Shown one piece after another: positions 1 through 64,000 of a stretch of 64,000 nt of DNA. How positions within the stretch are numbered: position 1 is the first letter of the stretch; each line of letters starts with the position of its first letter. The stretch lies in contig NZ_LT629766.1 of NCBI RefSeq assembly GCF_900105315.1, forward strand, positions 3,658,001 through 3,722,000. The letters run 5' to 3'. Position numbers and translations under genes: made by a program. The notes under the pieces were generated by a model. That model was not told the origin of the DNA. It worked only from the letters and a program-made list of their open reading frames with translations, and did no database searches. The DNA is from Brevibacterium siliguriense (GTDB lineage Bacteria; Actinomycetota; Actinomycetes; Actinomycetales; Brevibacteriaceae).

Positions 1-594
1 GAACCGTGGGGTCACCGCGTACCGCAGTCGCCCCTTCCCGTGCCACCGGTCGATGAGCGCCTGGCTCTCCTTCGTCGAGCGCTCCACATCGGTGAGCAGC
101 GCATTTGGCAAGTTCCGATCACCGGTGACCAGACCGGAGGTGATCCGCAGTCCCGACTCATCCGCCGCGGAGAAGAAGATGTCCATGGCTGAGGCGAAGT
201 GCGAACCGAAGACCATCGCCGAGGTGGTCCCCGCCGAGATCAGTCCCGTGAGGAATTCTCCAGCCACCGCCTTCGCGTAGGCAGGGTCCCCGAGATTCGC
301 CTCTTCGGGCAGGGCGCACTGGTCGAGCCAGTCAAGCAGCGGCCGACCGAGGTGGCCGATGGCCCGCACCTGCGGCAGGTGGACATGGGTATCGACGAGT
401 CCGGGGATGAGCACACCGTCGCGGAGGTCGACGACCTCGGCGTCAGGGTGCGCGGACCTGGCGGTGTCGAAATCGGTGCGGGAGGTGATGAGCCCGTCGT
501 CGATGACGAGGGCGATGTCGGAGGCCGAGCGCAGTCGGCCCCCGGTGAATGGGTTGTCCGGCGTATCGAAGACGCGGGCACGGTAGATGACCAC
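1..594 (-). CDS. guaD: Guanine deaminase, N-terminal part (runs off the left edge)
   Basis: Amidohydrolase-fold enzyme predicted to deaminate guanine to xanthine, which feeds the xanthine dehydrogenase encoded just upstream. The visible 198 codons contain the metal-binding HxH in DTHVHLPQ, preceded by the typical strand LIPGLVD, then a DWL segment and a helix ending in PEEAN, as in guanine deaminases. Start is GTG at 594, with AGGAG about seven bases before it; no ATG fits. The C-terminal half, with the remaining zinc ligands, lies outside the window. It follows xdhC by 43 bases on the same strand, so it is probably the last or a late gene of the purine operon. A related amidohydrolase such as an s-triazine or cytosine deaminase is less likely given the neighbours. 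Confidence 0.85.
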   Translation of the reverse strand, partial: MVIYRARVFDTPDNPFTGGRLRSASDIALVIDDGLITSRTDFDTARSAHPDAEVVDLRDGVLIPGLVDTHVHLPQVRAIGHLGRPLLDWLDQCALPEEANLGDPAYAKAVAGEFLTGLISAGTTSAMVFGSHFASAMDIFFSAADESGLRITSGLVTGDRNLPNALLTDVERSTKESQALIDRWHGKGRLRYAVTPRF

Positions 595-637
595 AGTGGT
601 TCTCCTAGAGTCAGTGATTTCAGGCGGCAGAAAGGGT

Positions 638-1423
638 TCAGGCCATGCCGCCGAGCAGGTCCGCGGCGACGCTCACGGCGATCGTCGCGGGCGCTTTGCC
701 CGGCAGTTCGGGCAGTCCGATGGGGCAGCGGATGGTGTCGATGGCCTCGGACTCGAAGCCTTCGGCGGCGAGGTTCTTGCGGAAGCGCTGCCATTTCGCG
801 TTCGAGCCGATGAGGCCGACCGATCCGAGGTCGCCGCGGGTCAGTGCCGCGGAACACAGATGCAGGTCCTCGGCGTGGTCATGCGTCATGATGACCACAT
901 GCGCGCCGGCCGGCAGAGCGGTGAGCACCTCTTCCCCGACGACGGCGAATTCCGAGCGGATCCGCGCCACCGGGGTCTCCAGTGCATCGATGGCTTCGAG
1001 CTGTTCCGGCCGCGAATCGCTGACCGTGAGGTCGAGATCGTGGCGGGACAGGATCCGTGTGAGTTCGAGTCCGATATTGCCGATGCCGAAGATCGCCACC
1101 GAGACGGGCACCGGCAGGGGTTCGAAGAGCATGGTAACCTCTCCGCCGCAGCATTGCCTCCCGTATTTGGCCGGGGCCTTGTCGTTGAGCCGCAGGGTGA
1201 GCATCTCCGGAGTCGACTGCCCTTCGGTCAGCAGTTCCCGGGCACGGGTGAGGGCCGTCATCTCGAGATTGCCGCCGCCGATGGTCCCGAACAGGTCATC
1301 GGCGGTGGCGATCATCTTCGCTCCCGCCTCGCGTGGGGCATGCCCACGCACAGCGGCGAGAGTGATGAGGACAGCCGGCACCCGAGCTGTGCGAAGCTCG
1401 GCTGCGGTGTCCATCCAGGTCAT
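638..1423 (-). CDS. xdhC: XdhC-family xanthine dehydrogenase accessory protein
   Basis: 261 residues. XdhC proteins bind molybdenum cofactor, support its sulfuration and insert it into the large subunit of xanthine dehydrogenase. The N-terminal XdhC/CoxI domain shows FGTIGGGNLE (about residues 48-57) and a conserved QCCGGEV (about 91-97). The C-terminal Rossmann-like half begins with the nucleotide-binding stretch VAIFGIGNIGLE and later has IMTHDHAED and GLIGSNAKW, typical of XdhC. Its ATG overlaps the stop of xdhB in an ATGA junction, so translation is probably coupled. The context, directly behind both catalytic subunits, makes the assignment firm. Confidence 0.93.
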   Translation of the reverse strand: MTWMDTAAELRTARVPAVLITLAAVRGHAPREAGAKMIATADDLFGTIGGGNLEMTALTRARELLTEGQSTPEMLTLRLNDKAPAKYGRQCCGGEVTMLFEPLPVPVSVAIFGIGNIGLELTRILSRHDLDLTVSDSRPEQLEAIDALETPVARIRSEFAVVGEEVLTALPAGAHVVIMTHDHAEDLHLCSAALTRGDLGSVGLIGSNAKWQRFRKNLAAEGFESEAIDTIRCPIGLPELPGKAPATIAVSVAADLLGGMA

Positions 1424-3798
1424 GACGGAACTCGTTGTCCTTCCTTCGCCGAGGCGGCCGCCCCCGAGTCCTGCCCGCGGGCTTCTTCGATCGCCCAGAA
1501 CACGGCTTCCGGTGTCGCCGGGGAGGCGAGGTCGACGCTGTGGCCGGGACGTGCGAAGGCGCCTACGGCCTCGCGCAGGGCTTCGCGGACGGAGAAGGCG
1601 AGCATGAGCGGGGGTTCGCCCACGGCCTTCGACCCGTACACGGCTCCCTCTTCGTGTGCCTTCTCCAGCAGGGCGATGTTGAAGACCTCGGGGACTTCGG
1701 AGAAGCTTGGGATCTTGTACGTGCTCGCCGCCTGGGTGGCCAGCCGGCCACGGCTCGGCTTGTCCGATTCGTCCCAGCGCAGATCCTCCAGGGTCAGCCA
1801 GCCGGCGCCCTGGATGAAGCCGCCTTCGATCTGTCCGATGTCGATCAGCGGAGACAGGGAGTCTCCGACATCGTGGACGATGTCGACGCGGCGCAGAGTG
1901 TAGGAGCCGTCGAAGCGGTTGACTTCGACCTCGGAGACCGCAGCGCCGTAGGCGAAGTACTTGAACGGCTCGCCGCGCATCTGCGAGAGGTTCCAGTGCA
2001 GTCCTTCAGTCCTGTAGAAGCCGGAGGCCGAGAGCTGGATGCGCTGGAAGTACGCGGTGTTGATGAGCTCTTCCCAGGTCACCGTCTTCGTCGAGGACAA
2101 TGCGGAGACGATGCCCCGTGAGATCTCGACTTCATGGGCCGGTGCCCCGAGGATGCCGGCGGCGACCTGCCGCAGCCGGTCGAGGATCTGGTCGCAGGCG
2201 TTCTTCACCGCTCCGCCGTTGAGGTCGGAGCCGGAGCTCGCCGCCGTTGCCGAGGTGTTGGGCACCTTGTCCGTGCGGGTCGGCGCCAAGCGCACCGTCG
2301 ACAGGGGCACGCCGAGGGTGGTGGCCGCGACCTGCAGCATCTTCTGATGCAGCCCCTGCCCCATTTCGGTGCCGCCGTGGGTGACGAGGACGGAACCATC
2401 CTTGTATACGAGCACGAGCGCCCCGCCCTGGTTGAAGGCGGTGAGATTGAACGAGATCCCGAACTTCACCGGGGTGATCGCCAGACCGCGCTTGATGTGC
2501 TCGTGGCTCACGTTGAACGCCTCGATCTCGGCCTCGCGGGCTTCGAGATCGGATTGGGCAATGAGCTGGTTCCAGCACGCCCCGATCCGTTCGGGATGAC
2601 GCACCGGCTGGTAGTAGGGCGTGTCCTGACCTTTGGCGTAGAAGTTCCGGCGGCGCAGCTCACGGGCGCTGAGCCCCAGCTTGGGGGCGACGCGTCCGAT
2701 GATGTCCTCCATGACGAGCATGCCTTGCGGGCCGCCGAATCCGCGGAAGGCCGTCTGCGAGGTCTTGTTGCATTTGGCGATGTGGCCGGTAACCCGGATG
2801 TTCGGCACCCAGTAGGAGTTGTCGATATGGCACATGGCCCGGGTGAGCACGGGTTCGGACAGGTCGAGGCTCCACCCGCCGTCGGCGGTCAGCGTCGCAT
2901 CGAGGGCGAGGATCCGCCCCTCCTCGGTGAATCCGATCTTCCACGTCGAGTGGAAGCCGTGCCGTTTGCCGGTCATGGTGATATCGCGAGTGCGGTCGAG
3001 TCGCAGTCGCACCGGTCGTCCCGTCAGCCTCGCACCGAGCGCTGCCAGGGCCGCATAGCCGTGGGGCTGCATCTCCTTGCCGCCGAAGCCTCCGCCCATG
3101 CGCAGGCACTGCACGGTCACCTCGTGGGCGGGAACGCCGAGGACGTGGGAGACGATGTCCTGAGTCTCGGTGGGGTGCTGGGTCGATGACTGGATGAAGA
3201 CCTGTTCGTTCTCATCCACATGGGCCAGACAGGCCTGCGTCTCGAGGTAGAAGTGCTCCTGGCCGGCGAACTCGAATTCGCCCTCGAAGACATGAGCGGC
3301 ATCGGCGAACGCGGAGTCGACTTCGCCCTTGTCGATCGTCAGGGGCTGGCCGTGGTAGCTGTCGGCGGCGATCGCATCACGTACGGTCACCAGCGACGGC
3401 AGTTCCTCGATCTCGGCGGTCACGGCCGCCGCCCCTTCCTTCGCCGCTTCGAGATCCTCGGCGAGAACCCAGGCCAGTGGCTGGCCGAAGAACATGATCT
3501 CATCGACCGGCAGCATCGGCTCATCGTGCTTGACGCCCTGGTCGTTGACGCCGGGGATGTCTGCGGCGGTGATGACCTTGACGACTCCGGGCACCGCATA
3601 GGCGGGTGTGACGTCGATGGCGCCGAGGCGGCCGTGCGCGGTCGTCGACTGCACGGGGAAGGCGTGGAGGACGCCGGTGAGTCGGCCGACGAGGTCATCG
3701 GTGTAGAGCGCGGTTCCGGTGACGTGGCCGAAGGCGCTTTCGTGGTGGTGGCGTTCGCCGACGACCGGGTCGGCGGGGCGCTGGGAGAGCTGGCTCAT
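1420..3798 (-). CDS. xdhB: Xanthine dehydrogenase, molybdopterin-binding subunit
   Basis: 792 residues, the usual length for the large subunit of two-subunit bacterial xanthine dehydrogenases, which oxidise hypoxanthine and xanthine to urate. The start is the ATG at 3798, which overlaps the xdhA stop by one base (TGATG). A longer in-frame reading exists but would run back into xdhA. Visible motifs: GHVTGTALYTDD near the N-terminus, QEHFYLETQA, the glycine-rich MGGGFGGKE that binds the cofactor, FRGFGGPQGM, GGTEMGQGLHQK, and near the C-terminus SKAVGEPPLML with the glutamate that acts as the catalytic base in this family. All key motifs look intact. Confidence 0.95.
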   Translation of the reverse strand: MSQLSQRPADPVVGERHHHESAFGHVTGTALYTDDLVGRLTGVLHAFPVQSTTAHGRLGAIDVTPAYAVPGVVKVITAADIPGVNDQGVKHDEPMLPVDEIMFFGQPLAWVLAEDLEAAKEGAAAVTAEIEELPSLVTVRDAIAADSYHGQPLTIDKGEVDSAFADAAHVFEGEFEFAGQEHFYLETQACLAHVDENEQVFIQSSTQHPTETQDIVSHVLGVPAHEVTVQCLRMGGGFGGKEMQPHGYAALAALGARLTGRPVRLRLDRTRDITMTGKRHGFHSTWKIGFTEEGRILALDATLTADGGWSLDLSEPVLTRAMCHIDNSYWVPNIRVTGHIAKCNKTSQTAFRGFGGPQGMLVMEDIIGRVAPKLGLSARELRRRNFYAKGQDTPYYQPVRHPERIGACWNQLIAQSDLEAREAEIEAFNVSHEHIKRGLAITPVKFGISFNLTAFNQGGALVLVYKDGSVLVTHGGTEMGQGLHQKMLQVAATTLGVPLSTVRLAPTRTDKVPNTSATAASSGSDLNGGAVKNACDQILDRLRQVAAGILGAPAHEVEISRGIVSALSSTKTVTWEELINTAYFQRIQLSASGFYRTEGLHWNLSQMRGEPFKYFAYGAAVSEVEVNRFDGSYTLRRVDIVHDVGDSLSPLIDIGQIEGGFIQGAGWLTLEDLRWDESDKPSRGRLATQAASTYKIPSFSEVPEVFNIALLEKAHEEGAVYGSKAVGEPPLMLAFSVREALREAVGAFARPGHSVDLASPATPEAVFWAIEEARGQDSGAAASAKEGQRVPS

Positions 3799-5255
3799 CA
3801 CTGGACCTCCTTGCTGGTCACGGCCGGGTGGCCGAGCTGCTCGGCGTAGAAGCGCTCGAGGGAGGACCGCAGCATCGCGGTCCGGTATTTCGCACTCGCC
3901 CGATGGTCGTCCATCGGGGTGCCTTCGGCGGCGAGCGTCTCCGCTGCCGCGTGCACGGTCTCCAGGTTCCACGGTCGGCCTTCGATCAGGGCCTCGGTTG
4001 CGGTGGCGCGCAGCGGTGTGGCGGCGACTCCGCCGAGGCCGATCCGGGCCTTGGCGATCAGTCCGTCGCGGACGTCGACGGCGTAGCCGATCGCCACCGA
4101 TGAGATGTCGTCGAAGCGGCGTTTGGCGATCTTCTGGAACGACGTCAGCGGCGAAAGCGGCAGCGGGATGCGGATGGCGGTGATGAGCTCATCAGGCTCA
4201 CGCACCGTCTGCCGGTACCCGGTGAAGTAGTCAGCGAGCGCCACGGTCCTGGACCCGCGCACGGAGGTGAGCACGAGGTCGGCCTCGAGGGCCAGCAGGG
4301 CCGGTGGGGTGTCGCCGATGGGCGAACCGGTACCGAGGTTGCCGCCGATCGTCGCCCCGTTGCGGATGAGACGGGAGGCGAACTGCGGGAACAGCTTGCC
4401 CAGCAGCGGAATGCTGCCGGAGAGTTCGCGTTCGAGCTCGGACAGGGTGTGGGAGGCGCCGAGCTCGACGGCGTCTGCGGTGCGGCGGATTCCGCGCATC
4501 TCCTCGAGCCGGTCGACGGCGAGGAGGTTCTTTGCGCGTGCTCCCTTGATGTTGACCTCGACGCCCCAGTCGGTGGCCCCGGCCACGACGGTGGCCTCGG
4601 GGTCTTGGCTGAGGATGGAGGTCGCCTCGGCGAGGGTGGCGGGGCGACGGTAGCGTCCGATCTGCCCCGTGGCGGTGTCGGCACGCTGATAGTCGGTGGC
4701 GACAGCGGCCGGGGCCGGGCGGTCACGGCGGGCGGCCAACGCATCGTCGGCGGCCGGCTGTCCGAGCGCATCGGCGGCGTCGCGGATGGGGCGGTAGCCG
4801 GTGCAGCGGCAGAGGTTTCCCGACAGGGAGTGGAGGTCGAAGCCGTCCTCACCGCGATCGGGTCGGTAGTATTCGGCGGCCATCGAGGAGATGAAGCCAG
4901 GGGTGCAGTACCCGCATTGGGATCCGCCGCGCACGGCCATCTCTTCCTGGACGGGGTGGACGGAGTCTCCATCGGCCAGACCTTCGGAGGTCACGACCTC
5001 TCCTCCGTCGAGGGCTGCCGCCGGCAGCAGACAGGAGTTGACCGAGGTCCAGCGGGTGCCACCGGATTCGTCGGGGCGGGCGACCATGATCGCGCAGGCT
5101 CCGCATTCGCCTTCGGCGCAGCCTTCCTTCGCTCCGGTCAGACCCTGACCGCGCAGGAAGTCCAGCGCATTCGTATGGGGTGGGCCGTCGAACTCGCGGA
5201 CGGTCCCGTTGATTGTCACTTCGGCAGTTGAATGATCCGTTGTCGCTGCGGACAT
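3798..5255 (-). CDS. xdhA: Xanthine dehydrogenase, [2Fe-2S]/FAD subunit
   Basis: 485 residues. The electron-transfer subunit passes electrons from the molybdenum centre through two 2Fe-2S clusters and FAD to NAD. The N-terminal ferredoxin domain has CAEGECGAC plus a later cysteine. The second cluster domain has CGYCTPGF and NLCRCTGYRP. After a linker of about 40 residues rich in alanine, the FAD domain shows VVAGATDWGVE and IRNGATIGGNLGTGSPIGD, the usual FAD contacts. An ATG start at 5255 is preceded by GGGAGG at a slightly long spacing. First gene of the xdhABC-guaD operon. Confidence 0.95.
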   Translation of the reverse strand: MSAATTDHSTAEVTINGTVREFDGPPHTNALDFLRGQGLTGAKEGCAEGECGACAIMVARPDESGGTRWTSVNSCLLPAAALDGGEVVTSEGLADGDSVHPVQEEMAVRGGSQCGYCTPGFISSMAAEYYRPDRGEDGFDLHSLSGNLCRCTGYRPIRDAADALGQPAADDALAARRDRPAPAAVATDYQRADTATGQIGRYRRPATLAEATSILSQDPEATVVAGATDWGVEVNIKGARAKNLLAVDRLEEMRGIRRTADAVELGASHTLSELERELSGSIPLLGKLFPQFASRLIRNGATIGGNLGTGSPIGDTPPALLALEADLVLTSVRGSRTVALADYFTGYRQTVREPDELITAIRIPLPLSPLTSFQKIAKRRFDDISSVAIGYAVDVRDGLIAKARIGLGGVAATPLRATATEALIEGRPWNLETVHAAAETLAAEGTPMDDHRASAKYRTAMLRSSLERFYAEQLGHPAVTSKEVQ

Positions 5256-5299
5256 CGCACTTCACACCTCCCGCGCCTCTCCACTGAGGCGCACAGTGC

Positions 5300-5445
5300 A
5301 TGGTTGGAACAATGTGCTTCGTTCTTCGAGCCTCTGGTTATCCATGCGAACAGCGCAGAAGAACGCGGGTTGAGGGACTCTGCGTCCCCGCAGGTCAAGC
5401 CCCGTGGGCGATCTGACCCTTTCCCCAAGCTGAGTGTCCAACCAT
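5300..5445. promoter_or_regulatory. xdhA upstream region with a widely spaced 9-bp inverted repeat
   Basis: The 195 bases between the purine permease and xdhA hold the operon promoter, which I cannot place exactly. An inverted pair ATGGTTGGA (5300-5308) and TCCAACCAT (5437-5445) brackets the region. AACAAT lies next to both arms. This could be a two-site operator for a purine-responsive regulator, but a spacing of 128 bases also allows coincidence. Confidence 0.3.
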
Positions 5446-5450
5446 TGTTC

Positions 5451-6917
5451 TCATGCCCCCAAGATAGCTGAAATCGGGCCGCGAACGAAGTACAGGACGA
5501 ATCCGGCCGAGACGACCCACAGCAGCCAGTGGACCTGACGGGCACGGCTGCTCATGGCGTGGATGAGCGCCCAGGAGATGAATCCGACGCCGATTCCGTT
5601 GGCGATCGAGTAAGTCAGCGGCATCGTCACCATGGTGAGGAAGACCGGCAGCGAGGTGCGGAAGTCGGTCATGTCGATCTCACGGATCTGCGTGACCATC
5701 ATGGCACCGACGACGACGAGTGCCGCGGCTCCGGCTTCCATCGGGATGACGGCGATGAGCGGTGAGAAGAACATCGACAGCAGGAACAGCACACCGGTGA
5801 TGCAAGCGGCCAGACCCGTGCGTGCACCTTCGGCGATGCCGGCTGCAGAGTCAACGAAGACCGTGTTCGACGATGCCGAGGCACCGCCGCCGAAGACCGC
5901 GCCGAGACCTTCGACGATGAAGGCTCCGCGGATGCGCGGGAACATTCCGTCCTCGGTCTGCAGCCCGGCGCCGCGGGCCAGTCCGGTCATCGAGCCCATG
6001 GCGTCGAAGAAGTTCGTGAACACGAGGGTGAACACGAGCATCGTGGCTGCGAGGACTCCGATGTGCTGGAAGCCGCCGACGAGGTCGAAGGCGCCGATGA
6101 GACCGAAGTCGGGCATGGCGACGACCTGCTTCGGGAACTCCGGAGCGGAGAGGTTCCAACCCAGCGGGTCCGGATTGACCGGGTCGCCGACGGTGCCGAG
6201 CTTCGCGAAAGCCTGGATGATGATCGCGGCTATCGTGGCCACGATGATGCCGATGAGGATGCCGCCGGGAATCCTGCGCGCAACGAGGATGCCGATGAGG
6301 ACGAGCGCGAAGACGAAGACCAGTGTCGGCAGGGAGCCGATGGATCCGTCCTGACCCAGCTGGACGGGCGGGCCCGCCGGGGTGCGGGTGACGAACCCGG
6401 CGTTGACGAAGCCGATGAAGGCGATGAAGAGTCCGATGCCCACCGTGATCGCGATCTTCAGCGCATGTGGGACGGCGTTGAAGATCGCGGTGCGGATGCC
6501 CGTGGCACCGAGGACGACGATGATGACGCCGTTGATGACCACCAGTCCCATCGCATCGGCCCAGGTGACCTCCTGGACGACGGAGACGGCGAGGAAGCTG
6601 TTCATTCCCAGGCCTGCGGCCAGCCCGAAGGGCAGCCGGGCGATGACGCCGAAGAGAATTGTGATGACGCCGGCGACGAGCCCGGTGACCGCGGTCAGCT
6701 GAGCGAAGTCGAGGCTGTTACCGGCGATGTCCTGGGAGCCGCCGAGGATGAGTGGATTGAGGACGACGATATAGGCCATCGCGACGAAGGCGACGATTCC
6801 TCCGCGGATCTCCTGCTTGATCGACGAGCCTCGATGAGTGATTTCGAAGAATCTGTCGAGCAGACCCGATCTCGAAGATGCGGTCTGCACCGCTTGGTCA
6901 TTGTCAGCCATTTTCAT
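5451..6917 (-). CDS. NCS2-family purine permease (AzgA/PbuG type)
   Basis: 488 residues with about twelve to fourteen hydrophobic segments. The start ATG at 6917 follows GAGGTGG by a few bases. Segments typical of the AzgA-like branch (adenine, guanine and hypoxanthine uptake) are FFEITHRGSSIKQEIRGG near the N-terminus, YIVVLNPLIL, the substrate-site stretch GLAAGLGMNSFLA, and VFTNFFDAMGSMTGLARGAG. The exact purine cannot be read from the sequence. The gene precedes xdhABC-guaD on the same strand, so the cluster combines import with oxidation and deamination. A short region of 195 bases separates it from xdhA, which may have its own promoter. Confidence 0.9.
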   Translation of the reverse strand: MKMADNDQAVQTASSRSGLLDRFFEITHRGSSIKQEIRGGIVAFVAMAYIVVLNPLILGGSQDIAGNSLDFAQLTAVTGLVAGVITILFGVIARLPFGLAAGLGMNSFLAVSVVQEVTWADAMGLVVINGVIIVVLGATGIRTAIFNAVPHALKIAITVGIGLFIAFIGFVNAGFVTRTPAGPPVQLGQDGSIGSLPTLVFVFALVLIGILVARRIPGGILIGIIVATIAAIIIQAFAKLGTVGDPVNPDPLGWNLSAPEFPKQVVAMPDFGLIGAFDLVGGFQHIGVLAATMLVFTLVFTNFFDAMGSMTGLARGAGLQTEDGMFPRIRGAFIVEGLGAVFGGGASASSNTVFVDSAAGIAEGARTGLAACITGVLFLLSMFFSPLIAVIPMEAGAAALVVVGAMMVTQIREIDMTDFRTSLPVFLTMVTMPLTYSIANGIGVGFISWALIHAMSSRARQVHWLLWVVSAGFVLYFVRGPISAILGA

Positions 6918-7068
6918 GGACCACCTCAGGTTGTTCGATTTGGTCAGCCGGCGACATCATCGTCGTCGACCCTGCGCCTTGAACATGCGCAATGAAACAG
7001 GCAGGGACCGGTCCTCGACCGGACCCAGATTTCCATATCCTGGAAAACTCTTTCTGTTTCACCGAGCA

Positions 7069-7107
7069 AGTCTCGCCGCTCGACCCTGGTGTGTCAATCA
7101 TCACACC
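7069..7107 (-). promoter_or_regulatory. Candidate promoter and operator of the purine permease
   Basis: On the minus strand TTGACA (7097-7092) is followed after 17 bases by GAGACT (7074-7069), a fair -35 and a weak -10. The -35 hexamer lies inside an inverted repeat GGTGTG-N8-CACACC (7088-7107), so a protein bound there would compete with RNA polymerase. About 150 bases of leader would follow before the permease ATG. I see no purine riboswitch fold in that leader. Confidence 0.45.
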
Positions 7108-7144
7108 TCTGACCACTCCGACGCCATCCATCGACAGGACAGAC

Positions 7145-7180
7145 GAAACCCCTGATCAGAGGCGTCTGATCAGGGGTTTC
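7145..7180 (-). terminator. Terminator of tRNA-Ser
   Basis: Perfect 16-bp stem: GAAACCCCTGATCAGA (7145-7160), loop GGCG, then the exact reverse complement (7165-7180). It starts seven bases beyond the 3' end of the tRNA gene. The stem is perfectly symmetrical, so it may also stop transcription arriving from the other side. Confidence 0.85.
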
Positions 7181-7186
7181 CCTTGG

Positions 7187-7274
7187 CGGTGGCGGTGGGA
7201 TTTGAACCCACGGTAGGGGGTTGCCCTACACAACATTTCGAGTGTTGCACCTTCGGCCGCTCGGACACGCCACC
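7187..7274 (-). tRNA. tRNA-Ser (anticodon CGA)
   Basis: 88 bases. The acceptor stem pairs GGTGGCG with CGCCACC, with discriminator G. The anticodon stem CAACA/TGTTG closes the loop CTCGAAA, giving anticodon CGA (reads UCG). A long variable arm, characteristic of class II serine tRNAs, includes GTAGGG paired with CCCTAC. The T arm is GTGGG-TTCAAAT-CCCAC. CCA is not encoded. Ends were set by the acceptor stem. Confidence 0.97.
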
Positions 7275-7337
7275 GCCGACAACTGTACAGCGGTGGAGTT
7301 TCTGCGTCCAAATCGGTTCACCGTGAGCTGGGACACG

Positions 7338-7769
7338 TCAGCGCTTGGCCGCGAAGAACTCCCGGAGCAGGGCTCGACTCTCCTCGGCCCGGACGCCCGA
7401 GGTGACCTCCGGATGGTGGAGTGCGGCGCGGTCGCGCAGCAGGTCCCACACCGAGCCGACCGCACCGGCCTTGTCATCGAAGGCACCGAAGACGACCCTT
7501 TCGATGCGTGAGCCGACGAGGGCCCCGGCGCACATCGCACACGGCTCCAGAGTGACGACGAGGGTGCAGCCGTCCAGGCGCCACTGCCCTCGGGCCGAGG
7601 CGGCGGCGGAGATCGCCATGAGCTCGGCGTGACCAAGCGGGTCGGCATCCGCCTCGCGCCGGTTGTGGCCGCGTCCGATGATCTCACCGGTGCCGTCGAT
7701 GACCACGGCCCCGACGGGAACGTCGTCATGGGCGGGGGCGAGGACCGCCTCGGCGAGGGCATGGCCCAT
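7338..7769 (-). CDS. tadA: tRNA adenosine(34) deaminase
   Basis: 143 residues. It converts adenosine to inosine at the wobble position of tRNA-Arg(ACG). The zinc site is clear: HAELMA with the catalytic glutamate, and EPCAMCAGAL with both cysteines. The first ATG is at 7769, but no ribosome-binding site precedes it. The frame continues upstream as RFDGW, which fits the usual N-terminal helix of TadA, so the real start could be a non-ATG codon further up or the reading may depend on translation arriving from the gene upstream, whose stop is at 7802. It pairs with the tRNA-deaminase-associated protein gene. Confidence 0.93.
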   Translation of the reverse strand: MGHALAEAVLAPAHDDVPVGAVVIDGTGEIIGRGHNRREADADPLGHAELMAISAAASARGQWRLDGCTLVVTLEPCAMCAGALVGSRIERVVFGAFDDKAGAVGSVWDLLRDRAALHHPEVTSGVRAEESRALLREFFAAKR

Positions 7770-7801
7770 CCATCCATCGAACCGGGCCGAGGATTCAGCG
7801 T

Positions 7802-8350
7802 TCAGCGGGCGGCCTCGAGCTGATCGGCGAAGCCGACGGTCTCACCGACATGGGCGACGACGCGGGCAGGGTCGGACCGATAGCTTTCGACCTGGTCGAT
7901 CAGCGTCGCGGCGGGCACTCCGCGGTCGGCGTAGATATCGGCGTCTCCGCCCCATTCGGCGTCGGCGTCGAATTCGAGCATCTCGACTTCCTCATCGTCG
8001 TCCTCGTCGACTTCTGCTTCGTCCTCCTCGGCGCCGAAGTCCTCTTCGGGTTCGGCGTCGTAGGCGTCGGGACGCGAGTCGAGGAAGTCAGCGAAGATCT
8101 CCGCGAACGGGCTCGCCTCGACGACGGCCAGATCGGAGAGGAAGATCTTGACCTCGTTGTTCGCGCACAGGCGCACGAGCCCGAACCATTCGTCTTCGTG
8201 CTCGATGACGGCCACGGCCTCTCCGTCATCGCCGGCGGCCGAACGCATCATGTCGACGAGGTCGTCGAGGTCGTTCGCGTCACGGACGTCGACATCGAGG
8301 GCGCGGAAGCCATCGCCGGAATCGGCCAGGATCTCAGTGAAGTACGACAT
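7802..8350 (-). CDS. Putative tRNA adenosine deaminase-associated protein
   Basis: 182 residues when started at ATG 8350 (MSYFTEIL). This family occurs next to tadA in actinobacteria; its function is not established. The N-terminal half has the alternating pattern SYFTEILADSGDGFRALDVD and a leucine/aspartate-rich helix. The middle contains a very acidic stretch (about residues 105-130, mostly E and D). The C-terminus is LIDQVESYRSDPARVV followed by a GFADQLEAAR tail. GGAGG sits only one base before the ATG, too close for normal pairing, so either an upstream start in the same frame or leaderless translation is possible. It is divergent from upp. Confidence 0.8.
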   Translation of the reverse strand: MSYFTEILADSGDGFRALDVDVRDANDLDDLVDMMRSAAGDDGEAVAVIEHEDEWFGLVRLCANNEVKIFLSDLAVVEASPFAEIFADFLDSRPDAYDAEPEEDFGAEEDEAEVDEDDDEEVEMLEFDADAEWGGDADIYADRGVPAATLIDQVESYRSDPARVVAHVGETVGFADQLEAAR

Positions 8351-8410
8351 GCCTCCATTGTGAACGCTTCGCCCCGCATTGACCACTGCCGGGGACGCCG
8401 AGTTCTCCCG

Positions 8411-8423
8411 TACCATTTGGGGT
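8411..8423 (+). promoter_or_regulatory. Probable leaderless promoter of upp
   Basis: TACCAT (8411-8416) matches the TANNNT form of an actinobacterial -10 box and ends seven bases before the A of the upp ATG. Transcription would then begin at or within a base of the start codon, so the mRNA would have no leader. There is no ribosome-binding site before this ATG. No good -35 box is seen at the right distance. Confidence 0.5.
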
Positions 8424-9062
8424 ATGCATCTTCACGTAGCCGATCACCCGCTCATCGCCCACAAACTCACCGCTCTGCGCGATGCGAACACGGATTCCGC
8501 TCGCTTCCGACAGCTCACCGAAGAGCTCGTCATGCTGCTGGCCTACGAAGCGACCCGGTCGGTGGCCGTAGAGGACAAGGAGATCTCGACCCCGGTGACG
8601 ACGACCACCGGCACCCGAATCGCCGAACCCCGCCCCGTCGTGGTCCCGATCCTGCGCGCCGGCCTCGGCATGCTCGACGGAATGCTGCGCATCCTCCCCA
8701 CTGCCGAGGTGGGCTTCCTCGGAATGGTCCGCGACGAGACGACGTTCGAGCCCAGCGCCTATGCCGATCGTCTGCCCGACGACCTCACCGGTCGGCAGAT
8801 CTTCGTCGTCGATCCGATGCTCGCCACCGGCGGCACCCTGGCCATGGCCATCGACTTCCTGCTCGCCCGCGGGGCTCGCGATGTCACCGCTGTGTGCCTC
8901 GTCTCCGCCCCCGAGGGCGTCCAGCGCATCGAACGTGACTACAGCGATTCCGCCGAGGTGAAGGTGTACACGGCGGCCCTCGACGAGAAGCTCAACGAGA
9001 AGGGCTACATCGTGCCCGGGCTCGGCGATGCCGGGGACCGGATGTACGGAATCGTCGACTGA
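8424..9062 (+). CDS. upp: Uracil phosphoribosyltransferase
   Basis: 212 residues, the normal length. It makes UMP from uracil and PRPP (pyrimidine salvage). Visible are the N-terminal [16 protein letters not shown] and [31 protein letters not shown] with the substrate loop, the PRPP-binding [18 protein letters not shown], and the uracil site [15 protein letters not shown] near the end. The start MHLHVADHP is preferred over upstream in-frame codons because it matches the family start and lies at the -10 box distance expected for a leaderless message. A hairpin follows the stop. Confidence 0.96.
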
Positions 9063-9084
9063 CGGCACGCGCGGATGACGATTT

Positions 9085-9106
9085 CGGTCGTCGGCCTCGG
9101 CGACCG
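9085..9106 (+). terminator. Terminator of upp
   Basis: Nine-bp stem CGGTCGTCG (9085-9093) against CGGCGACCG (9098-9106) with one G-U wobble and loop GCCT, starting 22 bases after the upp stop. There is no clear T run. Confidence 0.55.
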
Positions 9107-9194
9107 TGACGTCATATTTCGTCACAGTCGTCTCATTTTCGGGTTTTCCTTTGCAAGGCCGAAGTTTTGTGACAAATAATGAAGTCATGACTTC
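9106..9194 (+). promoter_or_regulatory. Promoter region of the winged-helix regulator with two palindromes
   Basis: GTGACG-N8-CGTCAC (9106-9125) is an interrupted palindrome. TTGCAA (9151-9156) and AATAAT (9175-9180) form a plausible -35/-10 pair spaced by 18 bases. A perfect 14-base palindrome, GAAGTCATGACTTC (9181-9194), sits where transcription should start. The position fits an autoregulatory operator. About 155 bases follow before the ATG at 9350, in which I see no gene. Confidence 0.45.
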
Positions 9195-9349
9195 GACGAT
9201 CGAGCCGCTGCGAATGCCGGGCGCAGACATGTGCATGCCCTGCGTTCGTGGTCGGTGATCGTACTCCCGCTGTCCGGCCTCGAACGAGTTCACTCAAGCA
9301 GCGGACTCTTCCAGTCATATCGACCTCATGGTCGGAGCAAAGGACAGCT

Positions 9350-10168
9350 ATGCCGAATCCAGAACCCGCCTACGTCCACCCGCGCAGTGCAGTGGCCACT
9401 CGACGTGCAGGAGCCAGGTTGAGCGCAGTCGACCCGCAGAACGCACCGCACACCTTCGGACCCGCCGGTGTCGTCCCCTCGCCGAAGGCCGCTCGCGGAA
9501 TCATCGTCTACATCGGACTCGATGAGTCAAAGGCCGCAGCCGACGGCACGAACCTCTCCGCGATCGCCGCTGAGCTGCAGGCCTACGCCAAGGAACTGGC
9601 CAGCCAGGCGGAGACCCAGGCCGTCATCGCACTCGCACCGGAGGGCCGCGGCAGCGATATCGACGCCGTGCGGGCCGTGGCCACCGGCTCCCCCGCCGCA
9701 ACCGGTGCGCCGGCGGCGACTCATGGTCCTGTGCGTTCGCGCATTCCCAACCGCATCCACCCGCCGGCTCTGCGCGAGGACTCCACACCGGCGGCTCCCG
9801 CTCCTCGCGGTTTCGGCGGTCGGGCCGGCGACGCCTACACCCAGGCGAGCGGCGAACGTCTGCGCATCGACATTCCCCGCCGCGAGGTCCGCATCGACGG
9901 TGACCTCGTCGATGTCACGACGAAGGAATTCGACCTGCTCGCCACCCTCGTCTCCCACGCCGATGAGACTCTGCCCCGTGAGGATCTCATCACCGCGGTG
10001 TGGTCCGGCGGGGAGGTTCCCGACGAACGCACCGTGGACGTCCACATCCGCCGACTGCGGCGCCGCCTCGGCGAATATGCCTCGGTGGTGCGCACGATGC
10101 GGGGGTCGGGCTACCGCTATGACACCCACCCCGATGTGACGGTGTGGAGTGCGACGGCGCGTCGCTGA
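9350..10168 (+). CDS. Winged-helix (OmpR/PhoB C-terminal type) transcriptional regulator
   Basis: 272 residues. The C-terminal 95 residues form a PhoB-type winged helix: RLRIDIPRREVRIDGDLVDV, TTKEFDLLATLVSHADETL, then the recognition region ERTVDVHIRRLRRRLGEY and the wing RTMRGSGYRYD. The N-terminal 115 residues contain one segment with alternating hydrophobic pattern (GIIVYIGLDES) but no phospho-acceptor aspartate pattern, so this is not a standard response regulator. A proline/alanine-rich linker joins the two. The start at 9350 follows AAAGGAC by a few bases. Target and signal are unknown. An apparent stand-alone regulator with its own palindrome-containing promoter. Confidence 0.8.
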   Translation: MPNPEPAYVHPRSAVATRRAGARLSAVDPQNAPHTFGPAGVVPSPKAARGIIVYIGLDESKAAADGTNLSAIAAELQAYAKELASQAETQAVIALAPEGRGSDIDAVRAVATGSPAATGAPAATHGPVRSRIPNRIHPPALREDSTPAAPAPRGFGGRAGDAYTQASGERLRIDIPRREVRIDGDLVDVTTKEFDLLATLVSHADETLPREDLITAVWSGGEVPDERTVDVHIRRLRRRLGEYASVVRTMRGSGYRYDTHPDVTVWSATARR

Positions 10169-10243
10169 AGTAGTGCGGCTGTGAGCCGCGTCGCAAGTCG
10201 CTTCCAGCGTGGGGCCAGAATTCCCGGTTAAGATCGTTGATCG

Positions 10244-11185
10244 ATGAACCAGGCATATTCCTCACCGCGCAGAAGGCACAGCCCCGCGAAGGGCATCACC
10301 GCATTGATCTTCGGGATCCTCTATGCGGCGTTCCTGCTTCTCCACAATCTGCTTCCGACGCGGATGGGCATCGCGCTCATCATCGAATCGGTGCTGCCGT
10401 GGACGGGGATCTTCCTCGCGCTCGTGCTGCTCATGTTCCTCATTCGCTTCTCGTGGCTCTCGGCCATCGGATTCCTCGTGCCCGCTCTGGTGTGGACGGG
10501 GATGTTCGGACCCGCCCTGTTGCCGAATGAGGATTCCGGTGACCCGGATCTGACGGTGGCCACTCACAATGTGGGGGCGAGGATGCCGCAGCCCACGGCT
10601 GCCGCGCAGAACATCGTCGACCGTGATCCGGACATCGTGACGATCCAGGAGCTCGAGTCGCTTTCGGGCAAGATCATCCACAAGGAGCTCGACTCCTCGT
10701 TCGAGCATTCTCAGGTCGTCGACACCATCGGCGTGTGGTCGAAATGGCCGATGTCGGAGCCCGAGGAGGTCGACCTCGGGCTGCAGTGGCCGCGCGCCTT
10801 CGCGACCACGATCTCGACCGACCACGGTGACATCCGCTTCTATGCCGTGCATATGCCCTCGGTGCGTCCGGGGCACGAATCGATGCGCAACGCCGCACTG
10901 CGCCGATTGGCCACGACCGTGGAGACCGACGGCGCCGAGCATGTCATCATCGCCGGCGACTTCAACACGGCGGCGACGGACAACAATATGAAGACGCTCG
11001 TGCCTCCGCTGCAGGATACCCGAGAAGAGGCCCGAGGCGGCTTCGGCTTCACCTGGCCCGCACAGTTCCCCGTCACCCGGCTCGACCATGTCCTCTACCG
11101 CGGTTTCGATGCCACCTCCGACGAGGTGCTCGAACGCGGATCGAGCGACCACCGCGCAGTCCTCGCCGGACTCGACCTCAAGTAG
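10244..11185 (+). CDS. Membrane-anchored endonuclease/exonuclease/phosphatase-fold protein
   Basis: 313 residues. Three hydrophobic segments lie within about residues 18-90, then an extracytoplasmic catalytic domain. The EEP fold is marked by LTVATHNVGARM, IVTIQELES with the metal-binding glutamate, FYAVHMPS, IIAGDFNTAAT, TRLDHVLYRG and the terminal SSDHRAVLAGL. Substrate cannot be inferred; relatives act on phosphodiesters or inositol phosphates. The ATG at 10244 has no strong ribosome-binding site. TAAGAT (10229-10234) lies nine bases upstream and could give a nearly leaderless message. The gene converges on the MarP gene with a 27-base gap. Confidence 0.85.
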   Translation: MNQAYSSPRRRHSPAKGITALIFGILYAAFLLLHNLLPTRMGIALIIESVLPWTGIFLALVLLMFLIRFSWLSAIGFLVPALVWTGMFGPALLPNEDSGDPDLTVATHNVGARMPQPTAAAQNIVDRDPDIVTIQELESLSGKIIHKELDSSFEHSQVVDTIGVWSKWPMSEPEEVDLGLQWPRAFATTISTDHGDIRFYAVHMPSVRPGHESMRNAALRRLATTVETDGAEHVIIAGDFNTAATDNNMKTLVPPLQDTREEARGGFGFTWPAQFPVTRLDHVLYRGFDATSDEVLERGSSDHRAVLAGLDLK

Positions 11186-11212
11186 CTGCTCGAGTCAGTT
11201 TGTGCACGCGGT

Positions 11213-12403
11213 TCAGTTCGTGCACTGGCCTGTCGGCTGCGGTGCGCGCTCGGAGGCACCGGCGTCGAGTTCGTCGGCGATCTCTGCCCGAGTGAGTGCG
11301 TAGCCGGTTTCGTCATCGGTGGCCGAGCGGGCGAAGACCATGCCGACGACGTTTCCGTCGGCGTCGACGAGGGGGCCTCCCGAATTGCCTTCCCGAACGA
11401 TTCCACGCAGAGCATAGACTTCCCGGACGACCGACTGCGAGTCGTAGATGTCGAGTCCGCGGGCATTGATCTTCTCTCGCACGCGGGTCGGTGAGATCGT
11501 ATAGGGACCGTTGGCGGGGAATCCGACGACGACGGAGTCATCGCCGGGTCCGAGTCCGTTTCCGAAGTCGAGGGCGGGAGCGTCGAGGCCTGCGACCCTG
11601 AGCACGGCCACGTCTGCTTCGGCATCGAATTCGACGACCTCGGCGTGGTACGGACGGCCTTTGCCGCCGACCTGTACGGCCAGTTCAGTGGATCCGGCCA
11701 CGACATGGGCGTTCGTGGCGACGAGTCCGTCCTCGAAGACGAAACCGGAGCCTTCCGAACCGGTGGCGCAGCTGGTGGCCGTCGTCGTTATCTTGACGAC
11801 CGAATCCTCGACGCTGCGACCGACATCGACCATGGCCTCGTCAGGTTCTCCGACCCCGCGGATCTGTTCGGGCTGGCCGGAGAACACCTGCGGGAATCCG
11901 GATGCGCTCAGTCCCTTCGCCAGTCCGCCGAGCGCGCTCTGGGAGGAATAGGGAATGGTGCGATCGATTGCGGCGATGACGGCGGAGTCCGCGGCCCAGC
12001 GGTTGGGCTCGACGAGAGGAGTGGTGCGGATGAAGCCTGCGGCGAGCCAGATGACGAGGACATAGACGATCCCTGCAGTGACAGTGCCGCCGACGGCGTC
12101 GATGCCCTGACCGAGGTCGGAGTCCATATTGTGCTTGACCCACGCGCCGATGCCGCTGCCGGCGAAGGCGAAGAGGACGCTGAGGACCAGCGGCATCGAG
12201 GCCAGCAGCATGAGCACGCCGGGGTTGTCCATGAAATCGGTGCCGGAACTCAGCGATTCGACGAGCGGGGAGATCAGGCGCCCGAGGATCCAGCCGACGA
12301 TGAAGCCGCCCGCGGTTCCCAGGGCTGTGATGATGCCCTGTCGGAACCCGGCGAAGAGCGCCCCGACGCCGAGGATGATGAGGAGGATGTCGAGAACTGT
12401 CAC
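11213..12403 (-). CDS. MarP-like membrane-anchored serine protease (CvpA domain plus trypsin-like domain)
   Basis: 396 residues. The N-terminal CvpA-type domain has four hydrophobic helices (about residues 1-125). A trypsin-like periplasmic domain follows from about residue 195. The triad is visible as His233 in NAHVV, Asp264 in EADVAVL and Ser341 in GNSGGP. Cys212 and Cys394 match in position the disulfide pair known from mycobacterial MarP, whose role is survival at acid pH and under oxidative stress. Start GTG at 12403 lacks a good ribosome-binding site. It follows the PrsW gene by nine bases, so the two proteases are probably co-transcribed. Confidence 0.9.
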   Translation of the reverse strand: MTVLDILLIILGVGALFAGFRQGIITALGTAGGFIVGWILGRLISPLVESLSSGTDFMDNPGVLMLLASMPLVLSVLFAFAGSGIGAWVKHNMDSDLGQGIDAVGGTVTAGIVYVLVIWLAAGFIRTTPLVEPNRWAADSAVIAAIDRTIPYSSQSALGGLAKGLSASGFPQVFSGQPEQIRGVGEPDEAMVDVGRSVEDSVVKITTTATSCATGSEGSGFVFEDGLVATNAHVVAGSTELAVQVGGKGRPYHAEVVEFDAEADVAVLRVAGLDAPALDFGNGLGPGDDSVVVGFPANGPYTISPTRVREKINARGLDIYDSQSVVREVYALRGIVREGNSGGPLVDADGNVVGMVFARSATDDETGYALTRAEIADELDAGASERAPQPTGQCTN

Positions 12404-12412
12404 CGCTGGAAT

Positions 12413-14053
12413 TTACCGCACTGTCTGTCTGGAAACCGTCTGTTTGGAGGCCGCGAGCAGACGGTCGCGGGCATCGGAGAACTGTTTGAGTTCGGCCCGT
12501 TCGATATTGCGTTCCTGTTCGCCGCCGATTCCAGCGAGCACGCGCATCCGCGTCGTCGCCAGTTTGCCGGAGGTGCGGATCATGGTCTTCATCTCCTCCT
12601 TGCCGCCGGGGAACGACTTCGCCCAGTCGCGGCCGTTCTTCCGGCCCTTCCACGTGCCGAGCATGTCGACCTCGGCGTGGGTGAGCCAACCGGAGTTCGC
12701 ATAGTCGCCGAGCATGTTCTGAGTGTGCATGCGTTCGCTGCGGCGCAGGATGAGGCCGAGCGCGATCCAAGCGGCGGAGTAGATGATGCTGAGGATGATC
12801 ATCCCGGTTCGCGAGACGATCTCGTTGTGGGTGATCTCCTGATCGATGACGGACAGCAACACCATCGACCCGTTCCAGAATCCGTGCAGGACCATGCCGA
12901 GCACGAGTCCGGGCAGCCACATGAGGATGAGTGACCACCACGGCCATTTGCGGGCAGCAAGTCCGATCGACACACCGGCAGCCGTCGAGAACGTTGTGTG
13001 CAGCAGGGGTGCGCACAGGCACCTGACGACGAAGAGCTCCATCAGACCTTCTACCTGGCCTTCGTTCCACGCTCCACCCAGATAGAGGATGTTCTCGGTG
13101 AAGGCAAAGCCCGCACCGATGAGCGAACCATAGACGAGGCCATCGAGTGGGCCCTCGAAGTAGCGCCGTGCCGCAAGGACGATGACCAGAAGGAGAACAG
13201 TCTTCGTCGACTCCTCGAGGATCGGGGCTTGGATGACCGTACCGATCAGACTGGGCACGCCCCGGAAACCGGCCAGGGCGAGCGCGATCTCGCCGGCGAT
13301 GGAGAAGGCCAGGGTGAGGATGACCGCGGCGACGGCACCCCAGAGCAGGCAGATGCCCAAGAGCAGCTTCGGCTGGGGCCTCCAGCGATCGAGCCAGAGC
13401 ACATAGGCGATGATGCCGAGAAGCGGGATGGCAGAGAGACCGATCAGGGCGAAGAGACGGACCCCGAAGCTCAGTCCACCGACCAGTGCCAGTAGTGCCA
13501 GCCCGACGACGAGCCCTATGAGAACGAGGATCGCGGCAACGAGCCGAACGATGTTTCCGGTCGAATCGGGTTGGGTCTTCGGTTGTGCCTTCCGCACGGC
13601 ACCGGTCCAGGGAGTGTCGGTGACAACCTGTTGGGGTGCCTGCATTCCAGCGCGAATCCGCATCTCCTGCGTCACCGTCGGTGCAAACCGTGGCTGAGCA
13701 TAGACGCGAACCTGCGCCGGCGGGGGCGCGTACATCACCGGCTGGCCGGGCATCGGCTGTCCGGGGATGGGCTGGGCCTGCTGCGGCATCAGCCGGCCGG
13801 GAACCGGCTGCATCTGGGGCTGGCCCTGCATGGGAGGCTGCTGCGGCCCCTGGCCCGCCTGCTGCGGATTCGGCTGTTGCGAACCCTGCGGTCGTGGCCG
13901 GAACCGGTCATGATTCTGCTGTGGCTGATTCGGCTGTGGCACTTGGCCCTGTTGTGGCACTTGGCCGTGGGCAGGGGGAACGTTGGGGTTCGGTGGGCCC
14001 TGCACCTGGGGCGGCTGAGGTCTCTGCGAACCGGGACCGTTCTGTGCCGACAT
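12413..14053 (-). CDS. PrsW-family intramembrane metalloprotease with a proline/glutamine-rich N-terminal tail
   Basis: 546 residues. About 165 N-terminal residues are low-complexity P, Q, G and N, predicted cytoplasmic and disordered. The membrane part has about eight to nine helices and the PrsW signatures: ILEESTKT (EExxK), FAFTENILYL, HTTFSTAAG and LHGFWNGS, which carry the presumed zinc ligands. In Bacillus, PrsW starts the cleavage of an anti-sigma factor; no anti-sigma factor is encoded here, so the substrate is unknown. ATG at 14053 follows AAGGA. The C-terminal tail after the last helix (about 90 residues) is hydrophilic. Co-oriented with the MarP-like gene. Confidence 0.88.
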   Translation of the reverse strand: MSAQNGPGSQRPQPPQVQGPPNPNVPPAHGQVPQQGQVPQPNQPQQNHDRFRPRPQGSQQPNPQQAGQGPQQPPMQGQPQMQPVPGRLMPQQAQPIPGQPMPGQPVMYAPPPAQVRVYAQPRFAPTVTQEMRIRAGMQAPQQVVTDTPWTGAVRKAQPKTQPDSTGNIVRLVAAILVLIGLVVGLALLALVGGLSFGVRLFALIGLSAIPLLGIIAYVLWLDRWRPQPKLLLGICLLWGAVAAVILTLAFSIAGEIALALAGFRGVPSLIGTVIQAPILEESTKTVLLLVIVLAARRYFEGPLDGLVYGSLIGAGFAFTENILYLGGAWNEGQVEGLMELFVVRCLCAPLLHTTFSTAAGVSIGLAARKWPWWSLILMWLPGLVLGMVLHGFWNGSMVLLSVIDQEITHNEIVSRTGMIILSIIYSAAWIALGLILRRSERMHTQNMLGDYANSGWLTHAEVDMLGTWKGRKNGRDWAKSFPGGKEEMKTMIRTSGKLATTRMRVLAGIGGEQERNIERAELKQFSDARDRLLAASKQTVSRQTVR

Positions 14054-14474
14054 AGTTCGTCCTTCTGCAATGGGGAAAATCCGCTCACCTCAGTCTAGAG
14101 TCCAAGCCCACCGTCGACGGCCTCGTCGTGTATCCGTCCAGCAACACTTCAGCCGACTGTCACGTTCTTCAAACGACCTCCCACTCCCCACTCAACCATT
14201 TTCGACTGTGGACGGGCGCAGTTTCGTCGACTCGATGTCGGCGGAGGAACCAGACGACGGTGAAAGCTCCACGGGCCATTCGTCCGTCGTCCGACGGTCG
14301 GCATCACCCACCACACGAGCCAGCCACTGCCGTTCTTCCCGGGTCCACTCCCCTCCCTCCGGAGATCGGCACGATGACCACTCGCACATCACAGCCTGTG
14401 GATGCTCAAAGTACTATCCACAGCCCCTCGATCAGCCCTAGTCCGACACGAGGCTCTCCGTGTCGAATCGGTCC
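14054..14474. other. Gene-free interval between prsW-like and LPXTG genes
   Basis: No open frame here has convincing codon use or a ribosome-binding site. The notable structure is an inverted repeat CTGTGGAT-N12-ATCCACAG (14396-14423), ending about 50 bases before the LPXTG start. Its arms resemble DnaA boxes (CTATCCACA differs at one position from TTATCCACA). It may be an operator for the adhesin gene. Promoters for both divergent genes must lie here, but I cannot place them. Confidence 0.4.
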
Positions 14475-16460
14475 ATGACTACTCTCAGACTCGCATCGCT
14501 GCGCACCGCGCTGCTCCTCACCGTCCTCACAGTTGCCTCACTCATCGGGCTGGGACCGGCCATGGCCGCGGGACCTCCGGCCAGCCTCGGCGAGGTTCCG
14601 GTTCTCACCGCCCCCAATGCCTACGGGCCGGGCATCTGGCACCACGCGAAGCAGGGCAAGACCTGGTACGGCTCCTACCGAACCTTCCCCGATGCCTCCG
14701 CCTACTGCATCGATGCGGGCAAGAAGTCTCCGCTGCCGAAGTACTTCAAGAATGCGAAGGCCGACACGGTCGCCTCAGCTCGCACAGCGTGGGCACTCCA
14801 CGAATATGCCGGATCGACGTCGAAAGATGTGCAGGCCGCGTTGAGCGCGATGGCCCGCCTCGACAAAGCGCTCCCCCACGATCACAAGGTACCGCCACAG
14901 AAGCCGGCCGATCTCGGTAAGAAGTTCTCCGGTGCTGCGAAGAAGCACTCGACGATCCTCGCCGAGGCGAAGAAGTTGGCCGGCCCCTACACCCTCGACA
15001 TCAGCCTTGAGCCGGTCATGCGCATGCCCGTGCTCGAGCCCTATGCCGCCCCGGAGTCCGCCTCTTCTCCTGACTCCTGGGCCTCCGACAGACCCGACAG
15101 CGACAAGGCCGACGACAAACGGCCTAAGGTCCTCGGCACTCCTACCGATGAGGCGACGTTGGCGGTCTCGCTGACCAGTGCCTCGGGAGCGCAGGTCCCC
15201 GACGTTCCCGTCACGCTGAATGTCGCCGGAGCTGCGAAAGCTCCGACGACCGTGACCACGGGGAAGGAACCCGTGGCCACGACGCTGCAGGCGAGCGCAC
15301 CCGGCACTCTGTCAGTGACCGCCTCGGCGAAGGTCGCCCCGCAGACAGTGCGGGTCTTCGAACCGACGTCCGGCACGCGGGTCCAACGGGTGATCACCCC
15401 GGACACCCCCGATTCCGTCACGGACAAGGCGTCACTGGACCTGAGTTCCCAGCCGAAGGTGACCACCGAGATCTCCGACCAGACGCCGACACCGGGTGAG
15501 ACGGTCACCGACGAATTCACCGTCTCCGGCCTCATCGGTGACCACACGGTCACCGTCGAACACACCCTGTGGCAGACCGCGACGGCACCGAGGCAGGGCA
15601 TCAAGAACGATGACGCTCGCGAAATCGGATCCGTGACCTCGAAAGATGTCGGCAACGGCACCCACACGTCCGACGAGGTCACCGTGCCCGAGGACTTCCG
15701 CGGTTGGCTGTACTTCACCGAGACGATCGCCGGGGACAAGGCGACGAAGGAATGGAAGGGAATCCACGGCCAACCTCGTGAGACCGGGTTCGTCCCGTGG
15801 ACTCCGACAGCCGACACCGAGGCGGTGCTTGAGGGCACGTCGACCCACGACGAGGTGGCTGTGACCGGTCTGCGGCCGGGTTCGGAGGCCGTCCTCGTCG
15901 TCACTGCCTACCACGTGGAGAGCGAACCCGAGCAGTCGAAAGAGCCCGACGGCACGGAGCTGTCCGTGCAGGACTTCACCGTCAACGCCGACGAGAAGGG
16001 ACACGTCGAAATCGACACGGAGCCGATCGATATGCCCGTCGGCTGGGTCACCTATGTGACGACGATCGAGGGCAGCGACGTCAACGCGGAGTGGACGAGC
16101 GACTGGGGCGTCCCCGCCGAAACAGTGCACCGTCTGCCCGAAGAGAAGCCGTCCGCTCCCCCGGCTCCGCCGACGCCGTCGGAAGAGCCGAGCAAGCCGC
16201 CGGCTCCACCGGAACAGCCGGATATGCCGAGCACACCTCCGGCCCCACCCGAGCAGCCGGAAGCCCCGGAGAAGCCCGAGACCCCTTCGGCCGAACCGGT
16301 CGCTGACACCCCGGAGGCCCCCGCCGCCACGGTTTCATCAGGTGAACTGCCCCGCACCGGCACGACAGGCAACGGCATGCTCATCGGTCTGGGCATCGTC
16401 CTCGTCGGGCTCGGATCGACGATCCTGCTGATCTCCGGCAGCCGCCGCGACAGAGAATAG
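14475..16460 (+). CDS. LPXTG wall-anchored surface protein with a putative thioester domain
   Basis: 661 residues. A signal peptide (about residues 1-30, ending AMAAG) leads into a domain with SAYCIDAGKK (Cys78) and DVQAALSA (Gln120). This Cys/Gln pattern resembles thioester domains that form a covalent bond between the two side chains, although the usual tryptophan after the glutamine is missing. Repeated beta domains follow: one with HTVTVEHTLWQT and GWLYFTETIAG (about 350-425), a second with GWVTYVTTIEG (about 470-550). A proline-rich stalk (555-620) ends in the sorting signal LPRTG, a hydrophobic helix and RRDRE. Start ATG at 14475; a GTG 15 bases upstream is also possible. Likely an adhesin or pilus-like subunit. 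Confidence 0.82.
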   Translation: MTTLRLASLRTALLLTVLTVASLIGLGPAMAAGPPASLGEVPVLTAPNAYGPGIWHHAKQGKTWYGSYRTFPDASAYCIDAGKKSPLPKYFKNAKADTVASARTAWALHEYAGSTSKDVQAALSAMARLDKALPHDHKVPPQKPADLGKKFSGAAKKHSTILAEAKKLAGPYTLDISLEPVMRMPVLEPYAAPESASSPDSWASDRPDSDKADDKRPKVLGTPTDEATLAVSLTSASGAQVPDVPVTLNVAGAAKAPTTVTTGKEPVATTLQASAPGTLSVTASAKVAPQTVRVFEPTSGTRVQRVITPDTPDSVTDKASLDLSSQPKVTTEISDQTPTPGETVTDEFTVSGLIGDHTVTVEHTLWQTATAPRQGIKNDDAREIGSVTSKDVGNGTHTSDEVTVPEDFRGWLYFTETIAGDKATKEWKGIHGQPRETGFVPWTPTADTEAVLEGTSTHDEVAVTGLRPGSEAVLVVTAYHVESEPEQSKEPDGTELSVQDFTVNADEKGHVEIDTEPIDMPVGWVTYVTTIEGSDVNAEWTSDWGVPAETVHRLPEEKPSAPPAPPTPSEEPSKPPAPPEQPDMPSTPPAPPEQPEAPEKPETPSAEPVADTPEAPAATVSSGELPRTGTTGNGMLIGLGIVLVGLGSTILLISGSRRDRE

Positions 16461-16478
16461 TAGGCCGTGAGAACACGT

Positions 16479-16508
16479 CACCCCCGACCGCAGGGCACGG
16501 TCGGGGTG
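16479..16508. terminator. Bidirectional terminator between the LPXTG gene and the hpa operon
   Basis: CACCCCCGACCG (16479-16490) pairs with CGGTCGGGGTG (16498-16508) with one bulged C and loop CAGGGCA. It lies between two convergent stops (16460 and 16517) and can serve both directions. Confidence 0.7.
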
Positions 16509-16516
16509 AGGTGTGC

Positions 16517-17305
16517 TCAGTCCTGAACCCAAGTGTCGGCCCAAGCGCGGGCACCGTTCATCATCAGACCGACATCGGCGCCGACAAGGACGAAGGACGC
16601 TCCGGCTTCCAGGTACTTCCGTGCCTGCTCGGGATCGAAGGCGTTGACACCGACAGGTTTGCCGGCAGCCTTCACCGCCTCGAGCGTCCGTGCCACCGCA
16701 TCGGTGACGTCCGGATGAGTCTGCTGACCGAGCAGCCCCATCGATGCAGCCAGGTCTGAGGGACCGACGAAGATCTGGTCGATTCCGTCGACCGCGGCGA
16801 TCTCGGCGGCATTGTCGACCGCAGTCGCCGATTCGATCTGCACAGTCAGTGACACGAGTTCCTCGGCCCGGCCCAGGTACCCGTCCACGGCATTCCACCG
16901 GGAGGCCCTGGCCAGGGCTGAGCCGACCCCGCGCACACCTCTCGGCTGATAATGGACGGCCGCCACAGCCGCCTCGGCGTCGGATTTCGTGTCGACCATC
17001 GGCACGAGCAGATTCTGCGCGCCGAGGTCGAGGTACTGCTTGATGAGCACCCGGTCATTCACCGGAACCCGCACGACGGGGGTCGCAGGGTAACCGTTCA
17101 TCGCACGCAGCAGACTCGTCGTGGTCTCGAGTCCGATCGGGGAATGCTCGGCATCGATGAGAACCCACTGCATCCCCGAGGCGGCAGCGATCTCGGCGGC
17201 CACGGGGGAACCCGAGCACACCCACATCCCGGCCAGGTACTCGCCATCGCCGAGCCCGGTCACACGGTCTGAGAAGGTCTGCGGAAGTTCTACTCGAAAC
17301 GGCAT
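16517..17305 (-). CDS. hpaI: HpcH/HpaI-family aldolase (4-hydroxy-2-oxoheptanedioate aldolase)
   Basis: 262 residues, TIM-barrel class II pyruvate aldolase. It splits 4-hydroxy-2-oxoheptanedioate into pyruvate and succinate semialdehyde, the last step of homoprotocatechuate breakdown. Family marks are GMWVCSGSPVAAEIAA, VLIDAEHSP, PVVRVPVND, LLVPMVDTKSDAEAA, QIESATAVDNA with the metal-binding glutamate, and IFVGPSDLAASMG with the metal-binding aspartate. The ATG at 17305 lies inside the end of hpaH, giving a 16-base overlap. Last gene of the minus-strand hpa operon; a terminator follows. Confidence 0.93.
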   Translation of the reverse strand: MPFRVELPQTFSDRVTGLGDGEYLAGMWVCSGSPVAAEIAAASGMQWVLIDAEHSPIGLETTTSLLRAMNGYPATPVVRVPVNDRVLIKQYLDLGAQNLLVPMVDTKSDAEAAVAAVHYQPRGVRGVGSALARASRWNAVDGYLGRAEELVSLTVQIESATAVDNAAEIAAVDGIDQIFVGPSDLAASMGLLGQQTHPDVTDAVARTLEAVKAAGKPVGVNAFDPEQARKYLEAGASFVLVGADVGLMMNGARAWADTWVQD

Positions 17306-18075
17306 GTGATGACTCCCAACTCTCCGTAGTCGGCGTGGACGGTGTCGCCGGGGTGGACCCACATGGGGCGGGTGAACGATCCGGCGAGCACGGTCTCTCC
17401 GGCCTGCAGCACATCGCCGTGTTCGGCGAGCTTGTTCGCCAACCACACGATTCCGCGGGCCGGATGATCGAGCACGGCGGCGGCGACACCGGAGTCCTCG
17501 ATCGTCTCATTGCGATAGAGCAGGGCATTCACCCGGCGCAGATCGACGGCATCGACAGCGACCGGGCGACCGCCGAGGACCATCGCGCCCAGTGCCGCAT
17601 TGTCCGAGATGGTGTCGACGATCGTGCGGCCTTCCATCTCGATGCGAGAGGACAGGACCTCAAGTGCGGGGACGACGTACTCGGTAGCGCGGAGGACGTC
17701 GAAGAGACTGACATCGGGTCCGCGCAGTTCGTCTCGCAGCACGAAGGCGAGTTCGACCTCGATGCGCACGCCCGAATACTGCGAATGATCGATCACGGAC
17801 CCGGTGTCATACACCTGGTCAGCGAAGATCGCCCCGTAGTCGGGTTCGGTGATCCCGGTGGCCTGCTGCATCGGCTTCGAGGTCAGACCGATCTTGTGAC
17901 CATAGAGCCGACGGCCGGCGGCTTCACCGCGGCGGCGCCATTCGTTCTGCACCGCATAGGAGTCCTCGACCGTCATGTCCGGAAACTTCGCGGTGAGCAG
18001 ACCGATCTTCGATCGCGTCCGCTCCGCTTGAGCGAGATCGTCGGCGATGGCCGCGATCGTTGCCTCATCGAGCAT
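17290..18075 (-). CDS. hpaH: 2-oxo-hept-4-ene-1,7-dioate hydratase
   Basis: 261 residues. Hydrates 2-oxohept-4-ene-1,7-dioate (OHED) before the HpaI aldolase step. The FAH-like fold of HpaH/MhpD enzymes is recognised from GHKIGLTSKPMQ, the metal-binding EVELAFVL with both glutamates, ALEVLSSRI, TISDNAALGAMVLGG and AGSFTRPMWVHPGDT. The start ATG at 18075 gives MLDEATIAAIADD, a normal family start. It sits 11 bases after hpaD and overlaps hpaI, in line with one transcript. Confidence 0.94.
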   Translation of the reverse strand: MLDEATIAAIADDLAQAERTRSKIGLLTAKFPDMTVEDSYAVQNEWRRRGEAAGRRLYGHKIGLTSKPMQQATGITEPDYGAIFADQVYDTGSVIDHSQYSGVRIEVELAFVLRDELRGPDVSLFDVLRATEYVVPALEVLSSRIEMEGRTIVDTISDNAALGAMVLGGRPVAVDAVDLRRVNALLYRNETIEDSGVAAAVLDHPARGIVWLANKLAEHGDVLQAGETVLAGSFTRPMWVHPGDTVHADYGELGVITCRFE

Positions 18076-18086
18076 GTGGATTCCTT

Positions 18087-19223
18087 TCAGAGCTGGTTGC
18101 CCAGCTTGCCCTCATTCTCATCCGCGCGGGTGTAGGAGAACCCGTCGGCACCGATCGTCACGGCCATCTCCGAATCGTCCGTGCGGGCATGCACGGGCTG
18201 CGGGTTGCCGTCGAGATCGAGGACGAGGGAGGCGTCTGTGTACCAGGACGGCACGACAGGATTGCCCCACCAGTCGCGGCGCTGATTGTCGTGGACATCC
18301 CAGGTGATGACCGGGTTGTCCGGATCGCCGGTGTAATAGTCCTGCGTGTACACCTCGACACGGTGGCCGTCGGGGTCGCGAAGGTACAGGTAGAACGCAT
18401 TCGAGACTCCATGGCGGCCGGGTCCGCGCTCGATCGAATCGGACCGGCGCAAGGCACCGAGCTTGTCGCAGATGGCCAGGATGTTGTGCTTCTCATGCGT
18501 GGCGAAGCAGACATGGTGCATGCGCGGTCCGTCACCGCCGGTCATCGCCGTGTCGTGGACGGTGGCCTTGCGGCGCATCCATGCGGCATAGACCGTTCCC
18601 TCCTCGTCCTGGATGTCCTCCGTGACACGGAAGCCGAGGTCCTGCATGTACTTCACCGCCCGCGGCACATCCGGGGTGACCTGGTTGAAGTGGTCGAGAC
18701 GGACGAGTTCGCCGGGGATGTGCAGGTCATAGCGCCACGACATGCGTTCGACGTGGTCTGCCTGGTAGAAGAACTCGTACGGGAAGCCCAGCGGGTCGAC
18801 CACCCGCACGGAGTCGCCCACACCCTTGACGAAGCCGTCGGGATTGCGACGGACATCGCAGCCGAGTTCGGTGTAGAAGGCCACGGCCTTGTCGAGCTCT
18901 TCCGGGCTGCGCACCCGGTAGGAGAACGCGGCCACGGCAGCGACCTCACCCTTGCGCAGGACGAGATTGTGGTGGATGAACTCCTCCGTCGAGCGCAGGT
19001 AGAGAGTGTTCTCGTCCTCTTCGGTGACGTAGAGTCCGAGCACGTCGACGTAGAACTCCCGCGAGGCGGCGAGGTCGGTGACGACGAGTTCCATATAGGC
19101 ACACCGGAGGATGTCGGGCGGACTCGCCTGCGGAGTAGCGACCGGGTTGTCGGTAGCGATGGTCGTCTCCTGGCTGACGAAATAGCCGGCCGAGGTCCGG
19201 GTCATATCAGTGCGTTTCGTCAT
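18087..19223 (-). CDS. hpaD: Homoprotocatechuate (3,4-dihydroxyphenylacetate) 2,3-dioxygenase
   Basis: 378 residues. Extradiol cleavage of homoprotocatechuate to 5-carboxymethyl-2-hydroxymuconate semialdehyde. From memory it is closely similar along its length to the well-studied Brevibacterium fuscum enzyme. Metal ligands are present in RLDHFNQVTP (His), MHHVCFATHE (His) and GHRVEVYTQDYY (Glu); HNQRRDWWGNP and SWYTDASLVLD follow. The N-terminus is some 20 residues longer than the fuscum form. ATG at 19223 follows GAGG, which overlaps the hpaE stop; a second ATG at 19205 would shorten the extension. Two vicinal-oxygen-chelate domains are complete. Confidence 0.97.
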   Translation of the reverse strand: MTKRTDMTRTSAGYFVSQETTIATDNPVATPQASPPDILRCAYMELVVTDLAASREFYVDVLGLYVTEEDENTLYLRSTEEFIHHNLVLRKGEVAAVAAFSYRVRSPEELDKAVAFYTELGCDVRRNPDGFVKGVGDSVRVVDPLGFPYEFFYQADHVERMSWRYDLHIPGELVRLDHFNQVTPDVPRAVKYMQDLGFRVTEDIQDEEGTVYAAWMRRKATVHDTAMTGGDGPRMHHVCFATHEKHNILAICDKLGALRRSDSIERGPGRHGVSNAFYLYLRDPDGHRVEVYTQDYYTGDPDNPVITWDVHDNQRRDWWGNPVVPSWYTDASLVLDLDGNPQPVHARTDDSEMAVTIGADGFSYTRADENEGKLGNQL

Positions 19224-19230
19224 GGCTGCC

Positions 19231-20736
19231 TCACTGCTTTCCGAAGACGGGGTTGTGGACCTCGCCGAGGTTGATGTGCACGGACTGCTGCTCCGTGTAG
19301 AAGTCGATCGACCGGTAGCCGCCCTCGTGGCCGAGGCCCGAGGCCTTGACACCGCCGAAAGGGGTGCGCAGGTCGCGGACGTTGTTCGAGTTCAGCCACA
19401 CCATTCCCGACTCCACAGCCTGGGAGAAGTTGTGGGCGCGCTTGAGGTCCGAGGTCCAGATATAGGCGGCCAGACCGTACTTCGTGTTGTTCGCCAACTC
19501 CAGGGCCTCCTCGTCGGAGGAGAACGGAGTGATCGCGACGACGGGCCCGAAGATCTCCTCCTGGAAGATCCGCGCGTCGGGCTTCACATCGGCGAACACG
19601 GTCGGCTGGACGAAGTTTCCGGTCTCGAAGCCCTCGGGACGTCCGCCGCCGGCGACGAGGCGGGCCTCGGACTTGCCGATCTCGACGTAGGACATGACCT
19701 TCTCATAGTGCTCGGGGTGAACGAGCGCGGCCACCTCGGTCGCGGGATCCGAGGGCAGACCGACCTTCACGCGCTTGGCCTGGGCGGCGTAGCGCTCGAC
19801 GAATTCGTCGTAGATCGATTCTTCGACGAGGATGCGCGAACCGGCGGTGCAGCGCTCCCCATTGAGGGAGAAGACACCGAAGATCGTGGCGTTGACGGCG
19901 GCATCGAGGTCCGCGTCGGCGAAGACGACGGCCGGGGACTTTCCGCCGAGCTCCATCGACAGACCCTTGAGCCAGGGTGCGGCATTGGCGAAGATCGTCT
20001 GTCCGGTGCTCGATTCGCCGGTGAAGGAGATGAGCGGAACATCGGGGTGCTTGACAAGCGAATCGCCGGCGAAGCCCTCCTCACCGAAGCCGTTGACCAT
20101 GTTGAAGACACCGGTGGGCAGTCCGGCCTCTTCGAAGATGCCCGGCCACAGGGAGGCAGAGAGCGGGGTGAACTCGGCGGGCTTGAGTACAACGGTGTTG
20201 CCGGTCGCGATCGCCGGTCCCAGCTTCCAGGATTCAAGCATGAACGGGGTGTTCCACGGAGTGATGAGTCCGGCCACGCCGATCGGCTTGCGGTTGACGT
20301 AGTTCGCCTGGCGGCCGGGAACCTTGAAGGCATCGTCGACCTGGGCGACGATGAGGTCGGCGAAGAAGCGGAAGTTCTCCGCTGCACGTGCCGCCTGGCC
20401 CTTGGCCTGGGTGATCGGCAGACCGGAGTCGAAGGACTCCATCGCGGCGAGTTCGTCCTTGCGAGACTCGACGATGTCGGCGATGTTATTGAGGATGCGG
20501 GCACGTTCACGCGGCAGCATCTTCGGCCACGGGCCCTCGTCGAACGCCTTCTTCGCCGAGGCGACAGCGGCTTCGATATCGGCCTTCTTCCCCGAGGCGG
20601 CCTTGATGTAGGGCTCGTTCGTCACCGGGTTGAGGACGTCGAACTCGTCTCCGTCGATGGAATCGACGAATTCTCCGTTGATGTAGTGGCGGATCTTCTC
20701 CGGTATGTCTGCCGGTGGGGTGGTGGACTGTGTCAT
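19231..20736 (-). CDS. hpaE: 5-carboxymethyl-2-hydroxymuconate semialdehyde dehydrogenase
   Basis: 501 residues, NAD-dependent aldehyde dehydrogenase. Visible are the cofactor segment GLITPWNTPFML, KPAEFTPLSA, SFTGESSTGQ, the general base in MELGGKSPA, and the catalytic cysteine in NGERCTAGSRI; EEIFGPVVAITPF and SNNVRDLRTPFGGVKASG complete the family pattern. It oxidises the ring-cleavage product of HpaD. The ATG overlaps the stop of the GntR gene (ATGA), and its own stop lies eight bases before hpaD. The assignment rests on sequence type plus operon position. Confidence 0.95.
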   Translation of the reverse strand: MTQSTTPPADIPEKIRHYINGEFVDSIDGDEFDVLNPVTNEPYIKAASGKKADIEAAVASAKKAFDEGPWPKMLPRERARILNNIADIVESRKDELAAMESFDSGLPITQAKGQAARAAENFRFFADLIVAQVDDAFKVPGRQANYVNRKPIGVAGLITPWNTPFMLESWKLGPAIATGNTVVLKPAEFTPLSASLWPGIFEEAGLPTGVFNMVNGFGEEGFAGDSLVKHPDVPLISFTGESSTGQTIFANAAPWLKGLSMELGGKSPAVVFADADLDAAVNATIFGVFSLNGERCTAGSRILVEESIYDEFVERYAAQAKRVKVGLPSDPATEVAALVHPEHYEKVMSYVEIGKSEARLVAGGGRPEGFETGNFVQPTVFADVKPDARIFQEEIFGPVVAITPFSSDEEALELANNTKYGLAAYIWTSDLKRAHNFSQAVESGMVWLNSNNVRDLRTPFGGVKASGLGHEGGYRSIDFYTEQQSVHINLGEVHNPVFGKQ

Positions 20737-21437
20737 GAATTGTCCTTTCTTGAATCAGTGTTCAGATCTGTGGTCGCGGCGGCGGTGGACTGGGCGTTCT
20801 GGAAGCTGTGCAGTGTGGCCGAACGGTGCTCGCGCACAGCCCGTTCGACTTCCTGCGCCGAGGCACGGGCCCGGATGAGGGCGACTATGCGAGAGTGCTC
20901 CTCCACCGATTCCAACGCCCGCTCGGGGACGAAGGAGAACGTCGAATCCCGCAGGTGGTTGAGTCGGTCCCATTCGAGTTCGACGAGGGTGCACAGCCGC
21001 TCGTTCGGGCAGCGCCGATAGAGCGTTTCGTGGAACTCGTGGTTGAGCCGGGTGAACTCGGCCGGTTCGAAATCATCGAGCAGCGCCCGCATCCGATCGT
21101 TGATCTGCTCCGCCGCATCGAGATCTTCAGCGCCGAGGCGGCTCTGGGCTTGGGCGACGGCCGCGGCCTCGAGGATCGCGACCGTTTCCATCGACTGAGT
21201 GTAGGACCCCTGATCGACCATGGCCACGCGGGCCCCGATATTGCGTTCGAAGGTCACGAGTCCGTCGGCTTCCAGCCGGCGGATGGCCTCGCGCACCGGC
21301 ACCACGGAGGTGTCGAGTTCGAGTGCGATCTGCGCGAGCACGAGCTTGTGCCCGGGCTGGTACGTCTGGTCGGCTACGCGCTCGCGGATCCACCGATATG
21401 CGATCTCGGCCTTGCTCAGCGAGGCGGTGACGGTCAC
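20733..21437 (-). CDS. GntR-family (FCD subgroup) regulator of the hpa genes
   Basis: 234 residues. The N-terminal winged helix shows AYRWIRERVADQTYQPGHKL, the recognition helix SVVPVREAIRRLEADGLV and the wing FERNIGARVA. The all-helical FCD ligand domain follows (metal-site residues in LNHEFHETLY and EEHSRIVALI). I chose GTG at 21437 because GGAAGG precedes it and it overlaps the stop of the fusion gene (GTGA); a longer reading to 21473 is possible. Both ends overlap neighbours by four bases, so it is translated within the operon. It probably binds the 14-base word found before the fusion gene and before the FAD monooxygenase. Ligand may be a pathway intermediate. Confidence 0.9.
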   Translation of the reverse strand: MTVTASLSKAEIAYRWIRERVADQTYQPGHKLVLAQIALELDTSVVPVREAIRRLEADGLVTFERNIGARVAMVDQGSYTQSMETVAILEAAAVAQAQSRLGAEDLDAAEQINDRMRALLDDFEPAEFTRLNHEFHETLYRRCPNERLCTLVELEWDRLNHLRDSTFSFVPERALESVEEHSRIVALIRARASAQEVERAVREHRSATLHSFQNAQSTAAATTDLNTDSRKDNS

Positions 21438-22924
21438 CGGGAGGCCTTCCACTCGTCGAACTTCGTCTTCCATTCGCCCTTCGGCGGGAAGAGTCCTTCG
21501 ACCGGATTGCCGGCGGCTACCTGTTCGGCCACCCAGCCGTCCTCGACCTCCTTGGCCAATGCCGCGTCGACGACTTCTTCGACGAGGTCACTTGGAATGA
21601 CGATGGCTCCGTCATCGTCGGCGACGATGACATCGCCGGGCAGAACGGTGGCGTTTCCACAGGCCACGGCCACGTCCGATTCCCATGGGACGTGACGGCG
21701 GCCGAGCACCGCGGGGTTCTTCGCGGTGGCGAAGACGGGCAGGATGCCGGCGACCTCGGCGGAGTCGCGGACTCCCCCGTCGGTGATGACTCCCGCGGCG
21801 CCGAGCGACTTCGCGCGCAGGGCGAGGATGTCGCCGAGGGTGCCCGAACCGGATTCGCCGCGGGCTTCGATGACGATGACCTCACCGGGGCGGATGGAGT
21901 CGAATGCCTGCTTCTGCGCGTTGTACCCACCGCCGTGGGTTTTGAAGAGGTCTTCGCGGTTGGGCACGAAGCGCAGGGTCTTCGCGGTGCCGACGATCTT
22001 CGCGCCCGGCTTCAGTGGGGCCACGCCTTCGATGACGACGTTATTGAGCCCGCGGGCGCGCAGCTGAGCGGACAGTCCGGCGGTCGGTGCTTCGGTGAGT
22101 TTGGCGATGAGGCCAGCGTCGAGTCCGGTCGCCGACGTGCCATCGGCGCTTCCTGCCGGTGCCAGACCGGCGGCTTCGCGTGAGCCCCAGGCATCTACCG
22201 TCAAAGATTCGTTCACAGCGGGCAGGCTGCCAAGGGCTTCGTCGAAGTCGCCGGGACCTTCGACGACCGTGGTGGTGAGGCGACCGGAGCTCAGTTCCTC
22301 CCCATTCGCCGAGGCGGCCGTGACCTCGACCTCGACCGTGTCGCCGGGGACGACGACGGAAGAGCCGGCCGGGGTGCCGGTGAGGATGACATCACCGGGT
22401 TCGAGGGTCAGGTGCTGGCTGAGGTCCGCGACAATGCGCGGGAGAGTGAAGATGAGCTGATCGGCGCGTGTGCCGTCGTCCTGGACGACTTCGCCGTTGA
22501 CCCAGGTGCGCAGGCGCAGGGAGTCGGGAGCCGCCTCGGCGGCGGGGATGAGCTCGGGTCCCAGCGGGGTATAGCCGTCGCGGCTCTTCGAGCGCACGTT
22601 CGATCCCTTGTCCGGGGTCTTCATATCGTAGAGGCCGAAGTCGTTCGACGCGGTCACGCCTGCCACATAGGACCAGGCGTCGGCCTCGGTGACGTTGCGC
22701 GCGGAAGTGCCGATGACGATGGCGACCTCACCTTCGAAGGCGAGCAGCGAGGTGCCTGCGGGGCGCTCGATGGTCTGCCCGGAGGCTGCGACGGAGCTGG
22801 CGGCCTTGAGGAAGTAGGACGGCTGGGCGGGACGTTTTCCTCGCTGTGCGGCACGGGACTCGTAGGCCACATGAACGGCAATGATCTTGCCCGGACGGGC
22901 GGGAACACCTACAGGAGTCGACAT
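21434..22924 (-). CDS. Fusion of FAH-family (HpaG-like) enzyme and RraA-family aldolase/decarboxylase
   Basis: 496 residues in one uninterrupted frame. Residues about 1-235 are a fumarylacetoacetate hydrolase-family domain of the HpaG type: FEGEVAIVIGTSARNVTEA carries the metal-binding E-x-E, then YVAGVTASNDFGLYD, GPELIPAAE and GDVILTGTPAGSS. Residues about 270-480 are an RraA/HMG-aldolase-type domain: ITDGGVRDSAEVAG with the key Arg-Asp, and GDVIVADDDGAIVIP. In enteric bacteria HpaG consists of two FAH halves with decarboxylase and isomerase activity. Here the second half is replaced by RraA, a family with aldolase and oxo-acid decarboxylase activity. ATG at 22924 follows GAGGTG by eight bases. 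First gene of the operon. Confidence 0.88.
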   Translation of the reverse strand: MSTPVGVPARPGKIIAVHVAYESRAAQRGKRPAQPSYFLKAASSVAASGQTIERPAGTSLLAFEGEVAIVIGTSARNVTEADAWSYVAGVTASNDFGLYDMKTPDKGSNVRSKSRDGYTPLGPELIPAAEAAPDSLRLRTWVNGEVVQDDGTRADQLIFTLPRIVADLSQHLTLEPGDVILTGTPAGSSVVVPGDTVEVEVTAASANGEELSSGRLTTTVVEGPGDFDEALGSLPAVNESLTVDAWGSREAAGLAPAGSADGTSATGLDAGLIAKLTEAPTAGLSAQLRARGLNNVVIEGVAPLKPGAKIVGTAKTLRFVPNREDLFKTHGGGYNAQKQAFDSIRPGEVIVIEARGESGSGTLGDILALRAKSLGAAGVITDGGVRDSAEVAGILPVFATAKNPAVLGRRHVPWESDVAVACGNATVLPGDVIVADDDGAIVIPSDLVEEVVDAALAKEVEDGWVAEQVAAGNPVEGLFPPKGEWKTKFDEWKASR

Positions 22925-22957
22925 CGATCTCACACCTCATTTCGATTGGCTTCACCA

Positions 22958-22989
22958 CAGATCGTATATGATACGGTTCCGGAGGACAA
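22958..22989 (-). promoter_or_regulatory. hpa operon promoter with GntR operator
   Basis: On the minus strand TTGTCC (22989-22984) and TACGAT (22966-22961) form a -35/-10 pair with a 17-base spacer. The -10 lies in CAGATCGTATATGA (22958-22971, plus strand), part of the inverted repeat CGTAT-ATG-ATACG. The same 14 bases recur at 24487-24500. The form TCGTATATGA fits the near-palindromic sites of FCD-type GntR proteins. Confidence 0.6.
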
Positions 22990-23053
22990 GTAATCCAGGC
23001 CACAGAGAATGCGGCCGGACTGCACTGCAGACGCACGACAGGACACAGGAGTC

Positions 23054-24438
23054 ATGGCAGCACAGAAGCACACTCAGACCCGGGTGGCGTTCGCGACGAT
23101 CGTCGGCACGAGCATCGAGTGGTACGACTACTTCCTCTATGCGGCGGCCTCAGGGCTGATCTTCAACCAGCTCTTCTTCAGCCCGCTCGGATCGACGCTC
23201 TCGACCATGGTCGCCTTCGCGACGGTCGGAATCAGCTTCCTCTTCCGCCCCTGGGCGCCTTCCTCGCCGGACACTTCGGCGACAAGCTCGGCCGCCGGGT
23301 GGTCCTCATCATCACCCTCATCGCCATGGGTGCTGCAACAGCACTCATCGGCTTCCTGCCGACCTTCGAATCCGCCGGCGTCCTGGCACCGATCCTGCTC
23401 ATCGTCCTGCGCATCGTCCAGGGAATATCGGCGGGCGGAGAATGGGGCGGAGCCGTTCTGCTCGCCGTCGAGCACGCCGATGAGAAGTCACGCGGACTGC
23501 GCGGATCCTTCCCGCAGATCGGAGTGTCCATCGGACTCCTGCTGTCCTCCGGTGTGCTCGCCCTGATGACGTCGATAGCCCCCGGCGATGCCTTCCTCGA
23601 ATGGGGCTGGCGAGTGCCGTTCTTCCTCTCCATCGTGCTCGTCTTCATCGGCTACTGGATCCGCCGCGGAGTCGAGGAATCCCCCGTCTTCCACGAGATC
23701 GCCGAGCGCAAGGAGCAGGTGACGAACCCGCTGGGCACGCTCATCAAGGGCCACTGGCTGCTAGTCATCCTCGCGTCGCTCGTCTTCATGGGCAACAACG
23801 CCGCGGGATACATGACCACCGGCGGATACATCCAGAACTATGCCACGGATCCGGCCGGACCCATCGGCCTCGAGCGCGGTCCCGTGCTCTGGGCCGTCGC
23901 CGCCTCGGCGGTGTCCTGGCTGGTGGTGACGATCATCGCGGGCGCTGTCTCGGACAAGATCGGGCGTCGAAACACCTACATCCTCGGCTGGGTGCTTCTG
24001 CTCGTCGGCATCTTCAGCCTGTTCCCGCTGGTCAACACCGGCTCGGTGGGCATGCTCCTGCTCGGGCTGGTCGTCCTCACAGTCGGCCTCGGCTTCACCT
24101 ACGGCCAGCAGCCGGCGATGTACGCCGAGCTGTTCCCCTCCAGCGTCCGCTTCTCCGGGGTCTCGGTCTCCTATGCGATCGGATCGATCCTCGGCGGCGC
24201 CTTCGCTCCGACGATCGCGAAGGCCCTTGTGTCGTCGACGGGAACGACCGCCTCGGTGGCGGTGTACCTGGGCGTCGTCGCCGTGCTCGCTCTCGTGGCG
24301 ACCCTGCTGCTGCGCGATCGCACCGGCATTCCGCTCGGTCCCGACCACGAGGACGAGCAGGCGGTGAGTCCGATCATCGGGATCGGCGCCCACCGGCCAC
24401 GGACGGAATCCGGCACCGAGGCGGCACCGCACGACTGA
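23054..24438 (+). pseudogene. MFS transporter (metabolite:H+ symporter type), interrupted by a frameshift
   Basis: The start ATG at 23054 (after CAGGAG) opens a frame reading TRVAFATIVGTSIEWYDYF, the classic first helix of the MHS family (ProP/ShiA/KgtP type). After GISFLFRP the frame breaks. The continuation LGAFLAGHFGDKLGRRVVL lies one frame over, and the protein then runs intact to the stop at 24438. A run of four C at 23248-23251 has one base too few: with five the frame reads FRPLGAFLAG. Twelve helices would result, about 461 residues. It is divergent from the hpa operon and probably imports the aromatic acid. It may be a real null allele or an assembly error in a homopolymer. Confidence 0.85.
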
Positions 24439-24486
24439 CCTGCGACGACGGAGCGAATACGGTGACGGCCACCACCCCGAAAACAC

Positions 24487-24500
24487 CAGATCGTATATGA
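24487..24500. promoter_or_regulatory. Second GntR operator, before the FAD monooxygenase
   Basis: CAGATCGTATATGA repeats the 14 bases found in the hpa operon promoter. It lies 50 bases before the ATG of the monooxygenase gene and 48 bases after the transporter stop, so the monooxygenase appears to have its own promoter under the same regulator. Confidence 0.6.
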
Positions 24501-24550
24501 ACTGATAGCATTCGAGTATCACGACGACGTGTCAAGAACCGGAGGTTGAC

Positions 24551-26476
24551 ATGCATTTCCATCAGAACGGCTACGTGTCCGCGGACCCGCGGATCGAAGA
24601 GGCCGCTGGGTACGGAATCGATCGCGCAGAGGATCTGCCCGATGAGGTCGATGTCCTCATCGTCGGCAGCGGTCCTGCGGGGATGATCGCGGCCGCCCAG
24701 CTCTCGCAGTACGCGAACGTGAACACGCGGATGATCGAGAAGCGCGATTCGCGGCTGGTCATCGGTCAGGCCGACGGCATTCAGGCCCGCTCCGTCGAGA
24801 CCTTCCAGGCCTTCGGCTTCGCCGAGGAAATCATGCGCGAGGGCTATCACATCACGGAGATGTCGTTCTGGAATCCGGATCCGGAGAACCCCGAGAACAT
24901 CATCCGCACCGGTCGGCCCAAGGACGATGAGCATGGGATCAGCGAATTCCCGCACCTGATCGTCAACCAGGCACGTGTGCTCGACTACTTCGCACAGTTC
25001 GCCGCCCAGTCCCCCGGGAAGATCAAGCCCGACTATGGGATCGAATTCGTCGACCTCACGGTCGATTCGGACGCCGCGGCCGCCTCGGCGAAGGACCATC
25101 CTGTGTCCGTGACTGTCCGCTACACTGCGGGCGAGCGCGCCGGTGAGGAACGGACCATCCGCGCAGGCTACGTCGTCGGCTGCGATGGTGCACGGTCGAA
25201 GGTGCGGTCGTCGATCGGCAGGAAGATGACCGGCGATCAGGCCAACCATGCCTGGGGCGTGATGGACGTGCTCGCGAACTCCGACTTCCCCGATATCCGC
25301 ACCAAGTGCGCGATCTCGTCGAAGCACGGCAATATCCTCCACATCCCCCGCGAGGGCGGCCACCTGTTCCGGATGTACGTCGACCTCGGTGAGGTGCCCG
25401 AAGATGATGCGCGCAAGGTGCGATCGACGGGCATCGACGCGATCATCGCTCGGGCCAACGCGATCATCGCGCCCTACAGCATCGACGTGAAGAACGTTGC
25501 CTGGCATTCGGTCTACGAGGTCGGGCACAGGCTCACGGATGCCTTCGACGACACCGATGAGTCCGATCCGGCCTCGCAGTGCCCGCGCGTGTTCATCACC
25601 GGCGATGCCTGCCACACGCACTCGGCGAAGGCAGGTCAGGGAATGAACGTGTCGATGCAGGACGGGTTCAACATCGCGTGGAAGCTCGGTCAGGTCATCT
25701 CCGGTCGATCGTCGACGGAGCTGCTGCGCACCTACTCTGCCGAACGTCAGGTGGCGGCGAAGAACCTCATCGACTTCGACAAGGAATGGTCGACGCTCAT
25801 GGCGACTCCGCAGGAGGAGCTGCCGGACAAGACCTACCTCGAGGACTTCTACGTCAAGACCGCGGAGTTCCCGGCCGGGTTCATGACCGAGTACGCGGAG
25901 TCGATGATCACGACGCCGACGACGCATCAGGAGCTCGCCGCCGGATTCCCGATCGGCAAGCGGTTCAAGTCGGCTCGGGTCAAGCGCAGCTGCGATGCGA
26001 ACTTCATCCACCTCGGCCACGAGGCACGCGCCGACGGTCGCTGGCGAGTCTATGTCTTCGCCGATCGGGCCGCTCCGGTCGTCGACGGTTCCGCGGACAC
26101 CGAGTCGAAAGTGGCGGCGCTGGCTGCGTGGCTCGAATCGGATCCTGCTTCTCCCCTGGTCGCCTACCGCCGTGACGGTGAGGATCTCGATGCCCTTGTC
26201 GAGCTCAGCGTCATCTACCAGCAGGAGCACAAGGAGTTCGCGTTTCCCGATGTGCCGAAGGTCTTCCGTCCGCATATCGGTGCCTTCGACCTCGAGTATG
26301 TGGAGAAGATCTACGCGACCCTGCCCGAAGAGGACATCTTCGAGGCCCGCGAGATCAGCCGCGACGGCGCCGTCGTCGTGGTGCGCCCCGACCAGTACGT
26401 CTCGGGAATCTTCCCATTGGATGCGCATGCCGAGATCGGCGACTACTTCGCAGGAGTCTTCGAACCCGTGAAATGA
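24551..26476 (+). CDS. FAD-dependent aromatic monooxygenase (phenol 2-monooxygenase / 3-hydroxybenzoate 4-monooxygenase family)
   Basis: 641 residues. The FAD motif VLIVGSGPAGMIAAAQLS is near residue 40, the DG motif VVGCDGARSKVRSSIG near 215, and the GD motif VFITGDACHTHSAKAGQGMN near 350. A C-terminal thioredoxin-like domain follows from about 440, as in phenol hydroxylase and MobA. It should hydroxylate a phenolic acid next to an existing hydroxyl group. Because it shares the operator of the hpa genes, I infer that it makes homoprotocatechuate from 3- or 4-hydroxyphenylacetate. No two-component HpaBC is in the window. ATG at 24551 follows GGAGG by a short spacer. A terminator lies after the stop. 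Confidence 0.88.
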   Translation: MHFHQNGYVSADPRIEEAAGYGIDRAEDLPDEVDVLIVGSGPAGMIAAAQLSQYANVNTRMIEKRDSRLVIGQADGIQARSVETFQAFGFAEEIMREGYHITEMSFWNPDPENPENIIRTGRPKDDEHGISEFPHLIVNQARVLDYFAQFAAQSPGKIKPDYGIEFVDLTVDSDAAAASAKDHPVSVTVRYTAGERAGEERTIRAGYVVGCDGARSKVRSSIGRKMTGDQANHAWGVMDVLANSDFPDIRTKCAISSKHGNILHIPREGGHLFRMYVDLGEVPEDDARKVRSTGIDAIIARANAIIAPYSIDVKNVAWHSVYEVGHRLTDAFDDTDESDPASQCPRVFITGDACHTHSAKAGQGMNVSMQDGFNIAWKLGQVISGRSSTELLRTYSAERQVAAKNLIDFDKEWSTLMATPQEELPDKTYLEDFYVKTAEFPAGFMTEYAESMITTPTTHQELAAGFPIGKRFKSARVKRSCDANFIHLGHEARADGRWRVYVFADRAAPVVDGSADTESKVAALAAWLESDPASPLVAYRRDGEDLDALVELSVIYQQEHKEFAFPDVPKVFRPHIGAFDLEYVEKIYATLPEEDIFEAREISRDGAVVVVRPDQYVSGIFPLDAHAEIGDYFAGVFEPVK

Positions 26477-26518
26477 CGTCCGCGAGGCTCAGTCCTCTCA
26501 CCGATCGCCGAGATTCAA

Positions 26519-26545
26519 GCGCCCTCGACCTATGGTCGGGGGCGC
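26519..26545. terminator. Bidirectional terminator after the monooxygenase gene
   Basis: GCGCCCTCGAC (26519-26529) pairs with GTCGGGGGCGC (26535-26545), with one G-U wobble and loop CTATG. It separates the monooxygenase gene from the converging membrane-protein remnant. Confidence 0.75.
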
Positions 26546-27253
26546 TGTGTTCTGGCGGCGATTCCGCAGATACCTGCGGCGGCGAGCGACGCAGCGCCGT
26601 TGAGCCACAGCCCGAAGCCGAATGACCGCCGGCCGATCTCCATTCCTCCGGTCGGCGTCCCGTCGGACAGCTGTCCGCCCCACATGATCAACGGCGGGTG
26701 GACGAGAATGCCGAAGAGAAGCACACCGATCACCGCGGCGATGAGCAGCACCACCAGGTTCCACCAGTGGGCAGTCGCGAAGGCGAGGCACAGACCGGCG
26801 ACGGCGACCACGAGCGCCCAGAGGACGTAGAAGTGCGGGTCGGTCTCACCGTCGGCGGCAAGGTTCCAATCACCCAGTGAAGTCGGTGAGGTCGAACGGT
26901 GCCCTTCCGATCGAGGTCACCCAGATCATCAGCACCCAAGAAGCGACTGCAGCCCACGGCAGTCGCCCCGCCCAACGATCCGTTCGGTTCCTGCGCGGCC
27001 ACGGGGTGATCCTCGGTTGCGCATGACCGACTGCGGCTGCTTGTCGACTTGGACCGCCGCTGCGATCGAAACGTCGACGACGGTGGTCGCCGAGAAGGCC
27101 GCAGACCCCCGCAGCCAGCAGACAGAGTCCCCCGATGGCCCAGAGTCCTGCACCCATCGCCGGTTCGGCGACGACCATCCCGAAGATCGGCCGTCCCTGA
27201 TCATCGACAGCGTCCCACATAAGCGTCGGCGCATTCGCCAATGAGTCCGCCAA
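26530..27253 (-). pseudogene. Degenerate tandem copies of a four-helix membrane protein
   Basis: Two partial relatives of the intact gene at 27419-27988. The upper part (27253 to about 27080) encodes only the last two helices: APTLMWDA, then GAGLWAIGGLCLLAAGVCGL. The frame is open further upstream to about 27400 but shows no start. Without a stop it runs into the N-terminus of another copy (RLPWAAVASWVLMIWVTSIG, then PFDLTDFTG and a stop). The rest of that copy is one frame over: LGDWNLAADGE, YVLWALVVAVAGL, PPLIMWGGQ, DGTPTGGMEIG, AAAGICGIAA. A GGG run near 26880 has one base too many. The gene family is not one I can name. Confidence 0.65.
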
Positions 27254-27418
27254 TATGAGGAAGACGCAGACGCTCAGAAAGAGAGTTCCGACTGACCACA
27301 GGCGTCCGAAGGTGTCCGGCCACGGGCGCGAAGCGGGCCGAGACCGGACGGTGAGGAAGAGCGCAGCAGCGATCTGCCGTCTGCTGCTCGTCGGCCCCTG
27401 AGCCGGCCGGTTCGGGTC

Positions 27419-27988
27419 TCACGCGGCGGGACCATGGCGCTTCGACATGCAGCGTTTGATGCGTTCGCGACGGTAGTGATCCTGTTGGGCAGCCGCGACC
27501 AGCCCACAGATGCCTGCGGCGAAGAACAGAACGCTCCCAAACACCCAGAGTCCGAAGCCTGCAGCCGGATAGGCGACTTCCATTCCGCCGGTGGGCATGC
27601 CGTCGGCCGTCTGCCCGTCCCACACCATGATCGGCGGATCCGCGACCATCTGCAGAAGTCGCAGACCCAGCACTGTGCCCAGAACAATGGCCCCGATCGA
27701 CCACCACTTCGATGCGGACAGCAGCCAAGCGGTGAACGCACCGGCGAGAATGATGATCCAGAGCACGAGGTAGACCTCGTCGAGATCGTTCATGTCGATG
27801 GGCGAGAACCCGAGCGATGTCACACGGATCCGCATCGATTCGGTGCCCCTGCTGTCGAGGACCGGCACGAAGATCGTGATCACCCAGCAGGCCACCGCCG
27901 CCAAGGGAAGCACTCGCGCCACGAGATTGAGACTTCGCCCCCGCGCTGTCGTCAGTGGTGTGCTTCCGTTCCTGCCTGCCCTGTCCAT
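27419..27988 (-). CDS. Four-helix membrane protein of unknown function
   Basis: 189 residues with four hydrophobic segments: VLPLAAVACWVITIFVPVL, YLVLWIIILAGAFTAWLL, SIGAIVLGTVLGLRLLQMV and FGLWVFGSVLFFAAGICGL. The loop before the last helix contains PPIMVWDGQ and DGMPTGGMEVAYPAAG. The same pattern recurs in the two broken copies downstream, which shows a local duplication. The short charged N-terminus should be cytoplasmic. ATG at 27988; a GTG six bases upstream is an alternative, and neither has a strong ribosome-binding site. No function can be assigned. Confidence 0.7.
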   Translation of the reverse strand: MDRAGRNGSTPLTTARGRSLNLVARVLPLAAVACWVITIFVPVLDSRGTESMRIRVTSLGFSPIDMNDLDEVYLVLWIIILAGAFTAWLLSASKWWSIGAIVLGTVLGLRLLQMVADPPIMVWDGQTADGMPTGGMEVAYPAAGFGLWVFGSVLFFAAGICGLVAAAQQDHYRRERIKRCMSKRHGPAA

Positions 27989-28054
27989 AACCACGATTCT
28001 CTGCAGTACCCATGTGACAGGTGTTCCCGCGATGTTGCAGATCCGACACGCGGC

Positions 28055-29662
28055 TCAGTCGGGTCCGAACACCACCTGCACCAGTTGCATCTCGACCGAG
28101 CTTCCTCCACACTCCTCTGCAGTCGGCCGCCGGTGCGCATTGCGTCTGCGCCAGTCTGCGACCTTCTCCGCACGAGTGCAGTACTGCGGCGGCAGGTTCT
28201 CGGGCAGGACGAATCTCGGGCTGGTCGACTGGAACCCAACCGGAAGATCCTCAGTGGTGCGCGGCTCCTCACCCGGCGGCGACTCGTCCGGTTGCGTCTG
28301 CTCATCTCGCTGCGGTTCGAGGAACCGAGAGAAGGTCAGTCGCCAATCGGTCTCCGGCGGCGAGTCTCCGGGTTCGGACACCGCTTCGGGACGCGGAAAC
28401 CGCATGCGGCGGACCACGGCGGGCGTGGTCACCTCGTAGGATCGTCCGCTCGGCGTGGTGACGCACAGCCCGCCCGCCGAGGCCTCGTGATTCCACCCGG
28501 GATGCTCTTTCGCATAGTTGCAGGACGCGCACAGCCCCGAACCGTTCTCCCAGCTGGTGGCGCCGCCCGCTGCGACGGCTTGGGCATGATCGGCATGCCG
28601 GATCGGCGCATCGCACCACGGTGTCCGGCACACATCGTCACGGTAGGTGATCATCTGCCGCAGTCGACCCGTGAACTCCCGGCTCTTCGCGTCCATCCTC
28701 ACCAGCTGCCCGTCGTCGGGCCGAGTGAAGATCCGGCTGATGAGCATCTTCGCTTCATTCGCGGCGACGAATTCCCGCGCCGTCCGTGCCGGCAGCGGCC
28801 CGAAGCCCGGCAGCCAGGCCGGAACGAGCCCGTCGGAGAGCAGGGATTCGGCTTCGACGAGCAGGTGGATCTCCGCAGGCACCTCCCCTGCCCTCGCCTG
28901 GCCGCTGAGCCGTTCGACGAAGGTATCGGCGACCACTTGTTGGCGAGTCCGCCCGGCAGCATCACCAGCGACAGTGATCGACTCTGCCCCGGCACGGAGG
29001 CTCTCAAAGGCAGCGACAGCCTGTGTGAGCGGCAGAATCGCAGAGATCCTGGCCATCCCGTCATCGATTACGGTCAGAGTCACACGACGATTGGTCGCGG
29101 CATTCGCTGCCCTCTTCGCGGCCGCCTCGGCGTCCATCTCCGCACTGAGCGCCCGCGCTTCGGCACGCAGACTCCGCAACCCGGACGGTTCCAGACTGCG
29201 TTTCATCCGCGTATCGACCTTGCGCCGATCCGCAGCGTCGAGGACCGCGGTCTCGTCGACCATGATCCGCGCCTTGTCCTCGGAGATCTCCCCTGCTGCC
29301 AGGGCTGTGAAGGTGTTGGGCATGCCGATGACGATGGAGCGGGCAGTGCTGAGGAACTTCCGGCCCGATCCGGGCGAGACCTTCTTCGCCAGCCCGACTT
29401 CGTCCCCAGCGCGCTTCCCGCAATCGATCGCGGGCACCTGGTTGAGTCGATCCCGCTCGATGCGCAGCGCTTCGAAGGCGACTGCCTCCCGTGACTGTGC
29501 GGCGACGACAGCAGACTTGAGCTCTTCGAGGGCGGTGATCCTCTCCAGCCTCTCCATCTCGGTGCCGCCCTTGCCCAGACTGCGCAGGAACTCACCGAAC
29601 CTAGAGATCTCGGTCAGCGGATCCGGAACCGACGTTGGTTCCCGGGCAGTGTCGACGTCCAT
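28055..29662 (-). CDS. DUF222 / HNH endonuclease-domain protein (13E12 repeat family)
   Basis: 535 residues. The large N-terminal DUF222 region (about residues 30-330) is helical: EKVSPG-like KKVSPGSGRKFLSTA, GEISEDKARIMVDET and DAADRRKVDTRM. A C-terminal HNH fold at about 365-425 shows YRDDVCRTPWCDAP, IRHADHAQAVAAGG and GSGLCASCNYAKEHPGW, with the cysteines and histidines expected for a zinc-supported nuclease site. Such genes are abundant, often multicopy, in actinobacteria; their role is unsettled (mobile-element related or DNA processing). The last 100 residues are hydrophilic and proline-rich. ATG at 29662 has no clear ribosome-binding site. Confidence 0.88.
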   Translation of the reverse strand: MDVDTAREPTSVPDPLTEISRFGEFLRSLGKGGTEMERLERITALEELKSAVVAAQSREAVAFEALRIERDRLNQVPAIDCGKRAGDEVGLAKKVSPGSGRKFLSTARSIVIGMPNTFTALAAGEISEDKARIMVDETAVLDAADRRKVDTRMKRSLEPSGLRSLRAEARALSAEMDAEAAAKRAANAATNRRVTLTVIDDGMARISAILPLTQAVAAFESLRAGAESITVAGDAAGRTRQQVVADTFVERLSGQARAGEVPAEIHLLVEAESLLSDGLVPAWLPGFGPLPARTAREFVAANEAKMLISRIFTRPDDGQLVRMDAKSREFTGRLRQMITYRDDVCRTPWCDAPIRHADHAQAVAAGGATSWENGSGLCASCNYAKEHPGWNHEASAGGLCVTTPSGRSYEVTTPAVVRRMRFPRPEAVSEPGDSPPETDWRLTFSRFLEPQRDEQTQPDESPPGEEPRTTEDLPVGFQSTSPRFVLPENLPPQYCTRAEKVADWRRRNAHRRPTAEECGGSSVEMQLVQVVFGPD

Positions 29663-29706
29663 GTGAGAACGCTACCCGCCGGTACTGACACGACTTCGCT
29701 CCGGCT

Positions 29707-30318
29707 TCAGCCGACTCCGCGCTGGATGCGGTTGAGGATCATGTCCATGGCGACGATGTTGTGGCCGCCGTCAGGGATGATGAGGTCGGCATTGCGCTTC
29801 GAAGGTTCGACGTAGAGCTCGTGCATCGGTTTGACCGTGCCCAGGTACTGGTCCTCCACCGACTGCAGGGTTCGGCCCCGGTCGACGACATCACGTTTGA
29901 TCCGACGCAGCAGGCGGACATCAGCGTCGGTGTCGACGAAGAGCTTGATGTCGAGCAGCTGACAGATGCGCGGTTCGGCGAAGATGAGGATGCCCTCGAC
30001 GATGATGACCGGAGCAGGTTCGACCAGGGTCGTGTCATCGCTGCGGTTGTGGATCGAGAAATCATAGACAGGGCTCTCGACCGCCTCAGAGCTGCGCAGC
30101 GCGGTGAGGTGGTCGACGAAGAGATCATTGTCGAAGGCATCGAGGTCGTCGTAGTTGACCTTCTCGCGCTCCTCATAGGTGAGCTCATCGCGCCGTCGGT
30201 AGTAGTTGTCGTGGTAGAGCACGGAGGGTGGGCCCTCGCATTTGTCCAACAGCGCCCGAGTCAGCGTCGTCTTTCCGCTGCCGGTTCCGCCGGCCACGCC
30301 CACAACCAATGTCTCCAC
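29707..30318 (-). CDS. udk: Uridine kinase
   Basis: 203 residues, phosphorylates uridine and cytidine (pyrimidine salvage, complementing upp). The P-loop GVAGGTGSGKTTLTRALL is at the N-terminus. YHDNYYRRRDEL, YDDLDAFDNDLF, VEGILIFAEPRI and RLLRRIKRDVVDRGR are standard Udk segments, followed by PMHELYVEPSKRNADLIIP. I start it at GTG 30318, preceded by GGAGGAG, which gives VETLVVGVAGG. The open frame continues about 29 codons further upstream, but those residues are unlike the family. It is divergent from the mgtE leader. Confidence 0.93.
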   Translation of the reverse strand: METLVVGVAGGTGSGKTTLTRALLDKCEGPPSVLYHDNYYRRRDELTYEEREKVNYDDLDAFDNDLFVDHLTALRSSEAVESPVYDFSIHNRSDDTTLVEPAPVIIVEGILIFAEPRICQLLDIKLFVDTDADVRLLRRIKRDVVDRGRTLQSVEDQYLGTVKPMHELYVEPSKRNADLIIPDGGHNIVAMDMILNRIQRGVG

Positions 30319-30415
30319 GGTTCGCTTCTCCTCCTCGGCTTCGCTCCTCCCCAAATCTATACCAGCCGGCGGAGGGCGCACTCCCCCGGATTCCCGCTGC
30401 CCCACCGAGTTCGGC

Positions 30416-30421
30416 TAGACT
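30416..30421 (+). promoter_or_regulatory. Candidate -10 box for the mgtE transcript
   Basis: TAGACT fits TANNNT. Transcription would start near 30428, leaving a leader of about 150 bases before mgtE that contains a small open frame. No convincing -35 box is seen. Confidence 0.35.
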
Positions 30422-30487
30422 CGGTGCGTGCGTCGATGATGCGCCGATGAATATTGCTGCGAGCAGATCCCCGGGAGGTGGTTGTCA

Positions 30488-30532
30488 ATGGATTCCGACA
30501 GTCGATTGTGCCCCCTCCCCCTCTTCCGCTGA
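30488..30532 (+). CDS. Candidate leader peptide of mgtE, resembling MgtL
   Basis: Fourteen codons, ATG 30488 to TGA 30532, reading MDSDSRLCPLPLFR. GGAGGTG (30474-30480) precedes the ATG at a good distance, stronger than the ribosome-binding site of mgtE itself. The enteric leader MgtL reads [17 protein letters not shown] and controls the Mg transporter gene mgtA. Shared features are a start with alternating acidic residues, a PLP motif and an LFR end. The codons for PLPL (CCCCTCCCCCTC) could pair with the purine-rich ribosome-binding sites. Too short for statistical proof; the placement 48 bases before the Mg transporter gene is the main support. Confidence 0.5.
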   Translation: MDSDSRLCPLPLFR

Positions 30533-30580
30533 CGCCTGCCCCACGCGCACGCGTCGACTCGACTCTGCTTGGAGTACGTC

Positions 30581-31924
30581 ATGACCTCCGTCCTCGACGC
30601 CGCCACCATCCGCTCCCTCACCGACGATCGCGATCTCGCTGCCCTCGCAGCCGCCATCCGCGAGCTCGGTCCGAACGCGACCACGGAGCTCATCGCCGAG
30701 CTCTCGGCCACCGAAGCCGCGATCGTCTTCCGCCTCCTGCCCAAGGACGAATCCGTCGAGGTCTTCGACGGTCTCGACCGCGGTACGCGCTCGGATCTCA
30801 TCGCGGCCCTCCACACCGAGGAGCTGAGCACGATCTTCAGCGACCTCGATCCCGAGGATCAGGGCCGCCTCGTCGATGAGCTGCCCGCGAATGTCACCAC
30901 GAAGCTGCTGGACGCCGTCCCCGCATCCGACCTCGGCGCGGTGATGGCAATCGCCGGCTATGGCCGGAATTCGATCGCCCGCCGCATGTCGCCGACCGCC
31001 GTCATCGCATGGACGAACGACACCGTCGCCGAGGTGACCGGGCGGCTGCGCGACACCGAGGTCGATCTCGAGGACGTCCGGCTCATCCCCGTCCTCACAC
31101 CCGATCGTCGGATCGTCGGCACCCTCGATGCCCTCGAACTCCTCCGCTTCGCACCAGGCACGGACGTGGAGAGCCTGGCCGTACCCGTCGAGGAGATCAC
31201 GCACACCGACGACGATATGGAGACCGCCGCCAGGGCGGCTCTGCGCGAGGACGTCACCGTCCTGCCCATCGGGGACAGTGAGGGCCGCCTCGTCGGGATC
31301 CTGCCGATCAAGGACGCCGCGCGCATCATCGCCGAGGCCGATGAGGAGGACTACGCGCTGTCCGGCGGCACCCAACCGCTCTACCGCCGCTACCTTCCGA
31401 CCTCGATCCTCACCATCGCCCGCACCCGCATCGTGTGGCTGCTCGTGCTCGCGATCTCGGCGGTGCTCACCGTCCACGTGCTCGAGATCTTCGAATCGAC
31501 GCTGGCGGAGGTCGTCGCGCTCGCACTGTTCATTCCGCTGTTGACCGGCATCGGCGGCAATACGGGTTCGCAGGCCGCGACGACGGTGACCCGTGCACTG
31601 GCGATGGACGAGATCGGACTGCGCGACTTCCTCCGCGTGGCCGCCAAGGAGCTGGCGACGGGTCTGCTGCTCGGCGTGCTCCTGGCCGTGCCGGCATTCG
31701 CGATCGCTTCTCCTCTCTACGGCCTCGAGATCGGTGCCGTCATCGCACTGACCCTGACGGTCAACTGCCCGATCGCAGCCGTGGTGGGAGGTTCGATCCC
31801 GATTGCGGCAAAGGCATGCAAGGTCGATCCTGCGGTTGTATCGACACCATTCATCTCGACCTTCTGCGATGCCAGCGGTCTGCTCGTGTACTTCACCATC
31901 GCCATCGCACTGCTCGGGCTCTGA
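30581..31924 (+). CDS. mgtE: Magnesium transporter MgtE
   Basis: 447 residues. The cytosolic N domain (about 1-125) has ELSATEAAIVFRLLPKDE and DLDPEDQGRLVDELP. Two CBS domains follow (about 130-250), with LIPVLTPDRRIVGTLDAL and VLPIGDSEGRLVGILPIKDA. The membrane domain starts near 285, with five helices including FIPLLTGIGGNTGSQAATT, which holds the conserved asparagine-glycine pore motif, and VVGGSIPIAAKACKVDP. In known MgtE proteins low Mg opens the channel through the cytosolic domains. ATG at 30581 follows TTGGAG; GGAG (30571-30574) could pair with CTCC (30586-30589) around the start codon. A leader peptide lies upstream. Confidence 0.95.
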   Translation: MTSVLDAATIRSLTDDRDLAALAAAIRELGPNATTELIAELSATEAAIVFRLLPKDESVEVFDGLDRGTRSDLIAALHTEELSTIFSDLDPEDQGRLVDELPANVTTKLLDAVPASDLGAVMAIAGYGRNSIARRMSPTAVIAWTNDTVAEVTGRLRDTEVDLEDVRLIPVLTPDRRIVGTLDALELLRFAPGTDVESLAVPVEEITHTDDDMETAARAALREDVTVLPIGDSEGRLVGILPIKDAARIIAEADEEDYALSGGTQPLYRRYLPTSILTIARTRIVWLLVLAISAVLTVHVLEIFESTLAEVVALALFIPLLTGIGGNTGSQAATTVTRALAMDEIGLRDFLRVAAKELATGLLLGVLLAVPAFAIASPLYGLEIGAVIALTLTVNCPIAAVVGGSIPIAAKACKVDPAVVSTPFISTFCDASGLLVYFTIAIALLGL

Positions 31925-31947
31925 GCCGACCGTTGAGCGGCCCGCCC

Positions 31948-32658
31948 TCACCCGAGGCTTCGGGTCAGCTGCGTCCACAGCTCCTGATCGAAGCGCCGCC
32001 TGCCCAGCAGACCGGCCATATGTCTCACGGCATTGTCGACCTTGCCGCGCCAGACCTCGATCGCCGTCTTCGCATCCACCCGACTGAGCGCCCGGAACAT
32101 GGCTCGGTCATCGCTGACGATGCGGTCGCTGGCCGGCGAATAGTCGAGCTGCAGGATGGAGATGAACAGACGCAGCCGCAGAGTCAGCGCCTCGAAGGCA
32201 CGCGCCGATTCGCGCAGACCCGAAGCACGGGCAAGCTCCTGCTGGAAGTGGAGGTCGGCGTCCTCGACATCGATTCCGCTGCGTGTCGGCGCTGACGCCT
32301 CGACCTGGCGCAGGGCCAGCTGCACGGGCACGAGGTAGCGCTGAGGGCGCAGGGCCAGGGACCGAAGCACGACCTCTCCGATGGCCATGCGCGCGGCGTA
32401 GAGGTCGAGCACGTCGACGGTGGTGATCAGGGGGATCCGTGCGCCGCCGCGCGACCCGTCGAGCAGCTTGTCATCGACCATGCGACGCAGAGCCGCATCG
32501 ACCGAGGCCCTGGGCACCTGCATGCGACGAGACAGCAGACGCGGATTGATCCGATCCCCGGGTTCGTATCCGGAGTCGATGATCTCCTCACGCAGCGCGA
32601 TCGCCAGGTGTTCGGTGATCGACCGAGTCTCCTTCGGCAGCCACGACGAGATCTCCAT
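31948..32658 (-). CDS. GntR-family regulator
   Basis: 236 residues. A winged helix near the N-terminus reads ITEHLAIALREEIIDSGYEP, GDRINPRLLSRRM, VPRASVDAALRRMVDDKLL and SRGGARIP. A helical C-terminal domain (FCD-like) follows with YAARMAIGEVVLRSL and DLHFQQELARASG. ATG at 32658 gives MEISSWLPKET; the frame is open further upstream but overlaps the neighbouring regulator gene. It lies four bases after the frame-corrected stop of that gene. The pair is divergent from putA and could regulate proline breakdown; this is inference from position. Confidence 0.82.
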   Translation of the reverse strand: MEISSWLPKETRSITEHLAIALREEIIDSGYEPGDRINPRLLSRRMQVPRASVDAALRRMVDDKLLDGSRGGARIPLITTVDVLDLYAARMAIGEVVLRSLALRPQRYLVPVQLALRQVEASAPTRSGIDVEDADLHFQQELARASGLRESARAFEALTLRLRLFISILQLDYSPASDRIVSDDRAMFRALSRVDAKTAIEVWRGKVDNAVRHMAGLLGRRRFDQELWTQLTRSLG

Positions 32659-32662
32659 TGAG

Positions 32663-33488
32663 TCAGAAATGATGGAACTTTGCTGAGGCTCGTACGGGGC
32701 CGATTCCCACCACAGCACCCCTCGAGTCCGTTCCGGACGCGGTCGGCGAGCAGATCGAGCAGGGCCCCGGGAATGTCCTGACACTCGCCGAGGCGGCTCT
32801 TGAGTTCGGCTGCGAAATCGTCGAAATCCCCGCACGCCCGCACCCGGCCACCCACCTCACGGCACAGGTCTGCAGGAACCTCGCCGAGGGGGTCGAAGAC
32901 GAGGAAGTCGCCGGCGCCGTCCAGAAGGGCGAGCAGGTCGGCGGTGGGCACCTGCCGATGTTCGCTGTCGAAGCGCTGCGCCCACCGCCCGACTCCCGCT
33001 GTGCGCAGGGCCGCGATGATGCCCGCGATTCGCCGCTGGATCCGCCTCGGCGGCACGATCGCCACGGACCCTCCCCGACCACCCTCACCACCTGCATCGA
33101 TACTGCGAATTCCGACGATGACCAGAGGAAACCCGCTGGCGGCGAGGATCAGCTGCGAACCTCCGGTCACCTCGGTGACGGGGAGCGTGAGGGCCCGGAC
33201 GGATCGGGAGACGATGCTCTGGCTCAGACCTGTCGCCTCGGCGAGGGCACGGGTCGAATAGTCTCGCCCGGAGATCCTCGCCCCCGCGGTCGCAACGAGA
33301 GCCTCGACGACCCGGTCTGCGGTCTCCTGGATCGGCGGGCGACCGCTGCGAGGACGATCCTCGAGGTCCGAACGACTCGCCCAACGGCGCAGGGTCGACG
33401 GTGATGCACCTGTGCGCGCAGCCGCCTCGGCGAGGGTCGACGTCGTCAGCAACGCCACGGCGTCACGGCGGAACTCAGCGGAATACAT
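32663..33488 (-). pseudogene. Helix-turn-helix regulator, apparently frameshifted near its end
   Basis: The N-terminus MYSAEFRRDAVALLTTSTL with GASPSTLRRWA resembles the helix-turn-helix of IS3-type transposase OrfA proteins, but a second helix-turn-helix follows (TRALAEATGLSQSIVSRSV) and then a 170-residue domain unlike transposases (LPVTEVTG, FPLVIVGIRS, DGAGDFLVFDPLGEVPADL). Near 32718-32721 a run of four C (four G on the coding strand) appears one base too long. Removing one gives GAVVGIGPVRASAKFHHF and a stop at 32663, just before the GntR start. As it stands the frame runs on to 32427 inside that gene. The TAGACT box six bases before the ATG suggests a leaderless start. Function unknown. 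Confidence 0.6.
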
Positions 33489-33642
33489 CCCCCTAGTCTA
33501 TGACTTCTGACTCAAATCTTCCCAGCGATCGACTCCATCTCTTCACCCCCTGATTTCGGCGGCGCATACTGATCTCACACCCAGGCTCCACAGTCAGCGC
33601 CGATACGTGAGAGCACTAACAGCGAGCACCGAAGGAGCACAG

Positions 33643-36600
33643 TTGCTGCACACCGAAACCGACCTCGACACGCTCACCGCCCAGTCGATCGACACCGTCC
33701 GCCGGTGGTTGCGAGTGTCGACGTCGATGACCACGGCTAAGAACCCCGCGGCCGAACGCCTCTCTGCCGTCCTCTCCGACGACAACGGGCTCGACTTCAC
33801 CGTCGGATTCGTCGATCGTGTCGTGCGCACCGATGACGTCCACGCCGCCGCCGACGCGCTGACCGAGGTCGGCAAGCTCGCACCCGAAACGATGTCGTAC
33901 CTCGACCGCGCGCAGATCAAGGCCGGTGCCGCGCTGGCCAAGATCGCCCCGCAGGTCGTCGTCCCCGCCGCCCGAACCCGCCTGCGTCAGATGGTCGGTC
34001 ACATGGTCGTCGACGCCCGCGATAAGCAATTCGGCAAGACCGTGGCCGCGCTCACCTCCGATGGTCACCGGCTCAATATCAACCTCCTCGGCGAGGCCGT
34101 GCTCGGCGACGGAGAAGCCGACAACCACCTGGAGCAGACCCACCGGCTGCTCGCCCGCGATGACGTCGACTATGTGTCGGTGAAGGTCTCCTCGGTGGCC
34201 TCGCAGATCTCGATGTGGGCATTCGACGAGACCGTCGACTATGTCGTCGACCGCCTCCGCCCGCTCTACAGCCAGGCGGCCAAGGCTCCGGCCGGCGCGA
34301 AGTTCGTCAACCTCGATATGGAGGAGTACCAGGATCTCGAGCTGACGATCGCCGTATTCACCCGTCTGCTCTCCGAACCCGAGTTCAAGGACCTCGAGGC
34401 CGGGATCGTCATCCAGGCCTACCAGCCCGATGCTCTCGGTGCGGTGCAGCGGCTGAGTGAATTCTCCGCCCGCCGCGTCGAGAACGGCGGCGTCGGGGTC
34501 AAGGTCCGCCTCGTCAAGGGCGCCAACCTGGCGATGGAGACTGTGCACGCCGAGATCGCCGGCTGGCCAGCGACGACGTGTGATTCGAAGCAGTCCACGG
34601 ATGCGAACTACAAGCGGGTCCTGCACTGGCTGTTCACTCCGGAGCGGATGAAGGGGCTGCGCATCGGCGTGGCCGGGCACAACCTCTTCGACATCGCCTT
34701 CGCCCACCACCTCTCCGTCGAACGCTCGGTGACCGACCGCGTCGAGTTCGAGATGCTCCAGGGCATGGCCAGCGAGCAGGCGGCGGCCGTGACCGAGGAC
34801 GTCGGCGACCTCCTCCTCTACGTTCCCGCCGTGCACCCGAAGGAATTCGATGTCGCGATCTCCTACCTCGTGCGCAGGCTAGAGGAGAACTCGGCGTCGG
34901 AGAACTTCATGTCCGGAATCTTCGACCTCGCCAACGGCAATGAAGTGTTCAAGCGCGAAGCCGACCGGTTCACCGCGGCGGTCAAGCAGCTCGAATCGAT
35001 CCTCGAGGCCGAGGGTGAGACCGCACCGGCCCCGAATCGCCACCAGAACCGGTCGACCGAAACGCTCGGTGAGACCGTAGTGCCGACTCAGTTCTTCAAT
35101 GAGCCCGACACCGATCCGGCTCTTCCCGCCAACCAGGAATGGGTGCGCAGGATCATCGCCGAGGCGACCGCCCCCGACTACCTCGACGATCGTCCGAATG
35201 CGCCCAAGATCGAATCCACGGACGAACTCGATGAGATGATCGCCCGCGGTCGCGCCGCCGCTGCGGACTGGCGTGCCCTCGGCGCCGCCGGTCGGGCCGA
35301 GATCCTCCACCGGGCCGCTGACATCTTCGCTGCTCGTCGTGGAGAGTTCATCGCTGTCGAGGCCGCTGAGGTGGGCAAGATGCCGTCGCAGTCCGACCCC
35401 GAGGTGTCCGAGGCCATCGACTTCATCCGCTACTACGCGCTGAATTCGCTCGAGCTCGAGAACCTCGAGGGCGCGACCTTCACTCCGGACGAGATGGTCG
35501 TCATCACTCCTCCGTGGAACTTCCCCGTGGCGATCCCCACCGGCGGCACCGTTGCGGCGCTGGCGGCCGGGTCCGCTGTCATCCACAAGCCGTCGGGGCC
35601 GACGCCGCACTGTTCGGCGCTCATCATCGACTGCCTGTGGCAGGCGGGAGTGCCCAAGGACGTGCTGCAGCTGTGCGCACCGATCGAGCGGGAGCTCGGT
35701 CAGCACCTCGTCTCGCATCCCGATGTCGACCGGGTCATCCTCACGGGTGCTTCGGAGACCGCGGCGATGTTCAAGTCGTTCCGTCCCGAACTCCACGTAA
35801 ATGCGGAGACCTCCGGTAAGAATGCCCTGGTCATCACTCCGGCGGCGGACCGGGACCTCGCCATGGCCGACCTCGTGTACTCGGCCTTCGGACATGCCGG
35901 GCAGAAGTGCTCGGCCGCCTCGTTGGGGATCATGGTCGGTTCGACCTACGATTCCGAGCGCTACCGTCGCCAACTCATCGATGCCGCCTCGTCGATGGTC
36001 GTCGATTGGCCGGCGAACCTCGCCTCCACCATGGGGCCGCTGACGGAGGACCCCTCGGACAAGCTGCGTCGGGCGCTGACGACTCTCGAGCCCGGCGAAT
36101 CCTGGCTGCTCGAGCCCAAGCAGCTCGACGATACGGGCCGCCTGTGGAGCCCGGGAATCAAGGACGGAGTCAAGCCCGGTTCGTTCTTCCACCTCACCGA
36201 GGTCTTCGGTCCGGTGCTCGGTCTCATGCATGCCAAGGACCTCGATGAGGCCATCGAGTTCCAGAATGCCGTGGACTTCGGCCTCACCGGAGGCATCCAT
36301 TCCCTCGACCCCGAGGAGGTCGCCACCTGGCTCGATCACGTCGAGGTCGGCAACGCGTACGTCAACCGCGGAATCACCGGGGCCATCGTGCGTCGGCAGT
36401 CGTTCGGCGGCTGGAAGCAGTCCTCGGTCGGACTGGGGTCGAAGGCCGGCGGCCCGAACTACCTTATGCTCTTCGGCCACTTCACCGATTCCGGCGACCA
36501 GGATCTCGAGGCGGCTAAGGCCGATGACAAGCGCTGGTTCGAGGCCGAGTTCGGCGCGGCGAAGGACCACACGGGACTGCGCGCGGAGGCGAACATCTTC

Positions 36601-37050
36601 CGCTACCGTCCCCGCCCGGTGACTCTGCGCGTCACTGCCGAGGCGAGCCTGTTCGATCTCGAACGCTCCCTGCACGCGGCGCGCACGGTGGACTCGCCGG
36701 TGCAGTTGTCCGTGGCAGAGGATGTGTCCGCCGAGGTGAAGATCGCAGTGACGAATGCCGACGTACCTGCCCGCACCGAAACTGCCGCCGAGTTCGCCGA
36801 GATGATCGGTCAGGGTCGCTATGACGACACCGTGGGTGCCCGCATCCGCGTTCTCGGTCGATTCGAGGACGAGCTGCTGGCGGCGGCCGCGCCTCGCCCC
36901 GAGGTCGCGATCATCGATGAGCCGGTGACCACATCGGGCCGGGTGGAGCTGCGGTACTTCGTGCAGGAGCAGGCGGTGTCGATGACCCTGCACCGCTTCG
37001 GCAACCCGAGCCGCGACTTCCACACCCTGGCAGCCCAGCTCAAGTCCTGA
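33643..37050 (+). CDS. putA: Bifunctional proline dehydrogenase / glutamate-semialdehyde dehydrogenase
   Basis: 1135 residues from a TTG start at 33643, chosen because GAAGGAG stands five bases before it; GTG at 33607 lacks a ribosome-binding site. It oxidises proline to glutamate in two steps. The proline dehydrogenase barrel occupies about 90-470 (YVSVKVSSVASQISMW, KFVNLDMEEYQDL, GVKVRLVKGANLAMET, FEMLQGMASEQ). The dehydrogenase domain occupies about 540-1000 (ITPPWNFPVAIPTGG, ILTGASETAAMF, NAETSGKNALVITPAAD, GHAGQKCSAAS with the catalytic cysteine, NAYVNRGITGAIVRRQSFGG). About 140 C-terminal residues form the extra domain of long PutAs. There is no DNA-binding ribbon-helix-helix. Confidence 0.95.
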   Translation: MLHTETDLDTLTAQSIDTVRRWLRVSTSMTTAKNPAAERLSAVLSDDNGLDFTVGFVDRVVRTDDVHAAADALTEVGKLAPETMSYLDRAQIKAGAALAKIAPQVVVPAARTRLRQMVGHMVVDARDKQFGKTVAALTSDGHRLNINLLGEAVLGDGEADNHLEQTHRLLARDDVDYVSVKVSSVASQISMWAFDETVDYVVDRLRPLYSQAAKAPAGAKFVNLDMEEYQDLELTIAVFTRLLSEPEFKDLEAGIVIQAYQPDALGAVQRLSEFSARRVENGGVGVKVRLVKGANLAMETVHAEIAGWPATTCDSKQSTDANYKRVLHWLFTPERMKGLRIGVAGHNLFDIAFAHHLSVERSVTDRVEFEMLQGMASEQAAAVTEDVGDLLLYVPAVHPKEFDVAISYLVRRLEENSASENFMSGIFDLANGNEVFKREADRFTAAVKQLESILEAEGETAPAPNRHQNRSTETLGETVVPTQFFNEPDTDPALPANQEWVRRIIAEATAPDYLDDRPNAPKIESTDELDEMIARGRAAAADWRALGAAGRAEILHRAADIFAARRGEFIAVEAAEVGKMPSQSDPEVSEAIDFIRYYALNSLELENLEGATFTPDEMVVITPPWNFPVAIPTGGTVAALAAGSAVIHKPSGPTPHCSALIIDCLWQAGVPKDVLQLCAPIERELGQHLVSHPDVDRVILTGASETAAMFKSFRPELHVNAETSGKNALVITPAADRDLAMADLVYSAFGHAGQKCSAASLGIMVGSTYDSERYRRQLIDAASSMVVDWPANLASTMGPLTEDPSDKLRRALTTLEPGESWLLEPKQLDDTGRLWSPGIKDGVKPGSFFHLTEVFGPVLGLMHAKDLDEAIEFQNAVDFGLTGGIHSLDPEEVATWLDHVEVGNAYVNRGITGAIVRRQSFGGWKQSSVGLGSKAGGPNYLMLFGHFTDSGDQDLEAAKADDKRWFEAEFGAAKDHTGLRAEANIFRYRPRPVTLRVTAEASLFDLERSLHAARTVDSPVQLSVAEDVSAEVKIAVTNADVPARTETAAEFAEMIGQGRYDDTVGARIRVLGRFEDELLAAAAPRPEVAIIDEPVTTSGRVELRYFVQEQAVSMTLHRFGNPSRDFHTLAAQLKS

Positions 37051-37123
37051 CCCCAATTACTACCTGACGGCGGCTCAGATACCTCGCGCGAGGTTGCTGA
37101 GCCGCCGTCAGGTAGTTCTGGGG
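37051..37123. terminator. Very long hairpin after putA
   Basis: A perfect 20-bp stem, arms 37059-37078 and 37097-37116, carries a small inner palindrome ACCTCGCGCGAGGT in its loop. It is extended outward by CCCCA (37051-37055) against TGGGG (37119-37123). It begins directly after the putA stop. No T run follows. Most likely the putA terminator; it could also be a palindromic repeat element found elsewhere in the genome. Confidence 0.75.
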
Positions 37124-37179
37124 CAGGGGAAGCTGTGTAGGATGAGTGTCACCCGAGGCACTCAGTGGACTGCCCGACT

Positions 37180-37234
37180 GTTCACAAGCTGTTCACATCT
37201 TCGCCGCTGTCGTCGATGAGTGAGCCGCTAGGGT
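37180..37234 (+). promoter_or_regulatory. PHO-box-like direct repeat and -10 box before the secreted nuclease
   Basis: GTTCACAAGCT (37180-37190) is followed at once by GTTCACATCTT (37191-37201). Two GTTCAC(C/A)NNNN units in direct repeat with 11-base period match the PhoP binding sites described in Streptomyces. TAGGGT (37229-37234) is a possible -10 box, and the repeat would sit directly upstream of the -35 position, right for activation under phosphate starvation. Confidence 0.6.
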
Positions 37235-37298
37235 GCAAGGGACCGCGCACGTGGATCGTCACGATGTGCACAGACGCTCATCCGCCCGAAAGGCTCCC

Positions 37299-39893
37299 AT
37301 GAAAGTCACGACCACCCTGTCCTCCGCCGCGGCGCTCAGCCTCGTCGCGGGTCTGTCCCTCCCCTTGTCGCCGGCTATCGCAGCGGACACCGCAGCCGAC
37401 GACGCCCACATCTCCGAGATCGCCTACACCCTCGCGACCGACTTCATCGAGGTCGCAGCAGATCCCGGCACCGACATCTCCGGGTGGACCTTCGGATCGG
37501 TGACTCGCGGCGGCAGCGTCCAGGCGCAGGAGAACACCGTCACCGTGCCCGAGGACACGACCGTCGGCGACTCCGGCGCCGTGGCCATCGAAGTGCCGAT
37601 CACGAACTCCGTCAAGGCCGGTTCGGCCGCCGACGGAGAGTACGGCTCCAGCGCCTTCGTCATCGACGAGAGCGGCGAGCTGGTCGACTTCCAGCAGATC
37701 GGCGGCGTTGTCGACGGCAAGGGCGTCACCGGCACGAAGAACACCTTCACCCCCGCACCCGTCGTCGGTCAGGAAGCTGAGCCGACCGGTGCGGCCGCCG
37801 CCGGTGGCCAGTCGATCCAGCTCATCGGCGACACATGGAGGTCAGCGGCTCCCACCCCGAACGCCCTCCCCGACGGCAGCGACGACGGCGGTGAAGACGG
37901 TGACACTCCCGAAGGCGTCACCTCGATCGCCGACATCCAGGGCACCGGCGATGCCAGCCCCGTCCAGGGCAAGACCGTGACCACCCGCGGTGTCGTCACC
38001 GCCGCCTACCCCGAGGGCGGGCTCACCGGCTACTACATCCAGACCCCGGGCACCGGTGGAGCCGACCGTGCCGCCGGTGCAGCATCCGACGGCATTTTCA
38101 TCTACTCCCCCGACACCGTCGCCGATATCAGCATCGACGACCACGTCGAAGTCACCGGGACCGTGTCCGAACACTACGGTCAGACCCAGATCTCCGTATC
38201 CGCGTCCGGTCTCAAAACGGTCGACGAACCCGCCGAGGCGATCAAACCGGTCGAGGATGCCTTCCCCGCCGGAGACGAGAAGCGCGAATCCCTCGAGGGC
38301 ATGCTCCTGCAGCCGAGCGAATCGCTGACCGTGGCTGACAACTACAACACGAACACCTATGGTGAGGTCGTCCTCGCCACTGGTGAGGGCACCCTCGACC
38401 AGCCCACCGACGTCCACCGCCCCGGGACGCCTGAGGCGAAGGCCCTGGAAGCCGAGAACCTCGACCGTGAGGTCGTCCTCGACGACGGTGCGACCGTGAA
38501 CTTCCTCAAGGCCGACAAGGACGTCCCCCTGCCCTACCTCAGCCAGGAGGCTCCCGTCCGCGTCGGTGCGCAGGCGAACTTCACCTCCCCGGTTGTGCTC
38601 GGCTTCGATCACGAGAAGTGGCGGTTCCAGCCGACGAGACGTCTGACCGGGGACAACGCCGAGGCGGTGCAGCCGACCACCTTCACCGACACCCGTACCG
38701 AAGCCCCCGAATCTGTGGGCGGACAGGTCAGCCTCGCCAGCTTCAACGTCCTCAACTACTTCACCACCACCGGTGACCAGTTGGACGGCTGCGAGTACTA
38801 CGACGACCGCGAAGGCAACCACATCACCGTCCGCGGCGGCTGCGATGCCCGCGGTGCCGCGAACGCCGAAAGCCTCGAACGTCAGGAGACGAAGATCGTC
38901 ACCGCGATCAACAAGCTCGACGCTTCGGTCATCTCGCTCATGGAGATCGAGAATTCTGCCGTCTTCGGCAAGGACCGCGATGATGCGCTGGCAACCCTGG
39001 TCAAGCGCCTCAACGAGGCGGCCGGTACAGAGAAGTGGGACTTCGTCGAATCCCCTGACGCCGTCCCCGCCGATGAGGACGTCATCCGCACCGCCCTGAT
39101 CTACCAACCCGCCGAGGTGGCTCCACAGAACGAGTCGACGATCCTTGATGATCAGGATGCGTTCTCCAATGCCCGCGAACCCCTGTCCCAGGCGTTCGCA
39201 CCGAAGGATGGCTCCGGCGAGGTCGAGAAGGACAAGACCTTCGTGACGATCTCCAACCACTTCAAGTCCAAGGGTTCGGGATCAGGTCCGGGCAATGAGG
39301 ACTCCGGCGATGGTCAGGGCGCGTCGAACGCCGACCGTGTGAAACAGGCCGAGGCGCTCGTCGGCTTCGCCGATGACCAGCAGGAAGCGGCCGACAGCGA
39401 TCTCGTCTACCTCCTCGGCGACTTCAACTCCTACACTCAGGAAGATCCGATGCAGGTCTTATTTGAGGCCGGATACAAGGACATCGCGGCGGAGAAGACG
39501 GACGAATCCACCTATGTCTATGGGTCGCGCACCGGCAGCCTCGACCATGTCCTCGCTCTCGACGCCTCGGACGAAGCCGACGGTGCAGGCACGGACGCGA
39601 CAGCATTCGGGTCCGTCACCGGAGCCGATGTCTGGAACATCAACTCGGTCGAATCCCTGGCGCTCGAATACAGCCGATTCAACTACAACATCGCTGACCT
39701 CTACGCACCGGATCAGTTCCGAGCCTCCGACCATGATCCGGTCGTCGTCGGTCTCTTCGACTCCTCGGACGAGGGCGGGGACGATGACGCCGGAGCGGAA
39801 GCTGGGAAGAACGGCAAACACTGGGGCAGCCGCGACGGCGAGCATCCCGGAGGCAAGAACGCCGGGAAGAACGGTCGCCACAACGGCTGGTAA
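37299..39893 (+). CDS. Secreted ExeM/NucH-family endonuclease
   Basis: 864 residues. The signal peptide (about 1-30) ends at SPAIAAD. An N-terminal lamin-tail-like domain follows (HISEIAYTLATDFIEVA, SGWTF), then an OB-fold module as in YhcR (VQGKTVTTRGVVTAAYPEGG, GYYIQTPG, DHVEVTGTVSEHYGQTQ; about 230-310), then the nuclease domain (about 480-840): SLASFNVLNYF, ISLMEIENSA with the metal-binding glutamate, VYLLGDFNSY, LDHVLAL and ASDHDPVVVGLF. The C-terminus is glycine-, asparagine- and lysine-rich (GKNGKHWG, GGKNAGKNG) with no wall-sorting signal, so the enzyme is probably released. Extracellular DNA would supply phosphate, in line with the PHO-box upstream. ATG at 37299 follows AAAGG. Confidence 0.9.
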   Translation: MKVTTTLSSAAALSLVAGLSLPLSPAIAADTAADDAHISEIAYTLATDFIEVAADPGTDISGWTFGSVTRGGSVQAQENTVTVPEDTTVGDSGAVAIEVPITNSVKAGSAADGEYGSSAFVIDESGELVDFQQIGGVVDGKGVTGTKNTFTPAPVVGQEAEPTGAAAAGGQSIQLIGDTWRSAAPTPNALPDGSDDGGEDGDTPEGVTSIADIQGTGDASPVQGKTVTTRGVVTAAYPEGGLTGYYIQTPGTGGADRAAGAASDGIFIYSPDTVADISIDDHVEVTGTVSEHYGQTQISVSASGLKTVDEPAEAIKPVEDAFPAGDEKRESLEGMLLQPSESLTVADNYNTNTYGEVVLATGEGTLDQPTDVHRPGTPEAKALEAENLDREVVLDDGATVNFLKADKDVPLPYLSQEAPVRVGAQANFTSPVVLGFDHEKWRFQPTRRLTGDNAEAVQPTTFTDTRTEAPESVGGQVSLASFNVLNYFTTTGDQLDGCEYYDDREGNHITVRGGCDARGAANAESLERQETKIVTAINKLDASVISLMEIENSAVFGKDRDDALATLVKRLNEAAGTEKWDFVESPDAVPADEDVIRTALIYQPAEVAPQNESTILDDQDAFSNAREPLSQAFAPKDGSGEVEKDKTFVTISNHFKSKGSGSGPGNEDSGDGQGASNADRVKQAEALVGFADDQQEAADSDLVYLLGDFNSYTQEDPMQVLFEAGYKDIAAEKTDESTYVYGSRTGSLDHVLALDASDEADGAGTDATAFGSVTGADVWNINSVESLALEYSRFNYNIADLYAPDQFRASDHDPVVVGLFDSSDEGGDDDAGAEAGKNGKHWGSRDGEHPGGKNAGKNGRHNGW

Positions 39894-39896
39894 CAC

Positions 39897-41039
39897 CTAG
39901 TCGGTGACGGCCACCTGCCCCCGCATGAGCACGCGTGCCGTGCGGAAGAGGGAGGTGGCCGTCACCGTGTCCGCATCGCACACGGCACCGGCGGTGACGA
40001 CGCCCGAGGGGGTAGCCAGACGCACTTCCGGCCCGACGACCCCGGGCCGGGCACGCCGAATGATGCGGTTGATGATCGTGTCCGGGATCTGTGCGGCCGC
40101 GGCCAGGCACATGGCTCCGGTCCCGGGTACGGCCTTGTGCGTCTGCCCCATGGAGATCATCCGCACGGGCAGGTCGGCCTCCTCGGCGGCCAGGGTCGTT
40201 CCGTCGAGCAGTCGGGTGGGCTCTGGGGCGGTGACCACGGCGACCTTCGGGACGACCTCAGGGGCCTCCTCCGGCGTCGTGCACAATCCCATCCTGACTG
40301 CAGCGTTGCGGCGCAGCTCCGCGAGCATGCCCATCGCGTGCGAGTTCGCGTCGATCTCCTCCGGAGATTCGGTGCCCTTGAGCCCGACCGCCGCGCCCGG
40401 GACGATGACGACGGGCAAGGTGGCATCGACGAGGCTGACCTCGAACATCACCCCACCGGCCGTGATCGATTCCGAGGGCTGGCCCGTCGGCAGCAGTCCG
40501 GCGGTGCGGCTGCCGGCGGGGTCGGGATAGATGAGCTCGACGGGCGAACCCGTTCCGCTGACTCCGGGCAGCACCAGGTCTCCGGAGACCTCGGCCTGCC
40601 CGTCGCTGACGGTGAGTCCCACGTCGACGAGTTTCTGCGTGTTCGTGTTGAACAGGCGAAAGACGTGCCATCCGTCGGCGGCGCTGAGCAGCCCGGCCGA
40701 CAGGGCGAAGGGAACGACCCCGGACGACAGATTTCCGCAGTTGCCGGAGTAGTCGACGGTCGCCTCGGTGACGGAGACCTGACCGAAAGTGTAGTCCAGG
40801 TCGACCCCGTCCCTCGCCGAGGCGGCCACGACGACGATCTTCGACAGGGAGGAGATACCCCCACCCATTCCGTCGAGCTGACGGCCGAACGGATCCGGCG
40901 AGCCCATCGCCGAGGCGAACAGCCTGTCCCACGTCGTCGTGTCACCGTCCGAGCCCAGCGGAGGCAGTGCGGATTCGACGAAGAATAGGCCCTTGCTTGT
41001 GCCGCCGCGAACGAATGTGGCGTCGATCCACTCAGTCAT
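39897..41039 (-). CDS. PrpF/GalD-family isomerase
   Basis: 380 residues, diaminopimelate-epimerase fold. Family marks are ATFVRGGTSKGLFF at the start, MGSPDPFGRQLDGMGGGISS, YSGNCGNLSSG with a catalytic cysteine, and QTHKAVPGTGAMCLAAA. Relatives are the 2-methylaconitate isomerase PrpF (propionate use) and the 4-oxalomesaconate tautomerase GalD (gallate and protocatechuate 4,5-cleavage). With an aromatic-acid transporter and an aldehyde dehydrogenase upstream, a role in aromatic breakdown is more likely than in propionate use; no methylcitrate genes are near. ATG at 41039. Its stop lies three bases from that of the converging nuclease gene. Confidence 0.85.
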   Translation of the reverse strand: MTEWIDATFVRGGTSKGLFFVESALPPLGSDGDTTTWDRLFASAMGSPDPFGRQLDGMGGGISSLSKIVVVAASARDGVDLDYTFGQVSVTEATVDYSGNCGNLSSGVVPFALSAGLLSAADGWHVFRLFNTNTQKLVDVGLTVSDGQAEVSGDLVLPGVSGTGSPVELIYPDPAGSRTAGLLPTGQPSESITAGGVMFEVSLVDATLPVVIVPGAAVGLKGTESPEEIDANSHAMGMLAELRRNAAVRMGLCTTPEEAPEVVPKVAVVTAPEPTRLLDGTTLAAEEADLPVRMISMGQTHKAVPGTGAMCLAAAAQIPDTIINRIIRRARPGVVGPEVRLATPSGVVTAGAVCDADTVTATSLFRTARVLMRGQVAVTD

Positions 41040-41084
41040 GCCCTCAGGGTAGCCAACCCCACTGCCATCAGCGCAGCACTGACC

Positions 41085-42371
41085 TCACTTCACCGCCCTG
41101 GGCACGATGACCATCGACGCGAACCCGAGGACCGCAACGACCGCGAAGAGGTAGAAGCCCCACGGGTAGGCGATCCCGGCGGTGACGAGGGTGCCGGTGA
41201 TGAAGGGGCCGACGATGGCGCCGATGCGCCCGATGCCCGAGGCCATGCCGAGTGCGGTGCCGCGGGCCTGAGCCGGGTAGATCGCAGAGACGAAGGCGTA
41301 GACGAGGACTTGGGCGGAGAAGACGAAGACTCCGGTGATGAACACGGCGATGTTGAGCAGGGCCTGGCTGGTCATCGGGATCGACAGTGCGGCGAGGAAG
41401 ATCGCGGCGAGGACGAACCACATGAGCACGATCTTCTTCGTTCCGTGCTTGTCAGCCAGCCAGCCGGCGAGGACGAGTCCGACGACGGCACCGATGTTCA
41501 TGACGAAGAGCATGACGAGGGAGTCCGAGACCTCGTAGCCGGCGTCGGCCATGATCTTCGGCAGCCAGGTGTTGAGTCCGTAGACCAGCAGGAGCCCCAT
41601 GAAGCTCGCCGCCCACACGCCGATGGTCACCAGAGCCAGCTTGCCCTCGAAGAGACCTGCCATCCCCGTCTTCGCCGTCGCATCCACGGTGCCGGTGGGA
41701 TCATTCGCCTCGGTTTCGAGGCTCTGCGCCGAGGCGGCCGCCGGGTTCCGCTTCGCCTCCTGAGTTGCGAGGAACGCCTGGGATTCGGGCAGCTTCCAGA
41801 TCAGGAGGGGGACCATGACCAGGCCGGCGAGTCCGCCGGCGAGGAAGAGCAGATGCCAGTTGTGGGAATACGCCACGGCGAGCAGCGAGATCGCGACGGC
41901 ACCGGCATGGTAGCCGGTCATCGTCAGCGTCGTCGCCTTGGCGGTGTTGCCGGCCTTCGTGTATTCGCCGATGTAGGCAAGGCAGCTGGGCATCACGGCG
42001 CCGAGGAAGAGTCCGGCGATGAACCGGTAGGTGGTGAACAGTGCGACGTTCGGGGCGAAGGCGACGAGCAGGGTGAAGACGCTGAAGCCGATGACGCAGG
42101 CGATGATCGTCCAACGCCTGCCGATCCGGTCGACGACCGGTCCGACGGCCACGGCACCGAGGCCGACGCCGACGAGGCTGAGCGTGGCGACCATGGTGGC
42201 CGCCTCGGGGGTGAATCCGAGGGCTCCGGTGGCCAGCAGCTCGGGGATGACCGCACCGAGGACGACGAGGTCGAAGCCCTCCAAGGCGACGGCCAGCCAG
42301 CAGAGGACGGCCGGCCAACGCCCCGCAGGGGCGGTACTGGCCATGGACGCAGACGGGGTGGTTGCGGACAT
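41085..42371 (-). CDS. MFS transporter, aromatic acid:H+ symporter (AAHS) type
   Basis: 428 residues with twelve predicted helices. The first helix carries LEGFDLVVLGAVIPEL, where the embedded aspartate matches the DGFD/EGFD motif of AAHS transporters such as PcaK and BenK. The loop GPVVDRIGRRWTII is the MFS signature between helices 2 and 3; LADKHGTKKIVL repeats it in the second half. A charged central loop of about 50 residues divides the halves. Substrate is likely a benzoate or hydroxybenzoate derivative. It lies 28 bases after the aldehyde dehydrogenase gene and 45 bases before the isomerase gene, all on one strand. Confidence 0.9.
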   Translation of the reverse strand: MSATTPSASMASTAPAGRWPAVLCWLAVALEGFDLVVLGAVIPELLATGALGFTPEAATMVATLSLVGVGLGAVAVGPVVDRIGRRWTIIACVIGFSVFTLLVAFAPNVALFTTYRFIAGLFLGAVMPSCLAYIGEYTKAGNTAKATTLTMTGYHAGAVAISLLAVAYSHNWHLLFLAGGLAGLVMVPLLIWKLPESQAFLATQEAKRNPAAASAQSLETEANDPTGTVDATAKTGMAGLFEGKLALVTIGVWAASFMGLLLVYGLNTWLPKIMADAGYEVSDSLVMLFVMNIGAVVGLVLAGWLADKHGTKKIVLMWFVLAAIFLAALSIPMTSQALLNIAVFITGVFVFSAQVLVYAFVSAIYPAQARGTALGMASGIGRIGAIVGPFITGTLVTAGIAYPWGFYLFAVVAVLGFASMVIVPRAVK

Positions 42372-42399
42372 CGATGTCTCCGGGGTGGTGTCGTGCAGG

Positions 42400-43857
42400 T
42401 CAGAACGGGTAGGGCGCGATGGTCGAGCGCATCGTCACCCATTGCGTTTCGGTGAACGCTTCGATATTGGCCTCGGCTCCACCGAAACGGGATCCGTTGC
42501 CGGAGTCCTTCATTCCGCCGAAGGGGACGTTGGCTTCATCGGAGACGGTCTGTTCGTTGATGTGGATCTTGCCGGTGTCGACGAGGTCGGCCAGGTCCAT
42601 GGCCATCCCGACATCGCCGAGGATACCCAGGGAGAGTCCGTATTCGCTGGCGTTGACCATCTCGGCGGCTTCTTCGAGGGTGGAGAAGCGAGCCACTGGG
42701 GCGACGGGTCCGAAGATCTCCTGTGCCCATGCGGGGTTCGATGGGCTCAGATCGGTGAGCACCGTGGGTGGGACGAAGGCACCTTCGCCCGGTCCGCCAG
42801 CGACGAGCGTCCCACCGTCGGCGGTGGCTTTGTCGAGGATGTCTCGGACGTGGGTGCGCTGCTTCTCGTCGATGATCGGTCCGATCGCAACCTCCTCGGT
42901 GGCGGGGTTGCCCACCGGCAGATTGCGGGCGCGTTCGGCCAGCTGTGAGACGTAGTCGTCGTAGATGGATTCGTGGACGAGGTGGCGGCCTGTGGTCATG
43001 CAGATCTGGCCTTGGTGCATCCACGATCCGAAGGCTCCCGCCGAGGTGGCCGGACCGACCTCGGCACCGGGCAGGACGACGAGCGCATTGTTTCCACCGA
43101 GTTCCAGGTGGCAGCGCTTGAGGAGGCGACCGGCGGCCTCGCCGACCTTGCGTCCGGCCGCGGTGGAGCCGGTGAAGGAGATGACGGAGACCTCAGGTGC
43201 GGCGACGACGGCTTCACCGGCGTCGAGTCCGCCGGGCAGGACCTGGAGCAGGCCTTCGGGCAGACCCGCCTCGGCGAAGACCTTCGCGATCGCCACGCCC
43301 GCGCACACGGCGGTGCGCGGATCCGGCTTGAGAAGGACGGCATTGCCCAGCGCCAGGGCCGGAGCAACGGAGCGCATGGCGAGGATGAGCGGGAAGTTGA
43401 ACGGGGCGATGACGGAGACGACTCCGGCGGGCACCCGACGGGCGAAGGACCAGCGGGGCTCGTTCGAGGTGAGCACCTGCCCCTTGGGGTGGCTGGGCAG
43501 GGAGGAGGATTCGAAGCAGATGGCCTCGGCGGAGGAGATCTCGAGCGCAGCTTTGGGCGGAATGGAGCCGGCTTCGCGGATGATCCATCCGGCGAGCTCA
43601 TCGGCGTGCTCGGCCCACAGTGCGCCGGCACGGCGCAGCACGGCGGCCCGTTCGGCGGGGGTGGTCTTCGCCCATTCCTTCTGTGCTGCGGCGGCACGCG
43701 CGGCGGCGGCGGTGACGTCGTCGGCACTGGCGGAGCCGAGGCGGCCGAGGGTCTCACCCGTGGCCGGTTCGATGACGTCGTAGGTCTCGCCGGAGCCTGC
43801 GATCCACGTGCCTGTGAAGATCTTCTCGTGCCAGTCGGTTCCCAGGAATTCGGTCAT
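42400..43857 (-). CDS. Aldehyde dehydrogenase, benzaldehyde/vanillin dehydrogenase type
   Basis: 485 residues. Cofactor segment VVSVIAPFNFPLILAMRSV, SFTGSTAAGRKVGEAAGRL, general base in HLELGGNNALVVL, catalytic cysteine in GQICMTTGRHLVHESIYDD, and EIFGPVAPVARFST. The N-terminal region WIREAGSIPPKAALEI and the GQICM form are typical of benzaldehyde, vanillin and salicylaldehyde dehydrogenases. It should oxidise an aromatic aldehyde to the acid, which could enter via hydroxybenzoate hydroxylase and the pca genes at the right end of the window. ATG at 43857 follows AGGACAG. It is divergent from the IclR gene. Confidence 0.9.
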   Translation of the reverse strand: MTEFLGTDWHEKIFTGTWIAGSGETYDVIEPATGETLGRLGSASADDVTAAAARAAAAQKEWAKTTPAERAAVLRRAGALWAEHADELAGWIIREAGSIPPKAALEISSAEAICFESSSLPSHPKGQVLTSNEPRWSFARRVPAGVVSVIAPFNFPLILAMRSVAPALALGNAVLLKPDPRTAVCAGVAIAKVFAEAGLPEGLLQVLPGGLDAGEAVVAAPEVSVISFTGSTAAGRKVGEAAGRLLKRCHLELGGNNALVVLPGAEVGPATSAGAFGSWMHQGQICMTTGRHLVHESIYDDYVSQLAERARNLPVGNPATEEVAIGPIIDEKQRTHVRDILDKATADGGTLVAGGPGEGAFVPPTVLTDLSPSNPAWAQEIFGPVAPVARFSTLEEAAEMVNASEYGLSLGILGDVGMAMDLADLVDTGKIHINEQTVSDEANVPFGGMKDSGNGSRFGGAEANIEAFTETQWVTMRSTIAPYPF

Positions 43858-43997
43858 TGTCTGTCCTCACTGCTTTGTCGGGGCGGGTCGTGTCTGTGGT
43901 TCCGTGCAACGAGCCGATCTGTGGGCACAGCCGACGAAGGACTGTGGTGCACCTCTCGCCAGAGTAGTGATGCGCGCCACCCGAATCCACAACGATC

Positions 43998-44018
43998 CCA
44001 TTCATTGAGAATTTCATC
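43998..44018. promoter_or_regulatory. Candidate IclR operator, shared with the pobA promoter
   Basis: CCATTCATTGAGAAT followed by TTCATC. Eighteen of 21 positions equal those at 59557-59577 before pobA. The core is an inverted repeat CATTC-N5-GAATG, perfect in the pobA copy. It ends 23 bases before the iclR ATG. Confidence 0.5.
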
Positions 44019-44041
44019 TGAGGGCCGCTAGAATCCGAGGC

Positions 44042-44812
44042 ATGGCGAACTCCCCTTCCGGCGACTCGATGATCGATCGGCTCGTGCGCGTTCTCGCGTC
44101 GTTCGACCCGGATCATCAGAGCCTGAGCACCGACGAGATCGCCGAGCGTGCCGCGCTGCCGAAGTCGACGGCCTACCGACTCATCGGAGAGATGATGCGT
44201 CACGACCTGCTCCAGCGCGATCCCACTGGCCGCATCAGGATCGGAGTCGGAATGTGGGAGCTGTCCAATCGCGCCTCGGACGCCGTCGATCTGGCGTCAG
44301 TCGCAAGGCCGCACATGATGGGCGTGCATGAGTTCGTCGGTGAGAACACACAGCTGGGCATCCTGCGGGAACGCGAGGTGCTCATCATCGAGCGCATGTC
44401 GGCGCCCAATGCAGTCGTCCACCGCTCGAAGACTGCCGGTCGACTGCCGGCACATGCGTCTTCGTGCGGGCTCGTGCTGCTGGCGTATGCACCCAAACAT
44501 GTGCGCGAGGCGTATCTGCGCGGGCCCCTGTCCGCGATCACGGAGAAGACGACGACGGATCCAGCCGCTCTGCGCACGATGTTCACCTCGATCCGCTCTC
44601 ACCATTTCGCGGAGCTCTCCGGCCATATCGATGAGGGCACGACGGGAATCACGGTTCCCGTCTTCGACGCCGGCGGGGCGGCGATCGCCGGACTCGGGGT
44701 CGTCATCGATTCGGAGCACCGGAAAGGCGTGCCCGCGATCATGCGGGTCCTGCGGACCGCCTCGGCGAGGATCACGCAGGATCTTGCGGCCGATCGTCGC
44801 TTCGCCGACTGA
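44042..44812 (+). CDS. IclR-family regulator
   Basis: 256 residues. Winged helix: IDRLVRVLASFD, LSTDEIAERAALPKSTAYRLI, then the wing DPTGRIRIGVGMWEL. The effector domain has VLIIERMSAPNAV, LPAHASSCGLVLLAYAPKHV, and GTTGITVPVFDAGGAAIAGLGVV, as in regulators of aromatic acid breakdown (PcaR/PobR type). ATG at 44042. Divergent from the aldehyde dehydrogenase operon; the promoter word recurs before pobA, so it may control both clusters. Confidence 0.92.
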   Translation: MANSPSGDSMIDRLVRVLASFDPDHQSLSTDEIAERAALPKSTAYRLIGEMMRHDLLQRDPTGRIRIGVGMWELSNRASDAVDLASVARPHMMGVHEFVGENTQLGILREREVLIIERMSAPNAVVHRSKTAGRLPAHASSCGLVLLAYAPKHVREAYLRGPLSAITEKTTTDPAALRTMFTSIRSHHFAELSGHIDEGTTGITVPVFDAGGAAIAGLGVVIDSEHRKGVPAIMRVLRTASARITQDLAADRRFAD

Positions 44813-44813
44813 G

Positions 44814-45080
44814 TCAGCCGACGCGGGCTGCGAATCTGGCTCGTCGCTTCTCGGCCTCGATTTCACGGTTCTTCGGCGGCGCATTCGTCACGAGCGCATC
44901 GAGGAGGTGCTGAGTGGTGTGTGCGATCTCCTCGACCGCGGCGTCGAAGGCCTCCGCATTGGCCTGCGAGGGCTTCGTCGTGCCGGCGATCTTGCGCACG
45001 TACTGCAGGGCGGCGGCGTGAACTTCGTCGGGGGTGGCGGCGGGTTCGAAATTATGGAGGGTCCTGATGTTTCTGCACAT
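44814..45080 (-). CDS. DUF2277-family protein
   Basis: 88 residues. The N-terminus MCRNIRTLHNFEP, then AALQYVRKIAGTTKPSQAN and LLDALVTNAPPKNREIEAEK, recalls the whole DUF2277 family. The cysteine at position 2 is conserved. Function is unknown. Its end is one base from the converging iclR stop. ATG at 45080. Confidence 0.88.
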   Translation of the reverse strand: MCRNIRTLHNFEPAATPDEVHAAALQYVRKIAGTTKPSQANAEAFDAAVEEIAHTTQHLLDALVTNAPPKNREIEAEKRRARFAARVG

Positions 45081-45203
45081 GCCAAAACGGTACTCCTCGG
45101 CACTGTCACAGAACAGATCTTGCGCCGAGCAGCCGGTGCCCCTCAGGAGATCGACGAAGAGGCTCTGCGCATCCTCTGGGACCTCAGTCGGCAGGAGGGC
45201 TAG
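45054..45203 (+). CDS. Possible small protein ending at the IS element
   Basis: 49 codons from ATG 45054, with TVTEQILRRAAGAPQEID and ALRILWDLSRQEG. The reading has actinobacterial codon use and a plausible amphipathic helix, but the ATG lies inside the opposite-strand DUF2277 gene and has no ribosome-binding site. It may be a real small gene or a remnant cut by the insertion next to it. Confidence 0.3.
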   Translation: MEGPDVSAHAKTVLLGTVTEQILRRAAGAPQEIDEEALRILWDLSRQEG

Positions 45204-46210
45204 ATGTATGAGGTCTGAACGTTGTTGACGTTTTGTGGTGTCGCGGATGCGGGCGGCTTACCGTCGTGAGCTCCGTGGGGTCGGTGGTAGTTGTAGTGTA
45301 GGTTCCAGGTCTCGAGCGCTTTCTCTCGCTGGTGTTCTGAGCTCCAGGTCCTGACGTAAAGGAACTCTTCGGCGAGGATGCGGTTGTAGCGTTCGACTTT
45401 CCCGTTGTGCTTGGGCGTATACGGCTTGGTTCGCCGGTGCTCGGCACCGTTCAGAACGGCGGCGAATGCAGTGGAGCGATAGCAGGCACCGTTATCGGTG
45501 ATGATCCGCTCGATCTTCACAATCCCGTGCTTGGCGAACCATTCGCGGGCGCGGTCCAAAAACGCGACAGCAGTTGCGGCCTGCTCGTTGTCGAGAGACT
45601 CGGTATACGCCAAGCGGGTGTGTCCGTCGATCGCGGAGTGAAGGTATGCGTACCCGGCTCGCGCGCCGCGGGTCTTTGCGCGAGCGGCGGCTCTGGCCTC
45701 GGGACTGTTCTTGCCGTGCACGCGCCAGCCGCCGCCGTCGGGAATGCGCCCGACTTTCTTCACGTCCAAATGGATCATGTGTCCGGGGTGCTTGGCGGTG
45801 ATCGTCTTGACTTCCCGGTTGTTCTCACCGTTTGGGTCGATGAACCGACGACGGTTCAGACCGAGTTGGGCCAAGTGGCGCGTGATCGTGCGGCGGCTGA
45901 TCACAACCCCGTCGGCGTCTAACTCGAATGCGATGCGCGATGCCGGCCACTTGTGCTTGCGCCGCAGCCGCTCGATTCGGGCGACGATTTCGCCGGGCAT
46001 CGCGGACGGTTGCCGGAGCGGCGCGGAAGAGCGGTCGTGCAGCCCGTTCTCTCCGAACTATTTGTAACGGTTGACCCACTTCGAGGCGGTCGCGCGGGAG
46101 ATCCCCATTTCAGCGGCCACGTGACCGATCGGTCGGGAACGGCAACGGTCGACGACACGGATTCGCCCTTCGACGGTGAGAGGCGCGTTCCGATGACATA
46201 CCTGTGAACG
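45200..46210 (-). mobile_element. IS481-type insertion sequence, decayed
   Basis: About 1 kb, the usual size. It carries one transposase gene. Imperfect ends match over 12 of 17 bases: TGTATGAGGTCTGAACG (45205-45221) inverted against CGTTCCGATGACATACC (46186-46202). The transposase stop lies slightly outside the left repeat, and I cannot define a target duplication, so the limits are approximate. Confidence 0.7.
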
Positions 46211-46222
46211 ACGGCCGATCAT
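45200..46222 (-). pseudogene. IS481-family transposase with an internal amber codon
   Basis: The N-terminal helix-turn-helix reads NAPLTVEGRIRVVDRC, IGHVAAEMGISRATASKW and VNRYK, followed by TAG, then FGENGLHDRSSAPLRQPS. Related transposases have a residue such as glutamine (CAG) or arginine there. The catalytic core follows: MIHLDVKKVGRIPDGGG (first Asp), AYLHSAIDGHTRLAYTE, RIITDNGACYRS (second Asp) and TKPYTPKHNGKVERYNRIL (Glu). The normal start also seems lost: the frame can only begin at an ATG outside the right end. The core part from 46000 to 45200 is intact. Transposition from this copy is unlikely without suppression. Confidence 0.85.
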
Positions 46223-46469
46223 GCCCCGCACCTTTTGCGAGACCGCCACCAAGCCGATGGCACAGGCAGAAAGCCAACAGAGATTGGGATCCATGGAGCG
46301 ACAATCGTCATGTGGATGCACTCGGAGAGCCCTCTGACGCTGCCTACAAAGAGTTCCGCTTTGTGTGTCACTCCGGTAGCGAGGCAGGCAAGATCCGCAT
46401 TCAATGATGGAGCGAGGGCCCTGCACGTGTACTCTGTAGGACTTCGCCAGACGACGTGGTGTGACTTAG
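46211..46469. other. Interval between IS element and yczE-like gene
   Basis: An 84-codon frame runs here on the minus strand, its ATG overlapping the stop of the membrane-protein gene (ATGA at 46470-46473). Codon third positions are not GC-rich, and the translation resembles no family I know, so I do not call it a gene. Composition here and across the next two genes looks less GC-rich than the rest of the window. Confidence 0.4.
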
Positions 46470-47156
46470 TCATTCAGACTCCTTCGTCCGAGGGGCGGCT
46501 TTAGCGGACCAGTTAATTGCGACGATTGTGCGTGGCAGGAACAGACTAAGAAGCGGCCCCATGCACAGTGCGATGAGAACTGTTCCGATTCCGAGGGTCC
46601 CACCGAGCAGCCAACCGGTGATCGCCACAATGATCTCGATGCAGGTCCTCACACGCTGCACGGGCTGTCGGGTGACTCGAGTCAGTCCTGTCATGATGCC
46701 GTCGCGGGGACCGGCCCCAAGCTGAGCTCCCAAATACAGAGCGTCGAAGAAGGCGAACATCACCATTCCGACAGCGAAATACACCACCTTCTCGATCCAA
46801 CCTTCCGCTGGGGGAAGAAACAGGGCTGTCCAGTCGGCAGCAAGACCCACGAGGCACACGTTGAGTATGGTTCCTAGTCCGGGCATTTCCTTAAGTGGAA
46901 TCCACGCAATGAGCACAACGACCGCGATAAGGTTGGTTGTCCATCCGAAGCTCAGCCCTGTTTGATGAGCAATACCTTCTGTCAAGACGTTCCAACTCGC
47001 TGCGCCCAGTCCTGATTGCACGAGGGCCATAACCGCGGCTCCATAACCGATCAGACCGAGGAGAAGTTGCGGCACTCGGCGGCTCAATCTGCCAGATCGT
47101 AGCTGGTCGATAGCATTGAGATTAAGTAGTTTCGCTGGGGAGTGATGCTTTGCCAT
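46470..47156 (-). CDS. YczE/YitT-like membrane protein
   Basis: 228 residues, about six helices. Family features are RVPQLLLGLIGYGAAVMAL, GLGAASWNVLTEGIAHQTG and LGAQLGAGPRDGIMTGL, the last resembling the repeated GxGPRDG motif of YczE proteins. Genes of this family are often found divergent from MocR-type regulators, as here. Substrate unknown. Codon use is less GC-biased than in the flanking genes, which hints at acquisition together with the regulator. Confidence 0.82.
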   Translation of the reverse strand: MAKHHSPAKLLNLNAIDQLRSGRLSRRVPQLLLGLIGYGAAVMALVQSGLGAASWNVLTEGIAHQTGLSFGWTTNLIAVVVLIAWIPLKEMPGLGTILNVCLVGLAADWTALFLPPAEGWIEKVVYFAVGMVMFAFFDALYLGAQLGAGPRDGIMTGLTRVTRQPVQRVRTCIEIIVAITGWLLGGTLGIGTVLIALCMGPLLSLFLPRTIVAINWSAKAAPRTKESE

Positions 47157-47174
47157 GTCTCAACACTGAGTCAC

Positions 47175-47199
47175 TCTGGCATCAAATTCGATAGCCAGA
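47175..47199. promoter_or_regulatory. Candidate operator between yczE-like and mocR-like genes
   Basis: TCTGGC (47175-47180) and GCCAGA (47194-47199) form an inverted repeat with 13 bases between arms, midway in the 60-base divergent promoter region. Confidence 0.45.
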
Positions 47200-47216
47200 T
47201 GAGGCACACTGGACCC

Positions 47217-48587
47217 ATGAGCCTATCTGCACGTACCCTGGCGACGATCATCGGTGATTGGCGCACGACCGCCGAGCCGGCACACCGACTCTTAACGACG
47301 GCTGTGCGATTGGCAGTGCTCGACGGCCGCGTCGTCATTGGGCAGCAGCTTCCCAGCGAACGGTCCCTGGCCCTGGAATTGGGAGTTAGCAGGACCACGG
47401 TGACCACCGCGTATCGACAGCTCGGCGCGCAGGGATTCATCTCCACATCGCAGCGGCATCGGGCAACGGCAAGCCTACCTCCAAGCGGACGTACGTCTCC
47501 GCGCGGATCGGTCGCAGGTGAAGTGCTCGACCTGACATCGGCCTCGCCGCTGGCCCCCGGGAGACTCCTCCAAGAGGCCTACGCGGCGGCCATGAACCAG
47601 CTTCCAAGGTATCTCGCCCAGACCGGATACGACCGGACCGGGATCCTCGAACTACGCGACGCCGTCGCTCGATGGTTCAGCTCCCGTGGGCTGGCGACCG
47701 CTCCAGACCAGATTCTTATCACCCATGGTGCTCAGCATGCTCTCTCCCTCGTCGCGCACGTGTTACTGCGACCACGAGCTACCGTTGCCGTCGAGCACCC
47801 AACATATCCGAACGCACTCGAACTATTCCGCCTTCTCGGCTGCAGAATGACCGCTGTGCCGCCAGCGCGCAGCCTCGGTGATGTCGATGCGTGGAAGCCA
47901 GCTCTGGAAGCCGCCGATCTCGTCTATCTCACCCCCGACTTCCATAACCCCTCCGGCGTGAGTATCCCGGCTGAAGTCCGACCAGCGCTGAGGTCCCGGA
48001 AAGTGATGGTCATTGATGAGACCATGGTGGCTCTCGGACTCGATGGCCGCTGCCTTCCAGATAGCCCGCCATTGGCCTATTTCCACCCGAGTGCGCTCAC
48101 GATCGGCTCAGTGTCGAAGTGCCTGTGGGGTGGACTGCGAGTCGGCTGGTTGCGCGCACCCGAATCGCTGGTGAATAAGTTAGCTCGGTTGCGCCCGGCT
48201 ACCGACCTCGGCAACTCCGTGCTTGACCAGCTTGCTGTCGCGGAAATGCTCGAGGCAGGCCGCTGCGCCGATACTGATGCGTCATGGCAACGCACGCAGC
48301 GAAGTGACCACCTCCGGAGGGCACTGCTCAACTCGCCCCTTGACATCGCATCGATTGAACGCCCGACTGGCGGATTAGCCCTGTGGGTGAAGTTCGAGAA
48401 ACCTGTGGCCGCCGCCATGGCCAGTCATGCGAGTAAAGAAGGACTGGCGCTCAGCGCAGGACCGATGTTCAGCCCACACGGGGCGTTCCAGCGGCACCTG
48501 CGCATCCCCTACACATTGAACTGCAATCAACTCGACCAGGTCGCTTCACGACTGACGTCCCTGCGAGAATCCCTCGAGTACACATAG
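47217..48587 (+). CDS. MocR-family (GntR plus aminotransferase-like) regulator
   Basis: 456 residues. The N-terminal winged helix shows LAVLDGRVVIGQQLPSERSL and ELGVSRTTVTTAYRQL. The large C-terminal fold type I domain (about 110-450) keeps the PLP-binding plan: THGAQHALSL, VEHPTYPNALELF, LTPDFHNPSGVSI and TIGSVSKCLWGGLRVGW, where the lysine of SVSK should bind PLP. ATG at 47217. Its divergent partner is a YczE-like membrane protein, a pairing that defines the YczR group of MocR regulators. The ligand is unknown. A start further upstream (47142) is open but would overlap the neighbour. Confidence 0.9.
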   Translation: MSLSARTLATIIGDWRTTAEPAHRLLTTAVRLAVLDGRVVIGQQLPSERSLALELGVSRTTVTTAYRQLGAQGFISTSQRHRATASLPPSGRTSPRGSVAGEVLDLTSASPLAPGRLLQEAYAAAMNQLPRYLAQTGYDRTGILELRDAVARWFSSRGLATAPDQILITHGAQHALSLVAHVLLRPRATVAVEHPTYPNALELFRLLGCRMTAVPPARSLGDVDAWKPALEAADLVYLTPDFHNPSGVSIPAEVRPALRSRKVMVIDETMVALGLDGRCLPDSPPLAYFHPSALTIGSVSKCLWGGLRVGWLRAPESLVNKLARLRPATDLGNSVLDQLAVAEMLEAGRCADTDASWQRTQRSDHLRRALLNSPLDIASIERPTGGLALWVKFEKPVAAAMASHASKEGLALSAGPMFSPHGAFQRHLRIPYTLNCNQLDQVASRLTSLRESLEYT

Positions 48588-48646
48588 TCTGACTCTCGGA
48601 AACCGCGAGTTTCACCGGGACGCTGTTGTACTCCACGTCAACAACC

Positions 48647-49225
48647 TCATGGCCAGCAACAGCTAGACCTCTTGGGTCTGTACGTTCGGCCGAAGCTGCG
48701 GGCGTTCGCCGTATCGATCGTCTTGAGCACCCAGTCGACCCGCCGTCCGCCGGGGACGTCGAAGATCCGGGTTCCGTCGCCGAGGAAGACCGGGGCGACG
48801 TAGACCTGGAGTTCGTCGATGAGGTCGACCTCGAGTGCCTGCCGAGCGATATCGGCGCTGATGATCTGGATGTCACGGTCACCGGCGATCTGCTGGGCAC
48901 GCTCGACCGCCTCGGCGATGGTGCAGTTCATCGCGGTCACCGAGGTGTCTCCCGCCAATTCCTCGGGACGATGAGTGAGGATGAACTCTGCTCCCGACCA
49001 CGCACCGCCGTAGGGCTCGGACGTCATCTCATCTCGTTCATCGGCCTGCGCCTTGGCCGCGTCGTAACCGCGGCGGCCGGAGATGATGACGGCGACCTTC
49101 GAGGCCATGTTCTCCGTGGTTCCCTCCGCATTCGGCTCGGCTGCTGCGAACCAGGACATGTCATGATCTGGCCCGGCAATGAACCCGTCGATCGAGGCGG
49201 TGAAGCCCCAGGCCACTTTTCCCAT
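48647..49225 (-). CDS. Dihydrofolate reductase-family (RibD C-terminal-like) protein
   Basis: 192 residues. It reads KVAWGFTASIDGFIAGPDHDMSW at the N-terminus, then VIISGRRGYD, FILTHRPEE, IAEAVERAQQIAGD, and YVAPVFLGDGTRIFD. This is the YyaP/YwjB-like branch of RibD-C proteins, NADPH-dependent reductases of unknown substrate. ATG at 49225 with a purine-rich GAGGGGGAG before it. The terminal SSCCWP is unlike relatives and could mark a slight 3' change. Confidence 0.82.
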   Translation of the reverse strand: MGKVAWGFTASIDGFIAGPDHDMSWFAAAEPNAEGTTENMASKVAVIISGRRGYDAAKAQADERDEMTSEPYGGAWSGAEFILTHRPEELAGDTSVTAMNCTIAEAVERAQQIAGDRDIQIISADIARQALEVDLIDELQVYVAPVFLGDGTRIFDVPGGRRVDWVLKTIDTANARSFGRTYRPKRSSCCWP

Positions 49226-49425
49226 CGCTCCCCCTCGAGCTGGCGTAATCGGCTCTAGTGATTGCATATTGCAACCAGTGAACCACTGTTGCGCGGTCAG
49301 ATCAATGTTCGATGTGACCGAGCAGCCCCGCAGACAGTGGAATGCTCACCGACATTTCGCCGTTGCACCTGGTGAGGGCCACATCAGCTGGGTCCCGAAG
49401 AGTTTCGAGAAAGAAGGTCATCACC

Positions 49426-50183
49426 ATGGCAGATTTCACGGACAAGGTCGCGCTCGTCACCGGCGGCGGATCGGGGCTCGGGAGGCGATCTCCAAGGACC
49501 TCGCCTCCAAGGGCGCGAAAGTCGTCCTCACCGACATCAATCTCGAGGCAGCCGAGCGCGTCGCCGGCGAGATCACCGAGGCCGGAGGCACCGCCTCGGC
49601 GATCCGGCAGGACACGTCCTCGAAGGAGGACTCGGAGAAGGTCGTCAAGTTCGCCGTCGACACCTACGGCGGACTCAACTTCGCCGTGAACAACGCGGGC
49701 ATCGGCGGCAAGCAGGCTCCCGCCGGCGAGACGGACCTCGATTCCTGGGATCAGGTCATCGACGTCAACCTCAACGGCGTGCTCTACGGCATGAGGTTCC
49801 AGATCCCGGCCATGCTCAAGGCCGGCGCGAAGGACTCCGCCATCGTCAATATGGCCTCGATCCACGGAACCGTCGCTGCGATCAACAACGGCGCCTACAC
49901 GGCTGCCAAGCACGGCGTCGTCGGCATCACGAAGAATGCCGCCGCTGAATACGGCGCCGAAGGTCTGCGCATCAACGCCGTTGGTCCCGGCTACATCACG
50001 ACCCCGCTGCTGGAATCGAACCTCGACGCCGAAACGCTCGAGGGGCTCAAGGCCAAGCACCCCCTCGGCCGCTTGGGCACCGCCGATGAGGTTGCCAAGG
50101 TCGTGTCATTTTTGCTCTCCGATGATGCCTCGTTCGTCACCGGCGCCTACTACCTCATCGACGGCGGCTACACCGCGGTGTGA
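49426..50183 (+). pseudogene. Short-chain dehydrogenase/reductase with a frameshift
   Basis: ATG at 49426 (after AAGAAGG) reads MADFTDKVALVTGGGSGLG, the normal cofactor-binding start, and then the frame fails. The protein continues one frame over as EAISKDLASKGAKVVLTDI and is then complete to 50183: NFAVNNAGIGG, SAIVNMASIHG with the catalytic serine, and AYTAAKHGVVG with Tyr and Lys. One base is missing near the GGG at 49480-49482 (CTCGGCGAG expected, CTCGGGAG present). With it restored the protein would be about 252 residues. Substrate unknown. Real mutation or assembly error. Confidence 0.85.
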
Positions 50184-50219
50184 TCCTGCAATCGATGACG
50201 CACGAGCACTGCCACCGCT

Positions 50220-51728
50220 TCAGTGCTCGCGCCCACCCCCTTCGTGCCCGGCCGGCGCCCCGACTTCTGCCTCCTGACCTCGCCCGATGACGACGAATTG
50301 ACCCATCATGCCCTCGTCTTCGTGCAGCAGCATGTGGCAGTGATACATGTACGGCATCGTCGGGTCGGTGAAGTCCTCGAACCGCATAAGCAGTCGGTAG
50401 TCGCGGTTCGGTTCGAGGTAGATCGTGTCCTTCCGTCCGCTCATCTCCACCGGCGGCGCCTCCCCGTCGACCGAGAGCACGTCGAACTGCACGTCGTGGA
50501 TGTGGAAGCTGTGCGGAATCGGCTGCTTGCTGCGTACCTCCCACACTTCGGTGTCACCGACATAGGCCACCTCGTCGATGCGGTTCATGTCCATCCGCTC
50601 ACCGTTGATCTCACGGTCCTCGAGTTCGAACTTACGGGTCTTGGCTGCCTCAGCCTCAACAAGGGCGTCTTCCTCGACGTGCGACGACGGCGACCACGTT
50701 GGCTCGGGTGCCGGTGTCAGGATCTCGGCCGCGCGGAATTCGAGAACGTCGAAGGAATCGTGTCCGCCCATCGTCGCCGGCACCGCCACTCCGCCGAGGT
50801 CGACCTCGGCCGAGCGCAGCCGCACCGTCTCACCGGCTGTGAAGTCGACGACCACCTCGGCGCGCTCCCCCGGCGCCAACCGGAGCCGGTCGACCTCGGC
50901 TGGTTCTTCGAGGAGTCCGCCGTCACCGGCGATGAGATCCATCGACCGATCAGGGAATTCGAAGGCGTACGTTCTCGCCGTCGATCCGTTGAGCAGGCGC
51001 ATCCGCACCTTCTCCGACGTCACCTCCTGCACCCCGCCGATCGTGCCGTTGACCATGACGGTGTCGCCGAGCATCCCCGGTTCGGCCCCGTCGTGCGAAA
51101 GCTCGAGCTGCCCGTCGTCGAAGGACTTGTCCTGAACGATGAGCGGGAGGTCATCGACCCCGTACTCGTGTGGCAGCTCGGCAGACCGGGTCGCGTCGTC
51201 GTCGAGGATGACCATCCCGGCCAGCCCTTTGTACACGTGGTCCTCGGTCTTCCCGTGCGGATGCCGGTGGTACCAGAGGGTCGCGGCCGCTTGGTCGATC
51301 GTCCAATGCGGTTTCCACGTCTGACCAGGTTCGATCATCTGGTGCGGCCCGCCGTCCATCGTCGCCGGCAGATGCATCCCGTGCCAGTGCACGCTCGTCG
51401 GTTCGTCGAGGTCGTTCGTCACGTCGACGGCGACCTTCTCCCCGCGTTCGGCCCGCAGGGTGGGCCCGAGGAACTCCCCGTTGAACCCCCAAGTCTCAGT
51501 CGGCCCGTCCTGGCTGGGAAACTCCGTCGACCCTTTCTGAGCGGTGAGGTCGAAGGTGCGCACTCCGTCCTCGACCGTCGATTCCGCCAACGGCGGGATG
51601 GCCAGTTCTTTCGTGAACTCGGCCTCCGTCACCGAGGTGGTCCACACTCCGCAGGCAGCCAGCCCGAACGCAACGACCAGTGTGACCGCCGTCCCAGCTG
51701 CGATCGCCGCTGGTTTGCGCAGTCTCAT
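50220..51728 (-). CDS. Multicopper oxidase lipoprotein
   Basis: 502 residues, three cupredoxin domains as in CueO and CotA. Copper ligands are all visible: VHWHGMHL and LWYHRHPHG in domain 1, HSFHIHDVQF and YHCHMLLHEDEGMMG in domain 3. The N-terminus has a signal with lipobox-like FGLAACG, suggesting a membrane-anchored extracellular enzyme. Likely role: copper(I) or other metal/phenol oxidation and copper tolerance. ATG at 51728 overlaps the stop of an upstream small membrane-protein gene (ATGA), so its translation may depend on that gene, which now carries a stop codon. Confidence 0.92.
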   Translation of the reverse strand: MRLRKPAAIAAGTAVTLVVAFGLAACGVWTTSVTEAEFTKELAIPPLAESTVEDGVRTFDLTAQKGSTEFPSQDGPTETWGFNGEFLGPTLRAERGEKVAVDVTNDLDEPTSVHWHGMHLPATMDGGPHQMIEPGQTWKPHWTIDQAAATLWYHRHPHGKTEDHVYKGLAGMVILDDDATRSAELPHEYGVDDLPLIVQDKSFDDGQLELSHDGAEPGMLGDTVMVNGTIGGVQEVTSEKVRMRLLNGSTARTYAFEFPDRSMDLIAGDGGLLEEPAEVDRLRLAPGERAEVVVDFTAGETVRLRSAEVDLGGVAVPATMGGHDSFDVLEFRAAEILTPAPEPTWSPSSHVEEDALVEAEAAKTRKFELEDREINGERMDMNRIDEVAYVGDTEVWEVRSKQPIPHSFHIHDVQFDVLSVDGEAPPVEMSGRKDTIYLEPNRDYRLLMRFEDFTDPTMPYMYHCHMLLHEDEGMMGQFVVIGRGQEAEVGAPAGHEGGGREH

Positions 51729-52009
51729 CGTTCGTTCCGTCTGCCCAGAAGCTTCTGGATGCCGGCCGCAGCCAGCGCGGCAAGCGTGCCGACGCCGGCG
51801 CCCAACCCCACGCTGGGGATGAAGGCCATGAGCATGGAGGGGCCTGCGCCGGTCATTCCGGTGCTGGCGAGCAGGCTTCCGAGGGCGAGGTTGAGGACCC
51901 CTTATGCGGCACCGCAGATCGTCAGGGTGAGCACGGGCCGGGCAATGCGGGCGAAGCCGACGATGAGCGGCCAGGACAGGGGACGTTTCGAATGTGTTGT
52001 CGTATTCAT
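51725..52009 (-). pseudogene. Small membrane protein coupled to the multicopper oxidase, with internal TAA
   Basis: Start ATG 52009 (just after GAGGAG), 94 sense and stop codons to TGA at 51725, with TAA at 51902-51904. Reading through: SWPLIVGFARIARPVLTLT, then ICGAA-stop-GVLNLALGSLLAS and MLMAFIPSVGLGAGVGTLA, then AALAAAGIQKLLGRRNER. One helix is split by the stop, a second is intact. The overlap with the oxidase start shows it was part of that operon. Family unknown. Confidence 0.6.
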
Positions 52010-52915
52010 CTCCTCTACTCTTCCTCTCGGCCGGATTTCCCACATCGACGCTGAGGCGTCAGCTCCTTCCGCCCCGGGTCGAGGCTCGAATCGCCTACTA
52101 CGCTCTGGACCTGCCGCCGATCGGCATGGTCCTCCCCGCTGTCGGTGCCCTCTACTCAACTGCCGAGGTGCGACGCACCTCGTGGGCGGTGCTCGGTGCC
52201 ACCGTGCTCATCGCTGTGTCGACGTTCTACCGGTTTGATGACCTCGACCCGCGTGCCCATCTGACCGGGTACGGCTTCGTCACCGAACTCGCCCTGGCAG
52301 CTGCGGCGATCGCCCTGGGTTCCGTGGTTCGCCTGGTCCGGGAGACCCGCACGCAGTCGGCGCGCATTGCCGCCCTCACCATGGCCGAGGAGTCCCGGGT
52401 TGCCGAGGCGCGGATGCACTCCGAACGGGTGCGCGGTGCCACCTCGGAGGCACTGCGGGAACTGCGTCGCACGGTCAAGGTGCTCCGTGAGGAGTCCGTG
52501 GGCGAGACCGACGCGGGACCCGCCTCGGCGCTGGGTTTGGCCTCGATCTCCACCGTCGTCGAAGCGGCCCGAGCCGCCGGCCTCGAGGTCACGGTCGAGA
52601 CCGACGTCGACCCCGGACGGCTGCCGCGAGCCGTCGACGCGGCGGCCTTCCGGATCGTCCAGGAGTCGGTGACGAACGTGCTCCGCCATTCGGGGCGAGC
52701 GCGGCCCGTGTCTCGGCGCAGGTACGCGGCGACGAACTCGTCGTACGCATCGCCGATGACGGTCACGACGCATCCGCCGAGGCGGAGCCGGGCGCCGGCA
52801 TCCGCGGGATGACGGAACGGGCGGGACTGCTCGGGGCCGTCTCGGTGCCGGACCGAGCGACGAAGGGTTCACTGTGACAGCGCACCTGCCGATCGACCTG
52901 GAGGGGAACGAATGA
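51994..52915 (+). pseudogene. Two-component histidine kinase remnant (NarL-partner type)
   Basis: Membrane helices (MVLPAVGALYS, AVLGATVLIAVSTF, ELALAAAAIALGSVVRLV) lead to a coiled segment AEESRVAEARMHSERVR. At this point kinases of this type continue with the histidine box (RDLHD pattern). Here the text jumps to GATSEALRELRRTVKVLRE, so the phospho-acceptor region is deleted in frame. After FRIVQESVTNVLRHSG a base is missing in a G run (near 52697), and the ATPase part continues one frame over (SAQVRGDELVVRIADDG, GAGIRGMTERAGLL). A further shift near 52867 leads to GFTVTAHLPIDLEGNE, ending in overlap with the response regulator start. The N-terminus may also be shortened. Confidence 0.82.
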
Positions 52916-53592
52916 CCGAGGCGATCCGCGTCGTCATCGTCGACGATCAGGAACTGGTCCGAGCTGGTCTGCGGCCCCTGGCTGAACGCGACGGAGACAT
53001 CACGGTCGTCGCCGAGGCGGCGGACGGGAGGTCAGGGCTGTCGCATGTGCGGGAGCTGCGCCCCGACGTCGTGCTCATGGACATCCGCATGCCCGTTATG
53101 GACGGGATCGAAGCGGCGCGAGCCATCGTCGCCGATGGTGCTTTGAACGGGGTCAGAGTGCTCATGCTCACCACCTTCGACGAGGACGAGAACGTCTTCG
53201 CCGCGATCCGGGCGGGCGCCGCGGGGTACCTGCTCAAGGATGTCTCCCCCGACGATCTGCGCTCAGCGATCCGCACGGTCGCCGCCGGAGATGCCCTGCT
53301 GTCGCCGTCTGTCACCGCCGTGGTCATGCGGGCCGTCGCCGAGGGGCATTCCCCTGCCGAAGATGCCCACGCACTCGAGGGCCTGACGGAACGGGAGGTC
53401 GAGGTCCTCAGCGGAATCGGGCATGGGCTGACGAATGACGAGATCGCCGCCGAACTCGTCCTCAGCCCCGCCACGGCTCGCACCTATGTCAGCCGTCTGC
53501 TCACTCGCCTGGATGCCCGGGACCGCGCGGCGCTCATCGTGCTCGCCTATGAGACGGGGCTGGTTCGGCCCGGCGATACCGCCCCTCGCTGA
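52912..53592 (+). CDS. NarL/FixJ-family response regulator
   Basis: 226 residues. Receiver domain: acidic pair Asp11-Asp12, phospho-acceptor Asp57 in VVLMDIRMP, switch Thr in LMLTTFDED and Lys109 in GYLLKDVSP. LuxR-type helix-turn-helix: LTEREVEVLSGIGHGLTNDE, IAAELVLSPATARTYVSRLL. All key residues are intact. ATG at 52912 overlaps the restored end of the kinase gene, so the two were a pair. Since the kinase is broken, this regulator would be unphosphorylated, or served by another kinase or small phosphodonor. Confidence 0.93.
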   Translation: MTEAIRVVIVDDQELVRAGLRPLAERDGDITVVAEAADGRSGLSHVRELRPDVVLMDIRMPVMDGIEAARAIVADGALNGVRVLMLTTFDEDENVFAAIRAGAAGYLLKDVSPDDLRSAIRTVAAGDALLSPSVTAVVMRAVAEGHSPAEDAHALEGLTEREVEVLSGIGHGLTNDEIAAELVLSPATARTYVSRLLTRLDARDRAALIVLAYETGLVRPGDTAPR

Positions 53593-53712
53593 TCACCGGC
53601 TGCTCCCATCGAACGTCCTTCGACCACCCAGTGCACGCTCTGTTTCCAGGAGTAACCTGAACAGCACAGCCCAAAGACTTTGGACCGTGGACGACATCGA
53701 AGGTGATCGACC

Positions 53713-53964
53713 ATGAGCACGACACAGACCTATCAGTCTCCGAAGAGCCTGCCTGTGGTCCTCGGCAAACGAGCAGCAGTCTTCCTCTTCGTCGGCGTCC
53801 TCGGATTCCTCCTCATCAAGGTCGTCGGCCCGATCCTCCAGACCGGACCCGAGTATGTCGTCGAGGCCGTCGTCTCCGGAATCCCGCTGCTCATCGCGCT
53901 CGGCTGTGCCATCGCCGCGCTGGCGATGGCGGTCGTGCGCAGGGCGCGTCACAAGGCGGCGTGA
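53713..53964 (+). CDS. Small two-helix membrane protein
   Basis: 83 residues with hydrophobic segments AAVFLFVGVLGFLLIKVV and IPLLIALGCAIAALAMAVV and a basic end RRARHKAA. ATG at 53713, with GAAGGTGATCG before it. It overlaps the end of the converging truncated glyoxalase-fold gene by 16 bases. No function can be given. Confidence 0.6.
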   Translation: MSTTQTYQSPKSLPVVLGKRAAVFLFVGVLGFLLIKVVGPILQTGPEYVVEAVVSGIPLLIALGCAIAALAMAVVRRARHKAA

Positions 53965-54152
53965 ACACTGTTCTGCCCGGTTTCATCGTCGGTGAGCACC
54001 TGCACGCTGGCGCCGGCGTCAGGTGAGGTGAAGCATGCGACCCAACCGAGATCGAATTCCTCGTTACTCAACCCGAGGAAGCCCGCATAGAAGTCTCGCG
54101 CGGGGTCGAGGTCATCGACCACGATGTCCGGGATGACTCTGTTGACCTTCAT
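53949..54152 (-). pseudogene. Truncated glyoxalase/VOC-family protein
   Basis: 67 codons. The first half of a vicinal-oxygen-chelate domain is clear: VIPDIVVDDLDPARDFYAGF, LGLSNEEFDLGWVACF, SVQVLTDDETG. The second half, normally another 50 to 60 residues with the PDGN-like end, is absent, and the frame stops after NSVHAAL. No continuation is seen in other frames, so the 3' part is deleted rather than shifted. It sits four bases after the macrodomain gene. Confidence 0.7.
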
Positions 54153-54156
54153 GGCT

Positions 54157-54690
54157 TCACCACTGATCGTGGTCGAAGACCTGGCAGAACACGCTGGTCA
54201 TCTGATCGCTGAAGAGGACGAACTGCACCTCGTCGATCGCTTCCCAGCGCCCGCGCGATCGTCCGTCGACGATGACGGAATGAGCCGCCTCGGCGACGTC
54301 CCTGGGCGACCAGCCGTAGACTCCGCCGCCGATGGCGGGGAACGCGATCGTGGTGGCTCCGACCTCCTCGGCGAGGTTGAGGCTCGATTCGAAACAGGAC
54401 TCGAGCACCTCCGGGTCGGCCTCGCCCGCGTTCCGATTCGGTCCGACCGTGTGGATGACCCAGCGGGCAGGCAGGTCCCCCGCCGCGGTGGCCACTGCCT
54501 GGCCCGGCGGCAGACCGCGCGTGTGGGTGGTCTGTCTGACCTCGCGGCAGGCTTCGAGCAGCGCGGGCCCGGCTGCGCGGTGGATGGCTCCGTCGACCCC
54601 TCCGCCTCCGAGCAGGGAGGAATTTGCGGCGTTGACGATCGCATCGACGGTCACCTCGGTGATATCGCCTTCGAGAACCGTGATCTTCAT
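54157..54690 (-). CDS. Macrodomain protein (O-acetyl-ADP-ribose deacetylase type)
   Basis: 177 residues. Typical motifs: ITVLEGDITEVTVDAIVNAAN, SSLLGGGGVDGAIHRAAG, WVIHTVGPN, IAFPAIGGGVYGW and VQFVLFSDQM. Enzymes of the MacroD/YmdB kind remove ADP-ribose from proteins or hydrolyse O-acetyl-ADP-ribose. ATG at 54690. No toxin partner (such as DarT) is next to it, so an antitoxin role is not supported. Confidence 0.92.
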   Translation of the reverse strand: MKITVLEGDITEVTVDAIVNAANSSLLGGGGVDGAIHRAAGPALLEACREVRQTTHTRGLPPGQAVATAAGDLPARWVIHTVGPNRNAGEADPEVLESCFESSLNLAEEVGATTIAFPAIGGGVYGWSPRDVAEAAHSVIVDGRSRGRWEAIDEVQFVLFSDQMTSVFCQVFDHDQW

Positions 54691-54722
54691 GTCTCGAGTC
54701 TAGACATCGGCACTGACATTGC

Positions 54723-54762
54723 ACATCGGTCGGCGCAGCTTTGCAGCTGCGCCGACCGATGT
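54723..54762 (-). terminator. Terminator of the thiosulfate-uptake operon
   Basis: Perfect 18-bp stem ACATCGGTCGGCGCAGCT (54723-54740), loop TTGC, exact complement (54745-54762), located 20 bases after the tusA-like stop. Confidence 0.85.
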
Positions 54763-54781
54763 GGTTGGTGTCTCTCGTGGG

Positions 54782-55006
54782 TCAGGCCTTCTGGACGGTG
54801 ATGGTCCAGCTGGCGTCGGTGACCCGGTCGAAGTGGGTGACGGGGTAGCCATTCTCGGCGGCCCACTGCGGGATCGCCTCGGTGGCCTGAGTGCAGTCGA
54901 AGTTGATGACGAGTTCGTCACCGGCTTCCAGACCGGTCATCGCATCCTTGGCTTCGACGAGCGGGAAAGGGCAGACCTGACCATCGGTTTCGAGAACTTG
55001 CTTCAT
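54782..55006 (-). CDS. TusA-family sulfurtransferase (YeeD/TsuB-like)
   Basis: 74 residues. TusA proteins carry sulfur as persulfide on one cysteine, here in DGQVCPFPLVEAKDAM. The rest (LVINFDCTQATEAIPQWA, ENGYPV) fits the fold. ATG at 55006 overlaps the transporter stop (ATGA). Co-transcribed with the YeeE-type transporter, it probably receives sulfur from imported thiosulfate. Confidence 0.93.
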   Translation of the reverse strand: MKQVLETDGQVCPFPLVEAKDAMTGLEAGDELVINFDCTQATEAIPQWAAENGYPVTHFDRVTDASWTITVQKA

Positions 55007-56058
55007 ACTGTCCTGCTTTCCGCCGCGGGCGCTGCGGCCTGCGACTTCTTCGGTTTGATGGAGACCTTGGCGGCGATTCCGGCGCCGACGATCATGAAGA
55101 CCATCGACACCCATCCCTGGTATTCGAACTGTGCCGTCGAGACCATCGCGTTGCCGACGGTGCAGCCGCCTGCGATGGCCGCGCCGACGCCCATGCCGAC
55201 TCCGCCGATGATCGACTTGATGATCGTGCCCTTGTCCGGCACGCGGACCCGGAACTCACCGGAGGCCTTGGCAGCGATGAAGGAGCCCACGAGGATGCCG
55301 ATGACGAGCATGACGCCCCAGTCGATGAGCTGAGTGTCACCCGTGGTGAGGTATCCGACGAGGTTCGCCGAGGGAGTTGTGATGCCCAGCCCCGAGTTGC
55401 GGCCCGTGGCGGCAGACAGCGGCCAGGCGATCGTGGCGATGATGCCGATGACCACGGCCGTGGCGAAGGGATTCCAACGCTTCTCGGTCAGCAGGTGCGC
55501 CAGGCCGGTCTTGCGCGGGGGCAGGGTGGCCATCGGGGCCTTGAGCTTGCGTGTGTGGTGGACTGTCAGCCAGATCGCCACCGCAGAGATGACGGCGGCG
55601 AAGACCCATGGGCTCAGTCCCGTGCTCGCCTGCAGGCTGCCGTTGTCCAGGGTGATTCCCCGGATGCCCTCGGTGAAGCCGGCGAGGGGGCCGAGCTTCA
55701 TGACGGCAGAGAAGAGAGCATAGAAGATGAGCGCGAACCAGCTGCCGACGAGACCTTCACCGGCCCGGTAGTAGGTGCCGGTCGCACATCCGCCGGCGTA
55801 CACCATGGCGAAGCCGAAGATCAGTCCGCCGACGATCGACGCCAACCACGGGAACGGTGTCGCCTCGAGGGTGATCACTCCGAAGCTGTTGAGCAGGAAC
55901 AGTCCGATAGAGTGCACAGCGATGAGTACGATGAGAGCGGAGAACCAGCGGGTGTTCCCCGTCAAGGTGAGATCGCGGAAAGCTCCGGTCACGCAGAAGC
56001 GTCCTCGCTGGAAGACGAATCCGAGGACCAGGCCGACGATGAGTCCGGTGATGATCAT
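55003..56058 (-). CDS. tsuA: YeeE/TsuA-type thiosulfate transporter
   Basis: 351 residues, about nine to eleven helices. The three cysteines that relay thiosulfate in TsuA are here Cys22 (GRFCVTGAFRD), Cys91 (GGCATGTYYRAGEG) and Cys299 (GGCTVGNAMVS), each in a half-membrane loop. Provides thiosulfate as a sulfur source for cysteine synthesis. ATG at 56058. A good promoter lies about 50 bases upstream. Confidence 0.92.
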   Translation of the reverse strand: MIITGLIVGLVLGFVFQRGRFCVTGAFRDLTLTGNTRWFSALIVLIAVHSIGLFLLNSFGVITLEATPFPWLASIVGGLIFGFAMVYAGGCATGTYYRAGEGLVGSWFALIFYALFSAVMKLGPLAGFTEGIRGITLDNGSLQASTGLSPWVFAAVISAVAIWLTVHHTRKLKAPMATLPPRKTGLAHLLTEKRWNPFATAVVIGIIATIAWPLSAATGRNSGLGITTPSANLVGYLTTGDTQLIDWGVMLVIGILVGSFIAAKASGEFRVRVPDKGTIIKSIIGGVGMGVGAAIAGGCTVGNAMVSTAQFEYQGWVSMVFMIVGAGIAAKVSIKPKKSQAAAPAAESRTV

Positions 56059-56109
56059 TGAGCTGCTTTCTGTTCACGGAAGGTTCGCGGACGAACACAA
56101 CAATGGACT

Positions 56110-56138
56110 ATTTTGCTCAACAATCATAAGCGAGTCAA
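56110..56138 (-). promoter_or_regulatory. Promoter of the thiosulfate-uptake operon
   Basis: On the minus strand TTGACT (56138-56133), 17-base spacer, CAAAAT (56115-56110). Fits the vegetative sigma consensus. A transcript would have a leader of about 45 bases. The AT-rich spacer stands out in this genome. Confidence 0.65.
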
Positions 56139-56148
56139 CCGAGGCGGG

Positions 56149-56697
56149 TCAGGAGGTGAGGTTGCGGCAGTTGCCGCCGATTCCACCTACGAGTCCCGCG
56201 TTGCTGGCAACGGAGGCCTTATTCGATCTCCAGCCGCTGTCGTGCTCGACGAAGAACGCCAACTCGAGTTCACTCCCGAGCCCAAGCAACCCTCCCAGAA
56301 GATTGGTGGGCACATCAGTCGTATAGGTACCGTCAGCATTGGCGACGGTGTTTCCCTGTACGCTGAACCCGGTTATCGGCGCGAGAATGGACCCCAGCCC
56401 ACTTGTCGATGCTTCAACTACGACGTCACTCAACTGGTACCCCTGCGGCAGCTTCCAGTGGACTCGGACTCGGGCCCCGAGCCCGAGAATCCCCGGTATG
56501 TATTCGCATCGCTTGGTCAATGTGGGGGCAGGCACCTTCCCTGCCGCGAACGAACCAACCGACTGCTTCTCATCGTCCCACCCGGCCAGTGTGCCGTTGA
56601 TCGCGGCTGGGCCGGCGACGAGCGCGAGCAGAGCGACGACCGCCGACAGCAGACGCGCTCGTCTCCACGATCGTCGCGGCGAGGCACCGCCCGTCAT
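56149..56697 (-). CDS. Secreted protein with SipW-type signal peptide
   Basis: 182 residues. The N-terminus has arginines (PRRSWRRARLL), the hydrophobic stretch SAVVALLALVAGPAAINGTL, then AGWDDEKQSVGSFAAG, the form of alternate signal peptides cut by SipW-type signal peptidase: the cleavage site is followed by W-x-D-x-E-x-x-x-G-x-F. The mature part is beta-rich (ARVRVHWKLPQGYQLSDVVV, FFVEHDSGW) with two cysteines. ATG at 56697 overlaps the stop of the peptidase gene (ATGA). Last gene of the operon; function unknown, presumably a wall or fibre component. Confidence 0.8.
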   Translation of the reverse strand: MTGGASPRRSWRRARLLSAVVALLALVAGPAAINGTLAGWDDEKQSVGSFAAGKVPAPTLTKRCEYIPGILGLGARVRVHWKLPQGYQLSDVVVEASTSGLGSILAPITGFSVQGNTVANADGTYTTDVPTNLLGGLLGLGSELELAFFVEHDSGWRSNKASVASNAGLVGGIGGNCRNLTS

Positions 56698-58031
56698 GAC
56701 ACCCTCGCCCTCCGGGTTCGCGAAACGATCGCAGAACCAGTGACGACGAGTATGAATGCTGCGACTAGAAACCACTGCCAGCCGTCGACGCCGGTCCATG
56801 GCAGCTCTCCGGAACCGCCGCCATCGGCAGCGCCTTCGACAGTGCCATCGGAATCAGAGTCAGAATCGCCTGGCACACCCGGATCCCCAGGATCTCCGGG
56901 CCCTGTCGAGACTTTGTCGCCGAAGCCCTCGGCGATGACACGCACCCCAGCGGTGGTACCGGCAACTGCACGAGCATCAGCGTCGACAGCGAGGGTCGCC
57001 GTCACTTCGACCCGGCGCGAGTCGTCGCTGTCCATGTCCAACAGCGTGAGCCCACCGTTGTCCGCGTGCTCCAATTCACTGAGCAGCACTTCCCGCGTCA
57101 GCAGTTCTGACCCTTCTGGGCACGGAACCTCGGCTTCGGTCATCGCGCATTCCCGTACGTCGATCGACAGCGAGTCTGCCAAGGCATCCGCCCCTGCCCC
57201 TGCCCCTGCCCCGATCGAAACCGTCACGGTTCCCGGCTCCGGGGCATCAGCCCAGACGTCAACGGTCCATGTGGCCGAGGCCCCGGGACTGAGGTGCCGC
57301 ATCGTCTCGACATCCCCGAAGCCGCGCATCCTCAGAATGTCGCCCGTCTCTTCGGCTGCCGCTGCAACGGAACGGTCCGCACGAGCGGCAAGCGCATCCT
57401 CGGCGAACGATGTCCCCGGCACCGCCTGGCCTCCGACAGCGACAGCCACCGCCACGGGCAGTGCGATTGCATGCCGCGGTGACCGCGCACGGGGGCGGGC
57501 CGCCTCGGCGAGGCTGTCGTCATCGTCGTCACCACGCCGCGGCCAGAATGCCCACACAACGAGGAGACTCGCCGCGATCGTGATGCTGCCGAGCAGGAAA
57601 GGATTGCGCCACTGCTGAAGGATCGGGGCGACACCCGGGACGGAGAACATCACCTTACGCACAGTCTCGGCGGTATAGGGGTCCGGGTCCTTCTCTTCGT
57701 TCGCGTCGCCCTTCATCTCGAACCTCACGGCACCCGTCGATTCGTCGGCGGAGAGGATCTCGGTGACGCGGTGGGTCACGGGCAGGACCTTCTCGCCGCG
57801 ATCGACGGTGACGATGTCGCCGACCTGCATATCCTCGGCAGGGATCTCACGCACGAGGGAGGCTGACCCTGCCGAAATCGTCGGACTCATCGACCCGGTC
57901 TTGAACATGATGATCGACACGTTGAACACGAAACCGAGGATGACGAGCACGATGCAGACCACACCGAGGACAGCGAGGATGTTGAGCACGGCCCCGCCCA
58001 GCCACGCGCTCACGTTCACTCTGCGCACCAC
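56694..58031 (-). CDS. SipW-type signal peptidase I fused to an LPXTG wall protein
   Basis: 445 residues in one frame. Residues about 1-170 are a signal peptidase of the archaeal/SipW kind: a membrane helix (VLNILAVLGVVCIVLVILGF), catalytic serine in KTGSMSPTISAG, histidine in LPVTHRVTEIL, aspartates in EMKGDANEEKDP, second helix FLLGSITIAASLLVVWAF. Then comes a charged stretch (PRRGDDDDD) and a second signal-like helix AIALPVAVAVAVGGQAVP ending in TSFAED. The following 230 residues form a secreted beta-rich domain, closing with GELPWTG, a hydrophobic helix and SRTRRARVS, a sortase signal. GTG start at 58031 follows GGGGAG. The fusion joins a peptidase to what looks like its own substrate. 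Confidence 0.85.
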   Translation of the reverse strand: MVRRVNVSAWLGGAVLNILAVLGVVCIVLVILGFVFNVSIIMFKTGSMSPTISAGSASLVREIPAEDMQVGDIVTVDRGEKVLPVTHRVTEILSADESTGAVRFEMKGDANEEKDPDPYTAETVRKVMFSVPGVAPILQQWRNPFLLGSITIAASLLVVWAFWPRRGDDDDDSLAEAARPRARSPRHAIALPVAVAVAVGGQAVPGTSFAEDALAARADRSVAAAAEETGDILRMRGFGDVETMRHLSPGASATWTVDVWADAPEPGTVTVSIGAGAGAGADALADSLSIDVRECAMTEAEVPCPEGSELLTREVLLSELEHADNGGLTLLDMDSDDSRRVEVTATLAVDADARAVAGTTAGVRVIAEGFGDKVSTGPGDPGDPGVPGDSDSDSDGTVEGAADGGGSGELPWTGVDGWQWFLVAAFILVVTGSAIVSRTRRARVS

Positions 58032-58033
58032 GG

Positions 58034-58732
58034 TCAGCTCCCCGGAGTGGTGGACTCGGCCGTGAAAGTCCATGTATGTGACGCAGACAGACCCTGCGCA
58101 TCGGACGAGGTGCCGCTCGGCAGGCTCACTTCGAAGCAATAGTCCTGAACTGACGCCGAGGCTGCCTTGAGGGTCTGCGTGGTGCCGGCTGCAGGCGTGG
58201 AGCTCAGCGGGATCGCACCAGCAGCACTGCCGAAGACGAAGCTGCCTGGGCCAGGAAAATTGTCCGAGTTGCAGGCAACGCTCGACGTCGAACGGGCCAC
58301 GGCCCGGTATGTGAGCGCAGAGGCGAAGACATTCGGATCGGAAATGCCCCCAGCGGACACCGTGAGCTTGCCGTCGAGCGACGTATTCGACGTCGTCCGC
58401 ACGGACACCGGTGCGTAGACCTTCTGCCCGGGGTACATGGCGCCCGCGTTGAAAGTCATCTCATTTGTACCAGTCCACTGACCGTCAGTGGACAGTTCGA
58501 TGTTGAACCGCCCTGCTTCGAATGATCCGGAGGCTTCCTCGGAGTCCGTCCACGCAGCGACTGTTGCCGTCGCCCCCACGCCGAAGACCAAGCCGCCCGC
58601 CAGAATCGCCTTGACTCGACGGCCGCGCGCTTTCCGCCGCTGGCACAGCTGCCGTCGACTGACCGGGCGGGCGTCGCCGGACACCCGCCCGGTCGAGAAG
58701 AGACTGCGCAATGGCGAGACGTGGAATGGCAT
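58034..58732 (-). CDS. TasA/CalY-like secreted protein with SipW-type signal peptide
   Basis: 232 residues. The signal region RRVKAILAGGLVFGVGATAT leads to VAAWTDSEEASGSFEAGRFN, the standard SipW-dependent pattern. The mature domain is beta-rich: MTFNAGAMYPGQKVYAPVSV, GKLTVSAGG, FASALTYRAVARSTSSVACN and a pair of cysteines. In Bacillus such proteins (TasA) form biofilm fibres after SipW cleavage; here the same is inferred only by analogy. ATG at 58732 gives an unusually long N-terminus (about 40 residues before the hydrophobic core) and has no ribosome-binding site. It stands two bases before the peptidase gene. Confidence 0.85.
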   Translation of the reverse strand: MPFHVSPLRSLFSTGRVSGDARPVSRRQLCQRRKARGRRVKAILAGGLVFGVGATATVAAWTDSEEASGSFEAGRFNIELSTDGQWTGTNEMTFNAGAMYPGQKVYAPVSVRTTSNTSLDGKLTVSAGGISDPNVFASALTYRAVARSTSSVACNSDNFPGPGSFVFGSAAGAIPLSSTPAAGTTQTLKAASASVQDYCFEVSLPSGTSSDAQGLSASHTWTFTAESTTPGS

Positions 58733-58749
58733 GAATCAAATCGGCGCGA

Positions 58750-59355
58750 TCATTCAGCCGAGGTGGCGGTGAACTGCCACTGGGCGGTGGTGTCCTGCCC
58801 CTGTGTCAGGGTGTCATCGGCAGTGACCTTGAAGCACAATGCAACCGGGGCGCCGGTCGCAGTGCCGGCACCCGCCGTGAGAGCGAAATCGGAGGCTCCG
58901 GCCGTCGAGTCCAGGGCCGTTCCCGCCGGAACGACCGAGGTGCCCGTCGCGGAGGCCGAGCAGTCGCCCGCCGAGGCGACCTGAACGATCTCGTAGGTCA
59001 GCGCCGCAGCATTGTCCCCGCCACCTGCCGCCGAGGTGAGGGCGACGGTTGCGTCGTATGTCGTCGCGCCGTCCAGACGAAGGACGAAGGGCGCCGCAAC
59101 TGTGTCGCCGGGCGATAAGTTGTCCGCACCGTCCAAGTCGAAAGTCAGAGCGGCGGCACCGTCACTGCTCTTGTGATCATCGAAGTCGGTTCCGTTGGTG
59201 CTGCCTTGAACGTTGAACGAACCGGCGCCGAAGACACCTTCAGCCCATTCGTCGTCGGTCCAGGCCGCGAGTGTTACGGCAGCGCCGACGCCGAGGACGA
59301 TGCCACCGGCGAGGATGGCTTTGAATTTGCGCGATCGCGTCTTGGTGGTCGTCAC
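58750..59355 (-). CDS. TasA/CalY-like secreted protein with SipW-type signal peptide
   Basis: 201 residues. Signal region RKFKAILAGGIVLGVGAAV, then LAAWTDDEWAEGVFGAGSFN. Mature domain: ALTFDLDGADNLSPGDTVAA, APFVLRLDGATTYDATVAL and a terminal ALCFKVTADDTLTQGQDTTA. It is related to the next protein (same signal, same order of beta segments, cysteine pair), so the two arose by duplication. GTG at 59355 follows AGGAG. First gene of the operon and divergent from pobA. Confidence 0.86.
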   Translation of the reverse strand: MTTTKTRSRKFKAILAGGIVLGVGAAVTLAAWTDDEWAEGVFGAGSFNVQGSTNGTDFDDHKSSDGAAALTFDLDGADNLSPGDTVAAPFVLRLDGATTYDATVALTSAAGGGDNAAALTYEIVQVASAGDCSASATGTSVVPAGTALDSTAGASDFALTAGAGTATGAPVALCFKVTADDTLTQGQDTTAQWQFTATSAE

Positions 59356-59556
59356 GATGACTCCTCTTCTGCGGCGCACCAGCGCCGAGGTCACAAAGAA
59401 ATGAAGCGGGGAATGACTTCATTGTGACTGCCGCTTTACCTTGAATACGTTTTTCTGCACCACTTCTGTGATCTGTTATTGAAAGGTTATCTGCAGCGCC
59501 GCTCCAACGCCGCCACGCCCGCCGACTGCGATCCATCTCCATCGTCGCGAACCCTT

Positions 59557-59577
59557 CCATTCAATGAGAATGCCATC
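59557..59577. promoter_or_regulatory. Candidate operator before pobA, shared with the IclR cluster
   Basis: CCATTCAATGAGAAT followed by GCCATC, with the perfect inverted repeat CATTC-N5-GAATG, 59 bases before the pobA start. It matches 43998-44018 at 18 of 21 positions. Confidence 0.5.
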
Positions 59578-59635
59578 GCTTCGTGTCCGTGACTGGGAGC
59601 ACACTGTTGAGAAGAGAGAAGGCAAGGAGGCCAAG

Positions 59636-60820
59636 GTGGCACAACTTCAGACAGACGTCGCGATCGTCGGCGCCGGACCCGCGGGACTCATGCTCGCGCA
59701 CCTGCTGCACAACGCAGGCATCGAATCCGTCGTCATCGACAACCGCAGCCGTGACGACATCGCCCACACCCACCGCGCCGGAATCCTCGAAGCAGGATCG
59801 GTGCGCATGCTCGAAGCCGCGGGCGTCGAATCCCGCGTCCACACCGACGGGCACCGCCATGACGGCATCGACATCCGAGTCAACGGCGCTTCGAATCACT
59901 TCGACTTCCCCGAACTCGTCGGCGAATCCGTCTGGCTCTACCCCCAGAACGAGATCTTCGTCGACCTCTCCGCCGCCCGTGAACGGACCGGCCGCCCCAC
60001 CTATTACTCGGTCACGGACACCCGCCTCGGCGATGTCGAAACCGAACATCCGTGGGTCGCCGCCACCACCTCCGAGGGCGACGAGCTGTGCATCGACGCC
60101 CGCTACGTCGTCGGTGCCGACGGCTCCCGCGGTCCATGCCGCTCGATGATCCCCGACGGCACCCGGCAGCGCTTCTTCCACGAATACCCCTTCGCCTGGT
60201 TCGGCATCCTCTGTGAGGCCCCACCTAGTCACGAAGTCCTCATCTACTCCCGGTCCGAACGCGGGTTCGCACTCATCTCCCAACGCAGCTCGAACGTCCA
60301 GCGGATGTACTTCCAAGCTTCCCCCGACACGGATGTGGCAGACTGGTCCGACGACCGGATCTGGTCCGAACTCCAGGCCCGCGTCGACGGCCCGGACGGT
60401 TTCGAGCTCAACACGGGACCGATCTTCGACAAGACCGTGCTGCCCTTCCGTTCGGCCGTGACCGAGCCGATGCAGCACGGGTCGATGTTCCTCGCCGGCG
60501 ACAGCGCCCACACCGTCCCTCCGACCGGGGCGAAGGGCCTCAACCTCGCCTTCGCCGATGTCGCAGTGCTCGCACCCGCTCTGATCAAGGCGTTCAAGGA
60601 ATCCGACGCCGAGGCGCTGGCCGGCTATTCGCAGACCGCGACCAAACGCGTCTGGAAGGCTCAGAACTTCTCCTACCAGATGACCCGGATGCTCCACACC
60701 GACCCGACTCAGGATGCCTTCGAAACGAAGCGCAGCCTCGGCGAGCTCCGGTCCATCCTCGAATCCGACCACGGCCGTCGCTACCTGGCCGAGTGCTACA
60801 CAGGCTGGCCCCACGGCTGA
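59636..60820 (+). CDS. pobA: 4-hydroxybenzoate 3-monooxygenase
   Basis: 394 residues, exactly the usual length. Converts 4-hydroxybenzoate to protocatechuate with FAD and NAD(P)H. The FAD motif VAIVGAGPAGLMLAHLL is near the start; RIRAGVLE-like HTHRAGILEAGSVRML follows; the DG motif is YVVGADGSRGPCRSMIP; the GD motif is MFLAGDSAHTVPPTGAKGLN. GTG at 59636 is chosen because AAGGAGG precedes it. It heads the pca gene row, all on the plus strand. Confidence 0.96.
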   Translation: MAQLQTDVAIVGAGPAGLMLAHLLHNAGIESVVIDNRSRDDIAHTHRAGILEAGSVRMLEAAGVESRVHTDGHRHDGIDIRVNGASNHFDFPELVGESVWLYPQNEIFVDLSAARERTGRPTYYSVTDTRLGDVETEHPWVAATTSEGDELCIDARYVVGADGSRGPCRSMIPDGTRQRFFHEYPFAWFGILCEAPPSHEVLIYSRSERGFALISQRSSNVQRMYFQASPDTDVADWSDDRIWSELQARVDGPDGFELNTGPIFDKTVLPFRSAVTEPMQHGSMFLAGDSAHTVPPTGAKGLNLAFADVAVLAPALIKAFKESDAEALAGYSQTATKRVWKAQNFSYQMTRMLHTDPTQDAFETKRSLGELRSILESDHGRRYLAECYTGWPHG

Positions 60821-60876
60821 GCCGCCACGACCCCACAACGATGTCAACCGACGAAGAGACGAAGAAAGGTTCGACG

Positions 60877-61737
60877 ATGAGTCAGCACCAGTCCTCGGAG
60901 AACGAAGAGACCACCGAGGCGTTCGATTCCCCGACCGTCATCGCTGAGACCGTGAAGGGCCCCGACGACGCCGCCGAATCCCAGGCGACACTGTCGGCCG
61001 AGATCGACGGCATCGAAGCGCAGTACAAACAGGACGTCGCGGGCGGCAAGAAGCCCGAGACCCAGCCGCGCCTGGACTACCGGCCCTACCGGTCATCGAT
61101 CCTGCGCCACCCGACGAAGGACCCCCGCCACACCGACCCGGAGACGATCGAGCTCTTCTCCCCCGCCTTCGGGCACCGGGACATTGGCACCCTCGAATCG
61201 GATCTGACCATCCAGGCCGACGGCGAACCCATCGGCGAGCGCATCCGCGTCACCGGCCGGGTCCTCGACGGCGAAGGACGCCCAGTGCGGGGCCAGCTCG
61301 TCGAGATCTGGCAGGCGAACTCGGCCGGCCGCTATATCCACAAGCGCGACCAGCACCCGGCCCCGATCGACCCGAACTTCACCGGCGTCGGCCGCACTCT
61401 GACCGGCGACGACGGCTCCTACTCGTTCACGACGATCAAACCGGGTCCCTATCCGTGGAAGAACCACCACAACGCATGGCGGCCGGCCCATATCCACTTC
61501 TCGCTCTTCGGATCCGAATTCACACAGCGGATGATCACCCAGATGTACTTCCCCGGGGATCCGCTCTTCGCTCTCGACCCGATCTACCAGTCGATCACCG
61601 ACCAGAAGGCTCGCGACCGCCTCGTTGCGACCTATGACCACAACATCACCGAGCACGAATTCCTCATGGGATTTAACTGGGACATCGTGCTCACCGGAGC
61701 CAACCGGACCTGGATGGAAGAAGAGGACGATGACTGA
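60877..61737 (+). CDS. pcaH: Protocatechuate 3,4-dioxygenase beta subunit
   Basis: 286 residues. Intradiol cleavage of protocatechuate to 3-carboxy-cis,cis-muconate. The beta subunit holds the Fe(III): ligands fall in SAGRYIHKRDQH (Tyr), GPYPWKNHHNAWRPAHIHFS (Tyr and two His). The 50-residue acidic N-terminal extension before RPYRSSILRHPT is longer than in most relatives. ATG at 60877 follows GAAAGG; an upstream ATG at 60841 would add 12 residues. Its end overlaps pcaG by eight bases. Confidence 0.96.
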   Translation: MSQHQSSENEETTEAFDSPTVIAETVKGPDDAAESQATLSAEIDGIEAQYKQDVAGGKKPETQPRLDYRPYRSSILRHPTKDPRHTDPETIELFSPAFGHRDIGTLESDLTIQADGEPIGERIRVTGRVLDGEGRPVRGQLVEIWQANSAGRYIHKRDQHPAPIDPNFTGVGRTLTGDDGSYSFTTIKPGPYPWKNHHNAWRPAHIHFSLFGSEFTQRMITQMYFPGDPLFALDPIYQSITDQKARDRLVATYDHNITEHEFLMGFNWDIVLTGANRTWMEEEDDD

Positions 61738-62314
61738 CACCCCCACGACCACTGAACTCACCCCGACCCCGGGCCAGACCGTCGGCCCGTTCTACGGCTA
61801 TGCGCTGCCCTTCGAGCACGACAATGAACTCGTCCCGCCAGGCTCGGCTCGCGCCGTGCAGCTGACCGGAACCGTCTATGACGGGGCAGGTGATCCGGTC
61901 CCCGATGCCATCCTCGAGATCTGGCAGCCCGATGAGCACGGCGTCGTCCCCCGCGAGACGGGATCGCTTCGTCGCAACGGCTTCACCTTCACCGGTTTCG
62001 GCCGTGCAGCCGTCGACCCCGAGGGCGAGTTCAGCTTCTCCACGGTCAACCCCGGTCCCACCGAGGCGGGCAAGGCCCCCTTCATCAGCGTGGTCCTCTT
62101 CGCCCGTGGCCTTCTCAACCGTCTGTTCACCCGCATCTACCTGCCCGAGGACACTGCGGCTCTGGCCACCGACCCGCTCCTGTCCTCGCTCGATGGCGAC
62201 GAACGCGCCCGCCTCATCGCCACCCGAGGGGCTGACGGATCGCTGCACTTCGACATACGGTTGCAGGGTGAGGAGGAAACACCCTTCCTCCGATTTCCCA
62301 GCCACGAGGACTGA
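61730..62314 (+). CDS. pcaG: Protocatechuate 3,4-dioxygenase alpha subunit
   Basis: 194 residues. LTPTPGQTVGPFYGYALPFE, LTGTVYDGAGDPVPDAILEI, SLRRNGFTFTGFGRAAVD and LLNRLFTRIYLPED are standard for the alpha subunit, which lacks iron ligands and completes the substrate pocket. ATG at 61730 overlaps the end of pcaH, so translation is coupled. Five bases separate it from pcaB. Confidence 0.96.
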   Translation: MTDTPTTTELTPTPGQTVGPFYGYALPFEHDNELVPPGSARAVQLTGTVYDGAGDPVPDAILEIWQPDEHGVVPRETGSLRRNGFTFTGFGRAAVDPEGEFSFSTVNPGPTEAGKAPFISVVLFARGLLNRLFTRIYLPEDTAALATDPLLSSLDGDERARLIATRGADGSLHFDIRLQGEEETPFLRFPSHED

Positions 62315-62319
62315 AAGCA

Positions 62320-63690
62320 ATGACCGACACCGCCCACACCCGGTTCCTCTTCGCCCCCGGCGATCTGCGCGGATCCGAAGCCATCGACGACGTCGCGCTC
62401 ATCACCGCGATCGGTCAAGTCGAGACCGCGTGGATCGTCGCGCAGGCACGGGTGGGGCTGGTGTCGTCGGAGGTCCGCGCCGAGGTGGCCGCCGCCATCG
62501 ACGCCACGATCCGCACGCTTACGGACGATCACACCCAACTGCAGTCCCTCGGCGAAGATGCCGAGTCCGGCGGCAACCCGCTCATCCCGTTCCTCGCCCT
62601 CGTCCGATCCCGGCTCTCCCCCGAAGCTTCGCACTGCCTGCACCGGGGGCTGACCAGCCAAGACGTCATCGATTCGGCGATCGGCCTGCTCGTGTCCCGT
62701 GTCGTGCGGCAGATGCAGGCCCGCCTCGAAGTCATCGGCGCCTCCCTCGTCGAACTCTCCGACGCTCACGCCCAGACCCTGTGCCTGGCCCGCACCCTCA
62801 CTCAGCCGGCCCTGCCGACGACTTTCGGCCTCAAGGCCGCAACCTGGGCCGCCGAAGTCAATGAGGTCCAGGGCCAGGCACCCTATGTCGACTATGTGCA
62901 GGTCGGCGGCGCCGCGGGCACCCGAGCTGCGATCCGCTGGTTCGCCGGCGACTCCACCGACTCCCTGCTGCGCGAATTCCACGTCCAGATGGTCGGTCCC
63001 GACGCGGCGCTGACCCAGATCCCCGTGCCCTGGCACACCGATCGCGTCCGCATCCTCTCCTGGGGCTCCCACCTCGCCCAATGCGTGACAGTCGGGGCCT
63101 CCATCGCCCGCGATGTCCTCGTCGGCGTACGCCCCGAGATCGGCGAGCTGTCCCTGGCCTCCACCGGCGGATCCTCGACGATGCCCCACAAGTCGAACCC
63201 GACCTCGGCGGTGCTGCTGCACCGCAACGGAATGCGTGTCCCCGGATCGCTGTCCACGCTGACCACGGCCGCGGCAGAAGCCGTCGAAGAACGCTCCGAC
63301 GGCGCCTGGCATGCCGAATGGCCGGCCTTGTCCGAGCTCATGACCCTGGCGATCTCGTCACTGATCATCCTCGACGAGATGATCGCGGGACTGCGGGTCA
63401 ATGCCGAAGCCATGCGCACGAACCTCGATGCCGCGTCCCCCGGGATCTTCGGGGAGAAGCTCGGCATCGTCTTCGGCGATCGCCTGGACAAGGACACACG
63501 CGCAGCCATCATCGCCCCCGGTTCCGACCCCGTCGCCGCATTGCGTGCCGAGATCAGCGACGCAGACGGAATCGAAGAGTTCTTCACCCCCGAGTCCTAC
63601 CTCGGTGAGGCCGAAGACATCCGCCGGACCATCCTGGCGAACATCGACAGCTCCGGACCGCAGGAGATCGACCTGCCGTCCTTCGACTGA
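62320..63690 (+). CDS. pcaB: 3-carboxy-cis,cis-muconate cycloisomerase
   Basis: 456 residues, fumarase/aspartase superfamily. The signature GGSSTMPHKSNPTSAVLL includes the catalytic serine loop. HRGLTSQDVIDSAIGLLVSR, ARTLTQPALPTTFGLKAA and YVQVGGAAGTRAAI fit PcaB. Converts carboxymuconate to 4-carboxymuconolactone. It lies between pcaG and the lactonase gene, in the order expected for the pathway. Confidence 0.95.
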   Translation: MTDTAHTRFLFAPGDLRGSEAIDDVALITAIGQVETAWIVAQARVGLVSSEVRAEVAAAIDATIRTLTDDHTQLQSLGEDAESGGNPLIPFLALVRSRLSPEASHCLHRGLTSQDVIDSAIGLLVSRVVRQMQARLEVIGASLVELSDAHAQTLCLARTLTQPALPTTFGLKAATWAAEVNEVQGQAPYVDYVQVGGAAGTRAAIRWFAGDSTDSLLREFHVQMVGPDAALTQIPVPWHTDRVRILSWGSHLAQCVTVGASIARDVLVGVRPEIGELSLASTGGSSTMPHKSNPTSAVLLHRNGMRVPGSLSTLTTAAAEAVEERSDGAWHAEWPALSELMTLAISSLIILDEMIAGLRVNAEAMRTNLDAASPGIFGEKLGIVFGDRLDKDTRAAIIAPGSDPVAALRAEISDADGIEEFFTPESYLGEAEDIRRTILANIDSSGPQEIDLPSFD

Positions 63691-63734
63691 GACCCGCATC
63701 CCGCCTTGAGAACCGACCGAAGAAAGTGACATCC

Positions 63735-64000
63735 ATGGACCTCACCGCATCCGTTCTTGCCGCCCCAGCCGCCCCAGCCGCCGACGCCCGGGTGCTCGTC
63801 GTCCTGTCCTCGCTCGGCACCTCCGCTTCCGCCCTGTGGCAACAGGCCGCCACTGAACTCTCCGCGCTCAGCCCGGAGACGACCGTCATAGGCATCGACC
63901 TGCCCGGCCACGGCCGTTCGGCTCCGATCTCAGTGCCCGCCGACACCGAGGCGGCACCGCGGATCACGATGTCCGACCTCGCCGAGGCGGTCCTCGACAC
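63735..64000 (+). CDS. 3-oxoadipate enol-lactonase, N-terminal part (runs off the right edge)
   Basis: 88 codons visible from ATG 63735. Alpha/beta-hydrolase start: VLVVLSSLGTSASALWQQAA carries the oxyanion strand, and VIGIDLPGHGRSAP is typical of PcaD. In many actinobacteria the gene continues as PcaL with a carboxymuconolactone decarboxylase domain; the window ends before this can be judged. An alanine-rich stretch (AAPAAPAADA) near residue 10 is unusual. Confidence 0.85.
   Translation, partial: MDLTASVLAAPAAPAADARVLVVLSSLGTSASALWQQAATELSALSPETTVIGIDLPGHGRSAPISVPADTEAAPRITMSDLAEAVLD

Follow-up and report, generated by a model that had tools for sequence, protein, structure and literature searches.

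The nucH locus and its tandem repeat

The 64,000-nucleotide stretch of DNA analysed here (the window) derives from a host genome of 4.02 Mb in one contig, and its relatives in named collections are Brevibacterium species. A gap of 248 bp separates nucH, which encodes a predicted extracellular nuclease (Table 1), from a long upstream gene that ends at 37050 and is putA-like by reading only. The ExeM/NucH extracellular endonuclease model NF033681 matches residues 229-819 of the nucH product with 589.3 bits against a cut-off of 300. Pfam Exo_endo_phos_3 remained below its cut-off (19.1 against 27). The translation contains the motifs LGDFN and SDHDP, which we take to be tied to DNA degradation, and its N terminus, read by eye, resembles a signal peptide. 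A preliminary description of the locus had proposed a DNA-degrading enzyme; placement in the ExeM/NucH family by NF033681 agrees with this as a predicted activity. Phage records searched with the nuclease yielded four partial matches only, each below 60% identity, and Rfam returned no match over 36500-40500.

Table 1. Features of the nucH region and further period-11 repeats, in positions of the window.
Feature	Position	Strand	Remark
Candidate PHO-box unit 1, GTTCACA	37180-37186	+	conserved in close-clade orthologous promoters
Candidate PHO-box unit 2, GTTCACA, period 11	37191-37197	+	conserved in close-clade orthologous promoters
-10-like TAGGGT (TANNGT in relatives)	37229-37234	+	31 bp past unit 2; spacing as at pstS
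Probable ribosome-binding site GAAAGG	37288-37293	+	function inferred
nucH, ExeM/NucH-family nuclease, 864 aa	37299-39893	+	NF033681 match; signal-peptide-like start
Places of period-11 perfect 7-mer repeats	16260; 24411-24412; 37178-37180; 44431-44433

The promoter region of nucH carries two direct GTTCACA units around the 4-bp spacer AGCT, and the ATG at 37299 lies 101 bp past the second unit; transcription would be expected to begin near 37240. No TTGACA-like -35 was apparent in the nucH promoter when the sequence was read by eye, and the GAAAGG near the nucH start is present in all 33 close orthologues. The preliminary description had noted two direct units with an 11-base period, positioned just upstream of the expected -35. 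The repeat is as described, and its position is consistent with the conserved TANNGT -10 that follows at 31 bp, as it does at pstS.

Between the putA-like gene and nucH lies a near-perfect 56-bp palindrome, CTACCTGACGGCGGCTCAG...CTGAGCCGCCGTCAGGTAG (37060-37115), which may be a two-way terminator or a REP-like element. The palindrome region is a dispersed repeat with 80 matches in the genome, pairing into about 40 places. One of its arms occurs within 350 bp upstream of nucH at no more than two mismatches in 13 of the 33 close relatives, own genome included; in the remaining close relatives it is not recognisable, with six to nine mismatches.

A perfect repeat of period 11 is by itself not rare. 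Perfect 7-mer direct repeats of this period have nine start positions in the window, at four separate places (Table 1), and the gap before nucH contains perfect 7-mer repeats at period 11 only, among the periods 8-20 scanned. Like the Streptomyces PhoP PHO box, GTTCACC-N4-GTTCACC, the nucH repeat consists of two 7-bp units with a 4-bp spacer; it shares six of seven bases per unit with this consensus (two mismatches) and is its only match in the window at up to two mismatches. With the limit raised to three mismatches, 10 matches are found in the window where 5.9 +/- 2.6 would be expected; as many turn up in 7 of 100 shuffles, and such loose PHO-box matches are not clearly above expectation. 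The exact sequence TTCACA-N5-TTCACA is confined to the nucH site genome-wide, and one mismatch adds five more places. Because the repeat alone is not rare, proof must rest on the comparison with relatives.

Conservation across Brevibacterium and the layout shared with pstS

Orthologues of the nuclease are encoded in 51 of 57 Brevibacterium genomes, and upstream DNA was analysed for 50 of them (G025 was left out). They form two groups, 33 close orthologues with 72-100% protein identity and 17 distant ones with 55-62%. Upstream of the close orthologues, RTTCAY-N5-RTTCAY is exact in 32 of 33 and has one mismatch in the last (G028), a level that shuffled close-group sequences reach in 0.6%; the first base of unit 1 is G in 32 of 33. 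Across 14 dereplicated close sequences, mean information per column is 1.91 bits in the repeat units, 0.66 in the 4-bp spacer, 1.01 in the 31-bp gap and 2.0 in the TA..T of the -10, of which the TA and GT columns are invariant. Both nucH and pstS show a peak for period 11 only (8-16 tested) and for one -10 distance only (16 tested). Nearly invariant units combined with a variable spacer are the pattern of a protein-binding site, as which the repeat presumably serves. The window counts above, with perfect period-11 repeats at four places and loose matches near expectation, are in line with a chance repeat devoid of any regulatory role. Such an origin appears extremely improbable to us and is already contradicted by the aligned promoters, with units near-invariant around a variable spacer in the 14 dereplicated relatives, conservation in 33 of 33 and a fixed spacing to the -10.

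The pstS promoter of the same genome has the layout seen at nucH, with ATTCACT-N4-ATTCATG located 31 bp before TAGCGT. We searched the 57 Brevibacterium genomes for the composite RTTCAY-N5-RTTCAY-N32-TANNNT at zero mismatches and obtained 85 matches in 52 genomes (49 at pstS, 32 at nucH and four elsewhere), compared to a single match for a reversed-pattern control. The composite is thus common to nucH and to the pstS box of this genome and 48 others, and in its exact form it is missing from the pstS promoter in 8 of 57 genomes and from one of the 33 nucH promoters of the close clade. As the composite was modelled on the nucH and pstS promoters, matches there are partly by construction; its rarity elsewhere in the 57 genomes is independent evidence, as is the lack of a comparable peak at other periods or distances. 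Within this genome, the exact composite has two matches only, pstS and nucH, and therefore occurs at no other Pho gene; one mismatch gives three matches. Automatic pstS starts were wrong in several of 30 loci (G007; too far upstream in G003, G018, G024, G041 and G047), which lowers the pstS counts in the shuffle, period/spacing and base-7 tallies and leaves the composite genome scan unaffected.

The genes behind the four other composite matches are presumably polysaccharide pyruvyl transferase-like (two) and GlgE-like (two). In two related genomes (G010, G020) the exact composite stands directly before the polysaccharide pyruvyl transferase-like gene, which probably acts on a cell-wall polymer and is a possible further Pho target. 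At the GlgE-like gene of G011 and G030 another TAGGGT, noted by eye, lies closer, and the match there may therefore be due to chance.

The Streptomyces consensus was dropped as a regulon finder because it misses the pstS box. At up to two mismatches it retrieved 43 places in the whole genome versus six for the reversed control, and many of the 30 loci examined among these 43 lie inside or beside unrelated genes. The sole perfect GTTCACC-N4-GTTCACC of the genome, at contig position 3509373-3509390, is found on the strand of a 485-aa open frame, about 45 bp ahead of its 5' end. Near the contig ends, three copies of one DNA stretch each contain a PHO-like repeat with one mismatch, which suggests repeated sequence there.

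Beyond the close clade the signal is weaker. The RTTCAY box is present with one mismatch in 6 of 17 distant-clade nucH promoters (1.2% of shuffles) and exact in none; the other 11 have no box at up to one mismatch. Five of the 17 carry the one-mismatch composite with unchanged spacing to the -10 and units such as GTTCACC. In other genera of the order, matches to the nuclease were obtained in 126 of 198 genomes, and 39 upstream regions were taken in which the match reached near the protein start. Six of these 39 have a box at up to one mismatch, as do 0.5% of shuffles and, on the opposite strand, two of the 39; the one-mismatch composite with unchanged spacing occurs in two, so that the predicted box signal is partial outside Brevibacterium. 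The preliminary description had named conservation in related species as a check and loss of the repeat from orthologous promoters as the outcome that would speak against it. No such loss is seen in the close clade, where every promoter retains the repeat at up to one mismatch; the expectation of conservation holds there and fails for most of the distant clade.

Candidate regulators and base 7 of the units

Ten genes for OmpR-type winged-helix regulators scored 76-101 bits in the genome, and one more lies at the cut-off. One encodes a RegX3-type regulator and adjoins genes for a SenX3-type kinase and a divergent phoU, both named by reading. The best solved match of this regulator is M. tuberculosis RegX3 (2oqr, E 7.7e-105). 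Streptomyces PhoP is presumably an orthologue of RegX3. Orthologues of the Brevibacterium regulator are encoded in 56 genomes out of 57, all but G049, whose assembly is 89% complete and carries the box. No RTTCAY box was found at up to two mismatches in the phoU-senX3 gap. M. smegmatis uses SenX3-RegX3 as its phosphate system (PMC4415409). From its sequence and gene neighbourhood, RegX3 is the best candidate for the regulator that would act at the nucH box.

Two more regulators resemble M. tuberculosis PhoP, an OmpR-family paralogue that is not known to be tied to phosphate in M. tuberculosis. One has a patchy distribution (27 of 57 genomes at a minimum identity of 75%, 30 of 57 at a minimum of 62%). 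Since 11 of the 33 genomes with a boxed nucH lack it, it cannot be the regulator that the box requires. The second occurs in all 57 genomes, so that by distribution it stays a candidate.

Base 7 of the units is where nucH and pstS differ. It is A in both units of all 33 close-clade nucH sites. Among the 24 counted pstS sites, unit 1 ends in C at 21 and in T at three, while unit 2 ends in T, G or C; an A in unit 2 does occur in several pstS boxes of the distant clade (e.g. G037, G038 and G054). In the distant-clade nucH boxes, the first unit reads GTTCACC, GTTCATG or ATTCATC and the second is degenerate. An A at base 7 is expected of a site for a regulator like M. tuberculosis PhoP or C. glutamicum PhoR. 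This brings in the proposal that the nucH repeat is the operator of a regulator of the M. tuberculosis PhoP type that prefers TTCACA, in which case nucH would answer another signal, or phosphate via a PhoR-like regulator. According to PMC4832192, the repeats recognised by M. tuberculosis PhoP are TCACAGC units set 4 bp apart, and both its tandem binding mode and the strictness of that spacing are established. The best artificial site of C. glutamicum PhoR is TTCACAGG-N3-TTCACAGG on the other strand, as given in the consulted sections of PMC3353115. TTCACA is found in the close-clade nucH units and not in unit 1 of the counted pstS sites, and the genome encodes two such regulators, one of them present throughout the genus sample. 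We nevertheless consider the proposal unlikely. The variable paralogue is dispensable, as the boxed genomes that lack it show, and at the nucH sites of this genome TCACA is not followed by GC as it is in the M. tuberculosis site: with TCACAAG and TCACATC, the units match TCACAGC-N4-TCACAGC at bases 1-5 and depart from it at the sixth. Moreover, nucH and pstS have the period and the distance to the -10 in common, and the nucH boxes of the distant clade have GTTCACC or GTTCATG in place of TTCACA.

Another member of the OmpR family, e.g., MtrA, or a repressor might also occupy the site without any link to phosphate. The genome offers the ten strong OmpR-type genes and the one at the cut-off, and regulators of this kind generally bind to direct repeats (PMC4832192). 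However, the MtrA repeat quoted in the available text of PMC3353115, (A/G)TAACAAT, does not match the nucH box, and the box lies upstream of the -35, where MtrA sites activate and do not repress, according to the same text. Together with the identical box layout at pstS, this makes control of nucH by such a regulator very unlikely.

One regulator whose operator has changed in strength is the simplest account of base 7. A more speculative idea, which we rate as rather doubtful, is that the nucH operator has been retuned in Brevibacterium, either in a handover from RegX3 to the universal PhoP-type regulator or as an affinity step that delays the nuclease after the transporter. It is based on the Streptomyces-like boxes of those distant species that keep one and on the A fixed at base 7 in the close clade, unlike unit 1 of pstS.

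Proposed phosphate control of nucH

We propose, with a probability of roughly 0.8, that the nucH repeat is a PHO box through which a phosphate regulator raises nucH expression at low phosphate. The likeness to Streptomyces PhoP sites put forward in the preliminary description gains support from the conservation of the box, the pstS layout and the regulator gene beside phoU, all of them features of sequence. Starting from the observed site, its conservation, the geometry at pstS, the regulator gene and the nuclease family, we infer the identity of the regulator, activation, the starvation response and the activity of the enzyme as follows. Under phosphate shortage the regulator would become phosphorylated, and a pair of its monomers would occupy both units head to tail. 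Located just upstream of a weak -35, the bound dimer might then recruit RNA polymerase to the TAGGGT promoter. NucH would be made, exported and degrade extracellular DNA and RNA, and other enzymes could release phosphate from its breakdown products.

The closest known system is nucH of C. glutamicum, which is induced by phosphate starvation and whose promoter is bound by phosphorylated PhoR (available part of PMC3353115); the gene is also tabulated in the portion of PMC4448153 consulted. Both species would combine a secreted nuclease gene, an OmpR-type regulator and a phosphate-starvation regulon, the Brevibacterium side being predicted. The binding sites compared are the PhoR sites described in PMC3353115: these are likewise tandem repeats with a period of 11, and the best artificial one shows TTCACA cores when read on the opposite strand. 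In C. glutamicum, however, PhoR is separate from the RegX3 homologue CgtR4 (same source), while RegX3 is the best candidate here. In Streptomyces, a PHO box just upstream of the -35 is in the activator position, as outlined in the accessible part of PMC7244524; unlike the Streptomyces box, the nucH box has A instead of C at base 7 of both units. Within Brevibacterium, the pstS box differs from that of nucH in unit 1, which is usually ATTCACC.

The putative PHO-box switch at nucH belongs to a known type, and its Brevibacterium instance appears to be new. Among titles and abstract openings, no paper with a Brevibacterium PHO box as its subject was found in a search that covered few subscription journals, which is no proof of priority. 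The finding would make nucH a predicted Pho-regulon member in Brevibacterium, where the two genes pstS and nucH share a promoter signature found repeatedly in the genus. It would also extend the C. glutamicum nucH precedent to another actinobacterial group. The nucH and pstS operators form a natural pair that differs mainly at one base per unit and may thus be well suited to the question of cross-talk between OmpR paralogues.

Follow-up and report, generated by a model that had tools for sequence, protein, structure and literature searches.

A SipW-type signal peptidase fused to a likely sortase-dependent wall anchor in Brevibacterium siliguriense and other actinobacteria

A fused peptidase and anchor gene in a SipW operon

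In a single frame of Brevibacterium siliguriense, a SipW-type signal peptidase is followed by an internal signal peptide, a beta-sandwich anchor domain and a tail with the sorting motif LPWTG, and the same fusion is conserved in dozens of species from several families of actinobacteria. SipW/TasA fibres and sortase anchoring, normally studied apart, are linked here in one polypeptide in many actinobacteria, which points to a TasA-like surface system with a likely wall anchor inside the peptidase gene. The window, meaning the whole stretch of 64,000 nucleotides that was analyzed (contig NZ_LT629766.1, positions 3,658,001 to 3,722,000), contains the following features.

56694..58031, minus strand: fused gene, with SipW-type signal peptidase, acidic linker, internal signal peptide, beta-sandwich domain and LPWTG
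57540..58031, minus strand: SipW/S26B signal peptidase half, with TM1 (residues ~7-35), catalytic domain and TM2 (~144-163)
57891..57893, minus strand: codon of catalytic Ser47, in a TGSMSP box, invariant in 24/24 relatives
57771..57773, minus strand: codon of catalytic His87, in a VTHR box, invariant in 24/24 relatives
57396..57485, minus strand: internal signal-peptide-like segment, residues ~183-212, RSPRHAIALPVAVAVAVGGQAVPGTSFA...
56892..57368, minus strand: beta-sandwich anchor domain (CTD), with Cys 295 and Cys 304 invariant in an alignment of 56 sequences
56790..56804, minus strand: LPWTG sorting motif, residues 410-414, ahead of a hydrophobic helix and the basic tail RTRRARVS
58750..59394, minus strand: SipW-dependent substrate 1 (P0004), TIGR04088 at 35.6 bits (cut-off 19)
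58034..58732, minus strand: SipW-dependent substrate 2 (P0003), TIGR04088 at 38.7 bits (cut-off 19)
56149..56697, minus strand: downstream gene, with a SipW-dependent-type signal NGTLAGWDDEKQSVGSFAAG

The fused architecture is confirmed in the window sequence. From a GTG at 58031, directly preceded by GGGGAG, the frame is free of stops down to the TGA at 56694 and encodes 445 amino acids, in which TM2 is followed by an acidic linker that varies in length, then by a basic and hydrophobic segment, the domain and the sorting tail. In the window gene no in-frame ATG, GTG or TTG lies between TM2 and the internal signal, so its anchor half can be made solely within the fusion. Independent translation of the anchor half was thus rejected for this gene; among the relatives, an internal start with a Shine-Dalgarno-like stretch was found in only 9/76.

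Residues 18-129 match the signal peptidase I model TIGR02228 at 62.4 bits (cut-off 51.85). The enzyme is of the S26B type, having a Ser nucleophile in a GSM box and His, not Lys, as the base, and the peptidase profile aligns with human SEC11C/SEC11A over positions 41-122 (E 8e-7), again indicating the Ser/His type. The Bacillus SipW equivalog model NF046067 scored 46.7 bits, far under its 190-bit cut-off. In the full-length structure model, helices are placed at residues 7-35 and 144-161. An earlier sequence-only reading had proposed a SipW peptidase, an internal signal and an LPWTG tail in one frame, and this architecture is borne out; its view that the SipW and sortase routes are joined in one polypeptide also holds, with a far wider spread than that reading could know.

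The gene order of substrate(s) followed by the SipW-anchor gene recurs across genera. Three neighbors had been read as SipW-dependent, and two of them, P0003 and P0004, stand by TIGR04088; the third, the downstream gene, misses this model and is acceptable with the caveat that its assignment comes from HHalign, which pairs the signal regions of its relatives and of the other substrates at a probability of 97%. The ATG of the downstream gene (56697-56695) overlaps the TGA of the fused gene (56696-56694) as ATGA. This ATG at the fused gene's stop is its likely start, and the longest-ORF start at 56799 is probably wrong. All four TIGR04088 proteins of the genome adjoin its two sipW genes. The second sipW cluster (L143, C1:1510500-1517500, locus positions 1940-4476) consists of two TIGR04088 substrates and a SipW that is not fused, followed by a small gene with an ATGA overlap, and no anchor domain was found in it. 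Just beyond the fused gene's cluster, 54782-55114 encodes a small protein resembling TusA and 55003-56058 a membrane protein resembling YeeE/YedE, both named from sequence reading only.

Distribution of fused and split forms

The full-length fused frame was found in 24/57 Brevibacterium genomes, and the fused relatives within the genus share 44-81% identity over the alignment. A scan of named actinobacterial genomes, Brevibacterium included, yielded 80 loci, 64 of them fused; the scan used a profile built from fused proteins, and 64/80 is not a frequency. The fused form occurs, among others, in Brevibacterium, Enteractinococcus, Brachybacterium, Leucobacter, Agromyces, Plantibacter, Arthrobacter, Paeniglutamicibacter, Kocuria, Zhihengliuella, Nesterenkonia, Mycetocola, Microbacterium and Micromonospora. 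Since the anchor domain was present in just 4/396 genomes drawn evenly across the phylum, the system is confined to certain lineages. Every row of Brachybacterium, of Enteractinococcus and of Brevibacterium apart from the B. album branch is fused. In B. album and a sister species (loci L117 and L027), SipW is unfused and belongs to a different branch, and the locus lacks the anchor domain, which suggests replacement or loss.

In other genomes the two halves are separate genes. The anchor gene lies directly downstream of sipW in L053, L054, L056, L123, L128, L131, L133 and L140, and about 1.5 kb upstream of it in L052, L059-L061, L160, L165 and L172; the partly redundant set counts 10 split-downstream and 12 split-upstream rows. 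Split and fused forms are equivalent in content, the separate anchor genes encoding the same domain with an N-terminal signal peptide of their own. In all 8 distinct split loci with sipW first, the TGA of sipW and the start of the anchor gene share a 4-nt overlap (ATGA or GTGA), and 77/88 fused genes of a redundant set, the window gene included, themselves end in such an overlap. Because of these 4-nt junctions in split and fused loci alike, the fusion amounts to the loss of one of the overlaps that join the genes of this operon.

On a SipW tree of 97 rows, whose deep branches are weakly supported, at least 10 changes between fused and unfused are required. Once long branches and close copies had been pruned, leaving 85 rows, the minimum was 8 changes, whereas shuffled labels needed at least 18; a single fused clade was rejected (p-AU 0.015). 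The tree thus indicates that the layout changed repeatedly, with counts that do not separate fusion from fission. The split form may have come first.

An apparent triple fusion was seen in one draft genome, that of Zimmermannella faecalis ATCC 13722 (L086, ~4951-6687), where one frame runs through SipW, the anchor domain, an LPATG tail and a SipW-dependent substrate. Another locus, L087, resembles it and has a run of undetermined bases at the junction. The triple fusion could be a frameshift error; the run-on into the substrate, in this one draft genome, would fit a polyprotein logic.

The internal signal and its cleavage site

The basic and hydrophobic internal segment reads RSPRHAIALPVAVAVAVGG..., and in the Brevibacterium alignment its basic start is mostly [ST]P[KR]HA, with one Pro invariant. 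The n-region of the fused proteins is positive, at a median net charge from +2 to +3. Their h-region 11-mer has a hydrophobicity of 2.6, similar to the 2.8 of the N-terminal signals of the separate anchor genes. In Brevibacterium the segment is shorter than a membrane helix, its best 19-mer scoring 1.71 against 2.08 for TM2. No TIGR04088 match was obtained for the fused protein (P0001), and the internal signal is of the ordinary signal-peptide type, not SipW-dependent.

Outside Brevibacterium, a positioned cleavage site is present: 47/51 fused proteins have an AxA within the 22 residues that precede the domain, where shuffling expects 38.9 and reached 47 in 0/500 trials, and the spacing from AxA to domain is narrow (IQR 6.5-10 residues). 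The separate anchor genes have AxA in 15/15, at a similar distance of 5-7 residues from the domain. Judged by this pattern, cleavage of the internal signal looks to be under selection outside Brevibacterium. Within Brevibacterium, AxA occurs in 16/23 fused proteins against 15.4 by shuffle, without enrichment and with scattered spacing; a strict AxA right after the h-region was found in 7/24, where shuffling gives 12.2 on average. A looser small-x-Ala site is present in the same stretch of 23/24 Brevibacterium proteins. The positioned AxA, kept in other genera, has been lost in Brevibacterium at residues ~200-225 (window ~57357-57434). The site in this genus is degenerate, and the sequence gives no support to cleavage in the window species.

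The anchor domain and sorting tail

The AlphaFold model of the full-length protein reached a pLDDT of 64.5 and left the linker unresolved, so the anchor domain was modeled alone, and it is predicted as a beta sandwich (pLDDT 92, pTM 0.87). Its two invariant cysteines fit an exported protein. When the model was compared with the PDB, staphylococcal FnBPA ranked first, the TasA fibre 8aur second (E 1.3e-4, TM 0.59) and archaeal bundling pili scored more weakly than 8aur; the modeled fold would accordingly be close to the TasA fibre, with FnBPA scoring equally. Membership of the TasA family by sequence was rejected: no TasA/camelysin model of Pfam or NCBIfam matches the domain, and a PDB sequence search returned no TasA chain. 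A Pfam match to MgtC_SapB_C fell under the cut-off and was disregarded. HHalign gave weak matches of the domain to the neighboring substrates, with probabilities of 2.7, 35 and 0.1%, the 35% value being a weak profile link to the relatives of P0003.

The sorting motif is LPWTG or LPRTG in 24/24 relatives. The single sortase of the genome, the one PF04203 protein, belongs to class E (254 bits). The tail of the fused protein is LPWTG, whereas the sorting signal reported for class E sortases is LAXTG (PMC5148588).

Export, anchoring and alternative explanations

The explanation toward which we lean, at a little better than even, is that this is a conserved fusion in a TasA/SipW-like operon, in which the anchor half is exported, cut and linked by sortase as a TapA-like fibre base. 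Loss of the 4-nt stop/start junction between sipW and the anchor gene would produce one membrane polyprotein. SipW would process the dedicated substrates encoded alongside, and the internal signal peptide would carry the C-terminal half across the membrane, to be cut most likely by a general signal peptidase and possibly by SipW. The class E sortase would then join this half to the cell wall through LPWTG, and the wall-linked half may form the base or anchor of the SipW-substrate fibre, a sortase-attached counterpart of the TapA of B. subtilis.

That the enzyme frees its own C-terminal domain, as the sequence-only reading had suggested, found no specific support. SipW would here cut its own internal signal peptide, and the presence of enzyme and site in one chain favors it, as does the L086 record with a SipW-dependent substrate also fused behind the sorting tail; however, the internal signal lacks the SipW-dependent type, two general type I signal peptidases are encoded in the genome, and we consider self-release improbable. 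Slightly less improbable is the other suggestion of that reading, a peptidase held at the wall, which gains somewhat in Brevibacterium from the lost cut site. In this genus the internal helix would stay uncleaved as a third membrane segment, and sortase would link the whole protein to the wall, pinning SipW where the fibre is assembled. The absence of a positioned AxA, the shortage of strict AxA after the h-region, the lack of an internal start codon in the window gene and the retention of the fusion in every Brevibacterium copy of this clade all agree with tethering, but the hydrophobic run is short and carries a conserved Pro, the looser small-x-Ala site is retained in nearly all copies, and split genomes have the same domain as a free protein. 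A tethered peptidase is unlikely; equally unlikely is its extension, that sortase fixes a working SipW to the wall in Brevibacterium, a stationary site that would cut fibre subunits and pass them to the fused TapA-like base.

Why the fusion exists is addressed by a neutral account, a serious minority possibility that is compatible with the favored fibre-base explanation: loss of the junction would have no function of its own, the halves would work just as they do when encoded separately, and the layout would drift. In its favor, changes between fused and split recur, and signal, domain and tail are kept in both layouts; on the other side, layout changes are few (8, where shuffled labels need at least 18) and the layout is thus stable over long times, which is weak evidence against drift, and the cut-site loss in Brevibacterium hints at a changed use. 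The sequence-only reading had also held that two separate genes in related genomes, with a stop at the junction, would mean that a local mutation or assembly error had joined them. Relatives outside the genus do have two genes with such a stop, but local error does not follow, since dozens of species of several families keep the fused form and the layout has changed repeatedly. A mutation, frameshift or assembly error in the window genome is refuted by the fused frame in 24 Brevibacterium genomes and many other genera, single-contig assemblies included, and its probability is negligible. The natural fused and split pairs offer a simple experimental choice between a tethered and a released anchor half.

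Comparison with known systems

In the open literature searched on SipW with sortase or with actinobacteria, the fusion is not described; descriptions may exist elsewhere. As in the tapA-sipW-tasA operon of Bacillus subtilis, a dedicated S26B peptidase is encoded beside its exported substrates. In B. subtilis tapA and sipW are separate genes, and TapA is not known to have an LPXTG anchor, whereas the likely anchor of the fused gene forms one chain with SipW and ends in an LPXTG tail. TapA probably attaches TasA to the wall and nucleates its fibres (PMC9674648), and by analogy the anchor half would be a natural candidate for the fibre base. A second role of Bacillus SipW besides cleavage is attributed to Terra et al. 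2012, as cited in PMC9486643. In the sipW-bsaABCRSD operon of Clostridium perfringens, SipW is required for export of the polymer-forming BsaA, and a sortase gene lies nearby, while BsaA polymers form without srtB and BsaA has no LPXTG (PMC7395162). SipW and BsaA are separate genes in C. perfringens (PMC7395162), in contrast to the one gene for peptidase and anchor found here. The fused protein resembles actinobacterial class E sortase substrates in its C-terminal sorting signal, in a genome with a single class E sortase. Ordinary known substrates of this class are single secreted proteins, whereas the sorting tail described here terminates a signal peptidase polyprotein.
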